From a virus, in IMG/VR virus record IMGVR_UViG_3300022723_000184, positions 124,001 through 188,000 of that record: a stretch of DNA of 64,000 nucleotides; one strand, given 5' to 3'. The position numbers and the translations under genes are program-made. Below are positions 1 to 64,000 of this stretch, piece by piece. The notes under the pieces were generated by a model that saw nothing but the letters and a program-made list of their open reading frames with translations, did no database searches and was not told where the DNA came from. How positions within the stretch are numbered: position 1 is the stretch's first letter; each line of letters starts with the position of its first letter.

Positions 1-1
1 T

Positions 2-37
2 CAAGCAGGCGGGAAGACGGTCGAACTGACCTTTTAA
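2..37 (+). CDS. C-terminal tail of an upstream gene (partial)
   Basis: The first bases read in frame 2 as QAGGKTVELTF followed by TAA. Codon choice resembles the genes of the window, so this is probably the end of a gene that starts outside it. Too little is visible to name a product, and the alternative is chance openness over twelve codons. Confidence 0.35.
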   Translation, partial: QAGGKTVELTF

Positions 38-69
38 AGTCACGCCTTTTGAACCGGTATGCCGGCATG

Positions 70-97
70 TTGACACCAGTACGGCTACCTAAATAAA
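70..97 (+). promoter_or_regulatory. Possible sigma70-type promoter
   Basis: A consensus TTGACA at 70-75 is followed after 16 bases by AATAAA (92-97), which matches the -10 consensus at four of six positions. Initiation would fall near 104 and the transcript would cross the reverse complement of a CRISPR repeat (139-174) and end at the terminator at 197-227. This would be a roughly 120-nt anti-repeat RNA. The -10 is weak, so the promoter is a proposal only. Confidence 0.35.
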
Positions 98-138
98 CGT
101 GTTTTTTGCGTCAAAATACATGCAGGCAAATTAGCCCG

Positions 139-188
139 GTCTCATCTTCTAAACCGATGAGCAGGTATTAAGATCCTCGGTATTATAG
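139..188 (-). repeat. Solitary CRISPR repeat unit 1, with its own -10 box
   Basis: Positions 174 down to 139 on the minus strand match the 36-nt repeat of the array at 27503-28247 with one substitution (fourth base T instead of G). Upstream on the minus strand, TATAAT (187-182) sits exactly 7 nt before the repeat, as in the array leader. The intervening 7 bases are ACCGAGG here and GCCGCGG in the array. An almost identical 50-nt unit lies at 12027-12076. No second repeat follows, so this is a single-repeat unit whose 'spacer' would be flanking DNA (138 downward). It could make a crRNA-like or decoy RNA. Read on the plus strand it is an anti-repeat. Confidence 0.9.
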
Positions 189-196
189 CCGAACCG

Positions 197-227
197 CACC
201 CGGCACATCGCCGGGTGTTTTTCTTTT
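197..227 (+). terminator. Rho-independent terminator
   Basis: An 8-bp GC-rich stem, CACCCGGC (197-204) paired with GCCGGGTG (210-217), has a 5-nt loop and is followed by TTTTTCTTTT. It would end plus-strand transcription shortly after the solitary repeat and before the gene at 329. No other obvious element lies between 228 and 328. Confidence 0.85.
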
Positions 228-328
228 CACCCCACCCCTCGTCCCGGTAGGCGTCCTGCTTGCCGGGGCTTTCGTCGCGGGCCTGTTGTCCGCGACTACT
301 ACCACCTCCTCCAGAAGGGAAAATTGTC

Positions 329-613
329 ATGATCGATCACAACCCCGTCCCCGCCATCCTCGTCCAGGACATCATCGACAACCAGGATCTGGGCCGTGCG
401 ACCAACTTGGTCGCCTACGTCCGCAAGAATCTGCTGACCTCAGCCCGCGAAACAGGCCTCAGCAATATTGCGGTTGAGCGTTTAATCTCCAGCACGTTGG
501 AACGGCTGACCCGTGGGGTGCGTGAGAATGCACCAAAAGACCGTCGATTTTTGTTCTGGGTCAACGACCGTCTCCTGCGGCGTGAGATCCTCGAAGGCCG
601 GATCGCCGCGTAA
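329..613 (+). CDS. Small hypothetical protein (94 aa)
   Basis: I do not recognise the family. The ATG at 329 is preferred over an in-frame upstream start because it follows an AGAAGGGA ribosome binding site and the upstream extension is proline/arginine-rich noise. The product is basic and probably helical, with motifs NLVAYVRKNLL and FLFWVNDRLLRREIL. It has no signal peptide or membrane segment. It begins the plus-strand run after the terminator at 197-227, and the next gene follows after 35 nt, so they may be cotranscribed. Confidence 0.75.
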   Translation: MIDHNPVPAILVQDIIDNQDLGRATNLVAYVRKNLLTSARETGLSNIAVERLISSTLERLTRGVRENAPKDRRFLFWVNDRLLRREILEGRIAA

Positions 614-648
614 GCGATCGGCATCGATCCTTCAGAGAAAGGGACAAC

Positions 649-1113
649 ATGTTCAAATTCGCACCGTTCCTGCTACTCGTCGTCTGTTCGGCGACACTGG
701 CCGACCAGTCTGCCGACGAGTCACAGATCAACTGGAATCTGGTCTTCAAGTGCCTTCACATGAAGGAGGCCAGCGGTAAACTGAGCCCCGATCGTGGGGA
801 CGACGGTAAGGCCCTTGGACCCTACCAGATCCACGAGGTTTACTGGAAGGACGCGCTCAAGGGTGATCCGTCGATCGGCGGGAAGTACGAGGACTGCAGC
901 GACAAGGCCTACTCCGAGAAGGTGATCAAGGCTTACATGCGACGGTGGCTCGTGGTGAGCCGGGTCGGCAAGGTGATGACCTACGAACTCATTTGCCGGT
1001 CCCACAACGGGGGAGGCCCTAGGGCCTGGCCCAAGCACCCCGGCCACATGCGGTGGCTTCAGGCCTCCCAGGCGTACTGGGAGTCTGCGGTCTTCGATCC
1101 CCTGCGGAAATAG
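649..1113 (+). CDS. Secreted lysozyme-like muralytic protein (154 aa)
   Basis: The product starts with a signal peptide (MFKFAPFLLLVVCSATLA, residues 1-18). It continues with a lysozyme-like fold signature: KEASGKLSP around residue 40 offering a possible catalytic Glu, then GKALGPYQIHEVYW, and CRSHNGGGPRAW near residue 120. The GPYQI and HNGG pieces are typical of i-type (destabilase) lysozymes and related transglycosylases that cut peptidoglycan glycan strands. The inferred role is export to the periplasm and wall degradation at lysis or entry. An RBS (GAAAGGG) precedes the ATG. No holin is recognised beside it, but a small membrane protein lies at 1996. The catalytic assignment is by motif only. 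Confidence 0.65.
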   Translation: MFKFAPFLLLVVCSATLADQSADESQINWNLVFKCLHMKEASGKLSPDRGDDGKALGPYQIHEVYWKDALKGDPSIGGKYEDCSDKAYSEKVIKAYMRRWLVVSRVGKVMTYELICRSHNGGGPRAWPKHPGHMRWLQASQAYWESAVFDPLRK

Positions 1114-1194
1114 ACCGAAAATCACAGGTCCCGATTGACCTTGATTGACGACGCAATACCGGCTCATCAGCCGGGAAAACTAGGAGAAGCTATC

Positions 1195-1929
1195 ATGAAG
1201 ACTCTGATCATCGCTATCGCTGCCGTGCTGCTCGTGTGTCCGGCGTTCGGGCAGGAGCAGGAGACGAAACTTCAATCACTCGGCGCTCGTCGGGCCATGG
1301 TCCGCTACAAGGCCAAGGTCGCGAACGCAGAGCGCCTGTACAAGGCCGCACTGTTGCGAGCGGCGAAAGACCTGAAAGAAGAACTTCAAGCCGACCTCAT
1401 CAAGGTTACGAAGACCGGCAACCTGGAGTCCGCCAACCAGGTGAAGGCCGAGCTGGATCGCATTCAGGCGGAAATCGAAAAGATGACCAACCCTGACGCT
1501 AAGCCGAGCAATACGCCCAGCGACTCCGTTGAAATCACTGAGGGCGATCCGAATGTCAAAGTCGGGAAACTCAAGCCCACTCGCGACTGGTGGACGCTCG
1601 CCCAACTCAAAGCAGGTGACAAAGTTTACTTCCGGGCGGCTGGAACATGGGAGATCTTTGGCGTCGGCACCTGCGGGCCTGACGGCGGCCGTGGAAGCAA
1701 GGGCGACAAGAACGACCCGCTCCCCGGCGCTCCAGTGGGCGCAATTCTCGGCAGGCTTCCTGGCTCCACCGACGAGAAGCGGGCTACTGGCTTTGTGATT
1801 GGGCGCAGCGCCGTATTCACTGCCAAGGAGGATGGCGCGTTCCAGCTTCGCGTCAACAAGACGAGCGGCTACATCTACAAGTGCGATGGCGAACTGGCCT
1901 ACAAAGTCAAGGTCGTTCCAGCCAACTGA
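1195..1929 (+). CDS. Secreted coiled-coil protein with PA-IL-like lectin domain (244 aa)
   Basis: The ATG at 1195 follows TAGGAGAA and opens a signal peptide (MKTLIIAIAAVLLVCPAFG). Residues about 30-95 form a charged coiled coil with the pattern KTGNLESANQVKAELDRI, common in secreted planctomycete proteins. Residues about 115-244 resemble the PA-IL/LecA galactose-lectin fold: LKAGDKVYFRAAGTWE, GPDGG, PVGAILGRL, GFVIGRS and a final beta strand. The family normally binds sugars through a calcium site. The inferred role is carbohydrate binding outside the cytoplasm. It lies next to the lysozyme-like gene, so the pair may act on the envelope. Possibly host-derived. Confidence 0.65.
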   Translation: MKTLIIAIAAVLLVCPAFGQEQETKLQSLGARRAMVRYKAKVANAERLYKAALLRAAKDLKEELQADLIKVTKTGNLESANQVKAELDRIQAEIEKMTNPDAKPSNTPSDSVEITEGDPNVKVGKLKPTRDWWTLAQLKAGDKVYFRAAGTWEIFGVGTCGPDGGRGSKGDKNDPLPGAPVGAILGRLPGSTDEKRATGFVIGRSAVFTAKEDGAFQLRVNKTSGYIYKCDGELAYKVKVVPAN

Positions 1930-1932
1930 TCC

Positions 1933-1946
1933 AAAAAGTACTTTTT
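1933..1946. repeat. Palindrome AAAAAGTACTTTTT, copy 1
   Basis: Perfect 14-bp palindrome just after the lectin gene stop and about 50 nt before the start at 1996. Identical copies occur at 20099, 34496, 52720 and 61326, with variants at 30170 and 48703. Intergenic position suggests a binding site or processing signal; function is unknown. Confidence 0.85.
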
Positions 1947-1995
1947 AAAATACCCGCATATCGGCTTAAAAGATATGACGAAAGGGAGGCACACG

Positions 1996-2190
1996 ATGCT
2001 GTGCGCTACCGAAGGCAAGGCGTGCGTCCTCGTCGGATTCATCGCCACACTCGCAGGGATCATCGTGGCAGCGTACACCACGCCGCTAACCGGGATCGCC
2101 TGGGGCATGGTTGCTCTGCTGGGCCTGTTGGCCTGGGTGAACACCAAGCTCGAACCCGCGGACCGCGATGGTCCCGGGAAACGAAACTAA
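1996..2190 (+). CDS. Small two-segment membrane protein (64 aa)
   Basis: Two hydrophobic stretches are visible, roughly residues 9-25 (ACVLVGFIATLAGIIVAAY) and 30-48 (GIAWGMVALLGLLAW), followed by a charged tail. The ATG at 1996 is chosen because GGGAGG lies 8 nt upstream; an ATG at 1975 is in frame but lacks an RBS. Size and position after a lysozyme-like gene would fit a holin or spanin accessory, but nothing in the sequence proves that. Confidence 0.65.
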   Translation: MLCATEGKACVLVGFIATLAGIIVAAYTTPLTGIAWGMVALLGLLAWVNTKLEPADRDGPGKRN

Positions 2191-2191
2191 A

Positions 2192-2332
2192 CCCAGGACC
2201 CTGGGTAGCCTCGTCATGTAGGACGAGCGAGAGAGCGACATGGCGTCGCGCATTACTCCCGCTACGTCCCTACCGACAAGGCTACCCCAGGGTCCTGACA
2301 ACCGCTCCTTAGCCCCAGAAGGGGGCTTTTCT
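2192..2332 (+). ncRNA. Structured RNA candidate ending in a terminator
   Basis: This 200-nt gap between genes holds nested hairpins. A closing stem pairs 2196-2210 (GGACCCTGGGTAGCC) with 2280-2295 (one bulged base). Inside it are CTCGTC/GACGAG (2210-2215 with 2222-2227) and GCGAC/GTCGC (2235-2239 with 2245-2249). A rho-independent terminator follows: AGCCCC (2311-2316), loop AGAA, GGGGGCT, then TTTTCTTT. The arrangement looks like a multibranched small RNA. It is not a tRNA by arm spacing, and I do not recognise an Rfam class. Confidence 0.55.
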
Positions 2333-2334
2333 TT
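2311..2334 (+). terminator. Rho-independent terminator
   Basis: AGCCCC pairs with GGGGGCT around an AGAA loop and is followed by TTTTCTTT. It closes the transcript containing the structured segment and separates it from the gene at 2396. Confidence 0.8.
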
Positions 2335-2395
2335 ACCTATTGCAGGGGCGGAGGTAGGATGAGAAGCTCAACCCTTTTCTGAAGGAGACCGCGTC

Positions 2396-2761
2396 GTGAA
2401 CACCCCCAACGCCGCACATCAGCAGAGCCTCCACGTGGTGGAGAAGGCCTGCAAGTTCGCCCCCGACATGTCGACGGGCACCATCGTGATCGAGTCGTCC
2501 AACGACGAGCAGTTCAACCTTGCGATCGAGGAGCTGCAGAGCGCCGCGGCCCGCAACCTGGCCGCAGGCTACGCCTCGTCGAAGGGCATGGGCGACGCTC
2601 GGATCAACGGGAACGTCGTCGGCCCCTACCCGATCAACGCCAAGGGCGTGCCCCTGGACCAGGTCAAGGACGAGGCCGGCAACACGCTGCCCCCGCAGCA
2701 CCCGGAGATGCAGCCGGCCGCCTACCGGGCGGACATCCCGGTCTGCCGCAAGCTCGTATGA
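2396..2761 (+). CDS. Hypothetical protein (121 aa)
   Basis: GTG start with AAGGAGA about 8 nt upstream. The protein is soluble and shows no motif I recognise. The middle (about residues 40-60) is an Ala-rich helix, and the C-terminal half has repeated proline turns (GPYPINAKGVPL, NTLPPQHPEM). Strong G/C bias at third positions supports coding. Its stop overlaps the ATG of the next gene, so translation is probably coupled. Confidence 0.7.
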   Translation: MNTPNAAHQQSLHVVEKACKFAPDMSTGTIVIESSNDEQFNLAIEELQSAAARNLAAGYASSKGMGDARINGNVVGPYPINAKGVPLDQVKDEAGNTLPPQHPEMQPAAYRADIPVCRKLV

Positions 2762-3252
2762 TCGAGCAGATCACGGCCAAAGAACTCAGGATACAAATGG
2801 AAGCGTTGCCCGAGCAACGCTTCTGTTTTTTGGTGAAGCACGTGCTGCAGGTCGACGACGGCATGGACTGCGAGTCGATGCAGTTGACCGACGTCCTCAA
2901 GCTGGGCCTGGCTGACTGGATGACCAAGCTCAGCGTGATGGACGGAGACAATCAGCAGAAGATCTTCGCCGAGTTCTCCGGCGCCTTTCAGAAGTACGTG
3001 CTGCAGAAGGCCGACACCGGCCGCTGGCCCGTGGCGCAGCTGGGAATCCTGGATTTCCGGTGGGTGGTCCTGAACCCCGTGTTCACCGACGGAAAGGGGT
3101 TCTACGACCTGCAGAAGGATCGCTGGACCAGGAGGCTACCGTACCACGCCCTCACGCTGCTATACTGTGACCTGTCGGCCCTGCTCAGCCGCCTGAGCGA
3201 TCGAATCGAACGGACTCGAAAAAAGGTCGAAGAGCTGACGGATGGACCCTAG
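2758..3252 (+). CDS. Hypothetical protein (164 aa)
   Basis: ATGA overlap with the upstream gene sets the start. The sequence is mostly alpha-helical with aromatic patches (GILDFRWVVLNPVF, YHALTLLYCDLSALLSRL) and a charged C-terminus. No family was recognised. It also overlaps the next gene by 11 nt. The three genes at 2396, 2758 and 3242 form a compact translational unit and probably act together. Confidence 0.75.
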   Translation: MIEQITAKELRIQMEALPEQRFCFLVKHVLQVDDGMDCESMQLTDVLKLGLADWMTKLSVMDGDNQQKIFAEFSGAFQKYVLQKADTGRWPVAQLGILDFRWVVLNPVFTDGKGFYDLQKDRWTRRLPYHALTLLYCDLSALLSRLSDRIERTRKKVEELTDGP

Positions 3253-3970
3253 CGGCAACAACCTGCTGTACGACCAGTCGTTCCGGCGATCGTACCCCAA
3301 ACCCAAAAGCCCGAGATCCAGGCTGCAGCAACTGCTGCACAGCGAGGATACGTACGCGACGACACTGCTCGTCCTATTCGCTGACCGGTACGGGATGGAG
3401 GGCTTGGACTGGCACCCGGAGACCATCCGGCTCCAGCTCCAGAGCGACTTCGGGGTGCAGATCCCGAAGCACACGTTGGACAAGCTGATGGCCGCGATCG
3501 CAATCGTGACCACCGATGCGTTCTACAAGGACCTCACCAGGTTCATCGAGCTGTCGAACATCTTGGCCGGGGACGACTTTGACCCGACCGTGTTCGAGCC
3601 CGCGGACTCCGCCGAGATGGCATGGGCCGTGGCCGAGGCCACGCTGCTTTTTCCGCCGGAGGACGAGACGTTTTCAGACGAGATCAAGGGGTACGTCGGG
3701 TCCGTACTCCGCGACGAGGGCTACGTACGCCCGCCGAAAATCCTGAGCTTTGCGACCGACGCCGACTTCGCGTCCAAGGTCGAGCATGACTTCCAGGATG
3801 ACCCAGAGATGTTCCAGGCGGTATACGCCAACCAGTCGGCGAAGGCCGACGAGATCGACACCCTGGTCATGGACAACCTCCGTGAACTCTTCGGCCAGGT
3901 GACCTCCCTTCCCCTGAAAAACGGGGACACCAGCCAGATTGCCGAACGGATCAAGAAGACCATCGGCTGA
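3242..3970 (+). CDS. Hypothetical protein (242 aa)
   Basis: The start overlaps the previous gene end (GACGGATGGACCC). The product is acidic and helical, with no cysteines to suggest metal binding and no membrane segment. Segments such as DTYATTLLVLFADRYGMEGLDW and DAFYKDLTRFIELSNILAG suggest a helical-bundle fold of the sort seen in phage virion or assembly proteins. I cannot assign a function. Confidence 0.75.
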   Translation: MDPSGNNLLYDQSFRRSYPKPKSPRSRLQQLLHSEDTYATTLLVLFADRYGMEGLDWHPETIRLQLQSDFGVQIPKHTLDKLMAAIAIVTTDAFYKDLTRFIELSNILAGDDFDPTVFEPADSAEMAWAVAEATLLFPPEDETFSDEIKGYVGSVLRDEGYVRPPKILSFATDADFASKVEHDFQDDPEMFQAVYANQSAKADEIDTLVMDNLRELFGQVTSLPLKNGDTSQIAERIKKTIG

Positions 3971-4006
3971 CGGCTAAGAGAACAACCGAGCAACAAGGGG
4001 AACGCT

Positions 4007-4297
4007 ATGTGTGCGCCCACGCACGACAAGGCTCCCGGCGACGACGGCCTCTTCAAATTCGTTCGGGTGAACGGCGAGTACCGGTTCACCCTCGCGATGT
4101 TCGGAGGCCGCACCCACAAGTCCCTGGTCGGGGAAGGCGAGACCGCCGAATCGGCCGGGACCATGGACGTCCGGGAAGACTGTTGGAAGATGGCGGACTG
4201 GCGGTCAATGACGCTGGGCATCGGCGTAGACGGCCAGACGGACATAGACAACCTCACCGAGTTGCTCGGTAAACCGTACCGGGACAGGTGGAGTTGA
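4007..4297 (+). CDS. Small hypothetical protein (96 aa)
   Basis: ATG preceded by AAGGGGAA. No family recognised. The protein alternates short beta-like stretches (FKFVRVNGEYRFTLAMFGG) with acidic turns and carries two isolated cysteines. It is followed after 5 nt by the next gene, so the two are probably cotranslated. Confidence 0.65.
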   Translation: MCAPTHDKAPGDDGLFKFVRVNGEYRFTLAMFGGRTHKSLVGEGETAESAGTMDVREDCWKMADWRSMTLGIGVDGQTDIDNLTELLGKPYRDRWS

Positions 4298-4302
4298 CCT
4301 AG

Positions 4303-4572
4303 ATGAGCGCAGCCACGATACCCAACTACGGATGCTTCTCCGACGAAGCGAACCAGGACATCGACGAGATGATCGACGTTCTCATCGACAAGATCGAGGA
4401 CGGCGAGCTGACGACCCCTGAGAGACTCGTGGCCGAGATGGCCATGCGAATGAGTGAGATCGGCGACGGTGCGTGCGATACCGTTGTCAAAGAAACTGTG
4501 GCATACCACCTGCGAGATGCAATGGAAGAGCACAACATCCCTGAGTTCGGGATGCTCCTATACGGGTGGTGA
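4303..4572 (+). CDS. Small acidic hypothetical protein (89 aa)
   Basis: Strongly acidic and helical (DEMIDVLIDKIEDGELTTPERLVAEMAMRM). Acidic small phage proteins of this kind are often nucleic-acid mimics or host inhibitors, but that is only a compositional remark. The start is close behind the stop of the preceding gene. Confidence 0.65.
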   Translation: MSAATIPNYGCFSDEANQDIDEMIDVLIDKIEDGELTTPERLVAEMAMRMSEIGDGACDTVVKETVAYHLRDAMEEHNIPEFGMLLYGW

Positions 4573-4635
4573 CCAGAGTCCAGGGCAGGACGCCCGCGAG
4601 GCCGTCCCAATGGACGGGAACAGGAAAGGGATGTA

Positions 4636-4875
4636 GTGCTAGTAGAAGGGCACATTCCACAGCAGAGCGTCGAGGAAGACGTCGAAGCAGCTACCCGCAG
4701 GGAAGCGGTCATCGAGTTCATGAAGCGCCACCCAGGTGTGTGCATAGAGAGCATCGATGGTGAAATGATCAGGGGTCTGTGCGAGAGCTGCAGCAAACCG
4801 ATCATGGAGAGCGACACCGAGTTCAACTACGACTCCGAAGGTGTCTATTGGTGTAAGGATGACTGCGAAACATGA
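4636..4875 (+). CDS. Small zinc-ribbon-like protein (79 aa)
   Basis: GTG start with GGAAAGGG upstream. The C-terminal half contains CESCSKPI and WCKDDC, a CxxC...CxxxC arrangement that could bind one zinc ion, preceded by a helical N-terminus. Its stop overlaps the ATG of the DUF1257-like gene at 4872, so it may belong to the same module. Function unknown. Confidence 0.65.
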   Translation: MLVEGHIPQQSVEEDVEAATRREAVIEFMKRHPGVCIESIDGEMIRGLCESCSKPIMESDTEFNYDSEGVYWCKDDCET

Positions 4876-5351
4876 GTCACGTTGTTGAGACCGAACCTGA
4901 CGGCCCTGACCAGGGCATCAGAGACCTATACGTGTTGAAGAAGGCCGCAGAACGCTGCGGCCTTGTCTTTAACGAGGGACAGACGCATTTCAGAACTTGG
5001 GCCGACGACCACAACGGTCGTCTGGTCGGGGACTGGCCGCTGCCTGAGGGCCGGACGCTGGACGACGTGGGTAAGTGCGCCCACGCCCTTAGCCTGCCGA
5101 ACGCCGCCAAGTCAGGCGTCGACAGCTACGAGATCGGCGTGGTGGAGTCTAAGAAACATCCGGGCACCTATTCGTTGATGTACGACTTCTGGCGTGGTGC
5201 CCTGGAGAAGAAGGCCGGCAACTGGTGCGAGGACCTGCTGATGTACTACCAGATGGAGGCCGCGAAGCTCGCGGCCGAGGAGCAGGACCATACGTACGTC
5301 GAAGAACAGCTGGCGGACGGGACCTTCGTGGCCCGGGTAGAGGTGAACTGA
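4872..5351 (+). CDS. DUF1257 (Ycf35)-like protein (159 aa)
   Basis: N-terminal MSHVVETE..IRDLYVLKKAAERCGLVF and the later SYEIGVVESKKHPGTYSLMYDFW follow the pattern of DUF1257/Ycf35 proteins. In phages and cyanobacteria these sit next to a DUF2997 protein and a Ycf46-type AAA ATPase, exactly as here (5351 and 5616). Family biochemistry is not established. The ATGA overlap with the upstream gene and shared stop/start with the downstream gene indicate one translational unit. The inference is that the three proteins form a complex remodelled by the ATPase. Confidence 0.7.
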   Translation: MSHVVETEPDGPDQGIRDLYVLKKAAERCGLVFNEGQTHFRTWADDHNGRLVGDWPLPEGRTLDDVGKCAHALSLPNAAKSGVDSYEIGVVESKKHPGTYSLMYDFWRGALEKKAGNWCEDLLMYYQMEAAKLAAEEQDHTYVEEQLADGTFVARVEVN

Positions 5352-5545
5352 TGCCAGAGATCAAGTTCCACTTCCAGAAGGGCGGCAAGGTCAACATGGA
5401 GGTCAACGGGGTGAAGGGAGAAGGCTGCCGCACCCTGACCGCCGCGTACCGCGAGAAGATGCTCGGCATGGTGACGTCGGACGAGCCGACTGACGAGATG
5501 TACGAGGCCGAGACGGAAAACGAACAGGAGCACGAGCACGGATGA
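5351..5545 (+). CDS. DUF2997-like small protein (64 aa)
   Basis: The ATG overlaps the preceding stop (TGATG). MPEIKFHFQKGGKVNMEVNGVKGEGCRTLTAAYREKMLG follows the DUF2997 pattern: a beta hairpin, then xGxxGxxCxxLT and a short helix ending in LG. The acidic tail (EAETENEQEHEHG) is an addition. It is the middle gene of the DUF1257/DUF2997/AAA cassette. Confidence 0.7.
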   Translation: MPEIKFHFQKGGKVNMEVNGVKGEGCRTLTAAYREKMLGMVTSDEPTDEMYEAETENEQEHEHG

Positions 5546-5615
5546 AGCTGTCTCGCCTTGTCTTGCCTTTAAGTCGGCGAGCTGCATTGTCCGTATTCTA
5601 CTCAGGTGAGTCTAG

Positions 5616-7139
5616 ATGAAACTTAAAAAAGCGATTGAGGAAGCGGTCTCTGCCGGCTATGGCGGGATCTGGGTCCGCTCCCCTGAACACGAAGACGCCA
5701 TCCGCCTGATCAGTGACGTGTGCAAAGAGTTCGGCTGGAACATGGCCATGTTCGACCTGGACCGTGGCTTCCGCATCGTTGGTGCGGAGGAGTCCCATGT
5801 CACCGAACCGAGCTTGGGCGCAGCGCTCAAGGCGTCGATCAAGTGGGTCGAGACGGCGGACGACGTGGAGACCGAGGACTCGCAGTACCTGCTGGTCGTT
5901 CGCAACCTTCACTTCAGTCTGAATAACAGCAAGACGATCCAGATCCTGCAGCACGTGATCGAGGAGGGCGCCGCCCTCGGCCTTCACGTGATCGGCCTGA
6001 CGCCTGAGGGCATCAAGCTGCCGCGGGAGCTGGACAATTACTTCTACCCCACGCACCACACGCTTCCGGACATGGGGGAGCTGTACGACCTGGTGCTTGA
6101 GGTGGACGACGAGATCAAGATGCCCGAGAAGGGATCCAAGGACGCTGAGCAGCTTTTGTCGAACGTGACGGGCATGACCCGTATGGCGGCAATGGGCGCC
6201 TACGGCATCTCCCTGGCCCGCCACAACAAGATGGACCCGGAGACGCTCAGCCAGGTCAAGTCCGAGACCATGGAGGCCGGCGGCCTGTTGTCGATCCACG
6301 AGTCCAAGCAGGGCTTCGAGGCGGTGGCCGGCTGCGACCACATCAAGGACTTCCTCAAAACCGGCATCCTCTCGCCGAATAAGACCGACGTCGTTCGGTT
6401 GCGTGCGGTGATGCTGCTGGGCTGGCCGGGCACCGGCAAGTCGTTCCTCACCCAGTGCCTGGGTAAGGAGACCACCCGGCCGACCGTGGAGGTCGACGTG
6501 GGGGCTCTCAAAGGGAGCCTGGTGGGCCAGACCGAGGAGAACACCCGCAGGGCCCTGGCGACACTGGACGCCATGGCCCCGTGCATCGCCTACTTCGACG
6601 AGATCGAGAAAGCGGTCACGACCAACGCCATGGACAGCGGGGCCAGCAGCGGACAGCTGGGGGCCCTTCTGACGTGGCTGAACGACCACACGTCAGACGT
6701 GGTCTGCGTGTTCACCTCGAACGACATCTCGCACCTGCCTCCTGAGTTCCTGCGGGCGGAGCGGATGGACGGGATCTTCTACTTCGGCCGGCCGACGCGT
6801 GAGGCGAAGGACCGGGCGTGGGAAATCTACGAGGCCAAGTTCGGTGTCTCGGGCGAGCGCCCGGACGACACGGACTGGACGCCGGCCGAGATCAAGACCT
6901 GTTGCCGGCTGGCCGCCCTGTTCGACCGGAGCCTGGTCGACTCGGCGAACCAGGTGGTGCCGGTCTATCGGACCAATGGCGAGAAGATCAACGCCCTCGA
7001 AGAGTGGGCCGAGGACCGATGCCTGAGCGCCGACTACCACGGCGTGTTCACGCGGAAGTCCCGTCCCAAGATGATCGAGCGGCCGGGCGGTGGCGAGAAG
7101 CCTCGCCGGAGGGTCCGCCGCAAGGCTGGGACCAAATAA
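5616..7139 (+). CDS. Ycf46-like AAA+ ATPase (507 aa)
   Basis: An N-terminal domain of about 230 residues without a P-loop is followed by an AAA+ module. The module has Walker A GWPGTGKS at 269-276, Walker B AYFDEIEKA near 332, sensor-1 FTSND near 373 and an arginine-rich lid. This is the arrangement of Ycf46-type ATPases, which have a degenerate first ATPase-like domain and one active domain. The C-terminus is very basic (KPRRRVRRKAGTK), which may contact nucleic acid. With DUF1257 and DUF2997 partners upstream it is probably the motor of a three-protein complex. The substrate is unknown. ATG follows GGTGAGT rather weakly. Confidence 0.85.
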   Translation: MKLKKAIEEAVSAGYGGIWVRSPEHEDAIRLISDVCKEFGWNMAMFDLDRGFRIVGAEESHVTEPSLGAALKASIKWVETADDVETEDSQYLLVVRNLHFSLNNSKTIQILQHVIEEGAALGLHVIGLTPEGIKLPRELDNYFYPTHHTLPDMGELYDLVLEVDDEIKMPEKGSKDAEQLLSNVTGMTRMAAMGAYGISLARHNKMDPETLSQVKSETMEAGGLLSIHESKQGFEAVAGCDHIKDFLKTGILSPNKTDVVRLRAVMLLGWPGTGKSFLTQCLGKETTRPTVEVDVGALKGSLVGQTEENTRRALATLDAMAPCIAYFDEIEKAVTTNAMDSGASSGQLGALLTWLNDHTSDVVCVFTSNDISHLPPEFLRAERMDGIFYFGRPTREAKDRAWEIYEAKFGVSGERPDDTDWTPAEIKTCCRLAALFDRSLVDSANQVVPVYRTNGEKINALEEWAEDRCLSADYHGVFTRKSRPKMIERPGGGEKPRRRVRRKAGTK

Positions 7140-7148
7140 GGAGGTCAC

Positions 7149-8360
7149 ATGACCACCATGACCCAAGACACCAACCTGTTCGACAAACCCCAGGTCTCCG
7201 AGAAATCGGTGGACGCGTCACCGAGCGAAAAGCTGCAGCAGGAGTGCTGCGGTTGCCGGCTGAGCTTCAGCTGGCTTGCCTCTAACAAGGGCCTGTCGGA
7301 CGCCGACAAGCAGGGCATGGCCCTGGCCCTGGGCGTGACGGACCGCAAGGCCCTGAGCGCCAGCAAGCGGCTCTTCGACTCGAAGCAGCCGTGGATCAAG
7401 ATGGCCAACGAGCTGCGGAATCGTATCAGCAACTACTGGTACGGCATGACCATCCCGCTGGCCCAGGCCCACACCGACGACGTCCGCCTGGAGGGCGGCG
7501 TCCGGCTGGTCCGCCGTGACCAGATCGAAGAGTTCCACAACCGGATGCTCGCTTACAAGAGCGAGGCCGAGACCGTCGAGCAGAAGCTCGTGGAGCATCG
7601 CGACGAGATCCTCGCGGCGTCCCGGAAGATGCTCGGCAACAAGTTCGAGGCGAGCGACTACCCGGCCCGGTTCCAGCTGTCCTTCCGCTGGGGCTTTCCC
7701 AGCGTGGAAATCCCCAGCTACCTGGAGGAGCTGTCGCCGGAGGTCTACCAGGCCGAGCTGCGGGCCGTGAAGCAGCGGTTCGAGGACACCTACGAACTGG
7801 CCACGAGCGTCATGCTCAGCGAGTTCCAGGCGGTGATCGCGAGCTGGGTCGCCCGGCTGGGTCCGGTGCTGAAGATCTACCCGCCCCGAGGTCACGAGCA
7901 CAACGCTCTGGCCGGGGCCAAGATCGACGAGCGTACCGACAACCCTGACGGCTCGATCACGCTCAAGTTGCGGCACAGGCCGCCGCACGAGAAGAAGAGT
8001 ACGGTCCACGAGATCACGGTCGCCGACGACAACGAGTACGCCTCGTTACGTGCGGCCAAGGACCCGACCGAGAAGCAGACCTTCAAGAACTCGACGGTCC
8101 AGAACCTGCTCGACCTGATCGGCAAGTTCCGGAACCTGGGCGGGACCATCTCGTCGAGTGTCGAGTTCGAGGGCCTGGTGGACCAGGTCTCCCAGCAGAT
8201 CCGTGGCTTCAACGACGCCGAGGACCTGGGCAAGGAGCTGCGGGACAGCAAGCGTTTCCGTGAGGACACGCACAAGCTGATGAGCGAGCTGTCGTCGAAC
8301 CTGGAGGGCCAGGTCGTCGAGTTCACCAAGAAGCGGCGGAAGATCCGCCGCATGAACTGA
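7149..8360 (+). CDS. Hypothetical phage protein (403 aa)
   Basis: RBS AAGGAGG precedes the ATG closely. The N-terminus has a CCGC pair (residues about 33-36). The rest is helical with long charged segments, for example around residues 115-165 and 300-400, and a basic C-terminal tail KKRRKIRRMN. It directly follows the AAA ATPase and shares its stop with the next start, so it is probably a client or partner of that module. There is loose resemblance to phage DUF3150-type proteins, but I am not sure of it. Confidence 0.75.
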   Translation: MTTMTQDTNLFDKPQVSEKSVDASPSEKLQQECCGCRLSFSWLASNKGLSDADKQGMALALGVTDRKALSASKRLFDSKQPWIKMANELRNRISNYWYGMTIPLAQAHTDDVRLEGGVRLVRRDQIEEFHNRMLAYKSEAETVEQKLVEHRDEILAASRKMLGNKFEASDYPARFQLSFRWGFPSVEIPSYLEELSPEVYQAELRAVKQRFEDTYELATSVMLSEFQAVIASWVARLGPVLKIYPPRGHEHNALAGAKIDERTDNPDGSITLKLRHRPPHEKKSTVHEITVADDNEYASLRAAKDPTEKQTFKNSTVQNLLDLIGKFRNLGGTISSSVEFEGLVDQVSQQIRGFNDAEDLGKELRDSKRFREDTHKLMSELSSNLEGQVVEFTKKRRKIRRMN

Positions 8361-8629
8361 TGAGCGGGACCGTCATTCGGTTCACGAAGGGTGGGGGCGT
8401 TCGTGCGATTTATCATGACTCCTACAAGTTCGGCGCGGTGCCACGGAGGGCATCTCGCGTCGAGCCGATCCAGTCGGGCTCGCAGGCCGGCCGGTGGTTC
8501 GTGGACATGAGCCCGCTGGGCGCCAGGTTTCAGTACTGCCTGCTGCAAACCCACGAGGCGAGGCAGGAGGCGCTCGCCGCAGAGGTCAAACACATCGAGG
8601 AGGTCTGGATCTATGCTGATCGGACTTGA
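8360..8629 (+). CDS. Small hypothetical protein (89 aa)
   Basis: Start overlaps the preceding stop (TGATGAG). Beta-rich N-terminus (TVIRFTKGGGVRAIYHDSYKFG) and a helical end (ARQEALAAEVKHIEEVWIY). No family recognised. It overlaps the next gene by 17 nt. Confidence 0.65.
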   Translation: MSGTVIRFTKGGGVRAIYHDSYKFGAVPRRASRVEPIQSGSQAGRWFVDMSPLGARFQYCLLQTHEARQEALAAEVKHIEEVWIYADRT

Positions 8630-9197
8630 CCGACGACAACTGAACCACGTGATCTTCGCCCTCCGCTTCTTGCAGTCGCAGGTCGAGGTGGACGCGGAGG
8701 TCGAGGACATCCTGGCGGAGTCCGAGCTGATCAAGGGCGAGGACGTCGACCCCATGTCGATGGAGGAGATCGACGAGCTGTGTGAGCACGTCAACACCAG
8801 CAACTTCGGTCGCCTGTACAAGGGCGGCTCGATGTTCCTCCGCAACGCGATCGGCGACGCCAAGGGTAGCGACGGCGAGCACGACTACGAGCTGTCGACC
8901 GTGACGTTTGGCGACAACCCGCTGATCGGTAGCAAGTACTCGGGCTGCTACTGGGGCCCGTCCTGGGAGGACCTGGTCCTGATGGCCAGGGCGGCGGGCG
9001 TCGACGACAACAACTGGGCGCCAGGCGACAAGGTTCGATGGACGGACCCCGACGAGGGCAAGGCCTCGGACGACGGGGTCATCGAGAGCGTGCAGCACCA
9101 GGAGATGGACGCGGTGATCACGGTTAAGCTCAAGAGCGGCTCCGTGGTCGAAGCCCTTCCCCGGGAGCTGCGGTTTTACTGCAAGAAAGAAAAGTGA
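8613..9197 (+). CDS. Hypothetical protein (194 aa)
   Basis: An acidic N-terminal helical part (about residues 1-75) is followed by a middle region with GSKYSGCYWGPSWEDLVLMARAAG and a C-terminal small beta-barrel-like segment (GDKVRWTDPDEGKASDDGVIESVQ..AVITVKLKSGSVVEALPRELRFY). The last part reads like an SH3/hypervariable binding barrel. Function unknown. Confidence 0.7.
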   Translation: MLIGLDRRQLNHVIFALRFLQSQVEVDAEVEDILAESELIKGEDVDPMSMEEIDELCEHVNTSNFGRLYKGGSMFLRNAIGDAKGSDGEHDYELSTVTFGDNPLIGSKYSGCYWGPSWEDLVLMARAAGVDDNNWAPGDKVRWTDPDEGKASDDGVIESVQHQEMDAVITVKLKSGSVVEALPRELRFYCKKEK

Positions 9198-9244
9198 CAC
9201 CGTACGAGCATGTTGGCCCGAAACAGCACGGAAGGAAAATGAAA

Positions 9245-9499
9245 ATGACCGAAATCACTGAGATCAAGCCTGGCGACATCCTCTGGCAGGGCCACGGCCT
9301 ACTCGGCGGCCGTGATCACGACGACACGGCCACCGGCTACTACGCCACCGAGGCCGAGGCGCTGGCCGCCGTGGAATCGGAGTGGCTGGCGTGGCTGACG
9401 CCCAGCGAGCGAGAGCGCGCTGATACCTACGCTCGGCGATACCGCATCGAGGCCGTCGAGCCCGACGGCACGGTCGGCTCCGCGATCACGATCGACTGA
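9245..9499 (+). CDS. Small hypothetical protein (84 aa)
   Basis: The ATG at 9245 is preferred because GAAGGAAA lies 8 nt upstream; ATG 9239 is too close to it. The protein has IKPGDILWQGHGLLGGRDHDDTATGYYATEAEALAAVESEWLAWL, which looks like a compact enzyme-like or binding domain, but I do not recognise it. A hairpin at 9509-9528 follows the stop. Confidence 0.65.
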   Translation: MTEITEIKPGDILWQGHGLLGGRDHDDTATGYYATEAEALAAVESEWLAWLTPSERERADTYARRYRIEAVEPDGTVGSAITID

Positions 9500-9508
9500 C
9501 CCCACCCC

Positions 9509-9528
9509 CGTCACTCTGCGGAGTGACG
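9509..9528 (+). other. Short perfect hairpin after the gene at 9245
   Basis: CGTCACTC (9509-9516) pairs with GAGTGACG (9521-9528) around TGCG. No T-run follows, so it is more likely an mRNA 3' stabiliser or factor-dependent site than an intrinsic terminator. Confidence 0.55.
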
Positions 9529-9568
9529 TGATGGACGGGTTCAAACACCAAACTGAAAGGAAAACGCT

Positions 9569-9829
9569 ATGAAGAAAATCATCGAAACAGACGAATCGGA
9601 AGGGCTTGAATCTCTACTCGGCGAGCAAGTCACGCTGTGGTGCGAGTGCTACATCTACGCCGGCAAGTTGATCGGCGTGAACACGCACGATGTGAAGCTC
9701 GCCGACGCAAAGATCGTCTACGAAACCGGTTCGCTCAACGAAGCCGGATTCAAGAATGCTCAGTCGCTCCCTGGCGAATCGTGGTATGTGCGCATCCCTA
9801 AAATCGAATCCTATGGGGTCATGAAATGA
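9569..9829 (+). CDS. Small conserved planctomycete-type protein (86 aa)
   Basis: RBS GAAAGGAAAA precedes the ATG. The core reads GEQVTLWCECYIYAGKLIGVNTHDVKLADAKIVYETGSL, then a proline-flanked WYVRIPKIESYGVMK end. From memory, proteins with the IVYETG and WYVR..IESxG motifs occur in planctomycete genomes directly before low-complexity SRSR/SGSG genes, and the same pairing is seen here (9826). Codon use is less G/C-biased than in neighbours, consistent with recent acquisition from a host. The role is unknown. Confidence 0.7.
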   Translation: MKKIIETDESEGLESLLGEQVTLWCECYIYAGKLIGVNTHDVKLADAKIVYETGSLNEAGFKNAQSLPGESWYVRIPKIESYGVMK

Positions 9830-10020
9830 GCCTTGGCGCTGGCGGCAGAATGTCGTGGTCGCGGTCGCGGTCGTGGTCGCGGTCGTGGTCGTGGTCGTGG
9901 TCGCGGTCGTGGTCGGGGTCGCGGTCGTGGTCGCGGTCGTGCTCGGGGTCGCGGTCGTGGTCGCGGTCGTGGTCGCGGTCGTGGTCGTGGTCGCGGTCGG
10001 GGAGCGACAACAACCGATAG
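9826..10020 (+). CDS. Low-complexity SRSW-repeat protein (64 aa)
   Basis: ATGA overlap with the upstream stop selects this frame. After MSLGAGGRM the protein is almost only Ser alternating with Arg or Trp (SWSRSRSWSRSW) and ends SGSDNNR. The DNA is built from imperfect GGTCGC/GGTCGT hexamers (about 9855-10002). Other frames of the same tract read RGRGRG (start at GTG 9833) or VVVAVV, so the frame choice rests on the overlap and on the pairing with the preceding gene. Repeat length should vary among isolates by slippage. Function unknown; RS-like tracts can bind RNA. Confidence 0.55.
   Translation: MSLGAGGRMSWSRSRSWSRSWSWSWSRSWSGSRSWSRSCSGSRSWSRSWSRSWSWSRSGSDNNR
9855..10002 (+). repeat. Hexanucleotide tandem repeat (GGTCGY)n
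   Basis: About 25 imperfect hexamers of GGTCGC, GGTCGT and a few GGTCGG or GCTCGG variants in tandem. The tract encodes the SRSW protein and is a clear slippage-prone low-complexity region. Confidence 0.9.
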
Positions 10021-10034
10021 GAGTGTTTAGACCC

Positions 10035-10454
10035 GTGAAGCACGAAAACCAGTGCAGCTATTCCCGCTGCCGATACGAGTATGAATTGCGGCTGATTTAT
10101 GCCAACGTGCAGCTGTGCAACAAGCACTGGTCCCAGCTCTGCGACATCGAGCTGGACCTGGAAGGCCGCACGGCTGCCAAGGTCCTGCAAGCGGAGCGGG
10201 CCTGCCTCAAGTTCTTCGCCAAGTGCGGATCCCGCAAAGCCAAGCGCCTGCTGGACAAGCTGAACGCAGACCCGGACGCCTACACCCTGCAGCACGTAGG
10301 AACCAGGGGCCTGACCGTCGCGGAATACATCGCGTCGCTCGCCCGCCCCGTGGAAGAGCCTACCCCCGTCGAGGAGGACGAGGCCGATGACTCAGACGAG
10401 TTCGGCGGTATCTCCGGTTACATCGAAGATCCCGCGAGTGGTCCTGTTCTTTGA
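10035..10454 (+). CDS. Hypothetical zinc-finger-like protein (139 aa)
   Basis: The GTG at 10035 follows TAGGAGTG. The N-terminus CSYSRCRYEYELRLIYANVQLCNKHWSQLC has a Cys4/His arrangement that could bind zinc. The middle is helical and the C-terminus is acidic (EEPTPVEEDEADDSDEF). It overlaps the RNase H gene by 68 nt in a different frame, an unusually long overlap, so one of the two starts may lie further downstream. Confidence 0.65.
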   Translation: MKHENQCSYSRCRYEYELRLIYANVQLCNKHWSQLCDIELDLEGRTAAKVLQAERACLKFFAKCGSRKAKRLLDKLNADPDAYTLQHVGTRGLTVAEYIASLARPVEEPTPVEEDEADDSDEFGGISGYIEDPASGPVL

Positions 10455-10887
10455 CGGGGCCTGCGAGCCAAAGAACCCGGGCGGCGTGCCGACCTGGGGT
10501 TACGTGATCTACCGGGCCGACGGCTCCCTGTGGTTTGAAGACTGTGGGGTGTCCAGGCTCAACAAGTTCCCCAAGACCAACAACGTCGCGGAGTACCACG
10601 CCCTAGGTCACGGCCTGCGTCGGCTACTCGACGAAGGTCACCAGGGCGACGTGATGGTCTACGGTGATTCGCAGCTGGTGATCAACCAGGTGTTCGGCGA
10701 GTGGAAGTGCAGGCCGGTACATCTGACCCAGCTCCGCCGCAGGATCCTCCAACTGGTCTCGGAGCTTAGGGGCCAGGTGATCGGGTCCTGGGTGCCCCGG
10801 GACCGCAACGAGTACGCCGACGCCCTGTCGAAAAAGGCTTACGTGCAGACGACGGGCAGGCAACCACCAGAACGAAGGAGACAGTAA
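10387..10887 (+). CDS. rnhA: RNase H-like protein (166 aa)
   Basis: RNase HI-type fold: FFDGACEPKNPGG with Asp23, NNVAEYHAL with Glu69, VYGDSQLVINQ with Asp94 and RNEYADALS with the fourth Asp near 147. These are the DEDD metal ligands used to cleave RNA in RNA-DNA hybrids. The likely role is removal of primers or R-loops during phage replication. The N-terminal 15 residues precede the fold and the C-terminus is basic. A second RNase H-like protein is encoded at 20507. The start lies within the upstream gene. Confidence 0.85.
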   Translation: MTQTSSAVSPVTSKIPRVVLFFDGACEPKNPGGVPTWGYVIYRADGSLWFEDCGVSRLNKFPKTNNVAEYHALGHGLRRLLDEGHQGDVMVYGDSQLVINQVFGEWKCRPVHLTQLRRRILQLVSELRGQVIGSWVPRDRNEYADALSKKAYVQTTGRQPPERRRQ

Positions 10888-10890
10888 CGC

Positions 10891-11148
10891 ATGGCGAGCC
10901 GTGCTGAAGTGCAGATACAGTGGGCGGAGAAGGCGGCTGACATCTTGCTCGACCGAAGGATCGTGGAGATCCGCTACATGTCCGACTTCCACATGGCCCA
11001 GGAGATGTGGAGCGGACCCGCCCCGATCATCCTCGTCCTCGACGACGGGACCAAGATCTACCCGGCACGGGACCCTGAGGGCAACGGCCCGGGGGCGTTG
11101 TTCGGCGTGAAGAGGGACGGCGAGGACTTCTGCGTCCCGCCGGTCTGA
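10891..11148 (+). CDS. Small hypothetical phage protein (85 aa)
   Basis: RBS AAGGAGA precedes the start. The core IVEIRYMSDFHMAQEMWSGPAPIILVLDDGTKIYPARDPEGNGPGALF is a pattern I have seen in small phage proteins of unknown function. It probably forms one beta-sheet domain. It sits between the RNase H and GHKL genes. Confidence 0.7.
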   Translation: MASRAEVQIQWAEKAADILLDRRIVEIRYMSDFHMAQEMWSGPAPIILVLDDGTKIYPARDPEGNGPGALFGVKRDGEDFCVPPV

Positions 11149-11160
11149 TAGGAGAGACAC

Positions 11161-12048
11161 TTGGCCAAACGCAAGTTCACGATGCACGAGCAGATGATCT
11201 TCGACGTAATCCGCAAACAGGCGGGCACGCTGTCGAAGGCGGCGTTGGAAGGCGTGATGAACGCCGTCGACGCCAACGCCTCCGAGATCAAGATCACGCT
11301 CGACGAGGGCAGGATGACCCTGTCCGACGACGGTAAGGGGTTCCGGTCCAAGAAGGAGATCGAAGACTACTTCGAGACCTTCGGCCGACCTCACACAGAG
11401 CAAGAGCAGAAGGTCTTCGGCAAGTTCCGTATGGGTCGCGGGCAGATGTTCGCGTTCGGCAGGAACCTGTGGGAGACCGGACGATTCCGGATGGACGTCG
11501 ACGTCAAGGACAAGGGCCTGGATTACGACCTGAAGGAGCTGTCCGAGAAGGAGCGGGCGCCCGGTTGCTCGATCACGATCGAGCTGTACGACCAGTTGCT
11601 GCCGAGTGACGTCGACAAGACGGTCAGGGACCTGGAGCTGTGGTGCAAGTGGGCGCCGCTCCGTGTGGTGCTCAATGACCGGGAGATCAGTTCGGATCCC
11701 GCTGCCCAGGAGTGGCAGTACGAGACGGACGAGGCCTACGTCAGTCTGACGGGTGTCGGCGGTCTGACGATCTACAACCAGGGCGTGTTCGTCATGGACA
11801 TTCCGGCCTACCGGTACGGGACGGGCGGCGAGGTCGTGACCAAGATGGGTCAGGATCTTGACGTCAACTTCGCCCGCAACGACATCCTGGCTTCGTGCCC
11901 GATCTGGAAGAAGGTCTCGCCCTTCATCGACCAGCGGGCCACGGAGAAGAACACCAAGAAGCGGGCCCTGGACGACGGCGCCCGCCAGAGGCTGGCCCAC
12001 CAGTTGAAGGCCGGCGAAGAGATCGAGTCTCATCTTCTAAACCGATGA
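11161..12048 (+). CDS. GHKL/HSP90-type ATPase, C-terminus cut short by a repeat insertion (295 aa)
   Basis: TTG start after GGAGAG. N box EGVMNAVDANA (about residues 31-41), G1 box LSDDGKGF and G2 box GKFRMGRGQMFAFG define a GHKL nucleotide-binding fold, as in HSP90, MutL and type II topoisomerase B subunits. The final residues SHLLNR and stop are encoded by a solitary CRISPR repeat unit (12027-12076). Removing 49 bp between AGTCT (12026-12030) and AGTCT (12075-12079) restores a frame running to TAG at 12128 and ending in SSKKDFVFDWIKNIMLI. The coding tail after the insertion keeps G/C-biased third positions, so the insertion looks recent. The cellular role is unknown. Confidence 0.85.
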   Translation: MAKRKFTMHEQMIFDVIRKQAGTLSKAALEGVMNAVDANASEIKITLDEGRMTLSDDGKGFRSKKEIEDYFETFGRPHTEQEQKVFGKFRMGRGQMFAFGRNLWETGRFRMDVDVKDKGLDYDLKELSEKERAPGCSITIELYDQLLPSDVDKTVRDLELWCKWAPLRVVLNDREISSDPAAQEWQYETDEAYVSLTGVGGLTIYNQGVFVMDIPAYRYGTGGEVVTKMGQDLDVNFARNDILASCPIWKKVSPFIDQRATEKNTKKRALDDGARQRLAHQLKAGEEIESHLLNR

Positions 12049-12076
12049 GCAGGTATTAAGATCCTCGGTATTGTAG
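12027..12076 (-). repeat. Solitary CRISPR repeat unit 2, inserted in the GHKL gene
   Basis: Minus strand 12062-12027 equals the array repeat except for one base, and is identical to unit 1 at 139-174. TACAAT (12075-12070) sits 7 nt before it, the same place as TATAAT in unit 1 and in the array leader. The unit is flanked by AGTCT on both sides (12026-12030 and 12075-12079), and the gene reads through if it is removed. A transcript from the minus strand would carry the repeat hairpin followed by antisense GHKL sequence. Confidence 0.92.
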
Positions 12077-12139
12077 TCTAGCAAGAAGGACTTCGTGTTC
12101 GACTGGATCAAGAACATCATGCTCATTTAGGAGGTTGTT

Positions 12140-12406
12140 TTGAAAACCATTTGGAAATTCCCGCTCGAAATCGTCGACCAGCAAGAGGTCGAGATGCCTG
12201 CCGAAGCAGGCGGCATTCACGTGGAGATGCAGAACAACCAGCTGTGTTTGTGGTCGATGGTAGATCCCGAGGCGCCCAAGGTGTCCGTCAAGATCCGTGT
12301 CGTTGGTACTGGGCACCCTATCCCGGACGCCGACAAGCTGACGCACTTGGGCTCGTGCCTGATGGCCGGCGGTGCCCTCGTGTGGCATGTGTTCAAGAAG
12401 GACTAG
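12140..12406 (+). CDS. DUF7352-like small phage protein (88 aa)
   Basis: TTG start with a perfect AGGAGG about 7 nt upstream. MKTIWKFPLEIVDQQEVEMP, then LCLWSMVDPEAPKV, GTGHPIPD and LMAGGALVWHVF follow a widespread small phage/prophage family (DUF7352 as I recall it). It is a compact all-beta domain of unknown role. It is the last plus-strand gene before the minus-strand block. Confidence 0.75.
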   Translation: MKTIWKFPLEIVDQQEVEMPAEAGGIHVEMQNNQLCLWSMVDPEAPKVSVKIRVVGTGHPIPDADKLTHLGSCLMAGGALVWHVFKKD

Positions 12407-13074
12407 AAGGGGTCGGATACGCGGCCTAACCAGTTTACCACCGTCGGGCCGAGGTGGTAGGCGGCGGTCTGCTCCATGTAGACCACGCGATCGCGTTCGG
12501 CCCACTGCTTCGCAAATTGGATGTCGCAGGTCTCGGCGGTCTGAAACCGTTCGGGGTACGGCTTCCGTTGCGAGGTGTGGTAGAGCTGGAAGTAGCCTCG
12601 GACCAGGCCGTGCTCGAAGGCGGCTGAGTCCGGGGGGATGTACGCCAGGCGGGTGTGATACGGGATGAACGGGTCGGCCTGCTTGATCGCATAGCGAGAG
12701 GGTACGACGAACCTTGGCGCCCCGTACAGCTTAGTAGGGTCAGGGACGACCCGGTGCAGTTGGTCGATCGTCTTCTCGGGGATCACGATGTCCGCGTCCA
12801 GGTGTAGTATCCAACCAGGGGACGCATCGAAGATGCCAGCGCACCGGCTTAGCAGGTGCGACAGTGCCTTGCCCTTGTTGAACGGTGCACCGCCCTCGTA
12901 GAAGGCGTCGGTGCGGACAAGAGAAAAGCCCAGGTCCTTGCAGACCTGGGCCGTGTGTTCGTCTTGGTTGTCGGTCACGACGACGACCCTGGGGGTCAGC
13001 CGCTTCCAGGACAGGCCGGCGATCTCCAGGGTGTCGGCGTAGTTGACGCTGACACTGACGATCGTCGGCTGCAT
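12403..13074 (-). CDS. Glycosyltransferase-like protein (223 aa)
   Basis: ATG at 13074. The N-terminus (IVSVSVNYADTLEIAGLSWKRLTPRVVVVTDNQDEHT) resembles a GT-A Rossmann half, and GWILHLDADIVIPEKT contains a DAD in the position of the metal-binding DxD motif. A conserved-looking FQLYHTSQRKPYPE follows. The inferred activity is nucleotide-sugar transfer, possibly to virion proteins or DNA bases. The start overlaps the end of the next minus-strand gene, so the two are coupled. Its 3' end overlaps the plus-strand gene at 12140 by 4 nt. A second GT-like gene lies at 53735. Confidence 0.6.
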   Translation of the reverse strand: MQPTIVSVSVNYADTLEIAGLSWKRLTPRVVVVTDNQDEHTAQVCKDLGFSLVRTDAFYEGGAPFNKGKALSHLLSRCAGIFDASPGWILHLDADIVIPEKTIDQLHRVVPDPTKLYGAPRFVVPSRYAIKQADPFIPYHTRLAYIPPDSAAFEHGLVRGYFQLYHTSQRKPYPERFQTAETCDIQFAKQWAERDRVVYMEQTAAYHLGPTVVNWLGRVSDPF

Positions 13075-14243
13075 CAGTAGGTGACACCCGCGGCGTGGAG
13101 CAGTTCGTCGGAGACCCGGTCCGGCTCGCTGGCCGCTTTGGTCATGATCGGGGCGATGCCCGCCTCGGTCGCGAGCTTGTCGAACAGCTCGGCGTCGTCC
13201 CGAGGCATGGTCTCGGCGATCTCCGCGAGCTTCTCGGCGTCGACGTTGTCCAGGCCCCCGGAGACCTCGTTGGCGACGTCGGAACCGAACAGGTTCTGGA
13301 TGTCGGCCAGCTTGATCTTGCCGAAGTCGTTCTTCGAGTAGATGTTGCCCGTAAGCATGGCGCAGGAGCCCTCGACCGCGGCCCTGGCCTCTTTGTAGGT
13401 GGCCTTGAAGATCACGTCCTCGGGCCGGGGCAGGGTGTCGGTGTACCGGCCGGCCAGGTTCATGGCCCGGTCCATGATGTCGACGGTCTCCGCCAGCTTG
13501 ACCAGGGCCTCGGGGACCAGGGCGTGACGGGGCTTGGAGGCCACGGTCTCCGCCAGCTTCATGATCGCCTCGCGGTGCTCGGCCGTCTTGGCCAGGCGGG
13601 CCCGGTTCGTCAGCATGGCGACCACGTCGTGGGGGTTGCACACCCCGTGGCCGGCCTGCTTCTCGATGAAGTTCTCGTGCTGGCCGAGGCCGGCGCCGTA
13701 CCGGGCGGCCTTCTCCAGGATCTTCTTGGCGATGACGTTGCGGTCGGAGAACGGCAGCTGGTCCCGGTACTGGGCCAGCCAGTCGGCGGCGGCCCGGACC
13801 TCCTGAGCGTTCTTGATCCGGAGGTTGCGGACCTTGGAGCCGTCGTCGCCCGTCCAGACGTAGGCGAAGTCCTCGTCCGGCAGCTGGTCGTCGGCGTTCT
13901 TGGTCAGCTCGACCTCGCGGGTGGCCAGCTCGTCGCAGGCCCCCTTGATGCCCCAGTACTTGGCGAAGTGATCAAGGCGTTGCTTGATGTGCGCCTGCTT
14001 CGTAGGATTGTACCCTGCCTTCTTATCGTGGAAGTACAGGTGGCTGAGCCAGGTCGACGCGGAATTGTGGCAAGGGTACCGCCTGTTCAGCTCGTCGCCG
14101 TAGACCGTCGGCGGGAGGTCCTGGGGCCGCATGGTCTGATCCATGTTGGCCTGTTTCACGAACCCGGGGATCGGGTAGAGTTTGGAGAGACGGTGAAGTT
14201 CTGCCCCGTTCGCGTCAGAGACGTGGTCGAAGGTCGTGCTCAT
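13074..14243 (-). CDS. Hypothetical protein, possibly structural (389 aa)
   Basis: The ATG at 14243 (MSTTFDHVSDANG) is preferred to an upstream start because GAGGTG lies 8 nt before it on the minus strand. The protein is helical and Ala/Leu-rich without enzyme motifs. Segments such as WTGDDGSKVRNLRIKNAQEVRAAADWLAQYRDQLPF and NVIAKKILEKAARYG suggest a soluble helical repeat. It is between the glycosyltransferase and terminase on the same strand, so a virion or assembly role is plausible but unproven. Its start codon shares CATG (14241-14244) with the divergent primase-like gene. Confidence 0.75.
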   Translation of the reverse strand: MSTTFDHVSDANGAELHRLSKLYPIPGFVKQANMDQTMRPQDLPPTVYGDELNRRYPCHNSASTWLSHLYFHDKKAGYNPTKQAHIKQRLDHFAKYWGIKGACDELATREVELTKNADDQLPDEDFAYVWTGDDGSKVRNLRIKNAQEVRAAADWLAQYRDQLPFSDRNVIAKKILEKAARYGAGLGQHENFIEKQAGHGVCNPHDVVAMLTNRARLAKTAEHREAIMKLAETVASKPRHALVPEALVKLAETVDIMDRAMNLAGRYTDTLPRPEDVIFKATYKEARAAVEGSCAMLTGNIYSKNDFGKIKLADIQNLFGSDVANEVSGGLDNVDAEKLAEIAETMPRDDAELFDKLATEAGIAPIMTKAASEPDRVSDELLHAAGVTY

Positions 14244-15906
14244 GGCTAAGGCACCTCGTAGTCTGAACATCCATGTTCCCTGGGCCGAGGTCGCCGAGGC
14301 TCTGGAGTTGCCCCTGAAGAGCCAGACACTCCCCGCTACGACCAGATGCCCATTGTGCGGCGGACGCCGCTTACGTATCTATCAGGATAGCACAAGCGGG
14401 GGGTCATGGCACTACTGCGGTGATTGTAAATCCCGCGGTGACATGATAACACTGGCCGGTTCCGTGTGGAAAACGGACGTCTACGAGACGCTCGACAGGC
14501 TGAGAGATGCTGGCATCGATCTGCCCGATACGCAGTTAGGGTCGCCCCAGGTCGTCAGTTACGCCGATCGACAGAAGCGACAGGCCACGATCAGCGAACT
14601 TTGGAAGCTGGCGCAGCGTCAATTGTGTGCCGGCCGGATGGGGGGAGTCGCTGACCTGCAGCGGAAGTACTATCTTCGGTTCAAAGGCGACCGTGAGCGG
14701 GTGGAGGACGGGCCGGCCAAGCTATACGGGGCCCTGACCGTCAAGCAGGCGGAGCGGGCGTTGTACAGCCCGGGGTCGTTGAACAAGTACGGGCGGACGA
14801 AGAACGCGCACCTCGCCTTCAAGGGCCGCAACTGGGGCGATGTCCTGGTCATGCCGTTCTACGACATGCCCCAGCGGATCTGTGCCCTCAGCTTTATGGG
14901 GCGCCGCGGCAATCCGAAGACCGACCAGGTGTTTTACACGACGCACACCAGCGCGATCGAGGCGGGCCTCGGCGGGCTGCCCTCGATCGAACTGGCTCAT
15001 GACCCGGACACGGTGATTGCCGTAGACGACTGGCTGTTCTACTTGCGGGCCCAGATCCGCCACTTCCGCAGCTCGTACATCCCGATGCCCATGGTCGTAT
15101 GGCGGGACGAGGGCAAGATCAGGACCCAGCGGGCGTGGAACGCGGTCAGTGACAAGAACATCGTGTTCTGGGGGTTTAACTTGGACGCCCGGATGATCCG
15201 GCACGCGATGGAGACCGACGGCATGATCTCGCTGCTCGGGCCCAAGGAGTTTGTCGACGACCAATCGGTCGGCCACTTCCTGCGGGACCACCGGGGCACC
15301 GACCTGCCCCGCGACGTCATCCGGGCCGCGAGGCCGTGGCGCAAGGCTCTGGCCCACTGGCTCTCGTGCAATAGGCCGGAGCACGGCCACAATCTGTTCA
15401 AGGCCCTCGAAGAGCTGGGCGAGGACGTCAGCCACATCCTGAACCAGATCGGCAAGGGCCCGACGACGATCGCCCGACCGGTCATGCGGAGGTCGGCCGA
15501 GGTCGGCCCCTACACGATCTCCGAGCGAGGCGGGTGCTGGTACCACGACAGGTACAGGACCCGGCCCGAGCTGATCATGGATGCGGTTCTCAGGGTGACC
15601 CATGCGATCAACGACCTGCGGTCGGGTGACCTATGGTACCGCGGGTTCATCGAGTACCGCGGGCAGCGGATCTATTTTCTGGAGCCGGCCAAGACCATGG
15701 AGGGCCGGACCCTGTTCTGGATCCGGGACAAGGTCAGCGCCGCGGGTCTCGGGCTGCTGCGGTACAGCTCGATCTGGTCACGGGGTGGGAGGCACAATCT
15801 GTACCAGGTGGCCGTGACCTTCGACGAACCGCGGTTTGTGAATGAAGACCTGGCCTTGCACGTGCAGGAGATGCGTGAAGCCGGGCACCTGATCGATCCG
15901 ATCTAG
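14242..15906 (+). CDS. Primase-like zinc-finger protein (554 aa)
   Basis: The N-terminus has CPLCGGRRLRIYQDSTSGGSWHYCGDC (about residues 34-60), a DnaG-type CHC2-like zinc ribbon that normally recognises ssDNA template. Downstream, a TOPRIM-like segment is only weakly visible (VLVMPFYDMPQRICALSFMG and TVIAVDDWLFYL) and the usual acidic catalytic cluster is not clear. A complete TOPRIM primase is encoded at 43636, so this copy may be a diverged paralogue with a regulatory or virion role. ATG 14242 overlaps the divergent start in CATG; a GTG at 14236 is also possible. It ends where the terminase gene ends on the other strand. Confidence 0.6.
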   Translation: MAKAPRSLNIHVPWAEVAEALELPLKSQTLPATTRCPLCGGRRLRIYQDSTSGGSWHYCGDCKSRGDMITLAGSVWKTDVYETLDRLRDAGIDLPDTQLGSPQVVSYADRQKRQATISELWKLAQRQLCAGRMGGVADLQRKYYLRFKGDRERVEDGPAKLYGALTVKQAERALYSPGSLNKYGRTKNAHLAFKGRNWGDVLVMPFYDMPQRICALSFMGRRGNPKTDQVFYTTHTSAIEAGLGGLPSIELAHDPDTVIAVDDWLFYLRAQIRHFRSSYIPMPMVVWRDEGKIRTQRAWNAVSDKNIVFWGFNLDARMIRHAMETDGMISLLGPKEFVDDQSVGHFLRDHRGTDLPRDVIRAARPWRKALAHWLSCNRPEHGHNLFKALEELGEDVSHILNQIGKGPTTIARPVMRRSAEVGPYTISERGGCWYHDRYRTRPELIMDAVLRVTHAINDLRSGDLWYRGFIEYRGQRIYFLEPAKTMEGRTLFWIRDKVSAAGLGLLRYSSIWSRGGRHNLYQVAVTFDEPRFVNEDLALHVQEMREAGHLIDPI

Positions 15907-18860
15907 TCGAGATCCCAGTTCGGGTTCTCGGGATTCAACGCATCCATGATCGCACGGTCGATGCCGATGTTTTCGATCTCGGCAAGGTTCGGCCAGTTGC
16001 CAGTCGCCTGGTACAGTGTGATCAGGCCGAGGTTGGTGGCCTGGGCGAAGTCGTCGGACAGCGCAGGATCCCGGATGATCGTGTAGATGTCCTTACCCAG
16101 GCGGCTGTCGACCTTCTCCTCGACCAGGGCCAGGAACTCCCGGATGAGGCCGGGGTTCTCGGCGTCCTTGTAATCGTCTTGAAAGAACCGGAGCCAGCCG
16201 GTCTTGATCTGTTGGCAGGTGAGCTGCAGGGACCGGGGCTTGTCGACCAGGTAGTAGTCGCGGGGGTGGCGGTCCGTCCGGGGCTTGGGAACGATGATGC
16301 CGCCGACGGCCGCACGCTGCAGCTGGCAGGCGATGATCCGGTTGTAGGGGAAGCCGGCCTGATTGATGAACGTCTCCCGCAAGGAGCCGGCACCCGTGTA
16401 GTCGTGAGCCATCAGGTGACACTTGAACCGGGTGAGAAGGGCAATGGCCAGCCGGGCTTCCCGGGCATGGTCGTGGGGCGTCAGCGAACGCAGGGCGTAC
16501 AGGCAGTCCACCCGACCATCGGGCATCATGCCGAGGACCGAGTAGGTCGTGAAACTGATGCCCTGTTCGCCGCCGCCGCCCCAGTCCACGCCCAAACAGC
16601 GGAGGGTGTACTCGCCGATCTGTTTCTGGGCCTCTTCGACCTCGTTCTTCCACGGAAGGCACGCGGCCTTCATCAGGTCGGTGAGCGTCACGAGCTTCGA
16701 GCCGGTGTCGTAGCTCTCGCCGCAGACCTCGTTGTAGAACACATGGATCGGGGTGTTGCCCCGGCCCTCACGCTTGCCGAGAAGGACGTCCCACTTCTCG
16801 GCGTTGCCGTAGTGCATCGGCATGATGATCTGCGGCACGTGGTACCCGGCGAACGTCCAACGCTTTTCCGGGTGGGCATGAACCCAACGGCCGTGCAGCT
16901 TCGGGTGGATGGGCCTCCGGCACTTGGCGCAGATTACGGCCGGATTGTTGAAGGAGATGTCGTCACGCAACGGGCCGATCATCTTGTCGAGATCGTGGGT
17001 CATCGCCGGTACGTTATGGTAATTGCAGCGGTGACATTTGATGACCCATTCGGCCATCGAACTGTCTCGCCAAAGAGTTTCGATCGTGTTTTCGAGGGTC
17101 TTTGGAGTGCCCGCAAACGACTCGATGCCTCCGTACTTCGATCCGGACATCGTTTCCCGGATGATCGGGATGAAGTCTTTGTCGAGGTCCTGCACTTCGT
17201 CATAACAATTATGTGTCAGCACACCTTCAGCGAAGAAGCAGTGTTCTCGTTGCGTGTTGATGTCCCAAACCGGTTTGAGGTCAAGACGTTTTACGTGGAC
17301 TACGTGTACAAACGATGTCTCACTTTTCGACACTCTGGCCCGCAGACGGGATTCGATGCCGCAATCTGATGCTGCTTCGCTTCTATCGTTTTCCCGCACA
17401 TCGAACAGGCAATTTCGGGGCGAGGTTTCGCGAGCTTGTAAGACATCATCTTCGGGACGAACGCGGATACGTTTTCGGACAGTTTCCTGGAGTCCGCGGC
17501 CGGCAGGTAAACTAAGTGATAGAGCTTTCCTGTACGAGAGTTTATGGACGGGTGACGTTTGGCCGACAACAATTCTCGTCGCTGTAGGTCGGACGCGATG
17601 AGGTCCACTTCCCTTTCGGTGAACCCTTGCGTGTTGAAGTGGATAGTACTTCTTTGTCGTGCCCCGTCGTCCATGAGCTAGTAAGCGATTCCTCGCCAGT
17701 CGAGTCGTTCTAGCCAATCCTGACTGACGCGTTTCTTTCCTTCCGGACAGGTCAGCGCATACAGCGGAGCCAGCTCCACGGCGCTTACGGTGTTGAACAC
17801 GCAAGATACTTTGCCCCAGCCTTTGTTTTCTTTCACTCTTGGTGGTGTGGACACGTACTCGCCTAAGACTGCTGCCTTGTGTCGGCAGTACGCTTCTCGA
17901 GACCCGCCGTGGCGGAAGCATACCCGCGGGTTTGCTGTGTTGCTCGATTTTGACAGGCAAGCATCCCCGAGCAAACAGCCGAGTAGAAGTTGTTCTTGCT
18001 CGCAGGTCAACGGAGGCACCTTCTTCGGTTTTCTCCCCGGGCGAGAAAAGGGTCGACAAGCGGATCCATTCGCCCTCGGCGGTTTTGAACCGAGAGTCTT
18101 TTGTACACCTAAGGACCGAGCCATTGGAAAACCGGACTTCGTAGATCTGCTGGACGCCTTGGAAGATTTTTTCGGTAACGACATCGTCGACAACCTTTCC
18201 GTCGTTGTTGACGGCCGGCACGATGTCCCCAGTTCTGGCTTCGTCGATCCGGATACCGCCGCGGTTCCTGGTTTCGATTATTGTATCGCCTACGAAGCAG
18301 TTCTGGTCAGCGGAAATACCACGAGTACGTTCGGCGTCGAGGAACGCGAACGAGAAGATCATCTGGCTGTTGTTGCGGAAGGTACGTTGCAGCACAGAGC
18401 CAATCGTGTTCGTGCCGGTGAACACGTTGACCACGGGCGACTGCTCGATGAACGGTCGGATGTAGTTCTGGCTGAATCGCCGGATCATTTCAAACAAGGG
18501 CGTGACGTACAGCGTCGAGAAGTACGGCAGGCAGTTCGACTGCACGACGCCGCGACTTGCCAGGCTCGTCGACTTGGAGACTTGACGGCCTGTTTTGAGC
18601 AGCGACTTGCGGGCCATGCGAGTCCGGAAGAACGGCTCGAACGGGAAGTAGTTGTCGAGGCTGTACGGTTCGCCCTTGAGGTTGAGTAGCAGCGGGAGCA
18701 GGGGTTTCAAGGACGCCACCCTGCTTTTGCGCATGAGGTGGGCGGCCACCGTAAGTCGGCGGGTGTTGGCGTCCTCGAACCCCGATAGTTTTAGGCCGTC
18801 AAGGATCTTGGGCGAGACGTCGAGGCCCATTTCCTTGATGACGTCGGAGACAACTGACAT
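15903..18860 (-). CDS. terL: Terminase large subunit with an in-frame intein (985 aa precursor)
   Basis: The N-extein (187 residues) holds the ATPase motif RKSLLKTGRQVSKST (Walker A variant near 90-98). The C-extein begins CYDEVQDLDKD, the Walker B motif, and carries LRCLGVDWGGGGEQG, whose Asp starts the RNase H-like nuclease domain, then MAHDYTGAGSL. The spliced protein would be about 621 aa, normal for TerL, the motor that cuts and packages DNA. The intein (17208-18299) splits the ATPase active site just before Walker B. The ORF stays open through the intein. The start CAT shares CATG (18858-18861) with the divergent membrane-protein gene. Confidence 0.93.
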   Translation of the reverse strand: MSVVSDVIKEMGLDVSPKILDGLKLSGFEDANTRRLTVAAHLMRKSRVASLKPLLPLLLNLKGEPYSLDNYFPFEPFFRTRMARKSLLKTGRQVSKSTSLASRGVVQSNCLPYFSTLYVTPLFEMIRRFSQNYIRPFIEQSPVVNVFTGTNTIGSVLQRTFRNNSQMIFSFAFLDAERTRGISADQNCFVGDTIIETRNRGGIRIDEARTGDIVPAVNNDGKVVDDVVTEKIFQGVQQIYEVRFSNGSVLRCTKDSRFKTAEGEWIRLSTLFSPGEKTEEGASVDLRARTTSTRLFARGCLPVKIEQHSKPAGMLPPRRVSRSVLPTQGSSLRRVRVHTTKSERKQRLGQSILRVQHRKRRGAGSAVCADLSGRKETRQSGLARTTRLARNRLLAHGRRGTTKKYYPLQHARVHRKGSGPHRVRPTATRIVVGQTSPVHKLSYRKALSLSLPAGRGLQETVRKRIRVRPEDDVLQARETSPRNCLFDVRENDRSEAASDCGIESRLRARVSKSETSFVHVVHVKRLDLKPVWDINTQREHCFFAEGVLTHNCYDEVQDLDKDFIPIIRETMSGSKYGGIESFAGTPKTLENTIETLWRDSSMAEWVIKCHRCNYHNVPAMTHDLDKMIGPLRDDISFNNPAVICAKCRRPIHPKLHGRWVHAHPEKRWTFAGYHVPQIIMPMHYGNAEKWDVLLGKREGRGNTPIHVFYNEVCGESYDTGSKLVTLTDLMKAACLPWKNEVEEAQKQIGEYTLRCLGVDWGGGGEQGISFTTYSVLGMMPDGRVDCLYALRSLTPHDHAREARLAIALLTRFKCHLMAHDYTGAGSLRETFINQAGFPYNRIIACQLQRAAVGGIIVPKPRTDRHPRDYYLVDKPRSLQLTCQQIKTGWLRFFQDDYKDAENPGLIREFLALVEEKVDSRLGKDIYTIIRDPALSDDFAQATNLGLITLYQATGNWPNLAEIENIGIDRAIMDALNPENPNWDLD
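17208..18299 (-). other. Intein in terminase (364 aa)
   Basis: Splice junctions are visible: SADQN before Cys (18299) and GVLTHN before Cys (17207). The N-terminal blocks read CFVGDTIIETRNRGGIRIDEARTGDIV and VQQIYEVRFSNGSVLRCTKDSRFK. The C-terminal blocks read LKPVWDINTQREHCFFAEGVLTHN, with the penultimate His and final Asn needed for cyclisation. Base composition is less GC-rich than the exteins. The middle is translated out of frame relative to a homing endonuclease (see next entry), so the precursor carries an arginine/serine-rich nonsense linker instead of the enzyme. Confidence 0.92.
17300..18020 (-). pseudogene. LAGLIDADG homing endonuclease remnant in another frame of the intein
   Basis: In a frame different from the splicing ORF, minus-strand translation gives PPLTCEQEQLLLGCLLGDACL (first LAGLIDADG helix, about 18015-17960). 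A recognisable endonuclease body continues to RLDWRGIAY, then an in-frame TAG (17678-17680), then LMDDGARQRS, the second LAGLIDADG helix. IAY-W-LMDDG is the usual pattern, so TAG probably arose from TGG. Frameshifts near 18020 and again near 17300 return translation to the splicing frame. The enzyme is therefore broken while splicing is preserved. Confidence 0.85.
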
Positions 18861-19029
18861 GAAAGATCAGTCCTATCATCAAGCAGACCGGGACGAGGGC
18901 GTGGATTGGCTCGCCAACCTGCTCGAAGTCCTGTTCTCCAGCCTCTGGGCAGTCGTGGTCGTCGTTGCCACGGGCCTCTGGGGCCTGTTATGCTGGGCAC
19001 GTAAGATGTTGTCCAGCAAGAGCAAGTAG
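18859..19029 (+). CDS. Small single-pass membrane protein (56 aa)
   Basis: ATG 18859 follows CGGAGA by about 8 nt and shares CATG with the divergent terminase start. Residues about 23-47 (VLFSSLWAVVVVVATGLWGLLCW) form one membrane helix, followed by a basic tail (ARKMLSSKSK). Size and topology are holin-like, but no partner lysis gene is adjacent. It heads a run of three small proteins with membrane segments. Confidence 0.7.
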   Translation: MKDQSYHQADRDEGVDWLANLLEVLFSSLWAVVVVVATGLWGLLCWARKMLSSKSK

Positions 19030-19056
19030 GTTTCACTATAAGGTGCGGAGGCTAGG

Positions 19057-19305
19057 ATGGCTACACACTCTCGCAGTGCCCGTAACTTCCTGGAGCGGAA
19101 CGGGGTTTACTCAACCCGCCGTTCACCGGTCACGCCGCGGCTCGACACCACGAAAGCCGGGCTCCGGGTGAACACCATCCCGTTACAGCAACCGTCGTTG
19201 AACCCAGATCTTTTGCTGGATAACAACGGTGCCCCTCCGACAGATAGGGGGATCACGGACCCCTGGCCTCCGCCGCAGGAGGTGTCTGATGAGTCAGAGG
19301 AATAA
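19057..19305 (+). CDS. Small hypothetical protein (82 aa)
   Basis: RBS CGGAGG precedes the ATG. Basic N-terminal half, Pro/Asn-rich and probably disordered C-terminal half (NPDLLLDNNGAPPTDRGITDPWPPPQEV). No family recognised. It overlaps the next gene by 17 nt. Confidence 0.6.
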   Translation: MATHSRSARNFLERNGVYSTRRSPVTPRLDTTKAGLRVNTIPLQQPSLNPDLLLDNNGAPPTDRGITDPWPPPQEVSDESEE

Positions 19306-19477
19306 CGGAGCTGACGTCGTATTTCAGTTCTTCCTCTGGATTGTCGTGGGCGGCATGGTTTTTACCTACGTCTGCGACATCTGGTTGCACTGGGTGCCGA
19401 TCGGTCTAGCACTGCTTGTGTCCATGTGGACGGGGCAGTCGATGCAAAAGCAACGATCGGATACCCGAGACCCATAA
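19289..19477 (+). CDS. Small two-helix membrane protein (62 aa)
   Basis: The ATG at 19289 is preceded by CAGGAGG. Hydrophobic stretches VVFQFFLWIVVGGMVFTYVCDIW and WVPIGLALLVSMW form two likely membrane helices, and the tail is polar. Function unknown. Confidence 0.65.
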   Translation: MSQRNNGADVVFQFFLWIVVGGMVFTYVCDIWLHWVPIGLALLVSMWTGQSMQKQRSDTRDP

Positions 19478-19496
19478 CCGCACCAACCGAAACCTG

Positions 19497-19889
19497 ATGA
19501 CCGCAACCACCGCAACCTTGATAGCCGCTCTGGCCGTGTGGGAGATAGTCGAGATCTGGCACCACTCCCAGCTGTTCGCTGGGCGGCGTGCTTGGCTCGA
19601 AGCGCAGGACAACTGGCTGGCGGACCTATTGCTGTGTCCGTTTTGCCTGTCCGTATGGGTATCGCTCATCGTGCTCCTCACCGTGGGGACGAGCGTTCAC
19701 CTGGAGCAACACTGGCCCCGGTGGCTTTGCGACCTGGTACTTCTCCCGGTACTTGTCTTTGCAGTCGCACGCCTGGCCAACCTCTTCAACGACCTGACTC
19801 GAAAATACTGCAGGACCCCCAAGGACTGGACCCTGGGGGACGACAACGAGCATCAGGCGGAAGAAACCGAGCAAGGTGAAGAGCAGTAA
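19497..19889 (+). CDS. DUF1360-like membrane protein (130 aa)
   Basis: The ATG at 19497 is chosen over an upstream in-frame start that only adds a shadow. The pattern WEIVEIWHHSQLFAGRRAWLEAQDN..LLLCPFCLSVWVSLIVLL..VLVFAVARLANLFNDLTRKYCRTP matches the small phage/bacterial membrane family with a CPFCLSVW core (DUF1360-like). It has two to three membrane helices and an acidic C-terminus. Function unknown. Confidence 0.65.
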   Translation: MTATTATLIAALAVWEIVEIWHHSQLFAGRRAWLEAQDNWLADLLLCPFCLSVWVSLIVLLTVGTSVHLEQHWPRWLCDLVLLPVLVFAVARLANLFNDLTRKYCRTPKDWTLGDDNEHQAEETEQGEEQ

Positions 19890-20098
19890 TCTGACGACGC
19901 CCTCGTGGCGTAGAGCAACGCGGTAAGGGGCCAGGGTTTCCGGGCCCCCTCTCTGCAGGCGGGAAAAAGCGTAAGCGGGGCGAGGCTGGCCCACAGCCGT
20001 TTGAGTCCTGGAGTGGCCACACCACTGGTCCTGGCAAGCCTGCCGTCGGATTTTTCTTTTGGTCGCCTTCATGGGCCTCCGTGCCCGTGGGCCGATCT
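19890..20098 (+). other. Non-coding region with several hairpins
   Basis: No convincing ORF in this stretch. Visible structures are ACGCC/GGCGT (19898-19912) and GGGGCC/GGCCCC (19927-19948). A run ATTTTTCTTTT follows near 20050. It may hold a structured 3' UTR or small RNA ending near 20060. No tRNA arms of the right spacing were found. Confidence 0.45.
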
Positions 20099-20112
20099 AA
20101 AAAGTACTTTTT
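20099..20112. repeat. Palindrome AAAAAGTACTTTTT, copy 2
   Basis: Perfect palindrome ending 12 nt before the start codon at 20125, directly upstream of the AGAGGAG ribosome binding site. Confidence 0.88.
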
Positions 20113-20124
20113 GAGAGGAGCGTC

Positions 20125-20520
20125 ATGGCCGAAGACCAGATGCCCGAGGAACAAGAGAAACGGCTGCCGTTCGACGAGGAGATCGCGGCCAGGTTCAAGG
20201 ACACGATCCACCGCTGTCTGACCGACTTCCCGGAGCTGCGGTCGGTGATCGTGGCCTTCGACTGGGCGGGCAACCTGAACGATGCCCCGATCAAGGCGGG
20301 CGTCTGGCAGGGCGAGCGGGGAGGCGTCGACAGCGCGGCCGGCATCGTCGGCAGCATCCAGCAGACCATCAAGGTCATGGAGCAGCAGTTCCTGCGACTC
20401 CACAAGCTGGAGCAGGCGATGCGAGAAGAGCTGACCGTCATCGGTCAGGAGCTGGTCAGGAAGAAGGAAGAGCTGGCCAGGCTCAGCGAAGGAAGCAAGA
20501 ACCCCGATGCCGAAGCCTGA
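20125..20520 (+). CDS. Hypothetical helical protein (131 aa)
   Basis: RBS AGAGGAG. Acidic N-terminus, a central LRSVIVAFDWAGNLNDAP strand-turn, and a long C-terminal coiled coil (about residues 80-125). The final residues overlap the start of the RNase H-like gene at 20507. No family recognised. Confidence 0.7.
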   Translation: MAEDQMPEEQEKRLPFDEEIAARFKDTIHRCLTDFPELRSVIVAFDWAGNLNDAPIKAGVWQGERGGVDSAAGIVGSIQQTIKVMEQQFLRLHKLEQAMREELTVIGQELVRKKEELARLSEGSKNPDAEA

Positions 20521-21070
20521 GTTTTTTCAAGACGTCCTCGACCGGTTCAAGATCGATGAGTGGGACATGGTTCTGGTCGGGGACGGCAGCGGCTCCAAGT
20601 GGGGCTACCCCGTCGGCTGGGGCGTGACCGCCGTACTCAAGAAGCAGATGGATCGCCGGGTGTTTTACGGGGCTATGAACGATGGCACCGTGAACATCGC
20701 GGAGGTCATGGCCTACCTGCAACCACTGATGTGGTACATGGCGGAGGTCCGCAAACAGCGAAAACAGAAGGGCACCACTGCCCGCAAACACGTTGTCCAC
20801 ATCATCACGGACAGCGAGTACGCCCGGAAGGTGGGCGAAAAAGGTCACCTCGACTTCAACACCAACCAGCCCCTGTGGGCGGTGTTCGAGTTCGTCAAGC
20901 GTCAGGCCATCGAGCTGCACTGGCACTGGGCCGAACGCGAGGAGATCGCCCTCAACATCTACGCCGATGCCTTGAGCAAACGGGCACGGAAGCAGGTGAA
21001 AGAGAACGACCAGGTCCAGAGCCTGGCCGGAGACGGCTATTCGGCCGAGGAGTTCAATCCATGGGAGTAG
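20507..21070 (+). CDS. Second RNase H-like protein (187 aa)
   Basis: RNase H-fold pattern: MVLVGDGSGSKWGYPVGWGV, NIAEVMAYLQPL, VVHIITDSEYARKV and LNIYADALSKRARKQ supply Asp, Glu, Asp and Asp in the correct order. It is diverged from the copy at 10387 and has a different spacing between the first two acids, so substrate preference may differ. It is flanked by unknown genes rather than replication genes. Activity is inferred from the conserved acids. Confidence 0.75.
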   Translation: MPKPEFFQDVLDRFKIDEWDMVLVGDGSGSKWGYPVGWGVTAVLKKQMDRRVFYGAMNDGTVNIAEVMAYLQPLMWYMAEVRKQRKQKGTTARKHVVHIITDSEYARKVGEKGHLDFNTNQPLWAVFEFVKRQAIELHWHWAEREEIALNIYADALSKRARKQVKENDQVQSLAGDGYSAEEFNPWE

Positions 21071-21453
21071 AGGAGGCCACCGTCCTCTCCAACCACGAGA
21101 ACCGGCTGAGGCTGATCCTCGACAACTACAAGAACTGGTTCAAGGCAGAGCACGACACCGACGCGATGGTCGTGTTGATGTCCGACGTGTTCATGCGCCT
21201 TGACGCCCTGGATATCGGTGAGCAGGACATCATCGACCAGGCCGACGCCGAGTCGCTGGCCCTGTACGAAGCCCTCAACGCCTTCTACGGAAAGAAAGGT
21301 CAGTTCGCGGCCGCGATCGACAACGACCACGTCCAGCTCGACCTCAAGCAGTCGCAGGTCGGAGATGCGTGCTCTCAAAGAGAAGATGCCGGCCAAGCCG
21401 GTAAAGCCGATGCTTCCAAAGAAGCGTCGCAAGAAGAGGAAAAGGAGTTCTAA
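21061..21453 (+). CDS. Hypothetical protein (130 aa)
   Basis: ATG 21061 overlaps the preceding gene by 10 nt. The helical body (LRLILDNYKNWFKAEHDTDAMVVLMSDVFMRLDAL) is followed by a low-complexity charged tail (KADASKEASQEEEKEF). No known family. It is immediately upstream of csrA. Confidence 0.65.
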   Translation: MGVEEATVLSNHENRLRLILDNYKNWFKAEHDTDAMVVLMSDVFMRLDALDIGEQDIIDQADAESLALYEALNAFYGKKGQFAAAIDNDHVQLDLKQSQVGDACSQREDAGQAGKADASKEASQEEEKEF

Positions 21454-21455
21454 GC

Positions 21456-21674
21456 ATGGCAAACCCTAACCAAGGACATCTCGTTCTCAGTCGCCAGCGC
21501 GACGAGAAAATCATGATCGGAGATGACATCATCGTGCAGGTCGTGGACATCCGGGGCGACAAGGTTCGCATCGGGATCTCGGCGCCGCCCAACGTCTCGA
21601 TCGACCGCGAGGAGGTCTTCCTCGCGAAGAAGCGTGAGCAGGAGGCAAGGGCCGATGTCCGCAGCAACCACTGA
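21456..21674 (+). CDS. csrA: CsrA-like RNA-binding regulator (72 aa)
   Basis: LVLSRQRDEKIMIGDDIIVQVVDIRGDKVRIGISAPPNVSIDREEV is the complete CsrA fold: five beta strands and the conserved GDKVRIGI..P..V.I.RxEV. CsrA dimers bind GGA motifs in mRNA leaders and block or alter translation. An N-terminal extension (MANPNQGH) is short. Phage copies are known and may retune host metabolism or phage timing; that role is inferred. The RBS is GGAGTTCTAAGC weakly. It overlaps the next gene by 20 nt. Confidence 0.93.
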   Translation: MANPNQGHLVLSRQRDEKIMIGDDIIVQVVDIRGDKVRIGISAPPNVSIDREEVFLAKKREQEARADVRSNH

Positions 21675-22491
21675 GGTCAAGGACGGCGACCCCCGGGTCC
21701 GGGTCATCCGCGACTCGGGCCCGGAATCGCCACGAGATTGGGACAACCTTGGGACCATGGTCTGCTGGCACCGCAACTACAGTCTGGGCGACTTCGAGAA
21801 GACCGATAAGGGTCGTAGGGCGAAACCGAAGTATGAGACTTCGGCCTACATGTTCCTCGACATCCTGCGGGATGCCGAGGCGAGCCTGGAGGTGTTGCGT
21901 CCGGTCATCTTGCAGCTGATCAAGGACCCGGACAACCGCTGGCGATACAAGCAGTACTGGCTGGATGATGCTCGGGAGGACAAGCAGCAGGCTTGGCTCG
22001 ACTTCATCGACGACCGGATCACGTACGGCTACAACAGCAAAGAGCACCGAGCACTGGCCCAGGCCGCCTCGGAGGTGGCCTACATCCTGCCGCTGTACCT
22101 GTACGACCACAGCGGCATCACGATGAACACCAGCGGTTTTAACGACCGCTGGGACAGCGGGATGGTCGGGTACATCTTCCTCACACACAAGCGGTTCGAC
22201 GAGGAGACCAGCTGGAAGGACGAGACCCTTGAGGCCAAGAAGCAACACGCCGAACGGGTTCTCAAGGGCGAGGTCGAGACCTACGACCAGTATCTCCGCG
22301 GCGACATCTACGGGTTCGTCGCGGAGAAGGCATCGGTCTGCGAGTGTTGCAGTACCGTTGAATGGGAGGAGACCGATTCGTGCTGGGGCTTTTACGGCAC
22401 GGACGAAGACAACGGGATGAAGGACCACCTGAGCCCCGAGTATCATGAGGCTCTGAAGGCGGCTCTGGAGAACCCGGAGTACGGAAGGTAG
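21655..22491 (+). CDS. Hypothetical phage protein (278 aa)
   Basis: ATG 21655 lies inside csrA, so translation is coupled. The core DNLGTMVCWHRNYSLGD, the SEVAYILPLYLYDHSGITMNTSGF segment and GMVGYIFLTHKR form a pattern shared by phage proteins of unknown function. The middle has alternating helices, and the C-terminus includes CECCS near residue 230, a possible metal site. Position next to csrA may indicate shared regulation. Confidence 0.75.
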   Translation: MSAATTEVKDGDPRVRVIRDSGPESPRDWDNLGTMVCWHRNYSLGDFEKTDKGRRAKPKYETSAYMFLDILRDAEASLEVLRPVILQLIKDPDNRWRYKQYWLDDAREDKQQAWLDFIDDRITYGYNSKEHRALAQAASEVAYILPLYLYDHSGITMNTSGFNDRWDSGMVGYIFLTHKRFDEETSWKDETLEAKKQHAERVLKGEVETYDQYLRGDIYGFVAEKASVCECCSTVEWEETDSCWGFYGTDEDNGMKDHLSPEYHEALKAALENPEYGR

Positions 22492-22494
22492 CGG

Positions 22495-22845
22495 ATGCTT
22501 TACAGCGTCGACAAAAAGCTGATGACAAAGGTCCCGCACGCGCAGGACTACGAGACGATCCGCGGTCGGATCTCCGACCCGGAGCTGGCTGCCTTGGAAT
22601 CGGCCATCAACATGGCCCTGAACACGGCCGACGTGTTCCGGGCCCGACAACTGACACCCAATCCGATTCAGGGCTCGGTGTACGAGCCGGTCTACAACGC
22701 GGTCGGGCAGCTCGTTGAGCCGTCGTCCAAGTGGATCGGTCTGTTGATCTGGCACGTCCTGATGGAGCGGGACGACAGCTGGATGTTCCAAAACGCGGAC
22801 CCCGACGACCCGGAAGCGGGCAAGGTCTACTGGAGGATGTTCTGA
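22495..22845 (+). CDS. Hypothetical protein (116 aa)
   Basis: ATG a few bases after the previous stop with GGAAGG upstream. Helical N-terminal region and an aromatic C-terminus (WIGLLIWHVLMERDDSWMFQ). It does not look like a membrane protein overall. Stop and next ATG nearly touch. No family recognised. Confidence 0.65.
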   Translation: MLYSVDKKLMTKVPHAQDYETIRGRISDPELAALESAINMALNTADVFRARQLTPNPIQGSVYEPVYNAVGQLVEPSSKWIGLLIWHVLMERDDSWMFQNADPDDPEAGKVYWRMF

Positions 22846-23393
22846 TGGGGATCGTGCTCAGCAACAAGTACGGGGGGAACCCTTCGATGAACCTGTGCTA
22901 CTACTGCCAGAAGGAGGTCAGCGACATTCTTCTGATGGGCCGGATGCGGGACGACGCCGAAGCGCCTCGACAGATGACTTACCACATGGACCCCTGCAAC
23001 AAGTGCAGGGAGTTCATGCAGCAGGGGGTCATACTGATCGAGGTCACGAGCGAAGAGGAGATGGTGAAGGTCGAGCAGGAGCAGCGGGAGTGGCAGAACC
23101 AGTATGGTTACCTCCCCGACCGCAAGAAACCGTTCCCCGGCTACTTCATACCGAACCCGACGAGAGCGGGCGGCTGGTGGGTGGTCAAGGACGACCTCAT
23201 CCGCCGCACCATCGGGCGGGAGATGGCCGACTACATCATCAAGCACCGCTGGTGCTTCTTGCCGACGGAAGCGGCCAAGGCCCTAGGCCTGCGAGACGAG
23301 GAAGGAGTCATTACGACGTGTTCAAACGACTCTGGCGAAAATTCACAGGAGCCGTCATCGGAGCCCGGCGAGTCTTCCTCGTCGACCGACTGA
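22845..23393 (+). CDS. Hypothetical zinc-binding protein (182 aa)
   Basis: Start overlaps the previous stop (TGATGGGG). NLCYYCQKEVSDILLMG and MDPCNKCREFMQQG give two CxxC pairs about 37 residues apart, consistent with a zinc-binding module. A charged helix follows, then a GGWWVVKDDLIRR segment. The Ser-rich C-terminus (QEPSSEPGESSSSTD) overlaps the next small gene, which reads better in its own frame. Confidence 0.65.
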   Translation: MGIVLSNKYGGNPSMNLCYYCQKEVSDILLMGRMRDDAEAPRQMTYHMDPCNKCREFMQQGVILIEVTSEEEMVKVEQEQREWQNQYGYLPDRKKPFPGYFIPNPTRAGGWWVVKDDLIRRTIGREMADYIIKHRWCFLPTEAAKALGLRDEEGVITTCSNDSGENSQEPSSEPGESSSSTD

Positions 23394-23461
23394 TCGTCGT
23401 TAAAAACAACAAGGTTGTCTACGACGGGCCGTTAGGAGTGCAGGATGCTTTCAGGTATTGA
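23318..23461 (+). CDS. Small basic protein (47 aa)
   Basis: GTG 23318 has GAAGGAG about 9 nt upstream. The translation VFKRLWRKFTGAVIGARRVFLVDRLIVVKNNKVVYDGPLGVQDAFRY is basic at the N-terminus with a short beta-like end. It fills the gap before the dCTP deaminase gene and overlaps it by 17 nt. The assignment is tentative because it shares DNA with the upstream gene. Confidence 0.5.
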   Translation: MFKRLWRKFTGAVIGARRVFLVDRLIVVKNNKVVYDGPLGVQDAFRY

Positions 23462-24140
23462 GATCCAGGAGGCGGTGGTCCGCCAGAACGAGTTCGAGAT
23501 CGGAAAGGCCAGGCTCGACAAGGGCATTTGCCCGTTCACCGGCAAGAAGGTCGGTGAGTTCGTGCGCAGCGGTAGGGACCAAAGGCTGGACTTCCAAAAC
23601 CAGGTGAAGAACCGGCCGAGGATCAAGATCGATCCGTTCAACGCCGGCCAGCTGAACCCCAACAGCTACAACGTGCGGCTGGCACCGGAACTCCTGGTGT
23701 ACGACATTCCCCACCACAACCAGACGCTCGGCGGGTTTGAGGCCTACGTCTACCCGCTCGACATGAAGCGGGCCAACCCGACCCGGGAACTGACCATCCC
23801 GCGGAGCGGGCTGATCCTGGAGCCCGGCGTGCTGTACCTGGGCAGCACGATCGAATACACCGAGGCCCACAACGTGGTCCCCCAGCTCAACGGCCGGTCA
23901 AGCACCGGCCGCCTGGGTCTGGATGTCCATGCCACCGCGGGCTTCGGCGACGTGGGGTTCTGTGGGACTTGGACGCTGGAGATGAGCGTGATCCACCCGC
24001 TGCGTATCTACGCCGGCGTGGAGATCGCTCAGCTGGCCTACTTCGAGATCAGTCTCAGACACGAGACGTACAGGTCGAACAAGTACCAGGGCCAGCGAGA
24101 GACCCGCGCCAGCGGGATGCACAAGGACTTTGGTGGCTAA
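23445..24140 (+). CDS. dcd: dCTP deaminase-like nucleotide enzyme (231 aa)
   Basis: The signature NGRSSTGRLGLDVHATAGFGDVGFCGTWTLEM (about residues 149-180) is that of trimeric dCTP deaminase/dUTPase enzymes. These deaminate dCTP to dUTP or hydrolyse dUTP. The N-terminal LNPNSYNVRLAPELLVY is the usual family opening after an additional 65-residue N-terminal part. The likely role is supplying dUMP for ThyX (56775) or controlling dUTP, which fits the UDG-like domain on the polymerase. Whether it deaminates, dephosphorylates or does both cannot be told from sequence. Confidence 0.85.
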   Translation: MLSGIEIQEAVVRQNEFEIGKARLDKGICPFTGKKVGEFVRSGRDQRLDFQNQVKNRPRIKIDPFNAGQLNPNSYNVRLAPELLVYDIPHHNQTLGGFEAYVYPLDMKRANPTRELTIPRSGLILEPGVLYLGSTIEYTEAHNVVPQLNGRSSTGRLGLDVHATAGFGDVGFCGTWTLEMSVIHPLRIYAGVEIAQLAYFEISLRHETYRSNKYQGQRETRASGMHKDFGG

Positions 24141-24475
24141 TGGCTCACTTCTATGGCACCGTCGATGGGCGGAGCCGGACGGAAGGGACCAGATGCGGGA
24201 CCCGGTCATCGGGTCTCCGGACGGTGGCCGCCAGCTGGGCGGGCGCCGTACAGGTCAACCTTTACATCGACGAGAACGGGGCCGATTGCTGCGAGATCCG
24301 CTTCATCCGCTGGGAAGGTTGCGGAACCGACAAGCTGGTCTACGACGGTCCGATCGACCCTGGTGATCAGATCTCCGACCTCCTCGACCAGATCAAGGAG
24401 GAGCGGACGCTGCATCACGAAGACATCAACAAGCCGGGTCCCCGGCGTAAGGTACGGAGAGGAGCGATCACATGA
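24140..24475 (+). CDS. Small conserved phage protein (111 aa)
   Basis: The ATG overlaps the dcd stop (TAATGG). MAHFYGTVDGRSRTEGTRCGTRSSGLRTVAASWAGAVQVNLY is a pattern I have seen in many unrelated phages, always as a small protein of unknown function. The C-terminal half is helical and the end basic. Confidence 0.72.
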   Translation: MAHFYGTVDGRSRTEGTRCGTRSSGLRTVAASWAGAVQVNLYIDENGADCCEIRFIRWEGCGTDKLVYDGPIDPGDQISDLLDQIKEERTLHHEDINKPGPRRKVRRGAIT

Positions 24476-24915
24476 GCGAGGACCACAACTGGAAAGTGTT
24501 GGAAGACGCGATCGACATTGCGGCGACCGGCCACCAGAAACAGATAAGGGCCGACGGTCGACCCTACATCGTCCATCCCGTAAGGATGGCGATGCGCCTG
24601 CTGCAGAAACACGGGCCGCTGCTGGCCGCGGTGGCCATGCTCCACGACGTCGTGGAGGACACCGACTACACGCTCGACGACCTGGCCGGGCTGTTCCCGC
24701 AGCACGTGGTTAAGGCGGTCGACAACCTGACGCGGCGTGACGGCGAGACATACGATGACTTCGTCGAGCGGTGCGGGGCCAACCCCTGGTCCCGCCTAGT
24801 GAAAATGCACGACCTGCGAGACAACATGCGGGACGTGGACGAGTTCAAGCCGTCGCTCCGCAAGCGATACGACAAGGCCCTCGGCCGCCTGGAGGAGATC
24901 GATGCCCAAACATAA
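24472..24915 (+). CDS. HD-domain ppGpp hydrolase-like protein (147 aa)
   Basis: ATGHQKQIRADGRPYIVHPVRMA, AAVAMLHDVVEDTDYTLDDL and KMHDLRDNMRD follow the HD domain of SpoT and small Mesh1-type hydrolases: the first His, the HD pair and the final Asp/Asn are in place. Such enzymes need Mn2+ and remove the 3' pyrophosphate of (p)ppGpp. The inferred role is damping the host stringent response during infection. The protein is a stand-alone hydrolase with no synthetase domain. ATGA overlap with the upstream gene. Confidence 0.82.
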   Translation: MSEDHNWKVLEDAIDIAATGHQKQIRADGRPYIVHPVRMAMRLLQKHGPLLAAVAMLHDVVEDTDYTLDDLAGLFPQHVVKAVDNLTRRDGETYDDFVERCGANPWSRLVKMHDLRDNMRDVDEFKPSLRKRYDKALGRLEEIDAQT

Positions 24916-25315
24916 GCCCGGGATCAACCCGGCCACCCTGCGGCCCTCCAAGACGGCGGCCGGCAACTTGCTGTGCCTGACGATCTCCAGGATGGTCATC
25001 GGGAACAAGGACCAGTTCGTGCGGCGAGTGCAGTTGTCGCTGTTCGACGAGAAGACCGAGTTGTCCGTAGGCTTCGCCATGTTCCCGGAGGACCAGTTCA
25101 TCGACGCCCTGGGACACCTGTTCCCTCGGGGCGAGTTGGACGGCGCCAACCTGGAAGACGGGCCGGAGGACGTCGAACAGCTCAACAAAGAGCTGGACGG
25201 CCTCAACGACCTGATCGATGGCAACGCCTTCAACAAGGACTCTGAGAGATACCGGGCCATGGCCCGGCAGGCCGAAATCCGCGAGATCCTGGCCGAACTA
25301 AGAGAAAACACATGA
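24902..25315 (+). CDS. Hypothetical protein (137 aa)
   Basis: Start inside the HD gene end. N-terminal half mixed alpha/beta (NLLCLTISRMVIGNKDQFVRRVQLSLFDEKTELSVGFAMFPED), C-terminal half helical and charged. No family recognised. It is the last undisturbed gene before the CRISPR locus. Confidence 0.7.
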   Translation: MPKHKPGINPATLRPSKTAAGNLLCLTISRMVIGNKDQFVRRVQLSLFDEKTELSVGFAMFPEDQFIDALGHLFPRGELDGANLEDGPEDVEQLNKELDGLNDLIDGNAFNKDSERYRAMARQAEIREILAELRENT

Positions 25316-25457
25316 GCCATTTTGTGGCTTTGGTGTTCACAGACCGTGAGCCCGACCAGCACAGGTTGCAGGAAAGCCGGTCGAGTTGGAGTTCGACGGC
25401 CACGGCGGCCCCGGGTCGGCCCTCGGGGGCTGGCGGATCCTGACCGAGGTCCTCTGA
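25312..25457 (+). pseudogene. Frameshifted small gene next to the cas locus
   Basis: ATG 25312 overlaps the previous stop and reads MSHFVALVFTDREPDQHR. Beyond about 25366 the natural continuation VAGKPVELEFDGHGGPGSALGGWRILTEVL lies in a different frame and ends at TGA 25455-25457. No slippery heptamer is seen at the junction. A small indel is the simplest explanation, giving a broken gene, although an unrecognised programmed shift is possible. It lies at the edge of the CRISPR locus and may be damage from its acquisition. Confidence 0.55.
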
Positions 25458-25609
25458 TGACCCTGTTCTCGGAGCGGGCCACCCGAAGGGCCTACTGGGC
25501 CCTGGGTGGTCCGGAGAACAACCGCTGCTGGCGGCCGAGTCGCCAACAGGCTGCTCATCGACAAGAGGATGAGACAAAAAAAAAAGGAATAGCGCATGGG
25601 ATTCAATAA
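25457..25609 (+). CDS. Possible small ORF overlapping the cas12m start (50 aa)
   Basis: The ATG overlaps the preceding TGA (TGATGA), typical of this phage. MTLFSERATRRAYWALGGPENNRCW reads well, but the second half runs through the repeat-like hairpin (25553-25575) and the A10 tract, and overlaps cas12m by 14 nt. It may be a leader peptide or only an open frame. Confidence 0.4.
   Translation: MTLFSERATRRAYWALGGPENNRCWRPSRQQAAHRQEDETKKKGIAHGIQ
25553..25575 (+). promoter_or_regulatory. CRISPR-repeat-like hairpin in the cas12m leader
   Basis: CTGCTCATCG and GATGAGAC match the 3' half of the array repeat, with an 8-nt loop GACAAGAG in place of the 9-nt loop GGTTTAGAA. The stem CTCATC/GATGAG is fully kept. 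It ends 20 nt before the cas12m ATG and is followed by ten A residues and the RBS AAAGGAA. Cas12m binding or cutting here would give feedback control of its own mRNA. Confidence 0.65.
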
Positions 25610-27365
25610 GGACCCAGAGGCCCGCTGTGTGGTTTACCAGTACGGCGGCAAACATCCGACGGAAAACGAAGACGAAGCGATCAACCAGCTCGCCAAGGCG
25701 AACCGTTTTCGGAACCGGCTCGTTGAGTTGGAGCTACAACGACGTGAAGAATACCACGCTGCGTTCTCGGGTTACGGAGACCTGGCGGAGCCGTCAAATC
25801 AGCTTGAGACGCTCAACGAGCAGCTGACCGCTGCGGTGGCAGAACTTAAGGCGTGGAGACAATTGAACGGCACTCGAAGTCAACACCCGACGCTAACCCC
25901 GCAGATCGTTTCGCTACGGGCTCAGGCTCGCCAGCTACGGACACAGATCAAGTCGATCAAGGAAGCGGCCAAAGGCGATCCTACGGTGCAGGCGGCAATC
26001 GAAAAAGCAAACCAGCAGCACCGAGATCAGACCAAAGCTGCGTACGGCGCTGTAAGAGAATCGAACCCGGAGGCCGAGGACGCCAGAGACCGGCATGGGT
26101 TGTTCTGGGGAACGGCCCTCCTAGTTCAAAGGGCAGCGACACAGTTCCAGAAGGGCCCTCCCCCGAGGTACAAACGTTTCGACGGGACGGGAACTATCGG
26201 CGTGCAGCTGCAGAACGGGATGTCTGTGGAGGATCTGTTCACTCCGGGCGGCAGCGTCTGGATTGACCCCGTTCCTCCGGAGGCCTGGGACCCGCAGACG
26301 CCGAGAGGTCAAAGGCGAAAACTCGCAAGAACGATGCTACACATGCGGATCGGCGGGAAGCCGCAGGCCTGGGTGATTCTAAAGCTACCTGTCACCGTGC
26401 ACAGACCGCTGCCTGCAGGAAAACTTATCAAGTGGGTCACGGTCACTCGGCGTAAGTACGGTTCACAGGCGCGGTGGTATGTAAACGTCACGACGGATAT
26501 CAGGTCTGGTGGCACGCTTCACGATGATGTTGCGGCTGCCGGATTTGTGGGTGTCGACCTGGGTTTCAGGTTGTTCAAGCCCGCAGAAAGCAGCTCAGGC
26601 AAGCGATCGCTCCGAGTGGCTGTATGGGCCGGAGATGACGGGGAGACAGGCGAACTTCGCCTCGACGCGAGGTTTATGTCCTACATCTCAAAGGCCGACG
26701 GTTTGAGGTCGATCCGGGACAAGCGGCTTGATCAGATCAGAGCGGCGCTGCTTCCGTTGTGTGACGAGGCGGGTACGCCGGAGTGGTGGAAAGACGACAC
26801 TCAACACATGGCCAAATGGAGGTCTCCTCGAAAGCTGTATCACTTGCTCCACAAGTGGAAAGACAACAGGTGGGATGGCGACAAAACGCTGTTCGATCTG
26901 TTGGTTAAGTGGGTAGTTCAGGACCGTCACCTCCACGTGTGGGAAGCCAACAATCGCCGAAAAGTAGCGGCTCGTCGCCTGGACATGTACCGGAACCTGG
27001 CGGCCTCTTTGAGGCGCAAGTACGCGGTTATCGGGATCGAAGACATCGATTGGCGGATCTGGAGCAAGTTGGCCCTGCCCGAAGAAGAGGAGACCAAGTC
27101 AAAGAAGTTCCGTGTTCAAAAGAAACATGCGGCGGTCGGTCTGCTTGCAGAGACGCTGTCGAATTGCGGGGCACAGGTTGTACGTTTGGATCCCGCTTAC
27201 ACGACGAAGCGGTGCAACGCCTGCGGCAAGATCACCGAATTTGACGCTGACCGGCACCTGCGACATACGTGCGAACATTGCCATGCGGAGTGGGACCAAG
27301 ACTACAATGCGGCAAAGAACCTGCAAGACATGGCGAGCGGCAACGCCGTAACGCAAACCGCGTAG
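25596..27365 (+). CDS. cas12m: Cas12m-like type V CRISPR effector (589 aa)
   Basis: ATG follows AAAGGAATAGCGC. The N-terminal 180 residues are a helical recognition region with coiled-coil character. FDGTGTIGVQLQ (195-206), PEAWDPQTPRGQRR (228-241), LPVTVHRPLP (264-273), WRSPRKLYHLLHKWKDN (408-424) and ANNRRKVAARRLDMYR (451-466) follow Cas12m (type V-M, formerly V-U1), whose members are about 600 aa. RuvC motifs are GVDLGFR (Asp321), IGIEDI (Glu482) and DQDYNAAKN (Asp567/569), with a zinc ribbon C540/C543/C559/C562. Characterised Cas12m proteins process pre-crRNA without tracrRNA and bind dsDNA to block transcription rather than cut it. All three acids are present here, so nuclease activity is open. 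The array lies 137 nt downstream. Wobble positions are visibly less G/C-biased than in neighbours, suggesting transfer. Confidence 0.88.
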   Translation: MGFNKDPEARCVVYQYGGKHPTENEDEAINQLAKANRFRNRLVELELQRREEYHAAFSGYGDLAEPSNQLETLNEQLTAAVAELKAWRQLNGTRSQHPTLTPQIVSLRAQARQLRTQIKSIKEAAKGDPTVQAAIEKANQQHRDQTKAAYGAVRESNPEAEDARDRHGLFWGTALLVQRAATQFQKGPPPRYKRFDGTGTIGVQLQNGMSVEDLFTPGGSVWIDPVPPEAWDPQTPRGQRRKLARTMLHMRIGGKPQAWVILKLPVTVHRPLPAGKLIKWVTVTRRKYGSQARWYVNVTTDIRSGGTLHDDVAAAGFVGVDLGFRLFKPAESSSGKRSLRVAVWAGDDGETGELRLDARFMSYISKADGLRSIRDKRLDQIRAALLPLCDEAGTPEWWKDDTQHMAKWRSPRKLYHLLHKWKDNRWDGDKTLFDLLVKWVVQDRHLHVWEANNRRKVAARRLDMYRNLAASLRRKYAVIGIEDIDWRIWSKLALPEEEETKSKKFRVQKKHAAVGLLAETLSNCGAQVVRLDPAYTTKRCNACGKITEFDADRHLRHTCEHCHAEWDQDYNAAKNLQDMASGNAVTQTA

Positions 27366-27502
27366 CCGATCGATCTGTAGTGTGTACAAGTAGTTGTGGC
27401 GGCTACGGAGGGCCGCTGCACTTCTGTCAAGGGTGCCGACGATCGAACCGCTCGAAAACGGCCTGATAACCATGTACGCACGTGTAGGTTATAATGCCGC
27501 GG
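27366..27502 (+). promoter_or_regulatory. CRISPR array leader with TATAAT box
   Basis: This 137-nt gap contains no ORF. A perfect TATAAT (27490-27495) ends 7 nt before the first repeat, so transcription should start at or beside the first base of repeat 1. No good -35 is seen at 16-18 nt. The same TATAAT/TACAAT plus 7 nt occurs before both solitary repeats, which supports its function. Confidence 0.75.
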
Positions 27503-28247
27503 ATCGTAATACCTGCTCATCGGTTTAGAAGATGAGACGCGGCATTGATTGCCTTCTTGAGTTGCTGCTCCAACATCGTAATACCTGCTCATCGGTTTAG
27601 AAGATGAGACATCGCCGCATCGCTGGAAGCGGGCGTGGCGTCGGCGGATCGTAATACCTGCTCATCGGTTTAGAAGATGAGACCTTTCTCTGTGTCCGAG
27701 ATAACGGGGTCACTAATGTCATCGTAATACCTGCTCATCGGTTTGGAAGATGAGACAAGCATCCGAGCAGCCGCTACAAGGACAAGATCGGCATCGTAAT
27801 ACCTGCTCATCGGTTTAGAAGATGAGACTAGTCGGGCAATTGCTCGAACGGCACAGAGATATCGTCATCGTAATACCTGCTCATCGGTTTAGAAGATGAG
27901 ACGCTTACCGGTGGCCGAGGCCAAGGCGCGATGGAGAACATCGTAATACCTGCTCATCGGTTTAGAAGATGAGACACGGTGGATCCGGTCGAGCGGCTGA
28001 TCCTTCACATCATCGTAATACCTGCTCATCGGTTTAGAAGATGAGACCCGGTGATCGACGCGGTCCTCGAGAACGCCGAGGACATCGTAATACCTGCTCA
28101 TCGGTTTAGAAGATGAGACAAGTGGATCAGGTTCTTCTCATCGTAATACCTGCTCATTGGTTTAGAAGATGAGACGCGGACTGCCCCGAGATGCGGCGCC
28201 GGCTGTGGGTAATCGTAATACCTGCTCATCGGTTTGGAAGATGAGAC
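27503..28247 (+). CRISPR. Type V CRISPR array, 11 repeats and 10 spacers
   Basis: The 36-nt repeat begins ATCGTAATACC and ends GATGAGAC. The 3' half folds as CTCATC/GATGAG, placing a hairpin directly 5' of each spacer, as in type V crRNAs. Repeats start at 27503, 27575, 27648, 27721, 27793, 27867, 27940, 28012, 28084, 28140 and 28212. Spacers are 36, 37, 37, 36, 38, 37, 36, 36, 20 and 36 nt. Repeats 4 and 11 have GGTTTGGAA, and repeat 10 has CTCATT. Degeneracy at the distal end fits transcription from the cas12m side. No spacer matched the window by eye. No adaptation genes are in the window. Confidence 0.98.
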
Positions 28248-28302
28248 GAAGATGAAACAGAAGGCGAGACAACGACTTGATCGCTAAGGATGGAGAAAAT
28301 AG

Positions 28303-28878
28303 ATGACGACAACCAAAAAGACCCCGCGAGACATGTTGCGGGAAAGTCTGGCCAACCACAGGCTGGTTGAGCTAGTCCGGACGACGGAGGCCGTGGTCTT
28401 CTCGCTCCAACGCGAAGGGACCAGAAACATGTCGACGATGATCACGTTCACCCGCGAGGGGATCGTGCTCCAAGGAGACCTGACGCCTCAGACCTACGGG
28501 TCGGTTAGCGCCAAAGGCTACGGCGAGCGGTGGTTCGCTAGCAAGCTCAGCGTCAGCTATCTCTGCGAGAAGTTCTTGCAGCGGAAGTTCCGCCTGGAGC
28601 TGTTCAAGCATGCTCTTGGAGATTCTGGGTGGCGGTGCGCCGCGGGGATCTCCGAGGAGAACGCCAACCAAATCGCCAGCGAGACCGAGCTGGAATGCGG
28701 GTGCGACGCCTACGGGAAGCTAATGGACCTCGGCCTCGACCCTGATACCGTTCCAGGCGTCGGCTACGATCCTCGGGAGGCCGACGTCCTGTGCGAGATA
28801 CAACGGCGGTTCGCCGAGCTGCACCGAGAGATATACGGAGACCAGGTGCCCGAGATCCGGGTACCTGAACGATCATGA
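28303..28878 (+). CDS. Hypothetical phage protein (191 aa)
   Basis: ATG preceded by ATGGAGAAAATAG. The middle ITFTREGIVLQGDLTPQTYGSVSAKGYGERWFASKLSVSYLCEKFL is a pattern seen in phage proteins of unknown role. The second half is helical, with a CGCDAYG loop. It follows the array directly and restores the strong G/C wobble bias, so it marks the right border of the CRISPR locus. Confidence 0.7.
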   Translation: MTTTKKTPRDMLRESLANHRLVELVRTTEAVVFSLQREGTRNMSTMITFTREGIVLQGDLTPQTYGSVSAKGYGERWFASKLSVSYLCEKFLQRKFRLELFKHALGDSGWRCAAGISEENANQIASETELECGCDAYGKLMDLGLDPDTVPGVGYDPREADVLCEIQRRFAELHREIYGDQVPEIRVPERS

Positions 28879-29141
28879 ACCAAGAAAACCTGGCCCCATT
28901 CAGGGCCGTTATCGTGGCCGAGATCCGGACCACGCTTTCCGTTAAAGGTCTGAACGACCCACCAGAGGCCCTCGTCGACGAGCTGTTATCGCTTCCCAGG
29001 GTTGTCGAGACCAGTAACTACACGTCGCTCGACGTCGTGTTGAGCTATGTGGGAATCGGGGAGCTGGAGCTGCGCCTGACCTCGGACAAGGTCGATATCA
29101 TGAGGGTGATCCAGAAGCACGAATCTCGGGCCTCATCCTGA
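28875..29141 (+). CDS. Small hypothetical protein (88 aa)
   Basis: ATGA overlap with the previous stop. Compact alpha/beta sequence (VIVAEIRTTLSVKGL, VVLSYVGIGELELRLTSDKVDIMRVIQ). No family recognised. It ends just before the 200-nt non-coding region. Confidence 0.65.
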   Translation: MNQENLAPFRAVIVAEIRTTLSVKGLNDPPEALVDELLSLPRVVETSNYTSLDVVLSYVGIGELELRLTSDKVDIMRVIQKHESRASS

Positions 29142-29340
29142 CGGGTGCTCGGGGAGAAGAGATTCCACTACAGGTGCTCGGGGAACATGAAGGCGGTGTA
29201 GCGACGCCAGGGAGTGGTCGCGAAGCGACCACCGGCTTCATGTTTATTTAGGACCTTAATACCAGCGCCCTGACGGGCTGGTGTTAGTATACTCTCTATC
29301 TAAGATAGAGAGTAGGTTTAATTAAACCTATAGGGAGATC
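29142..29340 (+). other. Non-coding region with direct repeats, hairpins and palindromes (possible origin or operator)
   Basis: The segment contains a 12-bp direct repeat GGTGCTCGGGGA (29144-29155 and 29173-29184) and a long inverted repeat (29184-29198 with 29230-29244, one mismatch). It also contains a perfect hairpin GTGGTCGC/GCGACCAC (29214-29221 with 29225-29232), and two adjacent AT-rich palindromes (29290-29314 and 29314-29329) just before the gene at 29341. Such iteron, hairpin and AT-rich palindrome combinations are found at replication origins and at multi-site operators. Which applies here is not known. Confidence 0.6.
29290..29314. promoter_or_regulatory. Palindromic operator-like site
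   Basis: TACTCTCTATCT and AGATAGAGAGTA are perfect 12-bp arms around a single A. Shared with a TATACT box (29288-29293). It directly abuts a second palindrome, AGGTTTAATTAAACCT at 29314-29329, and the RBS AGGGAG. A dimeric repressor or initiator could bind both. Confidence 0.7.
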
Positions 29341-30165
29341 ATGGTCGACACACCTTTCACCTATAAACCTATGCCATACGTCGGTCTGGAGGCTGCCAGG
29401 GAGGCGGTTCTCAAGCCGATCTTGAAGGGCATACGCAAGGAGAAGGCCCTCAAACGCCCGCTCGACGAGCAGCACGCGATGCTTCAAAAGCTGTGGCGCC
29501 TTCGGGCCTTGGTCCTTGGAGAACACAACTGGTCCCGGGCCGAGCACGGCCGGGGCCTCCAGTACCTCCGCAACTGCCCGCCGTTCGGTGTCCACTACGG
29601 CGAGCGGAGCCGTGCCCGGCACTGTGGTGCGGTCAAGGTCTGCCCCAACTGCTTCGCGAGGCGCAATGTGATGGCCGCCTTCCGGTCAACCGAGTGGTTG
29701 TTCTATCTCAAGAACAACAAGCCGGTCATCGCCTACGACCTGGTGTGCATCCGCCGGACATGGGTTCGGGACGTGGAACTGAGCCAGGCCCTGGAGATGG
29801 GTCGGGCCAACCGGAACATGTACCTAGGCAAGTTCACGAAGCCGGCAGGGGGCATCACACTGACCACGCTGGAGCCGGCCAAGACCGGTTGGCAGCTGGC
29901 CCTGGCCACGATCGTCGCGGCCCGCGAAGAGGACCTGCCCGACCTGGGCCAGGCCGACGTCCAGCGTCTGGGTGTCGATCACATGACCAAACGCCGCATG
30001 GCCCGGATGATCGGATGGGCCATGCGCTACCCGCTGGGCATGATGTACGGCTCTGAGGGCCGGGCAGCCCAAATGCTGACCGTGGCCGGCGAGGCCCGAA
30101 CCCGTCAGCTGGTGTCTTCGGGCGCCATGCGGAACGAAGGAGTCCGGAAGATGTCTTTCCGGTGA
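29341..30165 (+). CDS. Hypothetical protein with zinc knuckle, possibly a replication initiator (274 aa)
   Basis: RBS AGGGAG overlaps the second palindrome. CGAVKVCPNCFARRN (about residues 96-110) is a zinc knuckle of the type found before the catalytic domain in some rolling-circle Rep proteins. However, I see no HUH motif or catalytic Tyr context, so this is not a proven Rep. Other segments (QHAMLQKLWRLRALVLGEHNW, KPAGGITLTTLEPAKTGWQLALATIVA) are unfamiliar. The origin-like region immediately upstream makes an initiator or autorepressor role worth testing. Confidence 0.6.
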   Translation: MVDTPFTYKPMPYVGLEAAREAVLKPILKGIRKEKALKRPLDEQHAMLQKLWRLRALVLGEHNWSRAEHGRGLQYLRNCPPFGVHYGERSRARHCGAVKVCPNCFARRNVMAAFRSTEWLFYLKNNKPVIAYDLVCIRRTWVRDVELSQALEMGRANRNMYLGKFTKPAGGITLTTLEPAKTGWQLALATIVAAREEDLPDLGQADVQRLGVDHMTKRRMARMIGWAMRYPLGMMYGSEGRAAQMLTVAGEARTRQLVSSGAMRNEGVRKMSFR

Positions 30166-30169
30166 ATCC

Positions 30170-30183
30170 AAAAAGGACTTTTT
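30170..30183. repeat. Variant palindrome AAAAAGGACTTTTT
   Basis: One base differs from the AAAAAGTACTTTTT family (G for T at the centre). It lies just after the stop of the gene at 29341. Confidence 0.7.
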
Positions 30184-30234
30184 AGATGTCGAATCAATAC
30201 AGTTGCCGGCCCGTCGATGAAAGCGAGGCCCGAG

Positions 30235-30648
30235 ATGGGTAAGCGGTCAAAATTGAAAAGACGAGTCGACGCTTGTCAAGGTGGCCAGACCTTGTTGATC
30301 TGGACCGAATCGTACAACCCGTTCCAGTTGGGTGGCTACGTTCATGGTCCGGTCGGGATCCATGTCAAGGTCGGCCAGCGACTGCCGTTGGGTAAGGGCT
30401 ACTACGGTTACCTCGTGGTCAACCCGTTGAACGGTGAGACCCACGTGGCTGAGGAGCTGACCGGGGCCCTTATAGGTCCTAGCCTGGCGTCGGTCCGTAA
30501 AGACGTGGCCGCGGGTGACGGTAGGACCATGAAGAACCAGATCGATGCGGCACTAGCTCGCAAGGCGGGGGTAGTAGTGGTCCAGGACGAAGAGGATTTT
30601 TGGCAGCGGCTGCAGCCGACTGTCGTCGACGAAAGTGAGGAGGAATAG
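30235..30648 (+). CDS. Hypothetical protein (137 aa)
   Basis: ATG 30235 is preferred to 30217 because GCGAGG lies just upstream. Basic N-terminus followed by a beta-rich part (TLLIWTESYNPFQLGGYVHGPVGIHVKVGQRLPLGKGYYGYLVV) and a helical acidic end. No family recognised. It overlaps the next gene start. Confidence 0.65.
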   Translation: MGKRSKLKRRVDACQGGQTLLIWTESYNPFQLGGYVHGPVGIHVKVGQRLPLGKGYYGYLVVNPLNGETHVAEELTGALIGPSLASVRKDVAAGDGRTMKNQIDAALARKAGVVVVQDEEDFWQRLQPTVVDESEEE

Positions 30649-31211
30649 TGGCCAACAACTATTGGGTCTTCAGCACCATGCTCCCGCTCGACAACAACGA
30701 GCAGAAGAATTGGTGGTTGGACCAAATGGAAGAAGTGTATTACACCGAGACCCGGGATGAGCAAGGGAAGCTCACGGAACTCGAACTGGTGGAGTGCGAG
30801 CAAGACGAGGTGCCTGAGCACGATACTGAGGTGCCCCGGATCGTTGGTGAAAGCGCACAGCGCGTTTTGACCGGCAACGGCGACGTCCACGACATCGACC
30901 TGATGGAGGCCCTGGAGTTCGGCCTCGACTTTCAGTGGAAAATGGAACAGGACGGCGACAAGCCGGCGGTCTGGATCTATTCGGACGACGGTGGTAATGC
31001 CTACCACGCGGCCCTGGTGGTCCGTAAGATGTTCCAGCACTTTGAGCTGCCCCGCAGTTGGTGGATGACCTGGGCCACGTACTGCTCTAAGCCCCGTGTG
31101 GACGAGCAGAGCGGTGGCGCCGTCGTCGTGACCCGCGAGGGTATCCATTGCATGGACGCCCAGACCTGGGCCAGGAACAAGGTCAAGGCCAGAGGAGAGT
31201 TCGATGGGTAG
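30648..31211 (+). CDS. Hypothetical phage protein (187 aa)
   Basis: GTG start within AGGAGGAATAGTGG. The C-terminal half (VWIYSDDGGNAYHAALVVRKMFQHFELPRSWWMTWATYCSKPRVDEQSGGAVVVTREGIHCMDAQTW) resembles a recurring phage protein of unknown function. The acidic middle is probably a linker. Function unknown. Confidence 0.68.
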   Translation: MANNYWVFSTMLPLDNNEQKNWWLDQMEEVYYTETRDEQGKLTELELVECEQDEVPEHDTEVPRIVGESAQRVLTGNGDVHDIDLMEALEFGLDFQWKMEQDGDKPAVWIYSDDGGNAYHAALVVRKMFQHFELPRSWWMTWATYCSKPRVDEQSGGAVVVTREGIHCMDAQTWARNKVKARGEFDG

Positions 31212-31494
31212 ACTCAAGCCCCGTGGCCTCCCGCCGGAACCGGACGACGACTGGAATGAGCCGGAGCTGAGCTGGGAGGACGCCGCCGAACAGTGCCAAA
31301 CGATCTATGACAAGATCGAGGATGCCAGCCCAGGTCTGTGGGACCGGGCCTACGACTTTTTCGAGAGCATCCAGGAGAAGGTCAAGGACATGAAGGAGTC
31401 GATCGAAAGCCGGCGACGCGCTACGCCCAAGCAGAAGGCTGCGTTGGACAAGATGGAGGCGGGCGTCGATCGGTGGTTGGAAAACGATGAGTGA
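31204..31494 (+). CDS. Small helical protein (96 aa)
   Basis: Start inside the preceding gene end, GAGGAG upstream. Predicted helix-rich throughout (RAYDFFESIQEKVKDMKESIESRRRATPKQKAALDKM), highly charged. May be a scaffold-like or regulatory peptide; no family recognised. Confidence 0.65.
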   Translation: MGRLKPRGLPPEPDDDWNEPELSWEDAAEQCQTIYDKIEDASPGLWDRAYDFFESIQEKVKDMKESIESRRRATPKQKAALDKMEAGVDRWLENDE

Positions 31495-32008
31495 AAGCAT
31501 CAACAGCCCCCCGTACCCCAGGATGACCGCTACCTCGGCGAGTCTCTATCGGAGGCTTAGCGAGTTGCGGGAGTGGGTGCTGGAGGAAATCGAGATCCTT
31601 CGGGAGGAGATCCCGGATCAGGTGGAGCGGTTGGAGGTCCCAGAGAAAATCCCTCCGACGACCGTGTGGGGTAACGTGAGCGTCGCCGACAAGTTCTCGG
31701 TGCTCACCCATGCACGGCACATCAGGGAGAGCTGGGACCACATCATCCGCGAGCACGAAGACGCGTGGAATTCGGCGTTGGCCCTCAAGAAAAGGGTGAT
31801 GTTGGTGAACAGCGCGATCACAGGTCTGAGCGAGGCGTTCGTCGACCCCGAGACGCGAGAGGCCAAGGAGCAGGAGTACTTCGACAAGACGCGGAAGCGG
31901 ATGAAGATCATCCGCCAGCAGATCGGTCGTGCACTGACACCTGAGGGGCTCTTCGAGGAAGATGACGAGGACAAAGACGATTTTACCGATCTTGGACCCG
32001 TCGGCTAA
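31487..32008 (+). CDS. Hypothetical helical protein (173 aa)
   Basis: ATGA overlap. Long helices with coiled-coil periodicity (RLSELREWVLEEIEILREEIPDQVERL) and a very acidic C-terminus (FEEDDEDKDDF). It overlaps the PP-loop gene by 47 nt, which is long for this phage. No family recognised. Confidence 0.65.
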   Translation: MSESINSPPYPRMTATSASLYRRLSELREWVLEEIEILREEIPDQVERLEVPEKIPPTTVWGNVSVADKFSVLTHARHIRESWDHIIREHEDAWNSALALKKRVMLVNSAITGLSEAFVDPETREAKEQEYFDKTRKRMKIIRQQIGRALTPEGLFEEDDEDKDDFTDLGPVG

Positions 32009-32858
32009 GCAACAGCTGACGCTCCAGGATGCTGTGAAGCTCGGGCTACCGATCGTGCAGTCCCACGGCATCGGTGTGGACAGCACCGCGGTGACCGTGG
32101 GCATGGTGCAGCGAGGCATCCGTCCTGATCACATCCTGTTCGCCGACGTGGGCAACGAACTGCCCGAGACCTACGACTACATTCCGGTGCTCAACGAGTA
32201 TCTGGAAGAGAACGGCTTCCCGCAGGTGCAGGTAGTGAAGTACGTACCTAAGAAGTTCAAGGGCGAGCCGTACGACACGCTGGAGACCGACTGCCTGACC
32301 AAGTCGATGCTCCCGAGCCTGGCCTACGGGTTCAAGGGCTGCAGCAACAAATGGAAGATCGGCCCGCTCGACAAGCAGGTGAAGCAGGTTTACAAGGACC
32401 ACCTCAAGGGCGGCGGCCAGGTGGCCCGGCTGATCGGTTACGACGCGGGCCCCAAGGATTGTGCCCGAGGCACGCACGCCAAGGACTCGAAGCAGTGGCG
32501 GTTCGTCTACCCGCTCCGCGACTGGGGCTGGGACCGCGACGAGTGCCTGCGGCAAATCGAGAAGGCCGGGCTCCCAGAGCCTACGAAGTCGGCCTGTTTC
32601 TTCTGCCCCTCGACCAAGAAAGAGGAGCTGCGGTGGTTGGCGATCACCCATCCTGAGCTTGCCAAGCGGGCCGTTCAGATGGAGGACCGGGCGCAATCCA
32701 CGCTCAAATCGATCGAGGGTCTGTGGCGTAACGGCACCAAAGGCACCAGAAAACCAGAGGCCAAGAAGCCGGGCCGGTGGCGTAAGTACCTGGAACAGGA
32801 AGGCCTGCTGGAGCAGGTTATGATGTGTGGCGAGGAGTTCGACCCCGAGGACTTCTGA
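31962..32858 (+). CDS. PAPS reductase-like PP-loop protein (298 aa)
   Basis: VQSHGIGVDSTAVTVGMVQRG (about residues 32-52) is the PP-loop of adenine nucleotide alpha-hydrolases, as in PAPS reductase and DndC. DHILFADVGNELPETYDYI follows as the expected strand and acidic helix. Cysteines at CSNKWKI, CARG and CFFCPSTKKEE could hold an Fe-S cluster. Phage members of this family are frequent; proposed roles include sulfur metabolism and DNA or tRNA thiolation. None can be chosen from sequence. The start at 31962 overlaps the previous gene; a later start near QDAVKLG would still retain the PP-loop. Confidence 0.78.
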   Translation: MTRTKTILPILDPSAKQQLTLQDAVKLGLPIVQSHGIGVDSTAVTVGMVQRGIRPDHILFADVGNELPETYDYIPVLNEYLEENGFPQVQVVKYVPKKFKGEPYDTLETDCLTKSMLPSLAYGFKGCSNKWKIGPLDKQVKQVYKDHLKGGGQVARLIGYDAGPKDCARGTHAKDSKQWRFVYPLRDWGWDRDECLRQIEKAGLPEPTKSACFFCPSTKKEELRWLAITHPELAKRAVQMEDRAQSTLKSIEGLWRNGTKGTRKPEAKKPGRWRKYLEQEGLLEQVMMCGEEFDPEDF

Positions 32859-32924
32859 TCCCCGTAGGCTGGCCAGGGAGGGCCCTGACAGGAGCCAGCT
32901 TTGTGTCGACAACCTAAAGGCCTA

Positions 32925-32952
32925 ACAACACCGATCGTGTGGTCGGTGTTGT
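32925..32952 (+). other. Hairpin between genes
   Basis: ACAACACCGA (32925-32934) pairs perfectly with TCGGTGTTGT (32943-32952), loop of 8 nt. No T-run follows. It precedes a short ORF with a strong RBS, so it may affect translation or mark an RNA processing site. Confidence 0.6.
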
Positions 32953-32974
32953 CGCGTCCATAGACAGGAGGACC

Positions 32975-33082
32975 GTGGCCATCAAAACAGCACCCATGTT
33001 AGGAGGCTTGCCTATTGAAGAATGGGCGGGCCGACGGGTGATCTGGCACGGAGCCAAAAAGAGGCGGGAACCCGACTACTGA
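32975..33082 (+). CDS. Very small ORF with strong RBS (35 aa)
   Basis: GTG start just after a near-perfect CAGGAGGA. Translation VAIKTAPMLGGLPIEEWAGRRVIWHGAKKRREPDY ends in TGA. The strong RBS and G/C-biased codons favour a real gene, although it overlaps the next ORF. No family recognised. Confidence 0.5.
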   Translation: MAIKTAPMLGGLPIEEWAGRRVIWHGAKKRREPDY

Positions 33083-33288
33083 ACTCCCAGTTCGTGGAGG
33101 TGAGCGGAAACCCGAAGCGGGCCGTTATGGCCAACCAGGCCAAATCCGCGTACAACACGGACGGCGGTGAGGAGGCTCGCAGGGAGGTGGGCAAGAACCC
33201 CGAGTGTTTCCCCAGCGTGTTCGCGTTCTACGAGCACCACACGGGCGACAAATACGTGCCCGGAGCGATCCGGGCGATAGGAGGCTAA
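33022..33288 (+). CDS. Small hypothetical protein (up to 88 aa)
   Basis: The clearly coding part is VEVSGNPKRAVMANQAKSAYNTDGGEEARREVGKNPECFPSVFAFYEHH. The true start may be GTG 33097 rather than ATG 33022, because the first 25 residues overlap the preceding short ORF. Function unknown. Confidence 0.55.
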   Translation: MGGPTGDLARSQKEAGTRLLNSQFVEVSGNPKRAVMANQAKSAYNTDGGEEARREVGKNPECFPSVFAFYEHHTGDKYVPGAIRAIGG

Positions 33289-33289
33289 G

Positions 33290-33859
33290 TTGAGTACGGA
33301 GCTGCAGGACAACCTGTTGAACCTCCTGATCGACATCGAACGCCAAGACAAGCTCGCCGGCCTCGGCATCCGAGACGGTATGGGCCTGGGCGATGCGATC
33401 GACAGGATGAAGGAGATCGTGTCCGGGCCGCTACCGGTCTGGATCTACGCCGATCTCAGCACCTGCCACATAACCAAAGACGACTCGTACAAGTTCAGCT
33501 CGTGCGCCCAAGACACCAAAGGGCAGACGCCTTGCGTCGTGTACGAGTACGAAGAGGGTTTCTGGGTCTACGTTCCGAGCAAGCAGGAAGATCTGGACGA
33601 TTACATCAAAAACATGCTGGCCTTCGGGTTCAGTACGGCGGCCACGTCGCTCGTGCGGCTGGCCAACAGGCAGAGGCTGGCTTTCATCCGTCTTGACAGT
33701 GACGGCACCATTGTGTCTGACCTGGAGCATTACGAAACAGAGAACTGTGGTTCTGATCCACGCCCCTGCGGGACGTGCCCGGAGTGCAGTGCGACTTGCT
33801 ACAAGACGCCGTCCGGGATCGTTTGCGAGAACGGTCACGGCGGCGTCCTGCCAACTTAG
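33290..33859 (+). CDS. DUF5983-like protein with zinc ribbon (189 aa)
   Basis: TTG start after AGGAGGC. VWIYADLSTCHITKDD, then YEEGFWVYVPSKQEDLDD and LVRLANRQRLAFIRLDSDG, match the DUF5983 pattern as I recall it. The C-terminal CGTCPECSATCYKTPSGIVCENGHGG is a zinc ribbon added to it. Role unknown. It lies directly upstream of the SbcD-like gene. Confidence 0.65.
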   Translation: MSTELQDNLLNLLIDIERQDKLAGLGIRDGMGLGDAIDRMKEIVSGPLPVWIYADLSTCHITKDDSYKFSSCAQDTKGQTPCVVYEYEEGFWVYVPSKQEDLDDYIKNMLAFGFSTAATSLVRLANRQRLAFIRLDSDGTIVSDLEHYETENCGSDPRPCGTCPECSATCYKTPSGIVCENGHGGVLPT

Positions 33860-33868
33860 AGGAAACAC

Positions 33869-34993
33869 ATGGCTAGAAAACCTGTGGCGGTGATGTATGC
33901 CGACGGCCACCTGGCTGACAGGGCATGGTCCTGGCGCCCTATCGAGGGCGACTCGTACCACTCCCTGCACCAGATCATCACCGCAGCCCGCAAACGGGAG
34001 GTGCCGGTCATCGGGGCCGGCGACCTCATCGATAAGCATCGGAACACCGCTCGGCCGATTCACATGCTCCACCGGGAGCTGGATCGGCTGGCGGACAAAG
34101 GCCTGGAGTTCTTTTTTGTCCAAGGTCAACATGAGTTTGATGACGTGCCATGGTTCTCTGCGAACTCGCAGGCCTGCCACATCCACAAGAAAACGATCGA
34201 CGTCGGTCCTTTTAAGGTCTACGGCCTCGACTACCAGCCGGCCGGCCGGCTCCAACAGGAGCTTGACCAGATCCCGGCCGACACTGACATCTTGGTGGCT
34301 CACCAGGTGTGGGATCTGTTCATGGGAGACATTGCCGCCCCGCAGGGAGGCATCCACGACGTGCCCGTGGTCAGCACTGTGTTCACCGGGGACTTTCACG
34401 AGTTCAAAGAGGTCGACACCCGGGGCAAGGACGGCCAGGAGGTTCACGTGGTGAGCCCGGGGTCCGTGTGCATGCAGTCCATCGACGAACCACCCAAAAA
34501 GTACTTTTTGATTTTGCACGACGACGGGACCTTCGAGCGGCGCCGCCTAAATACTCGGCCTATGCTCGATGCTTCGATGTTGCTGACGCAGGACAACATG
34601 GACCACTTCGCCGAGACCATCCAGGGCGAGCTGGAGAAGATGACCGAGGAGGCAGCCGGGTTCAAGATGCCGGAGGAGGTCTGCAAGCCGCTGCTACGGG
34701 TGACGTACTCCTACCGGCTCAAGGACGTCAAACGGCGTGTCATGAATCTGGTGGGCGAGCGGGCCCACATCTTCTGGAAGGAGCTGCCGCCGGAGAAGCC
34801 GGAGGCGCAGGAACGTCGGAAGAAGCGGGTGGTGGGCCAGAAGCACGCCACTACCCTGGACACCAAGCTGGGCCCCTACCTGGAGGCCACGGACCAGAAG
34901 CGGCTGTTGGGGCCGTGTCAGAGGCTGCTGCAGGCCAACGATGTTGGGGCCGAGCTGCAACGTATGAGAGCGGAGGCCCTCGGTGAAGGATGA
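33869..34993 (+). CDS. SbcD/gp47-like recombination nuclease subunit (374 aa)
   Basis: Metallophosphoesterase motifs are in order: YADGHLADRAW (replacing the usual DxHxG), GAGDLIDKHRN, VQGQHEFDD, LVAHQ and FTGDFHEFKE. The family (Mre11, SbcD, T4 gp47) forms the nuclease of the SbcCD/MR complex that trims DNA ends for recombination-dependent replication. The Rad50-like partner is at 35773, separated by two genes. The palindrome AAAAAGTACTTTTT (34496) lies inside the coding sequence and encodes KKYFL. The C-terminal 130 residues are helical and basic. Confidence 0.85.
   Translation: MARKPVAVMYADGHLADRAWSWRPIEGDSYHSLHQIITAARKREVPVIGAGDLIDKHRNTARPIHMLHRELDRLADKGLEFFFVQGQHEFDDVPWFSANSQACHIHKKTIDVGPFKVYGLDYQPAGRLQQELDQIPADTDILVAHQVWDLFMGDIAAPQGGIHDVPVVSTVFTGDFHEFKEVDTRGKDGQEVHVVSPGSVCMQSIDEPPKKYFLILHDDGTFERRRLNTRPMLDASMLLTQDNMDHFAETIQGELEKMTEEAAGFKMPEEVCKPLLRVTYSYRLKDVKRRVMNLVGERAHIFWKELPPEKPEAQERRKKRVVGQKHATTLDTKLGPYLEATDQKRLLGPCQRLLQANDVGAELQRMRAEALGEG
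34496..34509. repeat. Palindrome AAAAAGTACTTTTT, copy 3 (within coding sequence)
   Basis: The only perfect copy inside a recognised gene; it encodes part of EPPKKYFLILHD. Its retention in a coding sequence suggests either chance or a site used irrespective of transcription. Confidence 0.88.
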
Positions 34994-35645
34994 CGGCATC
35001 GACTACAAGGTCGTGGACCTGGGCACGAAACTGGGCAGCTCGCTGGGCGTGTTCCTCGACAAGGGGAGCATGTACTACGGCAGCCACGTCAAGCAGATCC
35101 AGCCAGGCGAGTGCCTGGGCATCGATCTGAAGGACCAATACCAGCAGGATGTCGAGAAGCGAGGCTTCCAGTTCCGGGCCATGGACGTACTCAAGGACTT
35201 CCAGTATCCGGTGGCCGACTACTACCTGGCCTGGGACTTCCTGGAGCACCTGCCGAGCATCGAGGATTCGAACAATGTGCTCGGCGCGATGATCGATCAC
35301 GCCGTCAAGGGCGTGTGGCTCAAGATGCCCAGCTTCGAGCAGTGCGAGGAGGGCGAGGGCCAGCTCAGGGAGCACGGGCTCAGGTTTACCTGGACCTACT
35401 GGAAAGGGCACCCGTCGCATTACACGCTGGCTGACGCCACACGTGTCATCAGCCGCGTGGCGCCCGGGGCCCGCATCAAGCACAAGCACCAGCGGATCAT
35501 CCTTGATTCGTCGAGTAAGTTCGTCGTGCCAATCGACGCACCGATCGACACGAACGAGTACAAGCCGGAGCACGGGCCCAAGCCTTTCGTCAGGTTCGAC
35601 CCTCCGGTAATCGGCTGTCACGAGCTGATCGTTTACCTGGATTGA
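34983..35645 (+). CDS. Class I methyltransferase-fold protein (220 aa)
   Basis: GTG start overlapping the preceding gene. VVDLGTKLGSSLGVFL (SAM-binding loop), CLGIDLKDQY (acidic strand 2) and FRAMDVLKDFQYPVADYYLAWDFLEHLPSIED read as a class I SAM methyltransferase. The later HKHQRIILDSSSKFVV and FVRFDPP segments are not typical of DNA methyltransferases. Substrate unknown; it sits between the two recombination nuclease subunits. Confidence 0.7.
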   Translation: MKDDGIDYKVVDLGTKLGSSLGVFLDKGSMYYGSHVKQIQPGECLGIDLKDQYQQDVEKRGFQFRAMDVLKDFQYPVADYYLAWDFLEHLPSIEDSNNVLGAMIDHAVKGVWLKMPSFEQCEEGEGQLREHGLRFTWTYWKGHPSHYTLADATRVISRVAPGARIKHKHQRIILDSSSKFVVPIDAPIDTNEYKPEHGPKPFVRFDPPVIGCHELIVYLD

Positions 35646-35653
35646 GGTGGCCA

Positions 35654-35773
35654 GTGCTCAAAGAGAACGGGTTCTACACGCTTCTCAAGAAGACTAACCC
35701 GGAGCTGTGCGATAGCATCGAAGAGATGCGCCAGGTCGTTCGGCAGAAAGAAGCGAGGTCGAGACAAAGGTAA
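35654..35773 (+). CDS. Very small ORF (39 aa)
   Basis: GTG start with GAGGTGG upstream. VLKENGFYTLLKKTNPELCDSIEEMRQVVRQKEARSRQR is helical and basic and ends in TAA that overlaps the next ATG (TAATG). The tight spacing supports expression with the SbcC-like gene. Confidence 0.55.
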   Translation: MLKENGFYTLLKKTNPELCDSIEEMRQVVRQKEARSRQR

Positions 35774-38016
35774 TGTGGATCAAGAAAGCAGTCTTCAAGA
35801 ACTTTGGCCGGCACGCGGTATTGGAGCTGGACTTCACCCAGGGCCTGATCGGGATTTTCGGGCCCAACGGGTCCGGCAAGTCCACGATCACCGACGGCAT
35901 CTACGCGGCCCTGACCAACGACTGGTCGCGGTTCGCCGGGGTGAAGACGGACAACATACGTGACACGGCCGACGAGAAAGACGAGTCGAGTGTGTATATC
36001 GAGGCCGAGCACGACGGTGTAGGTTTCAGTCTCCTTCGCAGCTTACGTCCCAACAAGAGCGAGCTGCGGATTGAGGGTCGAGAGAAAGGCATCCACAAGG
36101 CCACAGATATCCAGCACGAGCTGGAGCACAACCTGGGCGTGGATACCAAACTAATCGGTATTTACAGTTTTGTTCGTCAATGGGACATGTTCGCCTTCCT
36201 CAGCCAGACCCCGGGCGACCGGGCTCGCACCTACCAGCACCTGTGCGGTACGGGGAAGGCCGAAGAGATTTACAACGCCGTCGGCAAGATGCTCGACGAC
36301 GAAGAGTTCCCGACCGAGTTGGTGGACAACACCGACGAGATCCGGGCCAGCCTCGCCGCCCACCAGTCCAAGCTCAAGAAGCTGGAGGCGGAGATCGAGG
36401 AGGTCGAGGCCAAGCTGTTATCGGCCGACCAGACCAAGGCGGCCAAGGCCATCGTCCGGCGACGCGAGGAGCACACCAGGCTCAGCGGACTGCTGGAGGG
36501 TTGCCGGGACGCGGTCGCCGAGACCGATGCTGCCCTGACCAAGGCCAAGAAGACCGAGAAGGTCAAGGCCCAGCTGGTCGAAGACCTCAAGGAAGGGGTT
36601 GAGGAACTGCGTTCCGGCGCCGAGGAGGCGAAGACGCAGCTCAGCCAGATCGAGCGGTTCGAGAAGAACCAGGCCAGGCGCGCCGATCTCAAGGGGCGCC
36701 TGGACAAGTTGAAGCTGCCGGAGGAACCGGAGCTACACAAGGACGACGCGCAACTCGATTCGCTGGTGGAGCAACACGCCGAGCTGTTCCGTGAGGAAGA
36801 GAAGCTGCAGGAGCAGTTCGAGACCATGGCCGAGGGCGGGTCGGCGTTGCTCCGGCTCAACATTACGGCTGCGATCGACGACGACGGCACGCGCTTTTCG
36901 ATCCTCAAGGGTAGGGAGCCCATGGACGAGGGCGGCTACACCAAGGACGAAGCCGTCGACGCCGTGCGATCGGAACTGGACGATCTGGAGAGCAAGCTCG
37001 GCGACCCGAGAGAATTGGAGAAGGTCGAGGCGAAGCTGGTCGAGGCGTTCGAGAAGCGTAAGCCGATCACCAAGAAGATCTCCAAGATCCGTGAAGCGCG
37101 CAAGGCCCACGGCGAGTGGAGCCGGGAGCACGAGCGGATCGAGACCAAGATCGAATCCTTGAAGGAACAGCTGGACGCGGTCGAGGAGGTGGATTCGCCC
37201 GGCAACGGTCGGGAGGAGCTGGAGCAGCTGGTCGAGGATTTCAAGACCATCCAGAAGAACCTGGAGTCGGCCAAGGAGGTACACGCCGAGGCCCGCGAGG
37301 ATCTGGCCACGAAGCAGGCCGAAGCCAAGTCGGCGGCCAGCAAGCTCAAGGAGGTTGCCGACGGCCTGGCCGCCAACGAGGTGGACGAGGACGAGTTCAA
37401 GGAGGCCGACGTCAAGCTCGTTCAGCACCACCAGAACGAGCTGACGCTCTCGGCGATCCGGGAGCGGAAGAAGGTGATCGACGAGGAGATAGAGTCGGAC
37501 GAGAAGCAGCTGGAGAGAATGGAAGCACAGCTGGCCCGGCAGCAGAAGGTCATCAAGTTCGGCAAGATGCTGCGGGGCGTCCGCGAGGTCATGCACCGCC
37601 AGCGGCTTCCACAGGTGGTGGCCCAGGAAAACCTTGAGGACATGGAGGAAGATGTCAACGCCGTGCTCGGGAGCTTCGGCGATCCGTTCTGGGTCGAGGC
37701 GACCGCGGACCTCAGCTTCAAGGTGCACTTCCCTGGTGAGCCCACCAAGTCGGCTGACAGGCTATCTGGCGGGCAGAAGGGGGTCCTGGCCGTGGCCTTC
37801 AGATCGGCCGTTTCCTCTCTTTTCAGTGAGGAGGTCGGTATGATGTGCTTGGACGAGCCGAGTGCTGGTCTTGACGGCGACAACGTGGCGCACCTCGGCG
37901 AGGCGCTCGTCAAGTTCGCTTCGCAGGTCCGCGGCAGGAGGCAGATCATCATGATCACCCACTCCGAGGAACTTAAACCTGCGTTTGATCAGGTGATCGA
38001 CATTAAGGGTTCTTGA
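35773..38016 (+). CDS. SbcC/Rad50/gp46-like SMC ATPase (747 aa)
   Basis: FGPNGSGKST (Walker A, near residue 34), YSFVRQWDMFAFLSQTPGDRARTYQHLCGT (Q-loop region), LSGGQKGVLAVAF (signature), MMCLDEPSAGLD (Walker B) and IIMITHSEE (H-loop) give a complete ABC-type SMC head split by a coiled coil. The zinc hook expected at the coil apex is degenerate: SILKGREPMD at 36898-36927 occupies the place of CPxCGxxxD, with Ser and Lys in place of both cysteines. Partner of the SbcD-like nuclease at 33869. Role: recombination and DNA end processing in replication. Confidence 0.88.
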   Translation: MWIKKAVFKNFGRHAVLELDFTQGLIGIFGPNGSGKSTITDGIYAALTNDWSRFAGVKTDNIRDTADEKDESSVYIEAEHDGVGFSLLRSLRPNKSELRIEGREKGIHKATDIQHELEHNLGVDTKLIGIYSFVRQWDMFAFLSQTPGDRARTYQHLCGTGKAEEIYNAVGKMLDDEEFPTELVDNTDEIRASLAAHQSKLKKLEAEIEEVEAKLLSADQTKAAKAIVRRREEHTRLSGLLEGCRDAVAETDAALTKAKKTEKVKAQLVEDLKEGVEELRSGAEEAKTQLSQIERFEKNQARRADLKGRLDKLKLPEEPELHKDDAQLDSLVEQHAELFREEEKLQEQFETMAEGGSALLRLNITAAIDDDGTRFSILKGREPMDEGGYTKDEAVDAVRSELDDLESKLGDPRELEKVEAKLVEAFEKRKPITKKISKIREARKAHGEWSREHERIETKIESLKEQLDAVEEVDSPGNGREELEQLVEDFKTIQKNLESAKEVHAEAREDLATKQAEAKSAASKLKEVADGLAANEVDEDEFKEADVKLVQHHQNELTLSAIRERKKVIDEEIESDEKQLERMEAQLARQQKVIKFGKMLRGVREVMHRQRLPQVVAQENLEDMEEDVNAVLGSFGDPFWVEATADLSFKVHFPGEPTKSADRLSGGQKGVLAVAFRSAVSSLFSEEVGMMCLDEPSAGLDGDNVAHLGEALVKFASQVRGRRQIIMITHSEELKPAFDQVIDIKGS

Positions 38017-38939
38017 TGGTCGCAGCTGAACCGGTACTACGCCTACACCAGTCACCAGACGGACGTCTCTGGTTTGGAGACGACCTTCGTGTGGCCTCCG
38101 ATTGCGGGGAGGACGTGAACCGATTCATCTGTGGCCCTGTAATCCGGGGCTACCCCAAGATTCGGTTGCTCGGGACCCCGGGCAACGCGGACCTGATCGA
38201 AAGACTGCACATCCTGCGGAAGAAGGCGGGGCTGCCCACTGATCAAAAGATCCAGGTGGGTAGCCCCGTCATCTGCAGGAACACCGATGACCCGATCGAG
38301 ACGCTCAGAGCCATGTGGCACTGGTCCGTGAACCAGGGCCTCGGCGGTCGGTGGGTCGAGTTGGAGGACAAAGACTTTGCCACGTATTCGCTGATCGCCG
38401 AGCTGCAGCGGACAGGGAACAAGACGAACGAGAAGGTTCGCCAGATCCTCCGGTACCACCCGGCCTGGCCTGCCCTCTCGTTCCTCCCCATCCTGAACAC
38501 CGACGTGGCGTGTCAGCTGGTGGCGACGATCGTCGACCCGAGGTGGTTCATCCACCCGGTTCGACCGAACCGCGCCAACAAACTTTTCAAGTACATGGGC
38601 CTTACACCTAAGAACGTCAGGCACCTGTTGCTGGATGAGGGTGAACCGGACCGGGGCTACTACCGAGCGGCCCTGGTTGTATCGACCTGGATGCACTCAC
38701 CACCGCCTCGACCAGATCTTGGGGACCCCCGAAGCTTCTTGCACAGGATCTTGGGGTCGTTCGACTGTCCAGCCCGAGGCTTTCTTGCGGCCAATAAGAA
38801 GTTCCTACGATTTATGCGAGAAGTATGGCTCCAGGGACTGACACCAGGACGCCGTGTCTTCTGTCCGTCGCTGTTCTTTCGGGAGCGGTACGAGGCAGAG
38901 GCTTACGAAAAGCACCTGACAATGCTATCGCGGAATTGA
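38016..38939 (+). CDS. Hypothetical phage protein (307 aa)
   Basis: ATG 38016 is preferred over TTG 38013. No motif recognised; the sequence is alpha/beta with FICGPVIRGYPKIRLLGTPGNADLIERLHILRKKAGLPT at the start and later RFMREVWLQGLTPGRRVFCPSLFFRERYEAEAYEKHL. It directly follows the SMC gene. Wobble bias is high, so it is an old component of the genome. Confidence 0.68.
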   Translation: MVAAEPVLRLHQSPDGRLWFGDDLRVASDCGEDVNRFICGPVIRGYPKIRLLGTPGNADLIERLHILRKKAGLPTDQKIQVGSPVICRNTDDPIETLRAMWHWSVNQGLGGRWVELEDKDFATYSLIAELQRTGNKTNEKVRQILRYHPAWPALSFLPILNTDVACQLVATIVDPRWFIHPVRPNRANKLFKYMGLTPKNVRHLLLDEGEPDRGYYRAALVVSTWMHSPPPRPDLGDPRSFLHRILGSFDCPARGFLAANKKFLRFMREVWLQGLTPGRRVFCPSLFFRERYEAEAYEKHLTMLSRN

Positions 38940-38988
38940 CGCTTTAATCGGCCAAAAGTAAGATGGCCTGCTGCTGCAGGATGCAAGC

Positions 38989-39525
38989 ATGCGAGAGCTA
39001 ACCGTAAGGATACGGTTCACGAGCCCGAGCCTGGGCAACGTGAGGAAAGAAGGCCCGCCCTGCGACAAATTCATGTTGCCGCGGGCCCCGAACGGCAGGA
39101 TCACGTACCTCGCCGCATGGCACTACGCGAATCTGACTCTCGCAGCGCAGCTTTTGAATCGCCACCACACGGTGGTCAAGGAGATCCTCTGGGACATCTT
39201 CATCGACGGCCTCCCTCCGAGGGGCGAGCGTCAGTGGCACCGCCGCTGGTTCACGAACTCCTCGAACAAGAAGAGGTATGCTGAGCACGAGTGCTTCCCT
39301 GCGGGTCACATCATCGGCATCAACTGTGCGGTGCCGAGCGCCATCACGGACGATGACATGCTGCAGCTCATGGGGGCTGCCGGGCGGTACAAGGGGTTGA
39401 GCCCTTGGAGCCCAAACGAATACGGCCACTTCGAGGTGGTCAGCATCAGGCCTCGGCGGTCACAACCGCGACCGGGGCCGCCGAAAGAGAAGGCGAACTC
39501 GGTGCTTGACAAGCAGAAAACCTGA
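38989..39525 (+). CDS. Hypothetical protein (178 aa)
   Basis: No clear RBS. Segments ITYLAAWHYANLTLAAQLLNRHHTVVKEILWDIFIDGLPP and CFPAGHIIGINCAVPSAITDDDM have the look of a small enzyme or DNA-binding domain, but no family is recognised. Lower wobble G/C bias than neighbours suggests later arrival. The terminator at 39536-39568 ends its transcript. Confidence 0.6.
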   Translation: MRELTVRIRFTSPSLGNVRKEGPPCDKFMLPRAPNGRITYLAAWHYANLTLAAQLLNRHHTVVKEILWDIFIDGLPPRGERQWHRRWFTNSSNKKRYAEHECFPAGHIIGINCAVPSAITDDDMLQLMGAAGRYKGLSPWSPNEYGHFEVVSIRPRRSQPRPGPPKEKANSVLDKQKT

Positions 39526-39535
39526 GCCAAGAGAA

Positions 39536-39571
39536 AAAGGCCCATCACCTGGTAAGTGATGGGCCTTTCGT
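39536..39571 (+). terminator. Strong terminator, possibly bidirectional
   Basis: A 13-bp perfect stem, AAAGGCCCATCAC (39536-39548) with GTGATGGGCCTTT (39556-39568), loop of 7 nt. A-rich flank upstream and TTT downstream allow termination in both directions. The 39572-39697 gap after it holds no ORF; it probably contains the promoter of the helicase gene, but no consensus boxes are clear. Confidence 0.85.
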
Positions 39572-39697
39572 GCGGTGGTGGCCTTGGTGTGGTCTCGCCC
39601 TGTAGGTTGGCGAGCTGGCATTGTTAATGCCCAAGACCTGTGGTGGTCTTCACATCTTAGCGCCAGCCACCCACCAACGCAAGGAAAGTGGTGCGGC

Positions 39698-41239
39698 ATG
39701 GCCGAACCGACAACTATCACGCTGCTGAAATCCAGCAATCGAATCGTCGTAAATCCTACGACGAAGAAGGTCAACGATCTGCTGATTCCGAAGCTGTCGT
39801 TTCGGGAGAAGCGGTTCCTGTACGGCCAGGAGGCTCGGCTGGCGGGCACCCGGATTGAGATAACCGACTGGGGCTGTTACAGCCACGACCACAACCACCG
39901 CCTGGCCACGTCCTGGGGCTTCCATCACAGGATCAAGAAGACGCTCAAGCGGGCCGGGTACCGGGTGCGGGTCCAGGACCTGGATCCGCCTAAGGACCCC
40001 AAGATCTACCAGCCCAGGTGGGAGCGGTTGGTGGATTCCGAGGACATCGAACTCAGGCACAAGCAGGAGGAGTGCCTGATCAAGGTGCTCGGCAACTCGT
40101 GCGGGCGCATCGAGTGCCCGCCCGGCTGGGGCAAGTCGTTCGTCATCGGCATTCTGGCCTACCTGCTGCCCAAGGCCCGGATCGACGTGGCCACCAAGCG
40201 GGTGCCCGTCCTACGCGACCGGATCTACCCGGAGCTATGCGGGATGCTGCCGAGCGTGGGCATCGTCGGCGGGGGCAAGAACCGCCCCGGCCGTAGGGTC
40301 ATGTGCTACACGTTCGACTCGCTCAACCACAGCGAGGGCGACGCCGACTTCCTGTTCGTCGACGAATGCCACGAGGCCGCGGCCGATAAAGCGGCCAGAT
40401 CCCTGGCCAAGTACACCCGCTCCCGTAACTACGGGTTCAGCGCCAGCCAGGACATGCGGCTAGACGGCAAGGACCTGCGGGTCGAGGCCATGTTCGGCCC
40501 CATCCTGCTGAGCGTCCCGTACCAGGAGGCCCAGGAGCACGGCATGGTCGTGCCTATCGAGGTGCTGCTGTCCGACGTCGTGATGGACATGGACCCGTGC
40601 GAGGGCGAGCCGACCCACGAGAAGAAGCGGGCCGGCATCTGGCAGAACGCTTACCGCAACAGCATCATCCAGAAGGACGCCAACCGTTACGGCGACGACG
40701 TCCAGACACTCATCACGTGCGAGACGATCGAACATGCCATGGTGCTGCGCAAACGGCTGCCCAACTTCGAGGTCGTGTACTCGGTGGACGGCATCACCCC
40801 TCGCGACCGCCGATGGTACGTGAAGCACGGGCTTATGGCCGGCGACGAGCAGGTGATGACCCAGGAGAAGTTCAACAAGATCACCAAGCTCTTCGAGAAG
40901 GGCAAGCTAAAGAAGGCGATCGCTACCACCGTCTGGAACGTGGGCGTCGACTTTAAGAACTTGTCGGTGCTGATCCGTGGGGATGCCGGCGGCAGCCCGA
41001 TCAACGATATTCAGATTCCGGGCCGCGTGTCCCGCACGGGCGGAGATGGTAAGTCGGTCGGGATCATCCACGACTACAAGGACCAGTTCAACCGCGGCTT
41101 TCGCAACAAGGCGACGGGCCGCAGGAAGATGTACGAGAAGCAAGGGTGGAAGGTACGTGACCCCCGTGATTGGCAAGAGGGCCGGAAGAATAAAAACAAG
41201 CCAAAGAACCGGCAGTCGTACTTGTTCGACGAGGACTAG
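39698..41239 (+). CDS. UvsW-like SF2 DNA helicase (513 aa)
   Basis: ATG 39698 is chosen; the longer frame upstream is non-coding. CPPGWGKSFVIGILAYL (motif I), FLFVDECHEA (DEAH-type motif II), GFSAS (motif III) and IPGRVSRTGGDGKSVGIIHDY (motif VI) define a superfamily 2 helicase of the T4 UvsW type. Such helicases reverse forks and branch-migrate recombination intermediates. The Lys-rich C-terminus (KNKNKPKNRQSY) may help DNA binding. First gene of the replication block after a strong terminator. Confidence 0.85.
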   Translation: MAEPTTITLLKSSNRIVVNPTTKKVNDLLIPKLSFREKRFLYGQEARLAGTRIEITDWGCYSHDHNHRLATSWGFHHRIKKTLKRAGYRVRVQDLDPPKDPKIYQPRWERLVDSEDIELRHKQEECLIKVLGNSCGRIECPPGWGKSFVIGILAYLLPKARIDVATKRVPVLRDRIYPELCGMLPSVGIVGGGKNRPGRRVMCYTFDSLNHSEGDADFLFVDECHEAAADKAARSLAKYTRSRNYGFSASQDMRLDGKDLRVEAMFGPILLSVPYQEAQEHGMVVPIEVLLSDVVMDMDPCEGEPTHEKKRAGIWQNAYRNSIIQKDANRYGDDVQTLITCETIEHAMVLRKRLPNFEVVYSVDGITPRDRRWYVKHGLMAGDEQVMTQEKFNKITKLFEKGKLKKAIATTVWNVGVDFKNLSVLIRGDAGGSPINDIQIPGRVSRTGGDGKSVGIIHDYKDQFNRGFRNKATGRRKMYEKQGWKVRDPRDWQEGRKNKNKPKNRQSYLFDED

Positions 41240-42001
41240 ATGCGAGACCAGCAAGACACACCGCGAAGGCGCAGGAAGATGCGGACCGTTCCCGGCGAGG
41301 CCTACTCCGATGCCGAGCTTCGGGTGGCCACGATCCTGTACAACACGTACACGATCGAACGGCAGCGGCACATCAACAGCCAACGGCTGAGGGCCAACGC
41401 CTACAACCCAGCCAAGTGGAAGAGCGAGATCCGGGAAGACGTCTCGGAGAACGTCGAGGACGGGCAGTCGGCGAAGAAGTCGGACGAGTGGATCAGGCTG
41501 GCAAGGGCCATCCTGGCCCGCCAGATGGATCCCGAGTTGTTCATCCGCCGGCAGTTCCAGGTCCTCGACGTGGGACACCGGCCGCCGTGGCCTCGGGAGC
41601 TTGGTACGGCCAAGGCCTTGGACAACTACACCCGGGGCCAGGACGTGTCCCGCGATGAGATCCGGATCAAGTTCAAGACGCAGCTGGACACGGCGACGAC
41701 CAACATGATTGTCGCGCAGGCCGAGGGTGCCGAGGGTTCCGAGGCCTGGGACGATGTGCTCGGTGACGAGGACCTGTCGCTGTCGCCGCTGTTCCGATAC
41801 TGCTTGTCCCGCAACATCGCGAAGAACAGCGGAGACGAAAACTTTAAGGCCCTGGCTCGCCGCTTCCGTGAGGGAGCGGCTTTGCAGTATCTGCGGGATC
41901 CAGCGGCTTACGAGGAAGTTTGGGGTCGGGATTGGATCCCGGCCGGGTTCCAGCGCCGAGCGCAAGAGATCTACGACAAGGTCTACGGCCGAGAAGGGTA
42001 A
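41240..42001 (+). CDS. Hypothetical helical protein (253 aa)
   Basis: ATG directly abuts the helicase stop. Arg-rich start (RRRRKMRT), then long helices with no cysteine motif. Its position between two helicases suggests a helicase loader or accessory factor, but no ATPase motif is present. Function unknown. Confidence 0.7.
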   Translation: MRDQQDTPRRRRKMRTVPGEAYSDAELRVATILYNTYTIERQRHINSQRLRANAYNPAKWKSEIREDVSENVEDGQSAKKSDEWIRLARAILARQMDPELFIRRQFQVLDVGHRPPWPRELGTAKALDNYTRGQDVSRDEIRIKFKTQLDTATTNMIVAQAEGAEGSEAWDDVLGDEDLSLSPLFRYCLSRNIAKNSGDENFKALARRFREGAALQYLRDPAAYEEVWGRDWIPAGFQRRAQEIYDKVYGREG

Positions 42002-42004
42002 GGC

Positions 42005-43636
42005 ATGGCGAAGAAGAACAAGGAAGTGGCTAGGCGGGCAGCCGCAGACCCCGCCAAGAAAGAACGCATGATGGCGATCCTCATCCAGAACGATGAGGTG
42101 TACAACGCCGTGGCCGAGGCCCTCAAGCCGGAGCTGTTCCCGTCGCACGACATGATGTATTCCGTGCTCTGGGGCGTGGTGAAGAAGTTCAAGGAGGAGC
42201 ACGAGGATTTCCCCGACTACCAGCTGTTGCAGGCTGAGGTCTCGGACGTGCTCGGCGACGACCCCGACCTGTTGAACGACACGGAGATCGACGAGCTGAA
42301 CCAGTTCATCGACTTCGCGTTCGACAAGGACTCGTTTGACGACAACCCGGCGACGTCCTCGAAGTACGCCAGGTGGGCCATCAAGCAATTTCGGGCCTTC
42401 CTGGAAGAGCGAATCGCTCACGAGGCGAGGGATCAGATCTACAAGGACAACTCGGTGCCGGTGAACCTGCCCGACCTGCTGGACGACCTGCAGAACCGGG
42501 TCGAGCAGGTGCGGGCCGTGGCCGACGGTACTGTCAAGCCAGCGTTCCCCGAGGACTGGGACAAGAAGACGGCGCTGCAACTGTTCAGCACCGGAATCTC
42601 GTTCCTCGACCGGTTCCTGGGCGGCGGCCACGCCAACGGCGAACTGTACGGGATCCTCGGGCCGTACGGCAGCTGCAAGACCACGCTGGCCATCATGATC
42701 CTGGTCAACGCGGCCAAGGCCTTCCTCGCTCAGTCCAAGACCGGGGATAACCCCAAGAAGAAGATCGCCTTCATGGTCAGCTACGAGGCCCGCCTGCCTG
42801 AGATGCGGGCTCGTTCCCTGGGCTACGCCGCGAAGGTCCAGCGGAGCACGATGGAGAGCATGACGTCGAAGGACGACCTGTCGACGTCCGGTAACCTCCG
42901 CCCCTACGAGAAGCGGCTGTTCAAGAAGAAGATCGCCCAGGGCAAGAAGGTCAAGGGCGAGCGGGAGCGGATCGACGCTGCGACCGGGTGGATGAACGAG
43001 CACATCTCGTTCATCGACATGACCGGGTACGACGACGATCACCGCAAGGCCGGTGGCGGCGGCATCAAGGAAATCGCCCGCCGCATAAACCAGGTGCTGC
43101 GGGCCAACCCTGGCACCGAGTGCGGCCTCGTGGTCATCGACTACGTGGGCGCCATGGTCAAGCGACAGATGGCTGCCGAGGACCTGGACGACGCCGCTCG
43201 CCGGCATCTGATCTCCGACACGCCCCTCCTCACCAAGGCACAGATCGCGGACCAGTTTGACTGCCCCATCTGGTTCATGCACCAGATGTCGGGTGAGGCC
43301 AACGCCCGCGGTGAAGGCGCGAAGATGCACCACACGGACTCGGCGGAGGCCAAGAACTTCGCCGAGAACCTGGACTTCGCTTTTGTGTTGGGTAACACCA
43401 ACTCGGACAACCTGGCGACGCTGGCCTGCACCAAACGCAGACGCCAGCCGCCTAAGGACTCAACGATCATCAAGATCGATGGCGGCATGAACCGGGTGCT
43501 GGACATGGAGGACAGGTTCGTCCTCGACACCAGGACCAAGAAGATCATGTCGCACGATGAGCAGCATAAGCTGCCGCACGCTCCGGGCGAGCAGGCCGCG
43601 GCCTCAGCCCCGAGCCCCGTAATGCTGGATGAGTGA
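42005..43636 (+). CDS. DnaB-like replicative helicase (543 aa)
   Basis: An N-terminal helical half of about 190 residues precedes a RecA-fold ATPase. Its parts are GILGPYGSCKTTLAIMIL (Walker A), AFMVSYEARLPEMRARSLG, ECGLVVIDYVGAMVK (Walker B) and IWFMHQMSGEAN (motif H3-like). This is the DnaB/gp41 family, which drives the fork 5' to 3' with primase bound. The Walker A has Cys in place of the usual Gly before Lys. The primase gene follows with overlapping stop and start. Confidence 0.82.
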   Translation: MAKKNKEVARRAAADPAKKERMMAILIQNDEVYNAVAEALKPELFPSHDMMYSVLWGVVKKFKEEHEDFPDYQLLQAEVSDVLGDDPDLLNDTEIDELNQFIDFAFDKDSFDDNPATSSKYARWAIKQFRAFLEERIAHEARDQIYKDNSVPVNLPDLLDDLQNRVEQVRAVADGTVKPAFPEDWDKKTALQLFSTGISFLDRFLGGGHANGELYGILGPYGSCKTTLAIMILVNAAKAFLAQSKTGDNPKKKIAFMVSYEARLPEMRARSLGYAAKVQRSTMESMTSKDDLSTSGNLRPYEKRLFKKKIAQGKKVKGERERIDAATGWMNEHISFIDMTGYDDDHRKAGGGGIKEIARRINQVLRANPGTECGLVVIDYVGAMVKRQMAAEDLDDAARRHLISDTPLLTKAQIADQFDCPIWFMHQMSGEANARGEGAKMHHTDSAEAKNFAENLDFAFVLGNTNSDNLATLACTKRRRQPPKDSTIIKIDGGMNRVLDMEDRFVLDTRTKKIMSHDEQHKLPHAPGEQAAASAPSPVMLDE

Positions 43637-44706
43637 TGGCTGAGTATTTGAATCCAAGTTTGCACCGCCGGCTCGTGCGGGACTTCGGGCACGTCAAGGT
43701 CTCCAACGAAGGGGAGAAGATGCTCGCTAAGTACAAGCGGGACTTCTTCTCAGGGGAAGACAAGCTCGACGTGATGTACCCGGGCGAGTACTACCAGGTG
43801 AACTGTCCCAAGTGCAGCGACACCCGGCACCGGCTTTACATCAACCACATGTGGGGCGTCCGCGACGAGCGAGGCCGCCGGAACCTGTGGCTGATGGTCT
43901 GCTACAACGAGGGGTGCTTCTCCTCGTACCGCGACCGGGAGGACCTGTTCGACCGGCTGGAAGAGCGCGCTGGCGTCCTGGGCAAGGCCAGGATCCACGA
44001 GGGCAAAGAAGTCGACCTGGACTCGATCGAGATCGAGCCGCCGGGCCCGATTACGCGGCTGGACAAACTGCCGCCTGAGCACCCGGCCAACCGATACTTG
44101 GTCAGCAGGTTTTACGATCCGGAGCGGCTGGGGAGGTGCTACGGAGTCGGTTACTGCCAAGAGAGCCTGTATTACCTGGCTCGAAACCGCGTGTACGCAC
44201 CGTTGTATTTCGGCGGAAAGCTGCGCGGTTGGCAGTGCCGGTACGTGGGCGAGATCGACAAGCGGAACGAAAACCCTCCGCCGAAGTGGTGGAGTTGTCC
44301 CAACATGAAGAAGTCCCACGTCATCTACAACTACGACCAGATGAAGAAGTGGCAGACCGGGGTGATCGTGGAGGGCCCCGGCGACGTCTGGGGCTTTGGT
44401 CCGATGGCCGGCGCTACGCTCGGCGCCACCATGTCTCCCCAGCAGCAGCGGCTGTTCACGGCCGCGTTCCGGAAGCAGGGCGGCGTGCTCCTCTACGACC
44501 CCGAGGCCATGGTGGCCAAGGACAAACACGGCAAGCTCAAGATGGAGCGGCTGGCTGAAAAGCTGTCGTCCGGCACCAAGCTGGGCGTGGCTCCGGTCAC
44601 CCTTCCGTACGGAGATCCCGGAAGCCTGGACCGACGGTTCATGCGAGAGTTCGTGACAAAGGAGGCCGCGTCGATGGGCGTGAAGGTCTCCTGGAAGAAG
44701 CGGTGA
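43636..44706 (+). CDS. DNA primase with zinc finger and TOPRIM (356 aa)
   Basis: The ATG overlaps the helicase stop. NCPKCSDTRHRLYINH..VCYNEGCF (about residues 56-98) is a CxxC/CxxxxC zinc-binding domain. GVIVEGPGDVWGFGP (about 248) and VLLYDPEA (about 292) are the TOPRIM Glu and Asp motifs that bind metal during primer synthesis. The size fits a phage DnaG-like primase without a helicase domain. Likely partner of the helicase at 42005. Confidence 0.85.
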   Translation: MAEYLNPSLHRRLVRDFGHVKVSNEGEKMLAKYKRDFFSGEDKLDVMYPGEYYQVNCPKCSDTRHRLYINHMWGVRDERGRRNLWLMVCYNEGCFSSYRDREDLFDRLEERAGVLGKARIHEGKEVDLDSIEIEPPGPITRLDKLPPEHPANRYLVSRFYDPERLGRCYGVGYCQESLYYLARNRVYAPLYFGGKLRGWQCRYVGEIDKRNENPPPKWWSCPNMKKSHVIYNYDQMKKWQTGVIVEGPGDVWGFGPMAGATLGATMSPQQQRLFTAAFRKQGGVLLYDPEAMVAKDKHGKLKMERLAEKLSSGTKLGVAPVTLPYGDPGSLDRRFMREFVTKEAASMGVKVSWKKR

Positions 44707-44708
44707 CG

Positions 44709-47700
44709 ATGGCCAAGCAGAAACGACGCAAGGTGATCAAGGACCTGGATCGTCACCGCAGCCGCGGTAAGGCGAAGGAGGTCCAGGACGAGCTGGACGG
44801 GATCGGGATGTACCCGCTGGACGCTCCGGGTATGCCCATGCCGGGCCCGGATTTCCTGGAGAACGCTCGGAGGCTCGGGGACAAGAACAAGGAGCGGACC
44901 GACAAGGTCACGCTGCCCGATGGTCGGCGGAAGACCGTTAAGTCGATCGAGCCCGGCGAGTGGCTGGAGGTGTTGCACGCTCGGGCCCTGCGGGATCCTA
45001 ACTTCAACATGTCGATCCAGGTGAAGGCGGGCCTACGCAAGCAGGTCAATTTCGTGCCCGGTCACATCTGGGGCCAGCACCAGAAGGAGTACGCCCAGGG
45101 CATCGACCTGCCGGTGGACGGGCCGAGGCCGGCCGACATCATGGTCATTGGCAAGATGCCGGGCCAGACCGAGGTCCAGGAGAAACGCAACTTCGTGGGC
45201 GAGTCCGGGGCCCTGCTCCTGGAGGTGCTCCGGGATCTCAAGATCAAGGGCATGGGCAAGTGGTACATCACGAACCTGTGCAAGTTCCACCCGCCTGACG
45301 GGCAGTCGACGCTCAAATCGGGCTGGATCAAAGACTGCATGCCGTTGCTCCACCAAGAGCTGCGGATCGTCAGGCCCAAGTACATCTTGTGCCTGGGTGC
45401 CGATGCCTCGAAGGAGCTGTTGGGCAAGAAGAACAACGTCCACTACATGGACGGCCGGGTCGTGGAGCTGGAGTACCCGATCAACGTGGATGGTGAGGAG
45501 GTGCTGCACAAGTCGCACGTGATGACCGTGGTCCATCCGGCCGCGGTAGCCCGGGCGCCGGAGCAGCGACGCATGTTGGAGCGAGGACTTTCCCGCTTCG
45601 ACATGCTCACCAAGGGCATCCGCTGGGACCTGGAAGAGAAGGACATCGACCACCGGGCCATCCGTACGCTGGAAGAACTCAAGTCGCTTCTCTGGGAGAT
45701 CGAGAATGACCCAACCAAGAAAGACAGGGTCATCGCCGTCGACGCCGAGTGGCACGGCGAACACCCCGTCAATAAAGGAAGCTATGTACGAACGGTTCAA
45801 TTTGCGTGGCAAGAGAAGAGAGCTTGTGCGGTCGTACTTCGAGGTCCTGGCGGAAAGGTTACGTTCGTCGACGAGGACGGAAAGCCCGCCATCAAGCGAG
45901 GACTCAGGCTCCTAAGCAAGTTCTTCAAAAACAAGCGGGTGGTCGGCCACTTCTTTGTGGCTGACCTTGAGTGGTTGGTCGACATCGGCCTGGATCTTGT
46001 CCCGAGCTACCGCGTGCCCCTCCGGGACAAGCGGGTGGACCAGTTCAGCGGCCGACTCAAGCGGCGGTACGAGAAGCTGGGCTTCAGCGACCGCGACTAC
46101 GTTCCCGCTTGGCTCCGCACCAAGTACGAGGGCGGCGCCGACACCGGCCTCATGGCACACGCTATCGAGGAGACCGCCATGCTGGGCTTGGAAGGCCTGG
46201 CCATGCGGTACACGACCGTGCCCCGGTACGACATCCCGCTGCACGAGTGGCGGGAGCAGTTTTGCAAGGACCGCGGTCTCAAGTCGAAGGACTTGGAGGG
46301 GTACGGCGAGTGCCCCGACGAGATCCTGATCCCGTACGGCATCTACGACGCCGACGCTACCCTGCGGCTCTTCTACGCGCTGAACAAGTTGCTCGACTAC
46401 GACTACGAGGGCAACTGCTGCCGCGAGCCGTTCTGGGAGGCGATGATCGCGTGCCCCGCGATCTTGGAGATGCACCAGACCGGCATCCCCGTCCACAAGC
46501 CACGCATCGACTACCTCACCGAGGTGTTCATGGAGGCCCGGACGGAGATGGAGGCCAAGATCCGCACCTGGGCCAAGTGGTCGGAGTTCAACGTTCGGTC
46601 GGTCCAGCAGGTGCGGGAGTTCCTGTTCGGCGAGCAGCTGAATGGGAAGGTGACCAAGGACGGCGGGACCGTGAGGATCCGCCCCAAGGGCGCCAAGAGC
46701 CTGTACGTTGAGCCCCTGCTAGACACGGGCAAGCCTCCCACCCAGTGGTGGCAGGTCAAAGAGAAGGGCCTGGAGGGCGAACGCAGCCCGTCCACCAACA
46801 AGGCGGTGCTCGCCATCTTGGCCCAGGAAAACGAGGAGGCATCGGACCAGATCAACTGGCTCCGGGACTATCGCTTCCTCGACCAGGTGCTCAAGAGCCT
46901 TCTGAGACCGCCGGTCACCGATGACGACGGCAACTGGCTGATGGAGTCGGACGGCGATGGGCTGGGCGGCCTGCTGTTCGACGCCGGCCTGGCCAGCGTG
47001 GTCTGCAACGACGGTCGGGTCCGCACCCACCTCTATCCCACGACTGAAACGGGGCGGTGGCGTTCGGCTCGACCCAACCTGCAGAACATCAGCAAGCAGA
47101 GAGATGCCGACTACGTCCGGATGCTTGGCGAGAAGTACAAGCACAAGCTCCGCTCGATTCTCAAGGCCCCTCCCGGGTACCTGCTGATCGAGGCCGACTA
47201 CATCGGGGCCGAGCTGTACGGCATGGCCACGATGTCCGGCGACGAGGTGATGATCGACCACTGTCAGCGAAACCAGCTGCCGGAGGACGACCCCAACTTC
47301 TATGACATCCACTCGAACGTGGCGGTGTTCGCGTTCAAGCTGGACTGTCCGCCCACGAAGGCGGGGCTCAAGGCGATCAACAAGGCCCACCTGCGGATCG
47401 TGGCCAAGAGCGTGATCTTCGGCATCGCGTACGGACGTGGTGCCAAGGCCATTGCGCTGGCGGCCAAGGAGCAGGGCGTGGAGATCACGGCCGACGAGGC
47501 CCAGCAGGTGATCGACACGATCTTCGACATGTACCCTGGCCTCCGTCCGTTTTTCGAGGAGTGCAAGAGCCGGGCTATCAACGACGGCTGGCTTTGCCAC
47601 TGCTTCGGCCGGTTCCGCCGGTTCCCGCGGACGGACGACTACAAGCTCCAGGGCGAGTTCGAGCGGCAGGCGACCAACTTCCCGATCCAGGGGATGATCG

Positions 47701-48044
47701 CCAGCGCCGTGGACCGGGCGGTCGCCGAGATCTACGAGTACCGGCACGAGGTCGGGGTGCCCGACATGTACAAGATGGTCCTGCAGATCCACGACGCCGT
47801 GGTCCTGCTGGTCCCGTACGAGCACGCCGAGCGGGTGGTGGACGAGGTGCTGCCTGTTTGCATGCAGCAGCGGGTCCCCATCTACCCGACCAACCTGGCT
47901 GGCGTCCCCACCGGAAAGGGCCCCTATACCCTTGGCATCGACACCGAGGTCATGGTCCACTGGGGCGAACACGTCACTAAGGAACAGGCCGCCAAGTGGG
48001 GCGTGCCTAGCGTCACCGCGGGCGGCACGAAGCTGGTCGCTTGA
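44709..48044 (+). CDS. Family A DNA polymerase with N-terminal UDG-like domain (1111 aa)
   Basis: ATG 44709. Residues about 140-300 form a uracil-DNA glycosylase superfamily domain (family 4/5 pattern): ADIMVIGKMPGQTEVQEKRNFVGESG, WYITNLCKFHPPDG, CMPLLHQELRIVRPKYILCLGADA and VVHPAAVAR. A DEDD exonuclease follows: VIAVDAEWHG, VGHFFVADLEW, YGIYDADATLRL. The polymerase core has motif A LLIEADYIGAEL, motif B RIVAKSVIFGIAYGRG and motif C VLQIHDAVVLL, where the usual Glu after His-Asp is Ala. A glycosylase fused to a replicative polymerase suggests uracil detection at the fork. The UDG active-site residues are diverged, so it may bind rather than excise uracil. Confidence 0.87.
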   Translation: MAKQKRRKVIKDLDRHRSRGKAKEVQDELDGIGMYPLDAPGMPMPGPDFLENARRLGDKNKERTDKVTLPDGRRKTVKSIEPGEWLEVLHARALRDPNFNMSIQVKAGLRKQVNFVPGHIWGQHQKEYAQGIDLPVDGPRPADIMVIGKMPGQTEVQEKRNFVGESGALLLEVLRDLKIKGMGKWYITNLCKFHPPDGQSTLKSGWIKDCMPLLHQELRIVRPKYILCLGADASKELLGKKNNVHYMDGRVVELEYPINVDGEEVLHKSHVMTVVHPAAVARAPEQRRMLERGLSRFDMLTKGIRWDLEEKDIDHRAIRTLEELKSLLWEIENDPTKKDRVIAVDAEWHGEHPVNKGSYVRTVQFAWQEKRACAVVLRGPGGKVTFVDEDGKPAIKRGLRLLSKFFKNKRVVGHFFVADLEWLVDIGLDLVPSYRVPLRDKRVDQFSGRLKRRYEKLGFSDRDYVPAWLRTKYEGGADTGLMAHAIEETAMLGLEGLAMRYTTVPRYDIPLHEWREQFCKDRGLKSKDLEGYGECPDEILIPYGIYDADATLRLFYALNKLLDYDYEGNCCREPFWEAMIACPAILEMHQTGIPVHKPRIDYLTEVFMEARTEMEAKIRTWAKWSEFNVRSVQQVREFLFGEQLNGKVTKDGGTVRIRPKGAKSLYVEPLLDTGKPPTQWWQVKEKGLEGERSPSTNKAVLAILAQENEEASDQINWLRDYRFLDQVLKSLLRPPVTDDDGNWLMESDGDGLGGLLFDAGLASVVCNDGRVRTHLYPTTETGRWRSARPNLQNISKQRDADYVRMLGEKYKHKLRSILKAPPGYLLIEADYIGAELYGMATMSGDEVMIDHCQRNQLPEDDPNFYDIHSNVAVFAFKLDCPPTKAGLKAINKAHLRIVAKSVIFGIAYGRGAKAIALAAKEQGVEITADEAQQVIDTIFDMYPGLRPFFEECKSRAINDGWLCHCFGRFRRFPRTDDYKLQGEFERQATNFPIQGMIASAVDRAVAEIYEYRHEVGVPDMYKMVLQIHDAVVLLVPYEHAERVVDEVLPVCMQQRVPIYPTNLAGVPTGKGPYTLGIDTEVMVHWGEHVTKEQAAKWGVPSVTAGGTKLVA

Positions 48045-48066
48045 CGTTGCAGAGAGGTAGGCCGCC

Positions 48067-48162
48067 GTGGTAAAATCAGGACCGCCGAAAGGCACCGCAA
48101 CCACCGTTGAACCGCACCCGAAGGCCGAGGATCTGATACCGCTCGCAAAGAAGGCAAGGTAG
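48067..48162 (+). CDS. Very small ORF (31 aa)
   Basis: GTG start after AGAGAGGTAGG. VVKSGPPKGTATTVEPHPKAEDLIPLAKKAR is short and basic, ending TAG. It fits the gap after the polymerase gene but could be chance. Confidence 0.4.
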   Translation: MVKSGPPKGTATTVEPHPKAEDLIPLAKKAR

Positions 48163-48240
48163 GCGTGCTCCGCATACCTGGCCGACTGCGAAGAGAAGTA
48201 TCAGCGGCGAAGAAAATGGAGGAAAAGGAACAGGATCCCT

Positions 48241-48717
48241 GTGCTCGCACTCTGCGGGTACGGCCGAGCCGGCAAGGACTACTCAGCAAAATACCTGTGT
48301 TCCCTGACCGCGATGCAGTACGGAGGCAGCACGTCTTCCGTCGTAGCGCCGTTGATCGCCAACGCTCTGAACCAGCCGGTTGATCAGACGTTCGCCGAGC
48401 GGCACGACAACCGGATGTTTTGGTTCGAGTTCTGCAACGCACTCCGCCTCCACGACCCGTCGATGTTGGCCCGTATGAACCTGGGCAGTGGCGACATGGT
48501 GGTCGGGATCAGGAGTGAGGTCGAGCTTCACGCGTGTGTTTCGCAAGGCGTGGTCGACTACACGGTCTGGGTCGATAACCCAAGGGCAGAGTTGGATCCG
48601 ACGGTTGAGTATGGCCAAGAAGACTGCCACCTCACCGTGAGTAACTGTGGGTCAAGGCTTCAGCTTTTCGAGAAGCTCGACAAGCTGTTGGACCTGATGA
48701 GCAAAACGTACTTTTGA
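48241..48717 (+). CDS. P-loop kinase-like protein, possibly dNMP kinase (158 aa)
   Basis: LALCGYGRAGKDYSAKYL at the N-terminus is a P-loop of the phage deoxynucleoside monophosphate kinase type (GxxxxGKD). The frame stays open upstream with good codons (SAYLADCEEKYQRRRKWRKRNRIPV) but has no normal start there; the GTG at 48241 is the best available and CTG near 48177 is possible. The rest is diverged. The inferred role is phosphorylation of a dNMP. It sits between polymerase and ssDNA-binding genes. Confidence 0.62.
   Translation: MLALCGYGRAGKDYSAKYLCSLTAMQYGGSTSSVVAPLIANALNQPVDQTFAERHDNRMFWFEFCNALRLHDPSMLARMNLGSGDMVVGIRSEVELHACVSQGVVDYTVWVDNPRAELDPTVEYGQEDCHLTVSNCGSRLQLFEKLDKLLDLMSKTYF
48703..48716. 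repeat. Variant palindrome AAAACGTACTTTTG
   Basis: Imperfect member of the AAAAAGTACTTTTT family overlapping the stop of the preceding gene and 17 nt before the next ATG. Confidence 0.5.
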
Positions 48718-48733
48718 CAGGAAGGAAGCCATC

Positions 48734-50521
48734 ATGGCAAAACAACGAAAAGGAAGTCGGCTGAAGCCTCGCGGCGCCGGCCAGTACAGCAACAAGACAC
48801 ACGCCAAGGGCGACAGCTCGATGCCGCCCGACGACAGGTCGCTCAAGACCAACCTGGCCCGCGTCACCCTGGTCCGGCCCAAGTTCACCGGCGGCCCCCT
48901 GTGGTTCCGCCCGTGGCCGTGCCCGGACTTCGCCGATCCGGAGAAGCTGGTCCCCGGCCGCGAGTCCACCGAGGCCCGTGGCCAGAGCCAATGGATCGTC
49001 CGGGCCGAGATGGCCCCATACATCGGCCTCAACGATCCGGCCTGCGAGAAGGTGAGCTTCATCACCCGCTACCCGTGGGACCGTGAGGCCAAGCGGAACA
49101 ACCCGTACCGCGTCCTCTACTTCGCGGCCAAGGACGCTCACGAGGCCGGCTCCTTCGGGCCCGGCCGCAAGTGGGACTCCTACTGGAACAAGATCCTCAG
49201 CGGCAAGAAGGGGCGTGGCGCCGAGCTGGGCTCCCCCTCGCCAAAGTGGTTCGTTCAGGGCGTGGTGTACGCTAACGGCGAGAAGGACTACACGGCCGAT
49301 CGCGACCTGCCGCTGGGCATGGACCCGGCGGACGACCTGGTCGTCATCCAGATGTCGTCGAGCGCCGGCGGCAAGCTCCTGGACCTCCTTGACATCCCGA
49401 AGAAGAACTTCGACGGGGATCCCGAGGAGACCCCTTGGGCGGCGTACAAGTACGGCGACTCTTGCGGCATCGTGAACCCGAAGACCGGGGGCATCGATGG
49501 CGGCCTGATCATGGGCCTGTTCAACCCGGAGAAGACCAAGGACATCGTGAAGAACACGTCCTGGGATCCGGACGAGAAGGACCGTGACATCAAGGGCTAC
49601 GAGGCGGCCATCAGGGCCAGCTTTAAGGGCGCGGACGGCGACGTCTACAAGCCCTCGCTCGACGCCGCCCAGGTGCAGCACATCGGCGAGAAGATACAGT
49701 TCTGGTGGGACGACGTCGACGAGGCCGGCAACATCCAGTCTCCCGGCCTCCTGTGGGTCCCGTCGATCGAGGAGCAGTGCGTCCTGATCGCCAAGGCCTT
49801 CCGCACCGTCCCGCGGCTCCTGCAATACGCCTGGGCCGACTTCGAGGACGAGTTCCTCACCGACGACGTGCGTGGTGTGCTCAACGCCCGCAAGTCGGCG
49901 GTCATGCCGGGCACGGACGGCGACGAGGACGACGATGATGACGACGGCTTCGAGGATAAGAAGCCGCCGAAGCGTGGGGGCGCCAAGCAGGATCCCACAC
50001 AGGCCTCGCAGGACGACGACGATGACGACGAGTTCGAGGACGAGGGTGAAGAGGAGTCCGAAGCCGAAGCCGAAGGCGACGAAGGCGAAGAGGAGGGTGA
50101 CGACGATGGCGACGACACCTTCCCCGACGACACGGTCGACGACGGCGAGGGCGAGGAAGAGCCCGAGTCCGAGGACGGCGACGACGAGGGCCTCGAAGAC
50201 GATGACGACGAGGACTTCGGCGAAGACGACGAAGACTTCGGCGAGGACGCTGGCGAGGAGGAAGGGGAGGAAGAGCCCGAGGGCGACGACTCCGACGACT
50301 CTGAGGACGAGGACGGCGAAGAGGAGGAAGACTCTGAGAAGGCCATGAGGGCCTCGCTCGACGCCGCCAAGGCCCGCCAGGCCAAGCGTGCCACGAAGGC
50401 CGCCCCGGCCAAGAAGTCGACGTCGAAGAAGACGACCGCCAAGAAGACGGGCTCCAAGAAGGCCACGTCGAAGAAGACGACGAAGAAGACCTCGGCCAAG
50501 AAGACCAAGGCCAAGGGCTGA
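48734..50521 (+). CDS. Putative ssDNA-binding protein with acidic and histone-H1-like tails (595 aa)
   Basis: RBS AGGAAGG. The first 400 residues form a mixed alpha/beta domain with many aromatic residues (GPLWFRPWPCPDF, KWDSYWNKILSG, QFWWDDVD), which would suit stacking on bases. Residues about 400-540 are nearly all Asp and Glu. The C-terminal 60 residues are a Lys/Thr/Ser/Ala tail (KKSTSKKTTAKK) like histone H1. Position between the polymerase and RecA-like genes and the acidic tail fit a T4 gp32-type SSB. No OB-fold motif is provable by eye. It is followed by a terminator. Confidence 0.6.
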   Translation: MAKQRKGSRLKPRGAGQYSNKTHAKGDSSMPPDDRSLKTNLARVTLVRPKFTGGPLWFRPWPCPDFADPEKLVPGRESTEARGQSQWIVRAEMAPYIGLNDPACEKVSFITRYPWDREAKRNNPYRVLYFAAKDAHEAGSFGPGRKWDSYWNKILSGKKGRGAELGSPSPKWFVQGVVYANGEKDYTADRDLPLGMDPADDLVVIQMSSSAGGKLLDLLDIPKKNFDGDPEETPWAAYKYGDSCGIVNPKTGGIDGGLIMGLFNPEKTKDIVKNTSWDPDEKDRDIKGYEAAIRASFKGADGDVYKPSLDAAQVQHIGEKIQFWWDDVDEAGNIQSPGLLWVPSIEEQCVLIAKAFRTVPRLLQYAWADFEDEFLTDDVRGVLNARKSAVMPGTDGDEDDDDDDGFEDKKPPKRGGAKQDPTQASQDDDDDDEFEDEGEEESEAEAEGDEGEEEGDDDGDDTFPDDTVDDGEGEEEPESEDGDDEGLEDDDDEDFGEDDEDFGEDAGEEEGEEEPEGDDSDDSEDEDGEEEEDSEKAMRASLDAAKARQAKRATKAAPAKKSTSKKTTAKKTGSKKATSKKTTKKTSAKKTKAKG

Positions 50522-50534
50522 TCGCAGTCGGTGG

Positions 50535-50569
50535 GGGGAGGGCCGAACAACCGGCCCTCCCCTATTTTT
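50535..50569 (+). terminator. Rho-independent terminator
   Basis: GGGGAGGGCCG (50535-50545) pairs with CGGCCCTCCCC (50552-50562) followed by TATTTTT. It separates the ssDNA-binding gene from the recA-like gene and lies 12 nt before a repeat-like element. Confidence 0.92.
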
Positions 50570-50581
50570 GACCGCTGGGGA

Positions 50582-50617
50582 GTCGTAATGTCCGCTCACC
50601 GGCTTGGAAGATGAGAC
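50582..50617 (+). repeat. Degenerate solitary CRISPR repeat in the recA-like leader
   Basis: Matches the 36-nt array repeat at 29 of 36 positions and keeps the GATGAGAC end. Differences include GT for AC at 9-10 and GGCTTGGAA for the loop, with the A to G change also found in repeats 4 and 11. One stem pair is lost (C opposite A). No TATAAT box lies 7 nt upstream. It ends 11 nt before the recA-like ATG and directly before its RBS. Confidence 0.82.
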
Positions 50618-50628
50618 GAAGGAACCCG

Positions 50629-52158
50629 ATGGCTAAAAGAAAACCCCGTAAGCCGACACCGAAGCCGGACGTTGAGGGCGACGACTTCGACGAGTTCCCG
50701 GACGAGGTTCGGGAGCAGTCGGAGCCCAGGGCGTCCAAGAAGGCGGCCGAGAAGAAGTCCGCCAAGAAGGCGGCGAGCAAGAAGCGGGTGGCCCGAAAGG
50801 ATCCCCGCGATCAAGAGCAGAAGGGCGAGCAGCGTGGCGAGGTCTCCGACAAACGTGCGCCCAGACCCGCAAGACCCACGGTGAACCTCGACAAACGCAA
50901 GCTGACCAAGAAGCAGAAGGGGCAGCTCGAAGAGTGGCGGGGCAACACGAAGGGCAAGAAGCTCGACAGCTATTTCGCTGGCCAGGTGGAGCAGGCCCGC
51001 AAACAGTTCGGTCACCGAGCGGTCATGGCCGCGACCGAGGCCGCCAACCTGGTCATCGTGATCCCGTGCCCGAGCCTTGCGTTCGAGTACCTGATCGCCC
51101 AGGACGGTTTCCCGCTTGGACTGGTGCTGCACCTGGCGGGTCCTCCTGGCTCGCTCAAGTCGTCGCTGCTCTTGGAGTTCATCCGCTGGTTCCGCATGGC
51201 GGGCGGCGGTGGCATCCTGATGGAGAACGAGACCAAGTACAGCCCGGACCTGCCCAAGTCGATCCTCGGCTACGAGGACGCCGAGGTGGGTTTGATCCTC
51301 AACCGGTGCGTTTCGGTCGAAGACTGGCAGGACAAGCTGACCTACTGGATCGACACCCAGAAGAAGGGCCTCATCGGCACGAAGGAAGAGCCCGGCCCCG
51401 GTCGCACGGTTCCGATTCTGTTCGGCGTCGACTCGATCATGGGCAAGGCCAGCTACGAGACCCAGGAGAAGGTGGCCAAGGAAGGTCACGCCGAGCGCAG
51501 CTTCCCCGTGGAAGCAATGAAGATGACCACCTACATGAAGTCGGTCCCGCAGTGGATCGACGAGTGGCCCTTTGCCCTCGTCCTCAACAACCATCTCAAG
51601 ATCGGCAAGGATGACACCGGCCGCGAGGTGAAGAGGACGGCTGGCGGCGTGGGCGTCAACTTCCAGGAGTCCTGGGAGCTGGAGCCCAGCGTGGTCAAGA
51701 GCAAGATCGGCTCAGCGGACTGGGACGGCGTGCAGATCCGCATCCGTTGCCGCAAGAACTCCATGGGCCCCACGCACCGGCAGATCGAGACCCGGATGCT
51801 CTGGTGGGAAGAGGAGAACAAGGAAACGGGCGAGTGGGAGCAGATCACCGTCTGGGACTGGGACTGGGCGACGATCAAGATGCTCAGCACCCTCAAGAGC
51901 CGCCCAGCGGCCCGGCTCAAGGACGCGGGCTTTCACCTGCAGACGCCCAAGGTCAGCGACGTGGAAAACACGGCCTGGTCCTCGAACCTCGGCATGAAGG
52001 CGAAAGACGCCAAGCCGTGGCAGGAGGTCGGCCGCATGATCCGTGAGGACGATCAGCTGATGGAGACGCTCCGCACGTGCCTGTCGATCAAGCGGCGGCC
52101 GTTGCTGGATGGCGATTACCTGGATCAACTTGAGAGCTTGAGGAAGGACTTGCCGTGA
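50629..52158 (+). CDS. RecA/UvsX-like recombinase (509 aa)
   Basis: ATG 50629 follows GAAGGA; an upstream ATG at 50611 lies inside the repeat and has no RBS. The Lys-rich N-terminus (residues 1-90, KKAAEKKSAKKAASKKR) is histone-like. The core has LHLAGPPGSLKSSLLLEF (Walker A, with Leu in place of the usual Gly before Lys), GILMENETKYSPDL, ILFGVDSIMGKAS (Walker B) and ALVLNNHLKIGK. This is the RecA/UvsX fold for strand exchange and recombination-dependent replication. An extra 60 residues at the C-terminus are unfamiliar. It overlaps the next gene by 4 nt. Confidence 0.83.
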   Translation: MAKRKPRKPTPKPDVEGDDFDEFPDEVREQSEPRASKKAAEKKSAKKAASKKRVARKDPRDQEQKGEQRGEVSDKRAPRPARPTVNLDKRKLTKKQKGQLEEWRGNTKGKKLDSYFAGQVEQARKQFGHRAVMAATEAANLVIVIPCPSLAFEYLIAQDGFPLGLVLHLAGPPGSLKSSLLLEFIRWFRMAGGGGILMENETKYSPDLPKSILGYEDAEVGLILNRCVSVEDWQDKLTYWIDTQKKGLIGTKEEPGPGRTVPILFGVDSIMGKASYETQEKVAKEGHAERSFPVEAMKMTTYMKSVPQWIDEWPFALVLNNHLKIGKDDTGREVKRTAGGVGVNFQESWELEPSVVKSKIGSADWDGVQIRIRCRKNSMGPTHRQIETRMLWWEEENKETGEWEQITVWDWDWATIKMLSTLKSRPAARLKDAGFHLQTPKVSDVENTAWSSNLGMKAKDAKPWQEVGRMIREDDQLMETLRTCLSIKRRPLLDGDYLDQLESLRKDLP

Positions 52159-52721
52159 GCGATCCCTTTGCTGACCTCAACAAGAATCGGAGCCAGGAAC
52201 AGATCCGGGCTGCGAACGAGGCTCAGTGGGAGGAGGCTGTCGTCAAGCGGACGCTTAAAGAGTTCAGTCTTGGTCCGTCAACCCGACGAGAGATGGCCAA
52301 GATCTGGCACGATGAGCACGGTTCCTTCGCGTTGAAGTTCTCGGTCTTTAACGCTATGTTCGCCGACTTCCCGTTCGTGCTGGGCACCACCAGGCTGGAC
52401 GGGAAGCACGTACATCAGGACCCCAAGGCTACCGAGCCCGCAAGGTTCGAGCGTTTCTCACAGGTCCCCTTTGTCGAGGCTTACCGAGAGTTCTACCAGG
52501 ACGTCTATTGCGAGGCCAATCTGCGTAAGGTGGGTCTGGTCTTTCCCCGCAAAGGCTTCCGCTACGGCATGGTGATCCACAACGACGACTCCGAGGACTA
52601 CTGGTCCTCAGGCCTGTGCTGGGTTTACAAAGCGAAGCAAGGCGACCGGCTGTACATTCAGCCGTTCAGCTCGCTACTCGAAGGAATCAAGAAGAGCCGC
52701 ACATGGCGGCCCGAGACCTAA
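52155..52721 (+). CDS. Hypothetical protein (188 aa)
   Basis: ATGA-type overlap (GTGAGC) with the RecA-like gene. N-terminal helical region (NKNRSQEQIRAANEAQWEEAVVKRTLKEF) and later aromatic-rich part (FPFVLGTTRLDG, GMVIHNDDSEDYWSSGLCWVYKA). The stop merges with the palindrome copy at 52720. A recombination accessory role is a guess from position. Confidence 0.68.
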   Translation: MSDPFADLNKNRSQEQIRAANEAQWEEAVVKRTLKEFSLGPSTRREMAKIWHDEHGSFALKFSVFNAMFADFPFVLGTTRLDGKHVHQDPKATEPARFERFSQVPFVEAYREFYQDVYCEANLRKVGLVFPRKGFRYGMVIHNDDSEDYWSSGLCWVYKAKQGDRLYIQPFSSLLEGIKKSRTWRPET

Positions 52722-52738
52722 AAAGTACTTTTTAGGTC
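52715..52738. repeat. Extended palindrome around AAAAAGTACTTTTT, copy 4
   Basis: The 14-bp core at 52720-52733 is here part of a perfect 24-bp palindrome with GACCT and AGGTC arms. It overlaps the stop of one gene and precedes the start of the next by about 25 nt. Confidence 0.9.
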
Positions 52739-52762
52739 ATGGATGAGTGAAGGAGAACTGTC

Positions 52763-53656
52763 GTGGCAAAAAAGATACTCACCCCCGTTCAGAAGAAGCG
52801 TCAGCAGGTGCTTCAGGAGATGACCCCGGCCCTCAAGAAGGTCGCGGCCAACTTCGACACGAAGATGACCAAGGCGGCGGTCGGCAACCTGACGATCGCC
52901 TACAACATCGGCAAGATCGTCACGAACGTGCTCGCCAGCGAGACCAAGTACGGCGCCAACGCTGTCGAACAGCTCGCGGCCTACATGGGCCACGGCTGGT
53001 CGGCGACCAAGCTTTACGCGTACCGTGACCTGGCGTCCGAGTACACGGAGGCCAAGATCAAGCAGCTGGCCAGGGCCAAGATGGCCGACGGCGGTCACGT
53101 CACCGTGAGCCACTGCCTGGCAATCATCAAGGTCAAGGGCAAGGCCGAGCGGCAGAAGCTCTGGAGGCGGGCCTTCGATGAGGGCCTGAGCGCCGAGAGC
53201 CTCAAGATGGAGATCGCGGCCACCGAGGAGAAGCGGAACACCCGCTCCGGCGGTCGCAAGCCCTCGGTGCCCAAGTCCGTGATGGGCGGCGCCCAGGAGA
53301 TCTTCAACCTCGGCCAGAAGATCAACAACAAGTTCGAGATCTGGGACGAGCACGTGACCGGCGAGGTGATGCAGAAGCCGGCCACGGAGATCAACGACGC
53401 CCTGGTCGAGAAGCTCAGTGCCGCCGAGTCGCAGCTGGAGTCCATGGAGGACAAGCTGATGACCTATCGGCCGAAGCTCCAGAAGGCGATCGATCGGGCC
53501 CAGAAGATCCTGGCCGAGAACAAGAAGGCCGCGGCCCAGGAGAAAGCGAGCCAGACGCGTGTGATGAACGCCGGCCCGTCTCAGACCAAGAAGAAGGTCA
53601 CCAAGAAGAAGTCGACCAAGAAGAAGGTCGTCAAGAAGAAGACGACTAAGAAGTAA
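52763..53656 (+). CDS. DUF1016-like DNA-associated protein with histone-like tail (297 aa)
   Basis: GTG start after GAAGGAGA. AYNIGKIVTNVLASETKYGANAVEQLAAYMGHGWSATKLYAYRDLASEYTE resembles the N-terminal helical part of DUF1016 and related nucleic-acid proteins. VTVSHCLAIIKVKGK follows. A helical middle leads to a Lys-rich C-terminus (KKKVTKKKSTKKKVVKKKTTKK type, about residues 270-297). The tail is shared in style with the proteins at 48734 and 50629. A nucleoid or template-compaction role is an inference. Confidence 0.65.
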   Translation: MAKKILTPVQKKRQQVLQEMTPALKKVAANFDTKMTKAAVGNLTIAYNIGKIVTNVLASETKYGANAVEQLAAYMGHGWSATKLYAYRDLASEYTEAKIKQLARAKMADGGHVTVSHCLAIIKVKGKAERQKLWRRAFDEGLSAESLKMEIAATEEKRNTRSGGRKPSVPKSVMGGAQEIFNLGQKINNKFEIWDEHVTGEVMQKPATEINDALVEKLSAAESQLESMEDKLMTYRPKLQKAIDRAQKILAENKKAAAQEKASQTRVMNAGPSQTKKKVTKKKSTKKKVVKKKTTKK

Positions 53657-53685
53657 AGGGCGAAGGGGGAGCTGAGATCCCACAG

Positions 53686-53723
53686 CCGGCGGCGTTGGAA
53701 TCATTCCGGCGCCGCCGGTTTTT
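53686..53723 (+). terminator. Rho-independent terminator
   Basis: CCGGCGGCG (53686-53694) pairs with CGCCGCCGG (53710-53718), followed by TTTTT. It closes the recombination block and is directly before the glycosyltransferase-like gene. Confidence 0.9.
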
Positions 53724-53734
53724 AGGAGGCGGCC

Positions 53735-54517
53735 ATGCAAGTGCCTGGCTTCACGGTGTGCGTTCTTTGCTACGGGGACCACACGGACCTAGCCCAGCGA
53801 TGCCTGGGCAGCATCAGCCGCACGCTCGACAAGCAGCACGTCGTCGATCTGCGGGTGGGGCTCAACGACGTGTGTCCTGGGACCAGGGAGTACGTGTTCG
53901 ACGTGCTCCGTTCAATGGATCTGCTTGACCCTCCCCTGATCTACGAGCCCGAGAGGAACGTCCACAAGTACCCGCTCATGCGGCGGATGTTCTACGACAA
54001 GCTGCGGCCCGTTCAATCGACCCACCTGATGTGGTTCGACGACGACAGCTGCATCACCGACGGCCCCGACTGGTGGGCCAAGACCTGGGCGAAGGCCCAG
54101 CAGTACACGATGATCGGCGACATTTGGTACGTGCCGTACCGGGGTCACACGGAGTGGGTCCGCCGCCAGTCTTGGTACACGGGCAAGCCGTTCCACAAGA
54201 TCCGGGGCCGGGAGGCAATGAAGTTCGCGACTGGCGGCTGGTGGGCGGCGGAGTTCTTGCCGATCCGCAGGTGGAGCTACCCGTGGCAGGAGCTGAACCA
54301 CCGGGGAGGCGACTGCAGCCTGGGCGAGATGCTCAACCAACAGGGCTACACTCTGGGGAAGCACAAGGACGGGCTCTGGATCAACGCGGACGACCGCGGC
54401 AAGAACTCCGGGGCCCCACGAAGGGGTTACGACGAGCGGCCCGTGTGGTACGATTACCGCCCAGAGCCGGACCTGAGCCATCACCGTTTTGATTACCAGG
54501 TCCACGAGGCGACATGA
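53735..54517 (+). CDS. Family 2-like glycosyltransferase (260 aa)
   Basis: RBS TAGGAGG. FTVCVLCYGDHTDLAQRCLGSI is the GT-A opening. VGLNDVCPGTREYV follows, then LMWFDDDSCITDGPDWW holds a DDD in the DxD position that binds Mn2+ and nucleotide-sugar. A later GGDCSLGEMLNQQGY is the usual position of the catalytic-base segment. The target is unknown; DNA base or tail-fibre glycosylation are both possible in phages. It is distinct from the GT-like gene at 12403. Confidence 0.75.
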   Translation: MQVPGFTVCVLCYGDHTDLAQRCLGSISRTLDKQHVVDLRVGLNDVCPGTREYVFDVLRSMDLLDPPLIYEPERNVHKYPLMRRMFYDKLRPVQSTHLMWFDDDSCITDGPDWWAKTWAKAQQYTMIGDIWYVPYRGHTEWVRRQSWYTGKPFHKIRGREAMKFATGGWWAAEFLPIRRWSYPWQELNHRGGDCSLGEMLNQQGYTLGKHKDGLWINADDRGKNSGAPRRGYDERPVWYDYRPEPDLSHHRFDYQVHEAT

Positions 54518-54565
54518 CGGGCCAGATCCCGGCCTGGCCCGCGGTCCAAAAGTCCTGGAGCACCG

Positions 54566-55009
54566 ATGGACTTCACAATTCGGTGGGTCGATGTCTCGGC
54601 CAATCTTCAGACGGGTAAGCAGCCCGTGCTGGTGTTGGAGAGGCCACTTGCCCACGGCAACGACAAACGCGGTGGGCTGTTCTCTGCTGCCGAGGTAGCA
54701 CGTGAGGGTACCTACTGGGTCCCCAGTAACCCGCTCGTCGGTAGCGGCGATCACGGTTGGACGGTGACCAAGAGCGGGCAGTACGTCCGCATCCCTATCC
54801 ATGCCTATCTAACCGCTGAACGGGCCAAGGCCCAGCTTGTGGCGACCGGCATCGAGATCGGGACCCGGGGCATCCTGGAATACACACAGAAAATCGGAAG
54901 CGCACCGAAGGAGTTGGTGTTGGCCCTGGGCACGCAGGTCGATGACCTGGCGCCTGAGGGCAGGAGTCACTTTCGCTGCTACGTGGGTGTGGCGGCGAGG
55001 GTCGAATAG
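54566..55009 (+). CDS. Hypothetical protein (147 aa)
   Basis: ATG after GGAGCACCG. A beta-rich sequence with a lectin- or jelly-roll-like feel (FTIRWVDVSANLQTGKQPVLVLERPL, GLFSAAEVAREGTYWVPS), but no known family. Next gene follows after 8 nt. Confidence 0.65.
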   Translation: MDFTIRWVDVSANLQTGKQPVLVLERPLAHGNDKRGGLFSAAEVAREGTYWVPSNPLVGSGDHGWTVTKSGQYVRIPIHAYLTAERAKAQLVATGIEIGTRGILEYTQKIGSAPKELVLALGTQVDDLAPEGRSHFRCYVGVAARVE

Positions 55010-55017
55010 GAGGCACC

Positions 55018-55362
55018 ATGAGCGACCAAGAAACTGTTGACGTGCCTGCCATGATCCAGCAGCTGTCGAATCGGGTGATCCACCTGCAGAAGCACGCGCT
55101 GGCCTACGGCGGCCTGATGAACGGGCACACACCGATCATGTCGTGGCCAGCCCAGCTGGGCGACAGCCCCGTCGAGATCATGACCGACCTGAGCCTGCTG
55201 CCTGAGCCCAACCGCGAGGCGATCCTCCAGAACATCGCCGCGGTCCACGCTGACGGGATCAACCAGGCCCTGAACCAGGTCGAGGAACTGACGAAGACGC
55301 TCAAGGGCGTCATGCAACCCGGGAAGCAGGAGGCCCCTGCGGAGCCGGCCGGTGGATCCTGA
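55018..55362 (+). CDS. Hypothetical protein (114 aa)
   Basis: RBS TAGGAGGC. Helical N-terminus (VPAMIQQLSNRVIHLQKHALAYGGLMNG) and a Pro/Glu-rich tail. Overlaps the next gene by 11 nt. No family recognised. Confidence 0.65.
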   Translation: MSDQETVDVPAMIQQLSNRVIHLQKHALAYGGLMNGHTPIMSWPAQLGDSPVEIMTDLSLLPEPNREAILQNIAAVHADGINQALNQVEELTKTLKGVMQPGKQEAPAEPAGGS

Positions 55363-55948
55363 AGAACTCTTACAGGGCGTTGAGGCTACGGACGGCCTGC
55401 GTGTGGTCGAGGTCAACCTCGGTCAAGGGGCCAACGTGAGCCTGCACTTCGCCTTCCGGCAGGGTGGCGAGTTGGTCAGCCCCAACCTGCTGGACACGGG
55501 CGAGAACAGGGACAGCGTCGAGTTCTGGGAAAGGCGAAACCTTGGCCCACGGCAGATGGGCGAGAAGACCAGGGTCCGGGAGCTTGCCGAGGCGGTGTGT
55601 CGATTCCTGAACACCGGCGGCCAGCTCCAAGAGTTGCAGGGCATTTCCAGCTTGCTGGGTTTGCTGCTGCAAGGTAACTGGTCGCTGTCGATCCCCGGCT
55701 ACTACCTACTCGAAACGCACGTCAACGAGGACGGCGACTACGAGCACCTGTTCGCCCCGGAGAGCGGGATCAAGGGCATCCGGTGGGTGGAGGGCTCGTT
55801 CATCGAGCCGGTGGACCTGACGGACGTCCTGAACGAGCTGCGTGCTGAAGAAGGAAAGGAGATAACTCTAGGTGTTGACAAGGTGGAAGCACTCCCTGCA
55901 GAAGGTGCTCGACCTTCGCAGGTCTCTGAGGGAGAACCTTCTCCCTGA
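55352..55948 (+). CDS. Hypothetical protein (198 aa)
   Basis: GTG start inside the preceding gene. Mixed alpha/beta domain (VVEVNLGQGANVSLHFAFRQGG), a helix-rich middle and a YYLLETHVNEDGDYEHLF strand region. Overlaps the next gene by 77 nt in another frame, which is long; the start of the downstream gene may be later. No family recognised. Confidence 0.65.
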   Translation: MDPEELLQGVEATDGLRVVEVNLGQGANVSLHFAFRQGGELVSPNLLDTGENRDSVEFWERRNLGPRQMGEKTRVRELAEAVCRFLNTGGQLQELQGISSLLGLLLQGNWSLSIPGYYLLETHVNEDGDYEHLFAPESGIKGIRWVEGSFIEPVDLTDVLNELRAEEGKEITLGVDKVEALPAEGARPSQVSEGEPSP

Positions 55949-56762
55949 TTTCGTAGACAAGGTGAAGGAAGGCGAGGACTTCGAGATCTTCGTCGAAGAG
56001 GTACTACGGTGGTTACCCAAGTCGGTGTCAAAAGACTGTCTGTTCGAGTCGCTGCGGCACCTGGCCGGCGAGAAGCTGACCAGGGAACTGCTCGACGAGA
56101 CGTGTTGGCGGATCGCCGGCAACCTGGACCGACTCAAGGGCAGGATGGCGGTGTTCCCCTGGAGCCACCAGCCGGAAGAGGAGTGGGTGCCTGTCCAGAT
56201 CCTCTCGGCCCGCCGCCGGCGCGGCGGTCGTGGGAAGCCGGGGTGGCAGTTCACGTTCCACATCCTGGCCGGGCTCAGCTGCACGCTGAAGATCCAGAAG
56301 TTCTGGTCGACCCGGTTCTGCAACTTCCTGGCCAGGGACATGGGGTTCAACACCCGGTACCCGAGCGATCGATCGTCGCGGGTCCCGGAGTACATGTACC
56401 TGCACCCCACCGAGTTCATCAACATGCGGTTGCTGGTCTTGATCGACCCGAAGCAGTCGAAGACGGAACCTGTCTTCGCCCAGACGGGCATCACTCCCCA
56501 GTTACTGGAGTGGAACCGGGAACAGATGCGGTACCGGGACAGGATCAGGCCGGGCTACGTGTGCCCCAGGAACTACCCGGTCAACGTCAAGTGCTACAGG
56601 TGCCCTGCCGGCTACAAGTCGTGCAGGGCCGGCACCCACAAAGAGGACTACCTCATCGACCACTGCGAGTACTGCGGGTTCGATGACGCGGCCTACGACC
56701 CAGACGTCTCCACGGAGATGTGTCTGAACTGCTACAACCATCGCGCCCTGAAGCGTGATTAG
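55872..56762 (+). CDS. Hypothetical cysteine-rich protein (296 aa)
   Basis: GTG start at 55872 as the longest reasonable frame. The C-terminal third is Cys-rich (CPRNYPVNVKCYRCPAGYKSCRAGTHKEDYLIDHCEYCGFDD, ending CLNCYNHRALKRD), suggesting two zinc sites. The N-terminal part is helical and basic. Upstream of ThyX. Function unknown; nucleic-acid binding is plausible. Confidence 0.68.
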   Translation: MLTRWKHSLQKVLDLRRSLRENLLPDFVDKVKEGEDFEIFVEEVLRWLPKSVSKDCLFESLRHLAGEKLTRELLDETCWRIAGNLDRLKGRMAVFPWSHQPEEEWVPVQILSARRRRGGRGKPGWQFTFHILAGLSCTLKIQKFWSTRFCNFLARDMGFNTRYPSDRSSRVPEYMYLHPTEFINMRLLVLIDPKQSKTEPVFAQTGITPQLLEWNREQMRYRDRIRPGYVCPRNYPVNVKCYRCPAGYKSCRAGTHKEDYLIDHCEYCGFDDAAYDPDVSTEMCLNCYNHRALKRD

Positions 56763-56774
56763 AGAAAGGAAGCC

Positions 56775-57596
56775 ATGGGAACCCTAGTCAAACCCAGCGT
56801 CTACTTCGTGGGCGCCACCACCGTCGACGGCAACGAGATCGCCCGCTACCTCCAGGAGACCGGCCAGTCGGAGTTCCTCCAGGACTTCGAGCACGCGATC
56901 ACCGTCGACAAGCTGCATCCGGGCGAGGCCCTCTGCAGCATGTTTGCCAAGATGTGCTACAAGAGTCTGGTCCTGGGCAAGAACGAGAACATCTCCAAGA
57001 CCCGGGACATCAAATCCAACCTGGCCGGCTGCTTCGACCACGGCCACGGCTCGGTCTTCGAGCACGTGCAGCTGAACTTCATCATCGCCAACTGCAGCCG
57101 CGTGTTCACGCACGAGCTGGTCCGCCACCGGGTGGGCACGGCCTTCAGCCAGACCTCCGGCCGCTACGTCAAGGGCAGCGAGGTCGACATCGTCTGGGAC
57201 CCGATTCTCGACCCGGTGCTGGGGCGGGCCGGCAAGCTCGTCAAGCACATCGAGGAGGAGTACGCGGCGATGTGCGAGGAGCTGGGCCTCAACAAGGAGG
57301 GCCTGGACTTCGCCAAGAAGAAGCAGATGACCAGCGCCCTCCGCCGGTTCCTGCCCAACGGCCAGAGCAACGAGATCGCCTTCTCGTGCAACTTGCGGAT
57401 GATCCGCCACCTGGTGATGCTGCGGACCAGCCGCTTCGCCGAGTGGGAGATCCGACTGGTGTTCGAGCAGATCTACAGCCAGGTCAAGGACCACTTCCCG
57501 ATGCTGTTCTACGGGGCTACCGAGGAAGTGGTCGAAGGTATCCTGGAGATCTCCGGGATGAAGATGCAGCCGTACGAGCACGCCGAGGAGAAGTAA
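56775..57596 (+). CDS. thyX: Flavin-dependent thymidylate synthase ThyX (273 aa)
   Basis: HELVRHRVGTAFSQTSGRYV contains the ThyX motif (RHR, then Ser and Arg-Tyr). HGSVFEHVQLNFIIANCSR, FLPNGQSNEIAFSCNLRMIRHLVMLR and a C-terminal helix complete the family. ThyX uses FAD, NADPH and methylene-tetrahydrofolate to make dTMP from dUMP. It complements the dCTP deaminase-like enzyme at 23445. RBS GAAAGGAAG. The length is close to the normal 220-270 aa. Confidence 0.95.
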   Translation: MGTLVKPSVYFVGATTVDGNEIARYLQETGQSEFLQDFEHAITVDKLHPGEALCSMFAKMCYKSLVLGKNENISKTRDIKSNLAGCFDHGHGSVFEHVQLNFIIANCSRVFTHELVRHRVGTAFSQTSGRYVKGSEVDIVWDPILDPVLGRAGKLVKHIEEEYAAMCEELGLNKEGLDFAKKKQMTSALRRFLPNGQSNEIAFSCNLRMIRHLVMLRTSRFAEWEIRLVFEQIYSQVKDHFPMLFYGATEEVVEGILEISGMKMQPYEHAEEK

Positions 57597-57599
57597 GCC

Positions 57600-58109
57600 A
57601 TGCCCATCCAGGCTCGCCTATCGCAAGACGATCCGCGGTTCTACAACGTGAACCGCGACGTCGCCCATTGTTTCGAGTCCATCGCCACCGAGGTGGCCGC
57701 CAGGCTCGAAGACGGCCGTTGGCCGGTGTTGAAACGGTACCTCGACGAACACGGGGTCACCGACGAACAGCTGGGAGAGGTCTGCGTGGCCTTCTGCAAG
57801 TTCGTCCTGGGCACTTGCGACGACCCTGCCGAGGGGATGGGCGAGTTGCTGGAGCGGGTCGGATGGCACAACGTCCCGGAAGAGGCCCAGGTGGCTCTGT
57901 GCGCCATCCTGGGCACGGTCATGATGGGCGTGTTCTTCCGGGGAGCGAGGGACGTGACCATGGGGTTCGATGGACCCTGTGCGAACATGAAGCACCTCGC
58001 CGAAGCGGGCCGCCAGGCCCACAAGTGGCTGACGATGCCCCGGTGGAAACGCTGGGTGCTGAGGAAGCTATTGAGGAAGAAGGGCTCCGATGGAAGCAAC
58101 GGCGACTGA
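57600..58109 (+). CDS. Hypothetical protein (169 aa)
   Basis: ATG 3 nt after thyX. Helix-rich with a mildly hydrophobic part (QVALCAILGTVMMGVFFRGARDVTMGF) that is too polar for a clear membrane helix and a basic end (RWKRWVLRKLLRKKG). Overlaps the exonuclease gene. No family recognised. Confidence 0.65.
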   Translation: MPIQARLSQDDPRFYNVNRDVAHCFESIATEVAARLEDGRWPVLKRYLDEHGVTDEQLGEVCVAFCKFVLGTCDDPAEGMGELLERVGWHNVPEEAQVALCAILGTVMMGVFFRGARDVTMGFDGPCANMKHLAEAGRQAHKWLTMPRWKRWVLRKLLRKKGSDGSNGD

Positions 58110-59028
58110 AACAGGATCGCTGCAGGGCACACGGATGATCATCAGCCACTGGTCTCAGGATTTTCGTAATCAGTACGGGGACAGGTTCCCCGTCGATTAC
58201 ACGTGCTTTGACACGGAGACCACCGGCTTCAGCCGGGACAGCGATCTGATCGTTGAGTGGGGCCACTGCATCGTGCGGGACAGGGAGGTCACGGACAGAC
58301 TCAACGTCATCATCAACTGGTTCGGTGCGGGCCTGGTGCCCGACGAGTGGATCAGTACGGCGCTCAAACGGGTGGCCCGGAAGGTAAAGCTCAACACGGG
58401 CAACACGTTCCACGTCACCGAAGAGAAGATGAAGAAGAAGGGCGTGCCCGTCGACGAGGCGCTGCCTTGGATCCACGAACTGTTGACCACGGTCATCGAC
58501 AACGGTGAGTTCCTGGTCTCGCACAACGGCTGGAACTACGACTTCGAGATGATCCATGCCCACTTCCGTGACTTCATGGAGGTGGAGTTCGACATCCCGC
58601 CCAACCAGATGATCGACACCGGGGCCGTCGAGAAGGCCTCGCAGATGGTCGAGGATGACCGGATCCACCCAAAGCCGGGCGAGACGCTCAAGGCGTACTT
58701 TAAGCGGGTGGCGTACTTTCGGGCTCCGGGCGTTACCTGGAACCTGGGCGACTGGTGCTTCCACAAATACCGGCTCGGCGAGAAGTACGGCGCTGACCCG
58801 TCCAAGGCCCACCAGGCCGGCTACGACGCGTGGATGCTCCACCTGCTGATGGAGGAGTTCCGCGGCATGATCGAGATCCCGACGGAGCCCGAGGCCCCAA
58901 GGATCCAGCCGGCCCTGAAGACCAGGAACCCGAACGTCTCGAAGACCAGGCGTGCGGTGAAGAGGGAGGCCCAGCAGGGCATCCAACAGGCGGGCAAGAA
59001 GCGCCGCCGCAGGCAAAGGAATCGCTGA
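58090..59028 (+). CDS. DnaQ-like DEDDh 3'-5' exonuclease (312 aa)
   Basis: TCFDTETTGFSRDSDLIVEWG (motif I, D and E), VSHNGWNYDFEMIHAHF (motif II, D) and KAHQAGYDAWMLHLLM (motif III, H and D) are the proofreading exonuclease motifs. The basic tail (KREAQQGIQQAGKKRRRRQRNR) may bind DNA. The family polymerase subunit has its own exonuclease, so this is probably a repair or degradation exonuclease. ATG 58090 overlaps the preceding gene; ATG 58135 is an alternative start. Confidence 0.85.
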   Translation: MEATATETGSLQGTRMIISHWSQDFRNQYGDRFPVDYTCFDTETTGFSRDSDLIVEWGHCIVRDREVTDRLNVIINWFGAGLVPDEWISTALKRVARKVKLNTGNTFHVTEEKMKKKGVPVDEALPWIHELLTTVIDNGEFLVSHNGWNYDFEMIHAHFRDFMEVEFDIPPNQMIDTGAVEKASQMVEDDRIHPKPGETLKAYFKRVAYFRAPGVTWNLGDWCFHKYRLGEKYGADPSKAHQAGYDAWMLHLLMEEFRGMIEIPTEPEAPRIQPALKTRNPNVSKTRRAVKREAQQGIQQAGKKRRRRQRNR

Positions 59029-59651
59029 TGGGCAGAAGAAGGTTTCACATCGAAGACCCCATCGAGCACCTGACCAAGGCGATCAAAAAGCTGGGGGACA
59101 ACCAGCTGTTTATCGGGATCGACCCGGGCAAGGACGGGGCCATCGCGTTCCTCCCCGACACGAGCAAGATCGTGCCGTGGGTGCTCGACATCCCGACGGA
59201 AAAAGAAGTCAAGAAGTCTACGGTCAAGGACCCGAAGAACCCCGGCAAGAAGAAGCGTAAGACGTCGACCCGCCGGTTCTACGACTACCACATGATCAAC
59301 CGCCTGTTCGACCCGATTATCGACCGGGTCCATGATGGCGACGGCCCCGTCCACGTGGCCCTGGAGCGCCAACAGCCCAGGGCCTCGGACTCGGGTGTCA
59401 CCGCGTTCTCCGTGGGCGTGGGATTCGGCATGTGGCACTTGTTCTTCACGTCCTTCAACATCCCGTGGGAGGAACCGCTTCCGTCTGTGTGGAAGCGGAA
59501 GATGGGCCTGCTCAAGACCGACAAAGACGCGTCTCGACGAAAGGCAAAGCAGCTGTTCCCGAAGGCCGCTCAGTTCTTCGAGCTGGTGGGCGACCACAAC
59601 CGTGCGGAGGCCGTACTGCTGGCCGAGTCTGTGCGGAGGGGCTTTAAGTGA
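59028..59651 (+). CDS. RuvC-like Holliday junction resolvase (207 aa)
   Basis: ATG 59028 overlaps the previous stop; the longer frame upstream is a shadow. LFIGIDPGKDGAIAFLPD (first Asp), VHVALERQQPRASDSG (Glu) and DHNRAEAVLLAESV (last acids) fit the RuvC fold that cuts four-way junctions before packaging. A basic insertion (KDPKNPGKKKRKTSTRR) follows motif I. It completes the recombination set with RecA-like and SbcCD-like proteins. Confidence 0.85.
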   Translation: MGRRRFHIEDPIEHLTKAIKKLGDNQLFIGIDPGKDGAIAFLPDTSKIVPWVLDIPTEKEVKKSTVKDPKNPGKKKRKTSTRRFYDYHMINRLFDPIIDRVHDGDGPVHVALERQQPRASDSGVTAFSVGVGFGMWHLFFTSFNIPWEEPLPSVWKRKMGLLKTDKDASRRKAKQLFPKAAQFFELVGDHNRAEAVLLAESVRRGFK

Positions 59652-60181
59652 TCGGTACCGAAGAACGGCAACAGCTCCACGAGAAGGTCCGCAAGCGTGT
59701 CGTCGGCAGGATCGGCGAGCGGTCTGCGGACAGCTTGTGCCTCTACTGGGCCCACTATGGGCTGCAGGTTTTGAAGGAGGCAGGGATCGAGGTGTGCCTC
59801 CAGGCGGGCTCGGCGTACTGGCCGAGAGTCGACAACCCGCGGGAGACGCCCGAACACGTGATGACCCACTTCGGGTACAAGTGGGAGCCCGACAGCAACC
59901 TGAGCAGGCTGTCCGTCAGGCTCGGCCACTTGCCCGAGATGCACATCTGGCTGGGCATCGTTGAGACCCAGGAGCTGGTGGACTTCTCCACCGGCACCTG
60001 GCCTCAGGCGTGCCGCGACCGGATCGGAGAGTGGGAGACGCAGGACCCGCCGCCCTATTACTGGGGACCGCCCGGGAACCTGCCAGAGGACGTGGTCTAC
60101 GAGCCGCACGCCAAGGCCACCATCCTGGCCGGTCACATCATCGACCGGCTGGAGGCTGTGCTGGGAGGAGTTGGAAAATGA
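59648..60181 (+). CDS. Hypothetical protein (177 aa)
   Basis: GTG start overlapping the resolvase. The core LCLYWAHYGLQVLKEAGIEVCLQAGSAYWPRVDN, HFGYKWEP, HIWLGIVETQELVDFSTGTWPQ looks like a transglutaminase/peptidase-like fold (Cys, His, Asp in order), but this is a weak reading. Overlaps the methyltransferase start. Confidence 0.6.
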   Translation: MIGTEERQQLHEKVRKRVVGRIGERSADSLCLYWAHYGLQVLKEAGIEVCLQAGSAYWPRVDNPRETPEHVMTHFGYKWEPDSNLSRLSVRLGHLPEMHIWLGIVETQELVDFSTGTWPQACRDRIGEWETQDPPPYYWGPPGNLPEDVVYEPHAKATILAGHIIDRLEAVLGGVGK

Positions 60182-61023
60182 CGGTGGAGGCGAAAACCTA
60201 CAAGCAGGACTGCGTCCAGGGTCTGGCCCAGCGGGTGAAGGCCGGGACTGCGAACTTCGTGTTCGCTGACCCGCCTTACAACATCGGCCAGGAGTACGAC
60301 GCGTACGACGACAAGAAGGGGCGCAACGAGTACATCACCTGGTCCCGCATGTGGATCGACAAGGTGGCCGACGCCCTACACCCGCACGGGGCGTTCTGCC
60401 TGATGATCGGCGACGCGTTCGTGTCCGACATGGACATGCTTGCCCGCGAAAACAAGCTGTACAAGCGGCAGCACATCATCTGGCACTTCACGTTCGGCCA
60501 GCACAACGCGAACGGCCTGGCCCAGTCGCACGTCCACATCCTCTACTACACCAAGCACAAGACCAAGAGGACGATGAACGTGGACGACCCTGAGGTGCGT
60601 GTGCCCTCGGCCCGCCAGCTCAAGTACAACGACAAGCGGGCTAACCCCAAAGGCAAGCCCCCGGCCTCGGTCTGGGCCCTGCTCCCTGAGCAGCTGCCCG
60701 AGGGTTTCGATCCCTGCAGCAACACTTGGCTGTTCAGCCGGATCTGTGGGACGTTCAAGGAAAAGAAGAAGGGGATGCCCAACCAGCTGCCGGTTCCGCT
60801 TGTCGAGCGGTGCGTGCGGCTGTTCAGCAATCCCGGGGATCTCGTGGTCGATCCGTTCCTGGGCACTGGGACGACGGCCGTCGCCTGCCTGAACTCGGGT
60901 CGCAACTTCGTTGGGTTCGATATCAGCGCCAAGTGTGTGAAGGTGGCAAGGGATCGGATCAAGGAAGCAGCCGGCCGGCAGGCCAGGAAGAAGGACGATG
61001 ACAAAACTCTCTTTGACAGCTGA
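60178..61023 (+). CDS. DNA methyltransferase, DPPY type (281 aa)
   Basis: ATG 60178 preceded by GGAGTTGGAAA. FVFADPPYNIGQEY (catalytic DPPY) comes before VVDPFLGTGTTAVACLNSGRNFVGFDIS (SAM-binding FxGxG), the order of beta-class N4-cytosine or N6-adenine methyltransferases. The target-recognition region lies between them. A restriction partner is not visible, so it is an orphan enzyme, probably for self-protection or regulation. The end overlaps the next gene by 26 nt. Confidence 0.92.
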   Translation: MTVEAKTYKQDCVQGLAQRVKAGTANFVFADPPYNIGQEYDAYDDKKGRNEYITWSRMWIDKVADALHPHGAFCLMIGDAFVSDMDMLARENKLYKRQHIIWHFTFGQHNANGLAQSHVHILYYTKHKTKRTMNVDDPEVRVPSARQLKYNDKRANPKGKPPASVWALLPEQLPEGFDPCSNTWLFSRICGTFKEKKKGMPNQLPVPLVERCVRLFSNPGDLVVDPFLGTGTTAVACLNSGRNFVGFDISAKCVKVARDRIKEAAGRQARKKDDDKTLFDS

Positions 61024-61327
61024 GGACTACAACAACCTGGTGGCGGGAAAGGTCGTCAAGAGGGACGGCGTTGAGATCGCTCTCCAGGACATCGGCTTTG
61101 CCAAGATGCGTTACGGCATCGACGCTGCCGAACAGTTCGCGAGCACGGAAACCACGCGGTTCCAGACGATCGGCATCGACCACGGTGCTCCGGATGGCGA
61201 AAGGGGCGGCCGGATGGTCGCGTGCCCCTGCGGCCAGGTCACGGGGATCGATCGACTGCACGCGCTGAACATGATCAACGGTCAGACCGTGACGTGTCCG
61301 GCTTGCGGCAAGACCGGCAGCATCTAA
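60998..61327 (+). CDS. Small zinc-ribbon protein (109 aa)
   Basis: Starts inside the methyltransferase gene. The C-terminus VACPCGQVTGI..QTVTCPACGKTGSI has paired CxC/CxxC motifs for one zinc ion. The N-terminus is alpha/beta. It is followed directly by palindrome copy 5. Function unknown. Confidence 0.65.
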   Translation: MTKLSLTAEDYNNLVAGKVVKRDGVEIALQDIGFAKMRYGIDAAEQFASTETTRFQTIGIDHGAPDGERGGRMVACPCGQVTGIDRLHALNMINGQTVTCPACGKTGSI

Positions 61328-61339
61328 AAAGTACTTTTT
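61326..61339. repeat. Palindrome AAAAAGTACTTTTT, copy 5
   Basis: Perfect 14-bp copy overlapping the stop of the preceding gene and 13 nt before the ATG at 61353. Confidence 0.9.
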
Positions 61340-61352
61340 GAAAGGCAGGGCG

Positions 61353-62582
61353 ATGCAGTACGCCATTTACAACAAGGATCCCGACGGCAACCCCGTGGAC
61401 CGCGTGGAGAACCCGGAGGGCGGCGAGCTGGTCTTCGACGAGTACGAGGCGGCAACGGCCTGGTTGGTCGAGGCCGCCCGGACCAAAAAGATCCCGCTCA
61501 AAGTCGCCGGTTACTCGATCCAGTGCGTCGACAGCGAGGGCAACCTTGTCGAGGCGGTGCCCGAGGGCGACGCCAAGGCCGCCGGGAACCAGGCCAACGA
61601 GCTGCTGGCCTCTAACAAGGACGTGCGGCAGGCAGTGGCCACCATGATCGCCGGCCGCCAGATGTACGCCGTGGCCGTCACCGAGCTGGAGAGGGTGCTG
61701 GACAAGCTGGAGGACGTCCACCCGTTGGTGGCCGACGTCCTGGTCCAGACGGCGGCCCAGACCGCGTCCGAGCCCTTCGACGAGACGATCTTGTTCCAGG
61801 GCCTGGTCGAGACCGTGTTTCCCTGGATGCAGGAGGTTTGCAAGAAGCACACCGACGAAGAGGTCGAAGAGCGAAAGGCCGAGGCCCAGGTCAACGAGGA
61901 CCGTCGCCGCAAGTGCAGAGTCCCGATCGGCGTGTACCTGGACCGAGGCCAAGACGAGTACTTGACCCGCGGCACGCACGTGGTGTTCGTCGGTTACGGC
62001 CCGGCCATCCGGGTGGTGCTCGACCACATCACGACCCGGACCCTTGCCGCGGTTTCCGACGAACACCCCAACGCCGTTTTTACCGTCCTACGCCTCGCCG
62101 ACAAGGCGACCAAGGAAGACGCCCACGAGCGGCTGGTCCGGTTGGGTAAGGGCGACTGGGAGGACTGCGCCAAGAACGGCAAGTCGTTCCCCCGCCTCGT
62201 CGGTGAGAAGATCCTGCCGATGCTGCCGGCGATGCCCGACCTGTTGGTGTGCGACGACATGGCGCACGCTCACACCGGCATCCACAACTCCCGGGAAACG
62301 ACCCGGGCCAACGAGACCCTTCGCCGCCTGGGCAAGTGGTCGAGCGACGACGCCGGGTGTGCGTTCGTCGGGGCCATCCCGCTCAATAGCAAGGCCCCGC
62401 CCGTGCTTATGGGCTCTGAATGGGAGAGGCTTAAGGCCCATTCCGTCATCCGACCGGTCACCGTGACCACGGACGGCGTGGAGGAGGGCAAAGCCAAGAT
62501 CACGATCGGCCGCGACGCTTTCGAGCTGGTGGTCGACCAAGAGCTGTTGCAGGGCAAGAACAAGATCGTTCTGTCCGACTAG
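61353..62582 (+). CDS. Hypothetical protein (409 aa)
   Basis: ATG 61353 is preferred over the upstream frame because AAAGGCAGGG lies just before it. The N-terminus reads like a small alpha/beta domain (YAIYNKDPDGNPVDRVENPEGGELVFDEYEAATAWLVE). Long helices follow, and a later region (THVVFVGYGPAIRVVLDHITTRTLAAVSDEHPNAVFTVLRLADKATKED; PAMPDLLVCDDMAHAH) looks RecA-like without a Walker A. Possibly a degenerate ATPase. Unknown role. Confidence 0.7.
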   Translation: MQYAIYNKDPDGNPVDRVENPEGGELVFDEYEAATAWLVEAARTKKIPLKVAGYSIQCVDSEGNLVEAVPEGDAKAAGNQANELLASNKDVRQAVATMIAGRQMYAVAVTELERVLDKLEDVHPLVADVLVQTAAQTASEPFDETILFQGLVETVFPWMQEVCKKHTDEEVEERKAEAQVNEDRRRKCRVPIGVYLDRGQDEYLTRGTHVVFVGYGPAIRVVLDHITTRTLAAVSDEHPNAVFTVLRLADKATKEDAHERLVRLGKGDWEDCAKNGKSFPRLVGEKILPMLPAMPDLLVCDDMAHAHTGIHNSRETTRANETLRRLGKWSSDDAGCAFVGAIPLNSKAPPVLMGSEWERLKAHSVIRPVTVTTDGVEEGKAKITIGRDAFELVVDQELLQGKNKIVLSD

Positions 62583-62590
62583 GAGAGATC

Positions 62591-63259
62591 ATGCCTCAGA
62601 AGCTGATCATTGCTTACCGTACTCGACCGGCCGAGGTCGAGGTTCCGATGCCCACGTTCAAGGCCCCGTCCCAGTACAAGGCCCAGGACAAGATCGACGC
62701 GTACATCGCGGACAAAGAGGCGGCCTTCCTCGCCTCGCTGAAGGACAAGCCGTACACCGGGACCTTCGACGAGGTGAAGATCTTCGACACGGGCCATGAG
62801 GAGATGGTGACCTACAAGTACCGGGCGCCGGACAGCGACAAGCCGCCGGTCTGCCTCGCCATCCGCGACTGGCTGCTCAAGCGGTACCCGAAGGCCTGGC
62901 CCAACTCCACCAACTTCAAGGGCCTGCCCGAGGCCGTGTTCATCGGGTTCAACCCCAGGCTGTTCGTGAAGATGTTGGGCATCGAGTGCAGCCTGCCCGA
63001 GAACCAGCCGATGAAGGAGGGCGAGCGGGACCCGTCGAAGACCAACGCGCTGCCCCTGTCCATGTGGTACGGCCAGTCCGACTACCGGGACATCGAGGAG
63101 GCGGCCAAGCCCAAGGAGTTCGACCTGAGCTGGGAGATCGTGCTCGGCGCCCGCGGCCTGAGCTTCCCGGGCTGGGCGGGACCGGGCACGGACCCTGAGA
63201 CGGATCTCAAGATCGCCATCGAACTGGCCAGCCAGCTGGGGATGCTGACGGAGGCCTGA
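62591..63259 (+). CDS. Hypothetical protein (222 aa)
   Basis: RBS TAGGAGAG. Mixed alpha/beta sequence with many aromatic and proline residues (DSDKPPVCLAIRDWLLKRYPKAWPNSTNFKGLPEAVFIGFNPRLF). No family recognised. Overlaps the next gene by 1 nt. Confidence 0.68.
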   Translation: MPQKLIIAYRTRPAEVEVPMPTFKAPSQYKAQDKIDAYIADKEAAFLASLKDKPYTGTFDEVKIFDTGHEEMVTYKYRAPDSDKPPVCLAIRDWLLKRYPKAWPNSTNFKGLPEAVFIGFNPRLFVKMLGIECSLPENQPMKEGERDPSKTNALPLSMWYGQSDYRDIEEAAKPKEFDLSWEIVLGARGLSFPGWAGPGTDPETDLKIAIELASQLGMLTEA

Positions 63260-63945
63260 TGGCGGACGACCCGCAACAAGAAGGGTTCTCGGGGCAGGCA
63301 CGCCGGATCATTGGCGAGCCGATCGAGAAGTACGAGATGAAGTTCGGCGCCGCCGAGGGCCTTTACAGGTTCACGGACCAGGTGCGGTTCTTCACCCCGG
63401 CCCTTCTGTATTTGCACGGGCGGTTCACGGACGAACCGCTCGTGCAATTTTGCGACGAGCAGGACATCGACCTGCAACTCATGCACCGCCGGTTCGAGCA
63501 GCCGATCTTCCAGGGCCTACACACCCCGGACGGCGACCCCGACTGGAACTACGTGCTGTGGGGTGTGGTCGATGAACACTACGAGCGGTTGGAGAACTAC
63601 ATGCTCTCCATTACGCTGACCGACGCCAACAGCGGCTGGGTGTCCCGGGTTGGTGCCGCTGACCTGGAGATCGTCGACCCGCTGTGGTTGGACAGAAACA
63701 GGCTGATCACGCCGACGGCCCCCCGCATCCCTGCGGTGGCCTGGGGCGTCGATAGCACGGCAGGTGCTCTGTCTCTGGAGGCTCCCCCCGGTGAGGTGTA
63801 CGAACTACCTCGCCTCAAGCGGCATCCTCCACAGCCAGAGACCCTGGCGTTCGCCGAGGCCCTGAGGACAGGGCGTAACCCGTTGGCCGCGAGAGAAGCA
63901 TCTCTCCGCGAGCAAGAAGGAGCAGACGATGCGAGTGATACTTGA
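63259..63945 (+). CDS. Hypothetical protein (228 aa)
   Basis: ATG overlapping the previous stop (TGATGG). Acidic with many aromatic residues (FFTPALLYLHGRFTDEPLVQFCDEQDIDLQLMHRRFEQPIFQGLHT). The Ala/Glu-rich C-terminus overlaps the next gene by 17 nt. No family recognised. Confidence 0.65.
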   Translation: MADDPQQEGFSGQARRIIGEPIEKYEMKFGAAEGLYRFTDQVRFFTPALLYLHGRFTDEPLVQFCDEQDIDLQLMHRRFEQPIFQGLHTPDGDPDWNYVLWGVVDEHYERLENYMLSITLTDANSGWVSRVGAADLEIVDPLWLDRNRLITPTAPRIPAVAWGVDSTAGALSLEAPPGEVYELPRLKRHPPQPETLAFAEALRTGRNPLAAREASLREQEGADDASDT

Positions 63946-64000
63946 GCCGTGCCCCGGCGCCGTGATTACGGGGAAGGACAAAGAGGGCAACGAGGTTCAG
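63929..64000 (+). CDS. Gene running off the window (partial, 24 codons visible)
   Basis: ATG 63929 follows AGAAGGAG. The visible part is MRVILEPCPGAVITGKDKEGNEVQ, open to the window end. Too short to assign. Confidence 0.6.
   Translation, partial: MRVILEPCPGAVITGKDKEGNEVQ

What the first reader, a model, noticed from the sequence alone, without database searches (positions are those of the whole stretch)
12021..12130. Solitary repeat unit 2 inserted into the 3' end of a GHKL ATPase gene
AGTCT flanks the unit (12026-12030 and 12075-12079). Removing 49 bp joins the gene to a coding-quality tail ending SSKKDFVFDWIKNIMLI and TAG at 12128. The insertion replaces 17 residues with SHLLNR and a stop taken from the repeat itself. 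This shows that a promoter-repeat unit has moved or been copied, apparently with a short duplication. A guide made from it would read antisense GHKL sequence and could match uninterrupted homologues in related phages, giving a possible exclusion function.
Basis: partly seen in the sequence, partly recalled or inferred. Interest (0 to 1): 0.87.

Follow-up and report, generated by a model that had tools for sequence, protein, structure and literature searches.

The report
Phage scatters its own CRISPR repeats
A large virus of bacteria that carries its own DNA-binding CRISPR protein (Cas12m) has single CRISPR repeats, many with their own promoter, at about 15 places in its genome, one of them across the end of a shortened ATPase gene; distantly related Cas12m viruses scatter their own repeats too, which points to an undescribed control or decoy system.

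Summary
The anatomy is real. A 50-bp cassette (-10 promoter box plus one 36-nt CRISPR repeat), one base different from unit 1 (window 139-188), lies antisense across the 3' end of a GHKL ATPase gene and supplies its last codons and stop (SHLLNR*). Removing 49 bp joins the gene to a strongly coding 17-residue tail. However, AGTCT is not a clean target duplication: six of its ten bases belong to the cassette, and chance gives one as long about 8% of the time. The tail resembles no homologue: complete relatives run 541-675 aa, so this gene lost its C-terminal half apart from the unit. The proposed exclusion guide is not supported: an empty allele would carry AGAC, the repeat's own 3' end, where a PAM should be, and the RNA is predicted to misfold. 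The array's effector is a type V-M Cas12m. The genome holds about 15 such solitary units with covarying stems: some in 5' leaders (including that of cas12m), others promoter-driven and antisense at gene ends. Three other Cas12m phages carry 5-18 solitary copies of their own, different repeats; 25 related phage records have none of this phage's type. I infer Cas12m handle RNAs acting in cis or as decoys.

The parts
12027..12062 (-). Solitary unit 2: CRISPR repeat (ATCTTAATACCTGCTCATCGGTTTAGAAGATGAGAC), handle stem CTCATC/GATGAG then AC
   Evidence: covariance model hit E 2.1e-11 (this sequence was one of those the model was built from)
12063..12076 (-). Promoter part of unit 2 (CTACAATACCGAGG; -10 box TACAAT at 12070-12075), shared with unit 1
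   Evidence: no -35 found by the consensus scan
12003..12026 (-). Sequence that would follow the handle in an RNA from unit 2: antisense to the end of the GHKL gene
   Evidence: position only, no target found
11161..12048 (+). GHKL (HATPase_c_3) ATPase gene, C-terminal half missing, last codons and stop supplied by unit 2
12080..12130 (+). Coding-like tail SKKDFVFDWIKNIMLI* in frame with GHKL after removal of 49 bp; stop overlaps the RBS of the next gene (TAGGAGG)
12140..12406 (+). Next gene, DUF7352 protein
   Evidence: E 6.2e-30
139..188 (-). Solitary unit 1, same 50-bp cassette (1 mismatch), -10 TATAAT at 182-187; flank has a unit-less paralogue at genome 189120-189155
25596..27365 (+). cas12m (type V-M / V-U1 effector), 589 aa, likely RuvC residues D321, E482, D567/D569 present
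25542..25575 (+). Repeat-like hairpin in the 5' leader of cas12m, followed by A10, RBS and ATG
27490..28247 (+). CRISPR array: TATAAT leader box 27490-27495, 11 repeats, 10 spacers, same promoter-repeat layout as the cassette
1944..1979 (+). 5'-leader unit with compensatory stem CATATC/GATATG, just before an RBS and ATG
39592..39627 (-). Solitary unit with stem CTCGCC/GGCGAG, followed by about 24 nt and an intrinsic terminator: looks like a one-guide crRNA gene
50582..50617 (+). 5'-leader unit before the UvsX/RecA-like gene
12827..12862 (+). Unit-like stretch inside the minus-strand glycosyltransferase gene, read as ..SHLLSRCAGI.. (the stop position of other units is Cys here)
   Evidence: (E 5.7e-6)

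Best explanation
Unit 2 is one of about 15 solitary CRISPR-repeat elements that this 202-kb phage carries besides its own type V-M system (Cas12m and an 11-repeat array). Shown by sequence: the copied piece is a -10 box plus one repeat, with sharp ends. About half of the units lie antisense at the 3' ends of genes, nearly all under such a promoter, unit 2 among them. The other half are 5'-leader hairpins directly before a ribosome-binding site, including that of cas12m itself. The stem is conserved by compensatory changes. Three other phages with divergent Cas12m proteins also carry scattered copies of their own, different repeats. Inferred: the units give RNAs that begin with a Cas12m handle. 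Cas12m, whose relatives process precursors and bind DNA but are not known to cut it, would bind them. In leaders it would cover the RBS (feedback on cas12m and some phage genes). From promoter-driven units such as unit 2 it would receive a non-targeting RNA that competes for the protein and sets how much Cas12m is free to use the array spacers. On this reading unit 2 needs no target. Its place in the GHKL gene reflects a tolerated landing site at the end of a shortened gene.
For: Effector is Cas12m: PDB 23vw_A E 5.9e-67 and Cas12m2 8hhl 1.5e-26; PADLOC Cas12u1 1.8e-98. Covariance model R1 finds 29 sites in this genome and none at E<=0.1 in 25 terminase-related phage records. Stem covariation: 98.8% of cells paired, 5 of 6 pairs changed on both sides, 0 of 500 shuffles as high. 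The -10 box (TATACT, TATAAT, TACACT or TACAAT) lies 8-12 nt before the AATRCC motif in 7 of 8 antisense units and in the array leader, so RNA would start at about the handle. 5'-leader class: 7 of 15 units in this genome and 6 of 18 in G033 have an RBS and start codon 10-26 nt downstream, against 7-8% of random positions. Own-repeat scatter in G033 (about 18), G032 (11) and G031 (5), with reversed-pattern controls at 0; a unit also lies in the region before cas12m in G031. No targets for spacers or solitary guides.
Against: No expression, binding or processing data. In G032 and G031 the 5'-leader placement is not enriched (1 of 11 and 0 of 5). The unit-2 handle is predicted to be out-competed by its downstream sequence (0.01-0.28), although repeat 4 of the array is as bad. 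Unit 163592 with its own terminator looks like a true one-guide crRNA, which does not fit a pure decoy role. The absence of units in related phages was tested with a model of this phage's repeat only, and one of those relatives (G016) does carry a distant Cas12m.
Confidence: 0.5

Rival explanations
1. Exclusion guide: unit 2 makes a crRNA from antisense GHKL that directs Cas12m to uninterrupted alleles in related phages.
For: Promoter-repeat-guide order is that of a crRNA gene; the guide is right next to the repeat; viral mini-arrays against relatives are known (PMC11656645); unit 163592 with a terminator looks like a real one-guide gene.
Against: The inferred empty allele has AGAC 5' of the protospacer, the repeat's own end, not a T/C-rich PAM. 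The handle is predicted to misfold. GHKL homologues found are 51% identical or less in protein, so no allele with matching DNA is known. No protospacer in 50,697 phage records.
Confidence: 0.13
2. RNA anti-CRISPR (Racr) aimed at foreign type V-M or similar systems: the units mimic repeats and poison the Cas12m of the host or of rival phages or plasmids.
For: Solitary repeats downstream of a promoter are the described layout of Racrs (PMC10651486); Cas12m is common on plasmids (PMC11656645).
Against: Each phage's units match its own array repeat, not a common foreign one, and would poison its own Cas12m; units also sit in mRNA leaders.
Confidence: 0.15
3. Selfish or passive cassette: short mobile element (MITE- or IS605-end-like, with Cas12m as TnpB descendant) that spreads without function, unit 2 being one landing.
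For: Two near-identical pairs with sharp ends and unrelated flanks; the guide-in-the-flank layout is that of TnpB omega RNA (established knowledge).
Against: Compensatory stem changes and a conserved -10 box suggest selection; no target duplication; no shared target motif seen at the ends; no mobilising enzyme identified (not searched systematically).
Confidence: 0.14
4. Cis-antisense regulation: the promoter makes an RNA antisense to the 3' end of the GHKL mRNA, and the repeat is only a 5' stabiliser.
For: All 8 minus-strand units are antisense to the gene before them.
Against: Some units lie 9-67 nt beyond the stop codon, one behind a terminator; the handle tracks the CRISPR repeat of each phage.
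Confidence: 0.08

Closest known systems
Viral solitary repeat units (SRUs) and Racrs (Camara-Wilpert et al. 2023, PMC10651486)
   Same: Single repeat mimics behind a predicted promoter in a phage genome
   Different: Described SRUs are not associated with cas genes and mostly match the host's system; here they match the phage's own Cas12m array, number about 15 per genome, and about half are in mRNA leaders
Type V-M CRISPR-Cas (Cas12m; PMC11013384, PMC10442227)
   Same: Effector homology, adjacent array, repeat with a 3' stem, member of a DNA-binding, non-cleaving family
   Different: Scattered repeats outside the array were not described in the passages of these papers read here
TnpB omega RNA of IS200/IS605
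   Same: Scaffold ends at the element's edge, guide is flanking DNA (from general knowledge)
   Different: No transposase identified, no target motif shown, effector is a CRISPR protein
CRISPR-resembling RNAs (CreR) and guides of phage TldR regulators
   Same: Non-array RNAs used by a Cas or TnpB-like protein for regulation (CreR from general knowledge; phage TldR from the abstract of PMC13418256)
   Different: Those act through a matched target; no target was found here

Membership tests
Type V-M CRISPR-Cas (the array's effector) | Cas12m/V-U1 effector homology | tested here: met
Type V-M CRISPR-Cas (the array's effector) | Adjacent CRISPR array with stem near the 3' end of the repeat | tested here: met
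Type V-M CRISPR-Cas (the array's effector) | Target DNA binding without cleavage, T/C-rich PAM | not testable with these tools
   Acidic RuvC residues present; PMC11013384 reports no dsDNA cleavage by any tested variant, D-E-D variants included
Viral SRU / Racr | Solitary repeat behind a promoter | tested here: met
   -10-like box only, no -35
Viral SRU / Racr | Not associated with cas genes in the virus | tested here: not met
   cas12m and array in the same genome
Viral SRU / Racr | Inhibits a host CRISPR system | not testable with these tools
   host unknown
Transposed element with target duplication | Direct duplication of target at the ends | tested here: not met
   AGTCT mostly cassette sequence; chance 8%; unit 1 has a different one with a different period
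CRISPR mini-array | Two repeats around a spacer | tested here: not met
   one repeat only; nearest other is a unit-like stretch 765 bp away on the other strand
crRNA targeting related phages | Protospacer with PAM in a relative | tested here: inconclusive
   none found; no close relative of this phage found

The most novel reading that the evidence does not exclude
Cas12m phages use their CRISPR effector as an RNA-binding regulator. Repeats scattered through the genome mark a set of phage transcripts (and cas12m's own), whose expression is tuned by Cas12m binding or cutting at the leader handle, while promoter-driven solitary repeats such as unit 2 act as built-in sponges.
Probability: 0.35. 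Interest if true: 0.88.

Novelty: new variant of a known kind. Interest (0 to 1): 0.72.

Why it matters
Solitary repeats in viruses are known as weapons against host CRISPR. A phage that scatters repeats of its own effector through its genome, in mRNA leaders and as stand-alone RNAs, would mean that a CRISPR protein has been taken over for control of the phage's own genes or of its own activity. The scatter recurs in at least four distant Cas12m phages with four different repeats, so it can be tested directly by small-RNA sequencing and by Cas12m pull-down.

Tried and rejected
Target duplication by a transposition-like event: rejected. Tail homologous to GHKL C-termini: no signal over shuffled controls. 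Missing GHKL half elsewhere in the genome: none convincing. Trans-targets of solitary guides and array spacers: own genome (only unit 1's unit-less paralogue, with no T/C-rich bases directly beside it), the fetched relatives, GenBank phages: none. Exact repeat in other IMG/VR contigs: none. Empty-site polymorphism between near-identical Cas12m phages G033, G034 and G035: they share the units found in their overlaps, so it is uninformative. DUF7352 next to GHKL in relatives: not found. sigma70 -35 for unit 2: none. Rfam: no family in the window. A CRISPR array beside the Cas12m of G016 was not found.

Full report
OBSERVATION. The window is positions 124001-188000 of a 201,946-bp virus record. 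The tail (12080-12127) is coding in the GHKL frame: GC3 15/16, against 4/16 and 1/16 in the other frames. Its stop overlaps the ribosome-binding site of the next gene.

The duplication is weaker than claimed. Units 1 and 2 share exactly 50 bp with one mismatch, GTCT...TAG, so most of both AGTCT copies is cassette. The frame fits removal of 49 bp, not of the shared 50. A direct repeat of at least 5 bases appears at 8% of random insertion points. Unit 1 shows a different repeat with a different period.

THE GENE. GHKL relatives were found on plasmids and in 18 IMG/VR phage contigs, with up to 51% protein identity. Every complete phage homologue found is 541-675 aa long; the copy in a terminase-related phage is 609 aa. 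Homology to the window protein stops at about residue 286, at the unit. The closest in the linker reads ..LDDGERQRLAEQVANGEIESSEAADLKIFTDVSG.. against the joined ..LDDGARQRLAHQLKAGEEIESSKKDFVFDWIKNIMLI. The tail matches no C-terminus above shuffled controls, and the missing half was not found elsewhere in the genome. So the gene is truncated by far more than the unit explains, and the unit changed only its last residues.

THE SYSTEM. The gene before the array is Cas12m, subtype V-M: PDB Cas12m 23vw_A E 5.9e-67, Cas12m2 1.5e-26, PADLOC Cas12u1 1.8e-98. Characterised Cas12m proteins bind DNA beside T- or C-rich PAMs, do not cleave dsDNA, need no tracrRNA and process their own pre-crRNA (PMC11013384). 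Acidic residues at the RuvC positions are present here, as in the D-E-D variants tested in that paper.

MANY UNITS. A structure scan and a covariance model find about 15 solitary units besides the array. Stems vary by compensatory change: CTCATC/GATGAG, CATATC/GATATG, CTCGCC/GGCGAG, CGCACC/GGTGTG, CTCGCT/AGCGAG (98.8% paired, 5 of 6 pairs with double changes, 0 of 500 shuffles). The divergent units were used to build the model, but unit 1 and those at 67857, 100873 and 136827 were not and were still found.

Class a (67849, 72751, 100873, 101887, 125944, 149542, 174582; genome coordinates, plus strand) lies in 5' leaders 11-24 nt before a start codon with an RBS; 149542 is the leader of cas12m. 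Class b (5222, 7620, 46773, 53583, 105824, 124139, 136027, 163592; minus strand) lies antisense at gene ends. Seven of its eight units have a TATAAT-like box so placed that RNA would start at about the handle. In 46773 and 53583, as in unit 2, the gene's last codons come from the unit (SHLPSR*, SHLMGR*). Unit 163592 is repeat, about 24 nt, and terminator.

COPYING. Units 1 and 2, and units 5222 and 7620, are near-identical over 50 and 58 bp and differ abruptly outside; both end at the last base of the repeat. Unit 1's flank has a paralogue at 189120-189155 without a unit (29 of 36 bases). So a promoter-plus-repeat cassette was copied as a discrete piece; how is not known.

OTHER PHAGES. With an alignment of three Cas12m proteins, more Cas12m phages were found. 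Their array repeats differ from ours and from each other, yet each of the three searched has solitary copies of its own repeat: about 18 in G033, 11 in G032, 5 in G031; reversed patterns gave 0. G033 units are often in 5' leaders (6 of 18 against 7% background); those of G032 and G031 are not. G031 has one in the region before cas12m. Virus Rctr197k, with a related Cas12m, has one solitary unit before a tRNA gene. Twenty-five terminase-related phage records have none matching the model of this phage's units; only one of them (G016) carries a Cas12m, a distant one.

FUNCTION. What is common to all units is the handle, not a target: spacers and guides match nothing outside their own place. I therefore favour binding of the unit RNAs by Cas12m, in cis at leaders and as competing RNAs from promoter-driven units such as unit 2. 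This is inference. The exclusion reading for unit 2 is disfavoured because an uninterrupted allele presents AGAC, the repeat's own end, in the PAM position, and because the handle of this RNA is predicted to be disrupted by its GHKL antisense. It is not excluded for other units.

NOVELTY. Solitary repeats in viruses are known, as RNA anti-CRISPRs against host systems and without cas genes in the virus (PMC10651486; PMC11656645). The papers searched do not, as far as their titles, abstracts and read passages show, describe a phage scattering the repeat of its own Cas12m; the library holds open-licence papers only.

Noticed in passing
window 12827-12862 (+), inside the glycosyltransferase gene 12403-13074 (-): A unit-like stretch (covariance model E 5.7e-6) is read in frame as SHLLSRCAGI where homologues have about 5 fewer residues; possibly an old unit absorbed into the gene, its stop turned to Cys.
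   Followed up: partly
window 1929, 20095, 34492, 52716, 61322 and other genome sites: A 14-bp palindrome AAAAAGTACTTTTT occurs about 11 times in the genome, often just before a start codon; a near copy is directly upstream of the promoter of unit 46773. Likely a phage promoter or operator.
   Followed up: partly
window 90-138 and genome 189120-189155: Duplicated intergenic module GCGTCAAAATACATGCAGGCAA with a following terminator; one copy carries unit 1, the other no unit.
   Followed up: partly
window 15903-18860 (-): Large terminase ORF of 985 aa that appears to contain an intein (CFVGDT... about 390 residues).
   Followed up: no
genome 46858-53604 (outside the window): A 2248-aa replication protein with LAGLIDADG/Hint stretches, flanked on both sides by solitary units 46773 and 53583.
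   Followed up: no
G033 62495-62588 (L122): Two units face each other 40 nt apart so that each one's guide is the complement of the other's; 78460 and 78527 are a tandem pair before a start codon.
   Followed up: no
window 28120-28139: Spacer 9 of the array is only 20 nt long, the others 36-38 nt.
   Followed up: no
window 9852-10007: Long GTCG(T/C)GGTCG hexamer tract coding for Ser-Arg/Trp repeats in one frame.
   Followed up: no
L108, L109 (G016, a Cas12m phage): A dispersed palindrome TTGAGTAAYGCATTACTCAA occurs at least 12 times in 34 kb.
   Followed up: no
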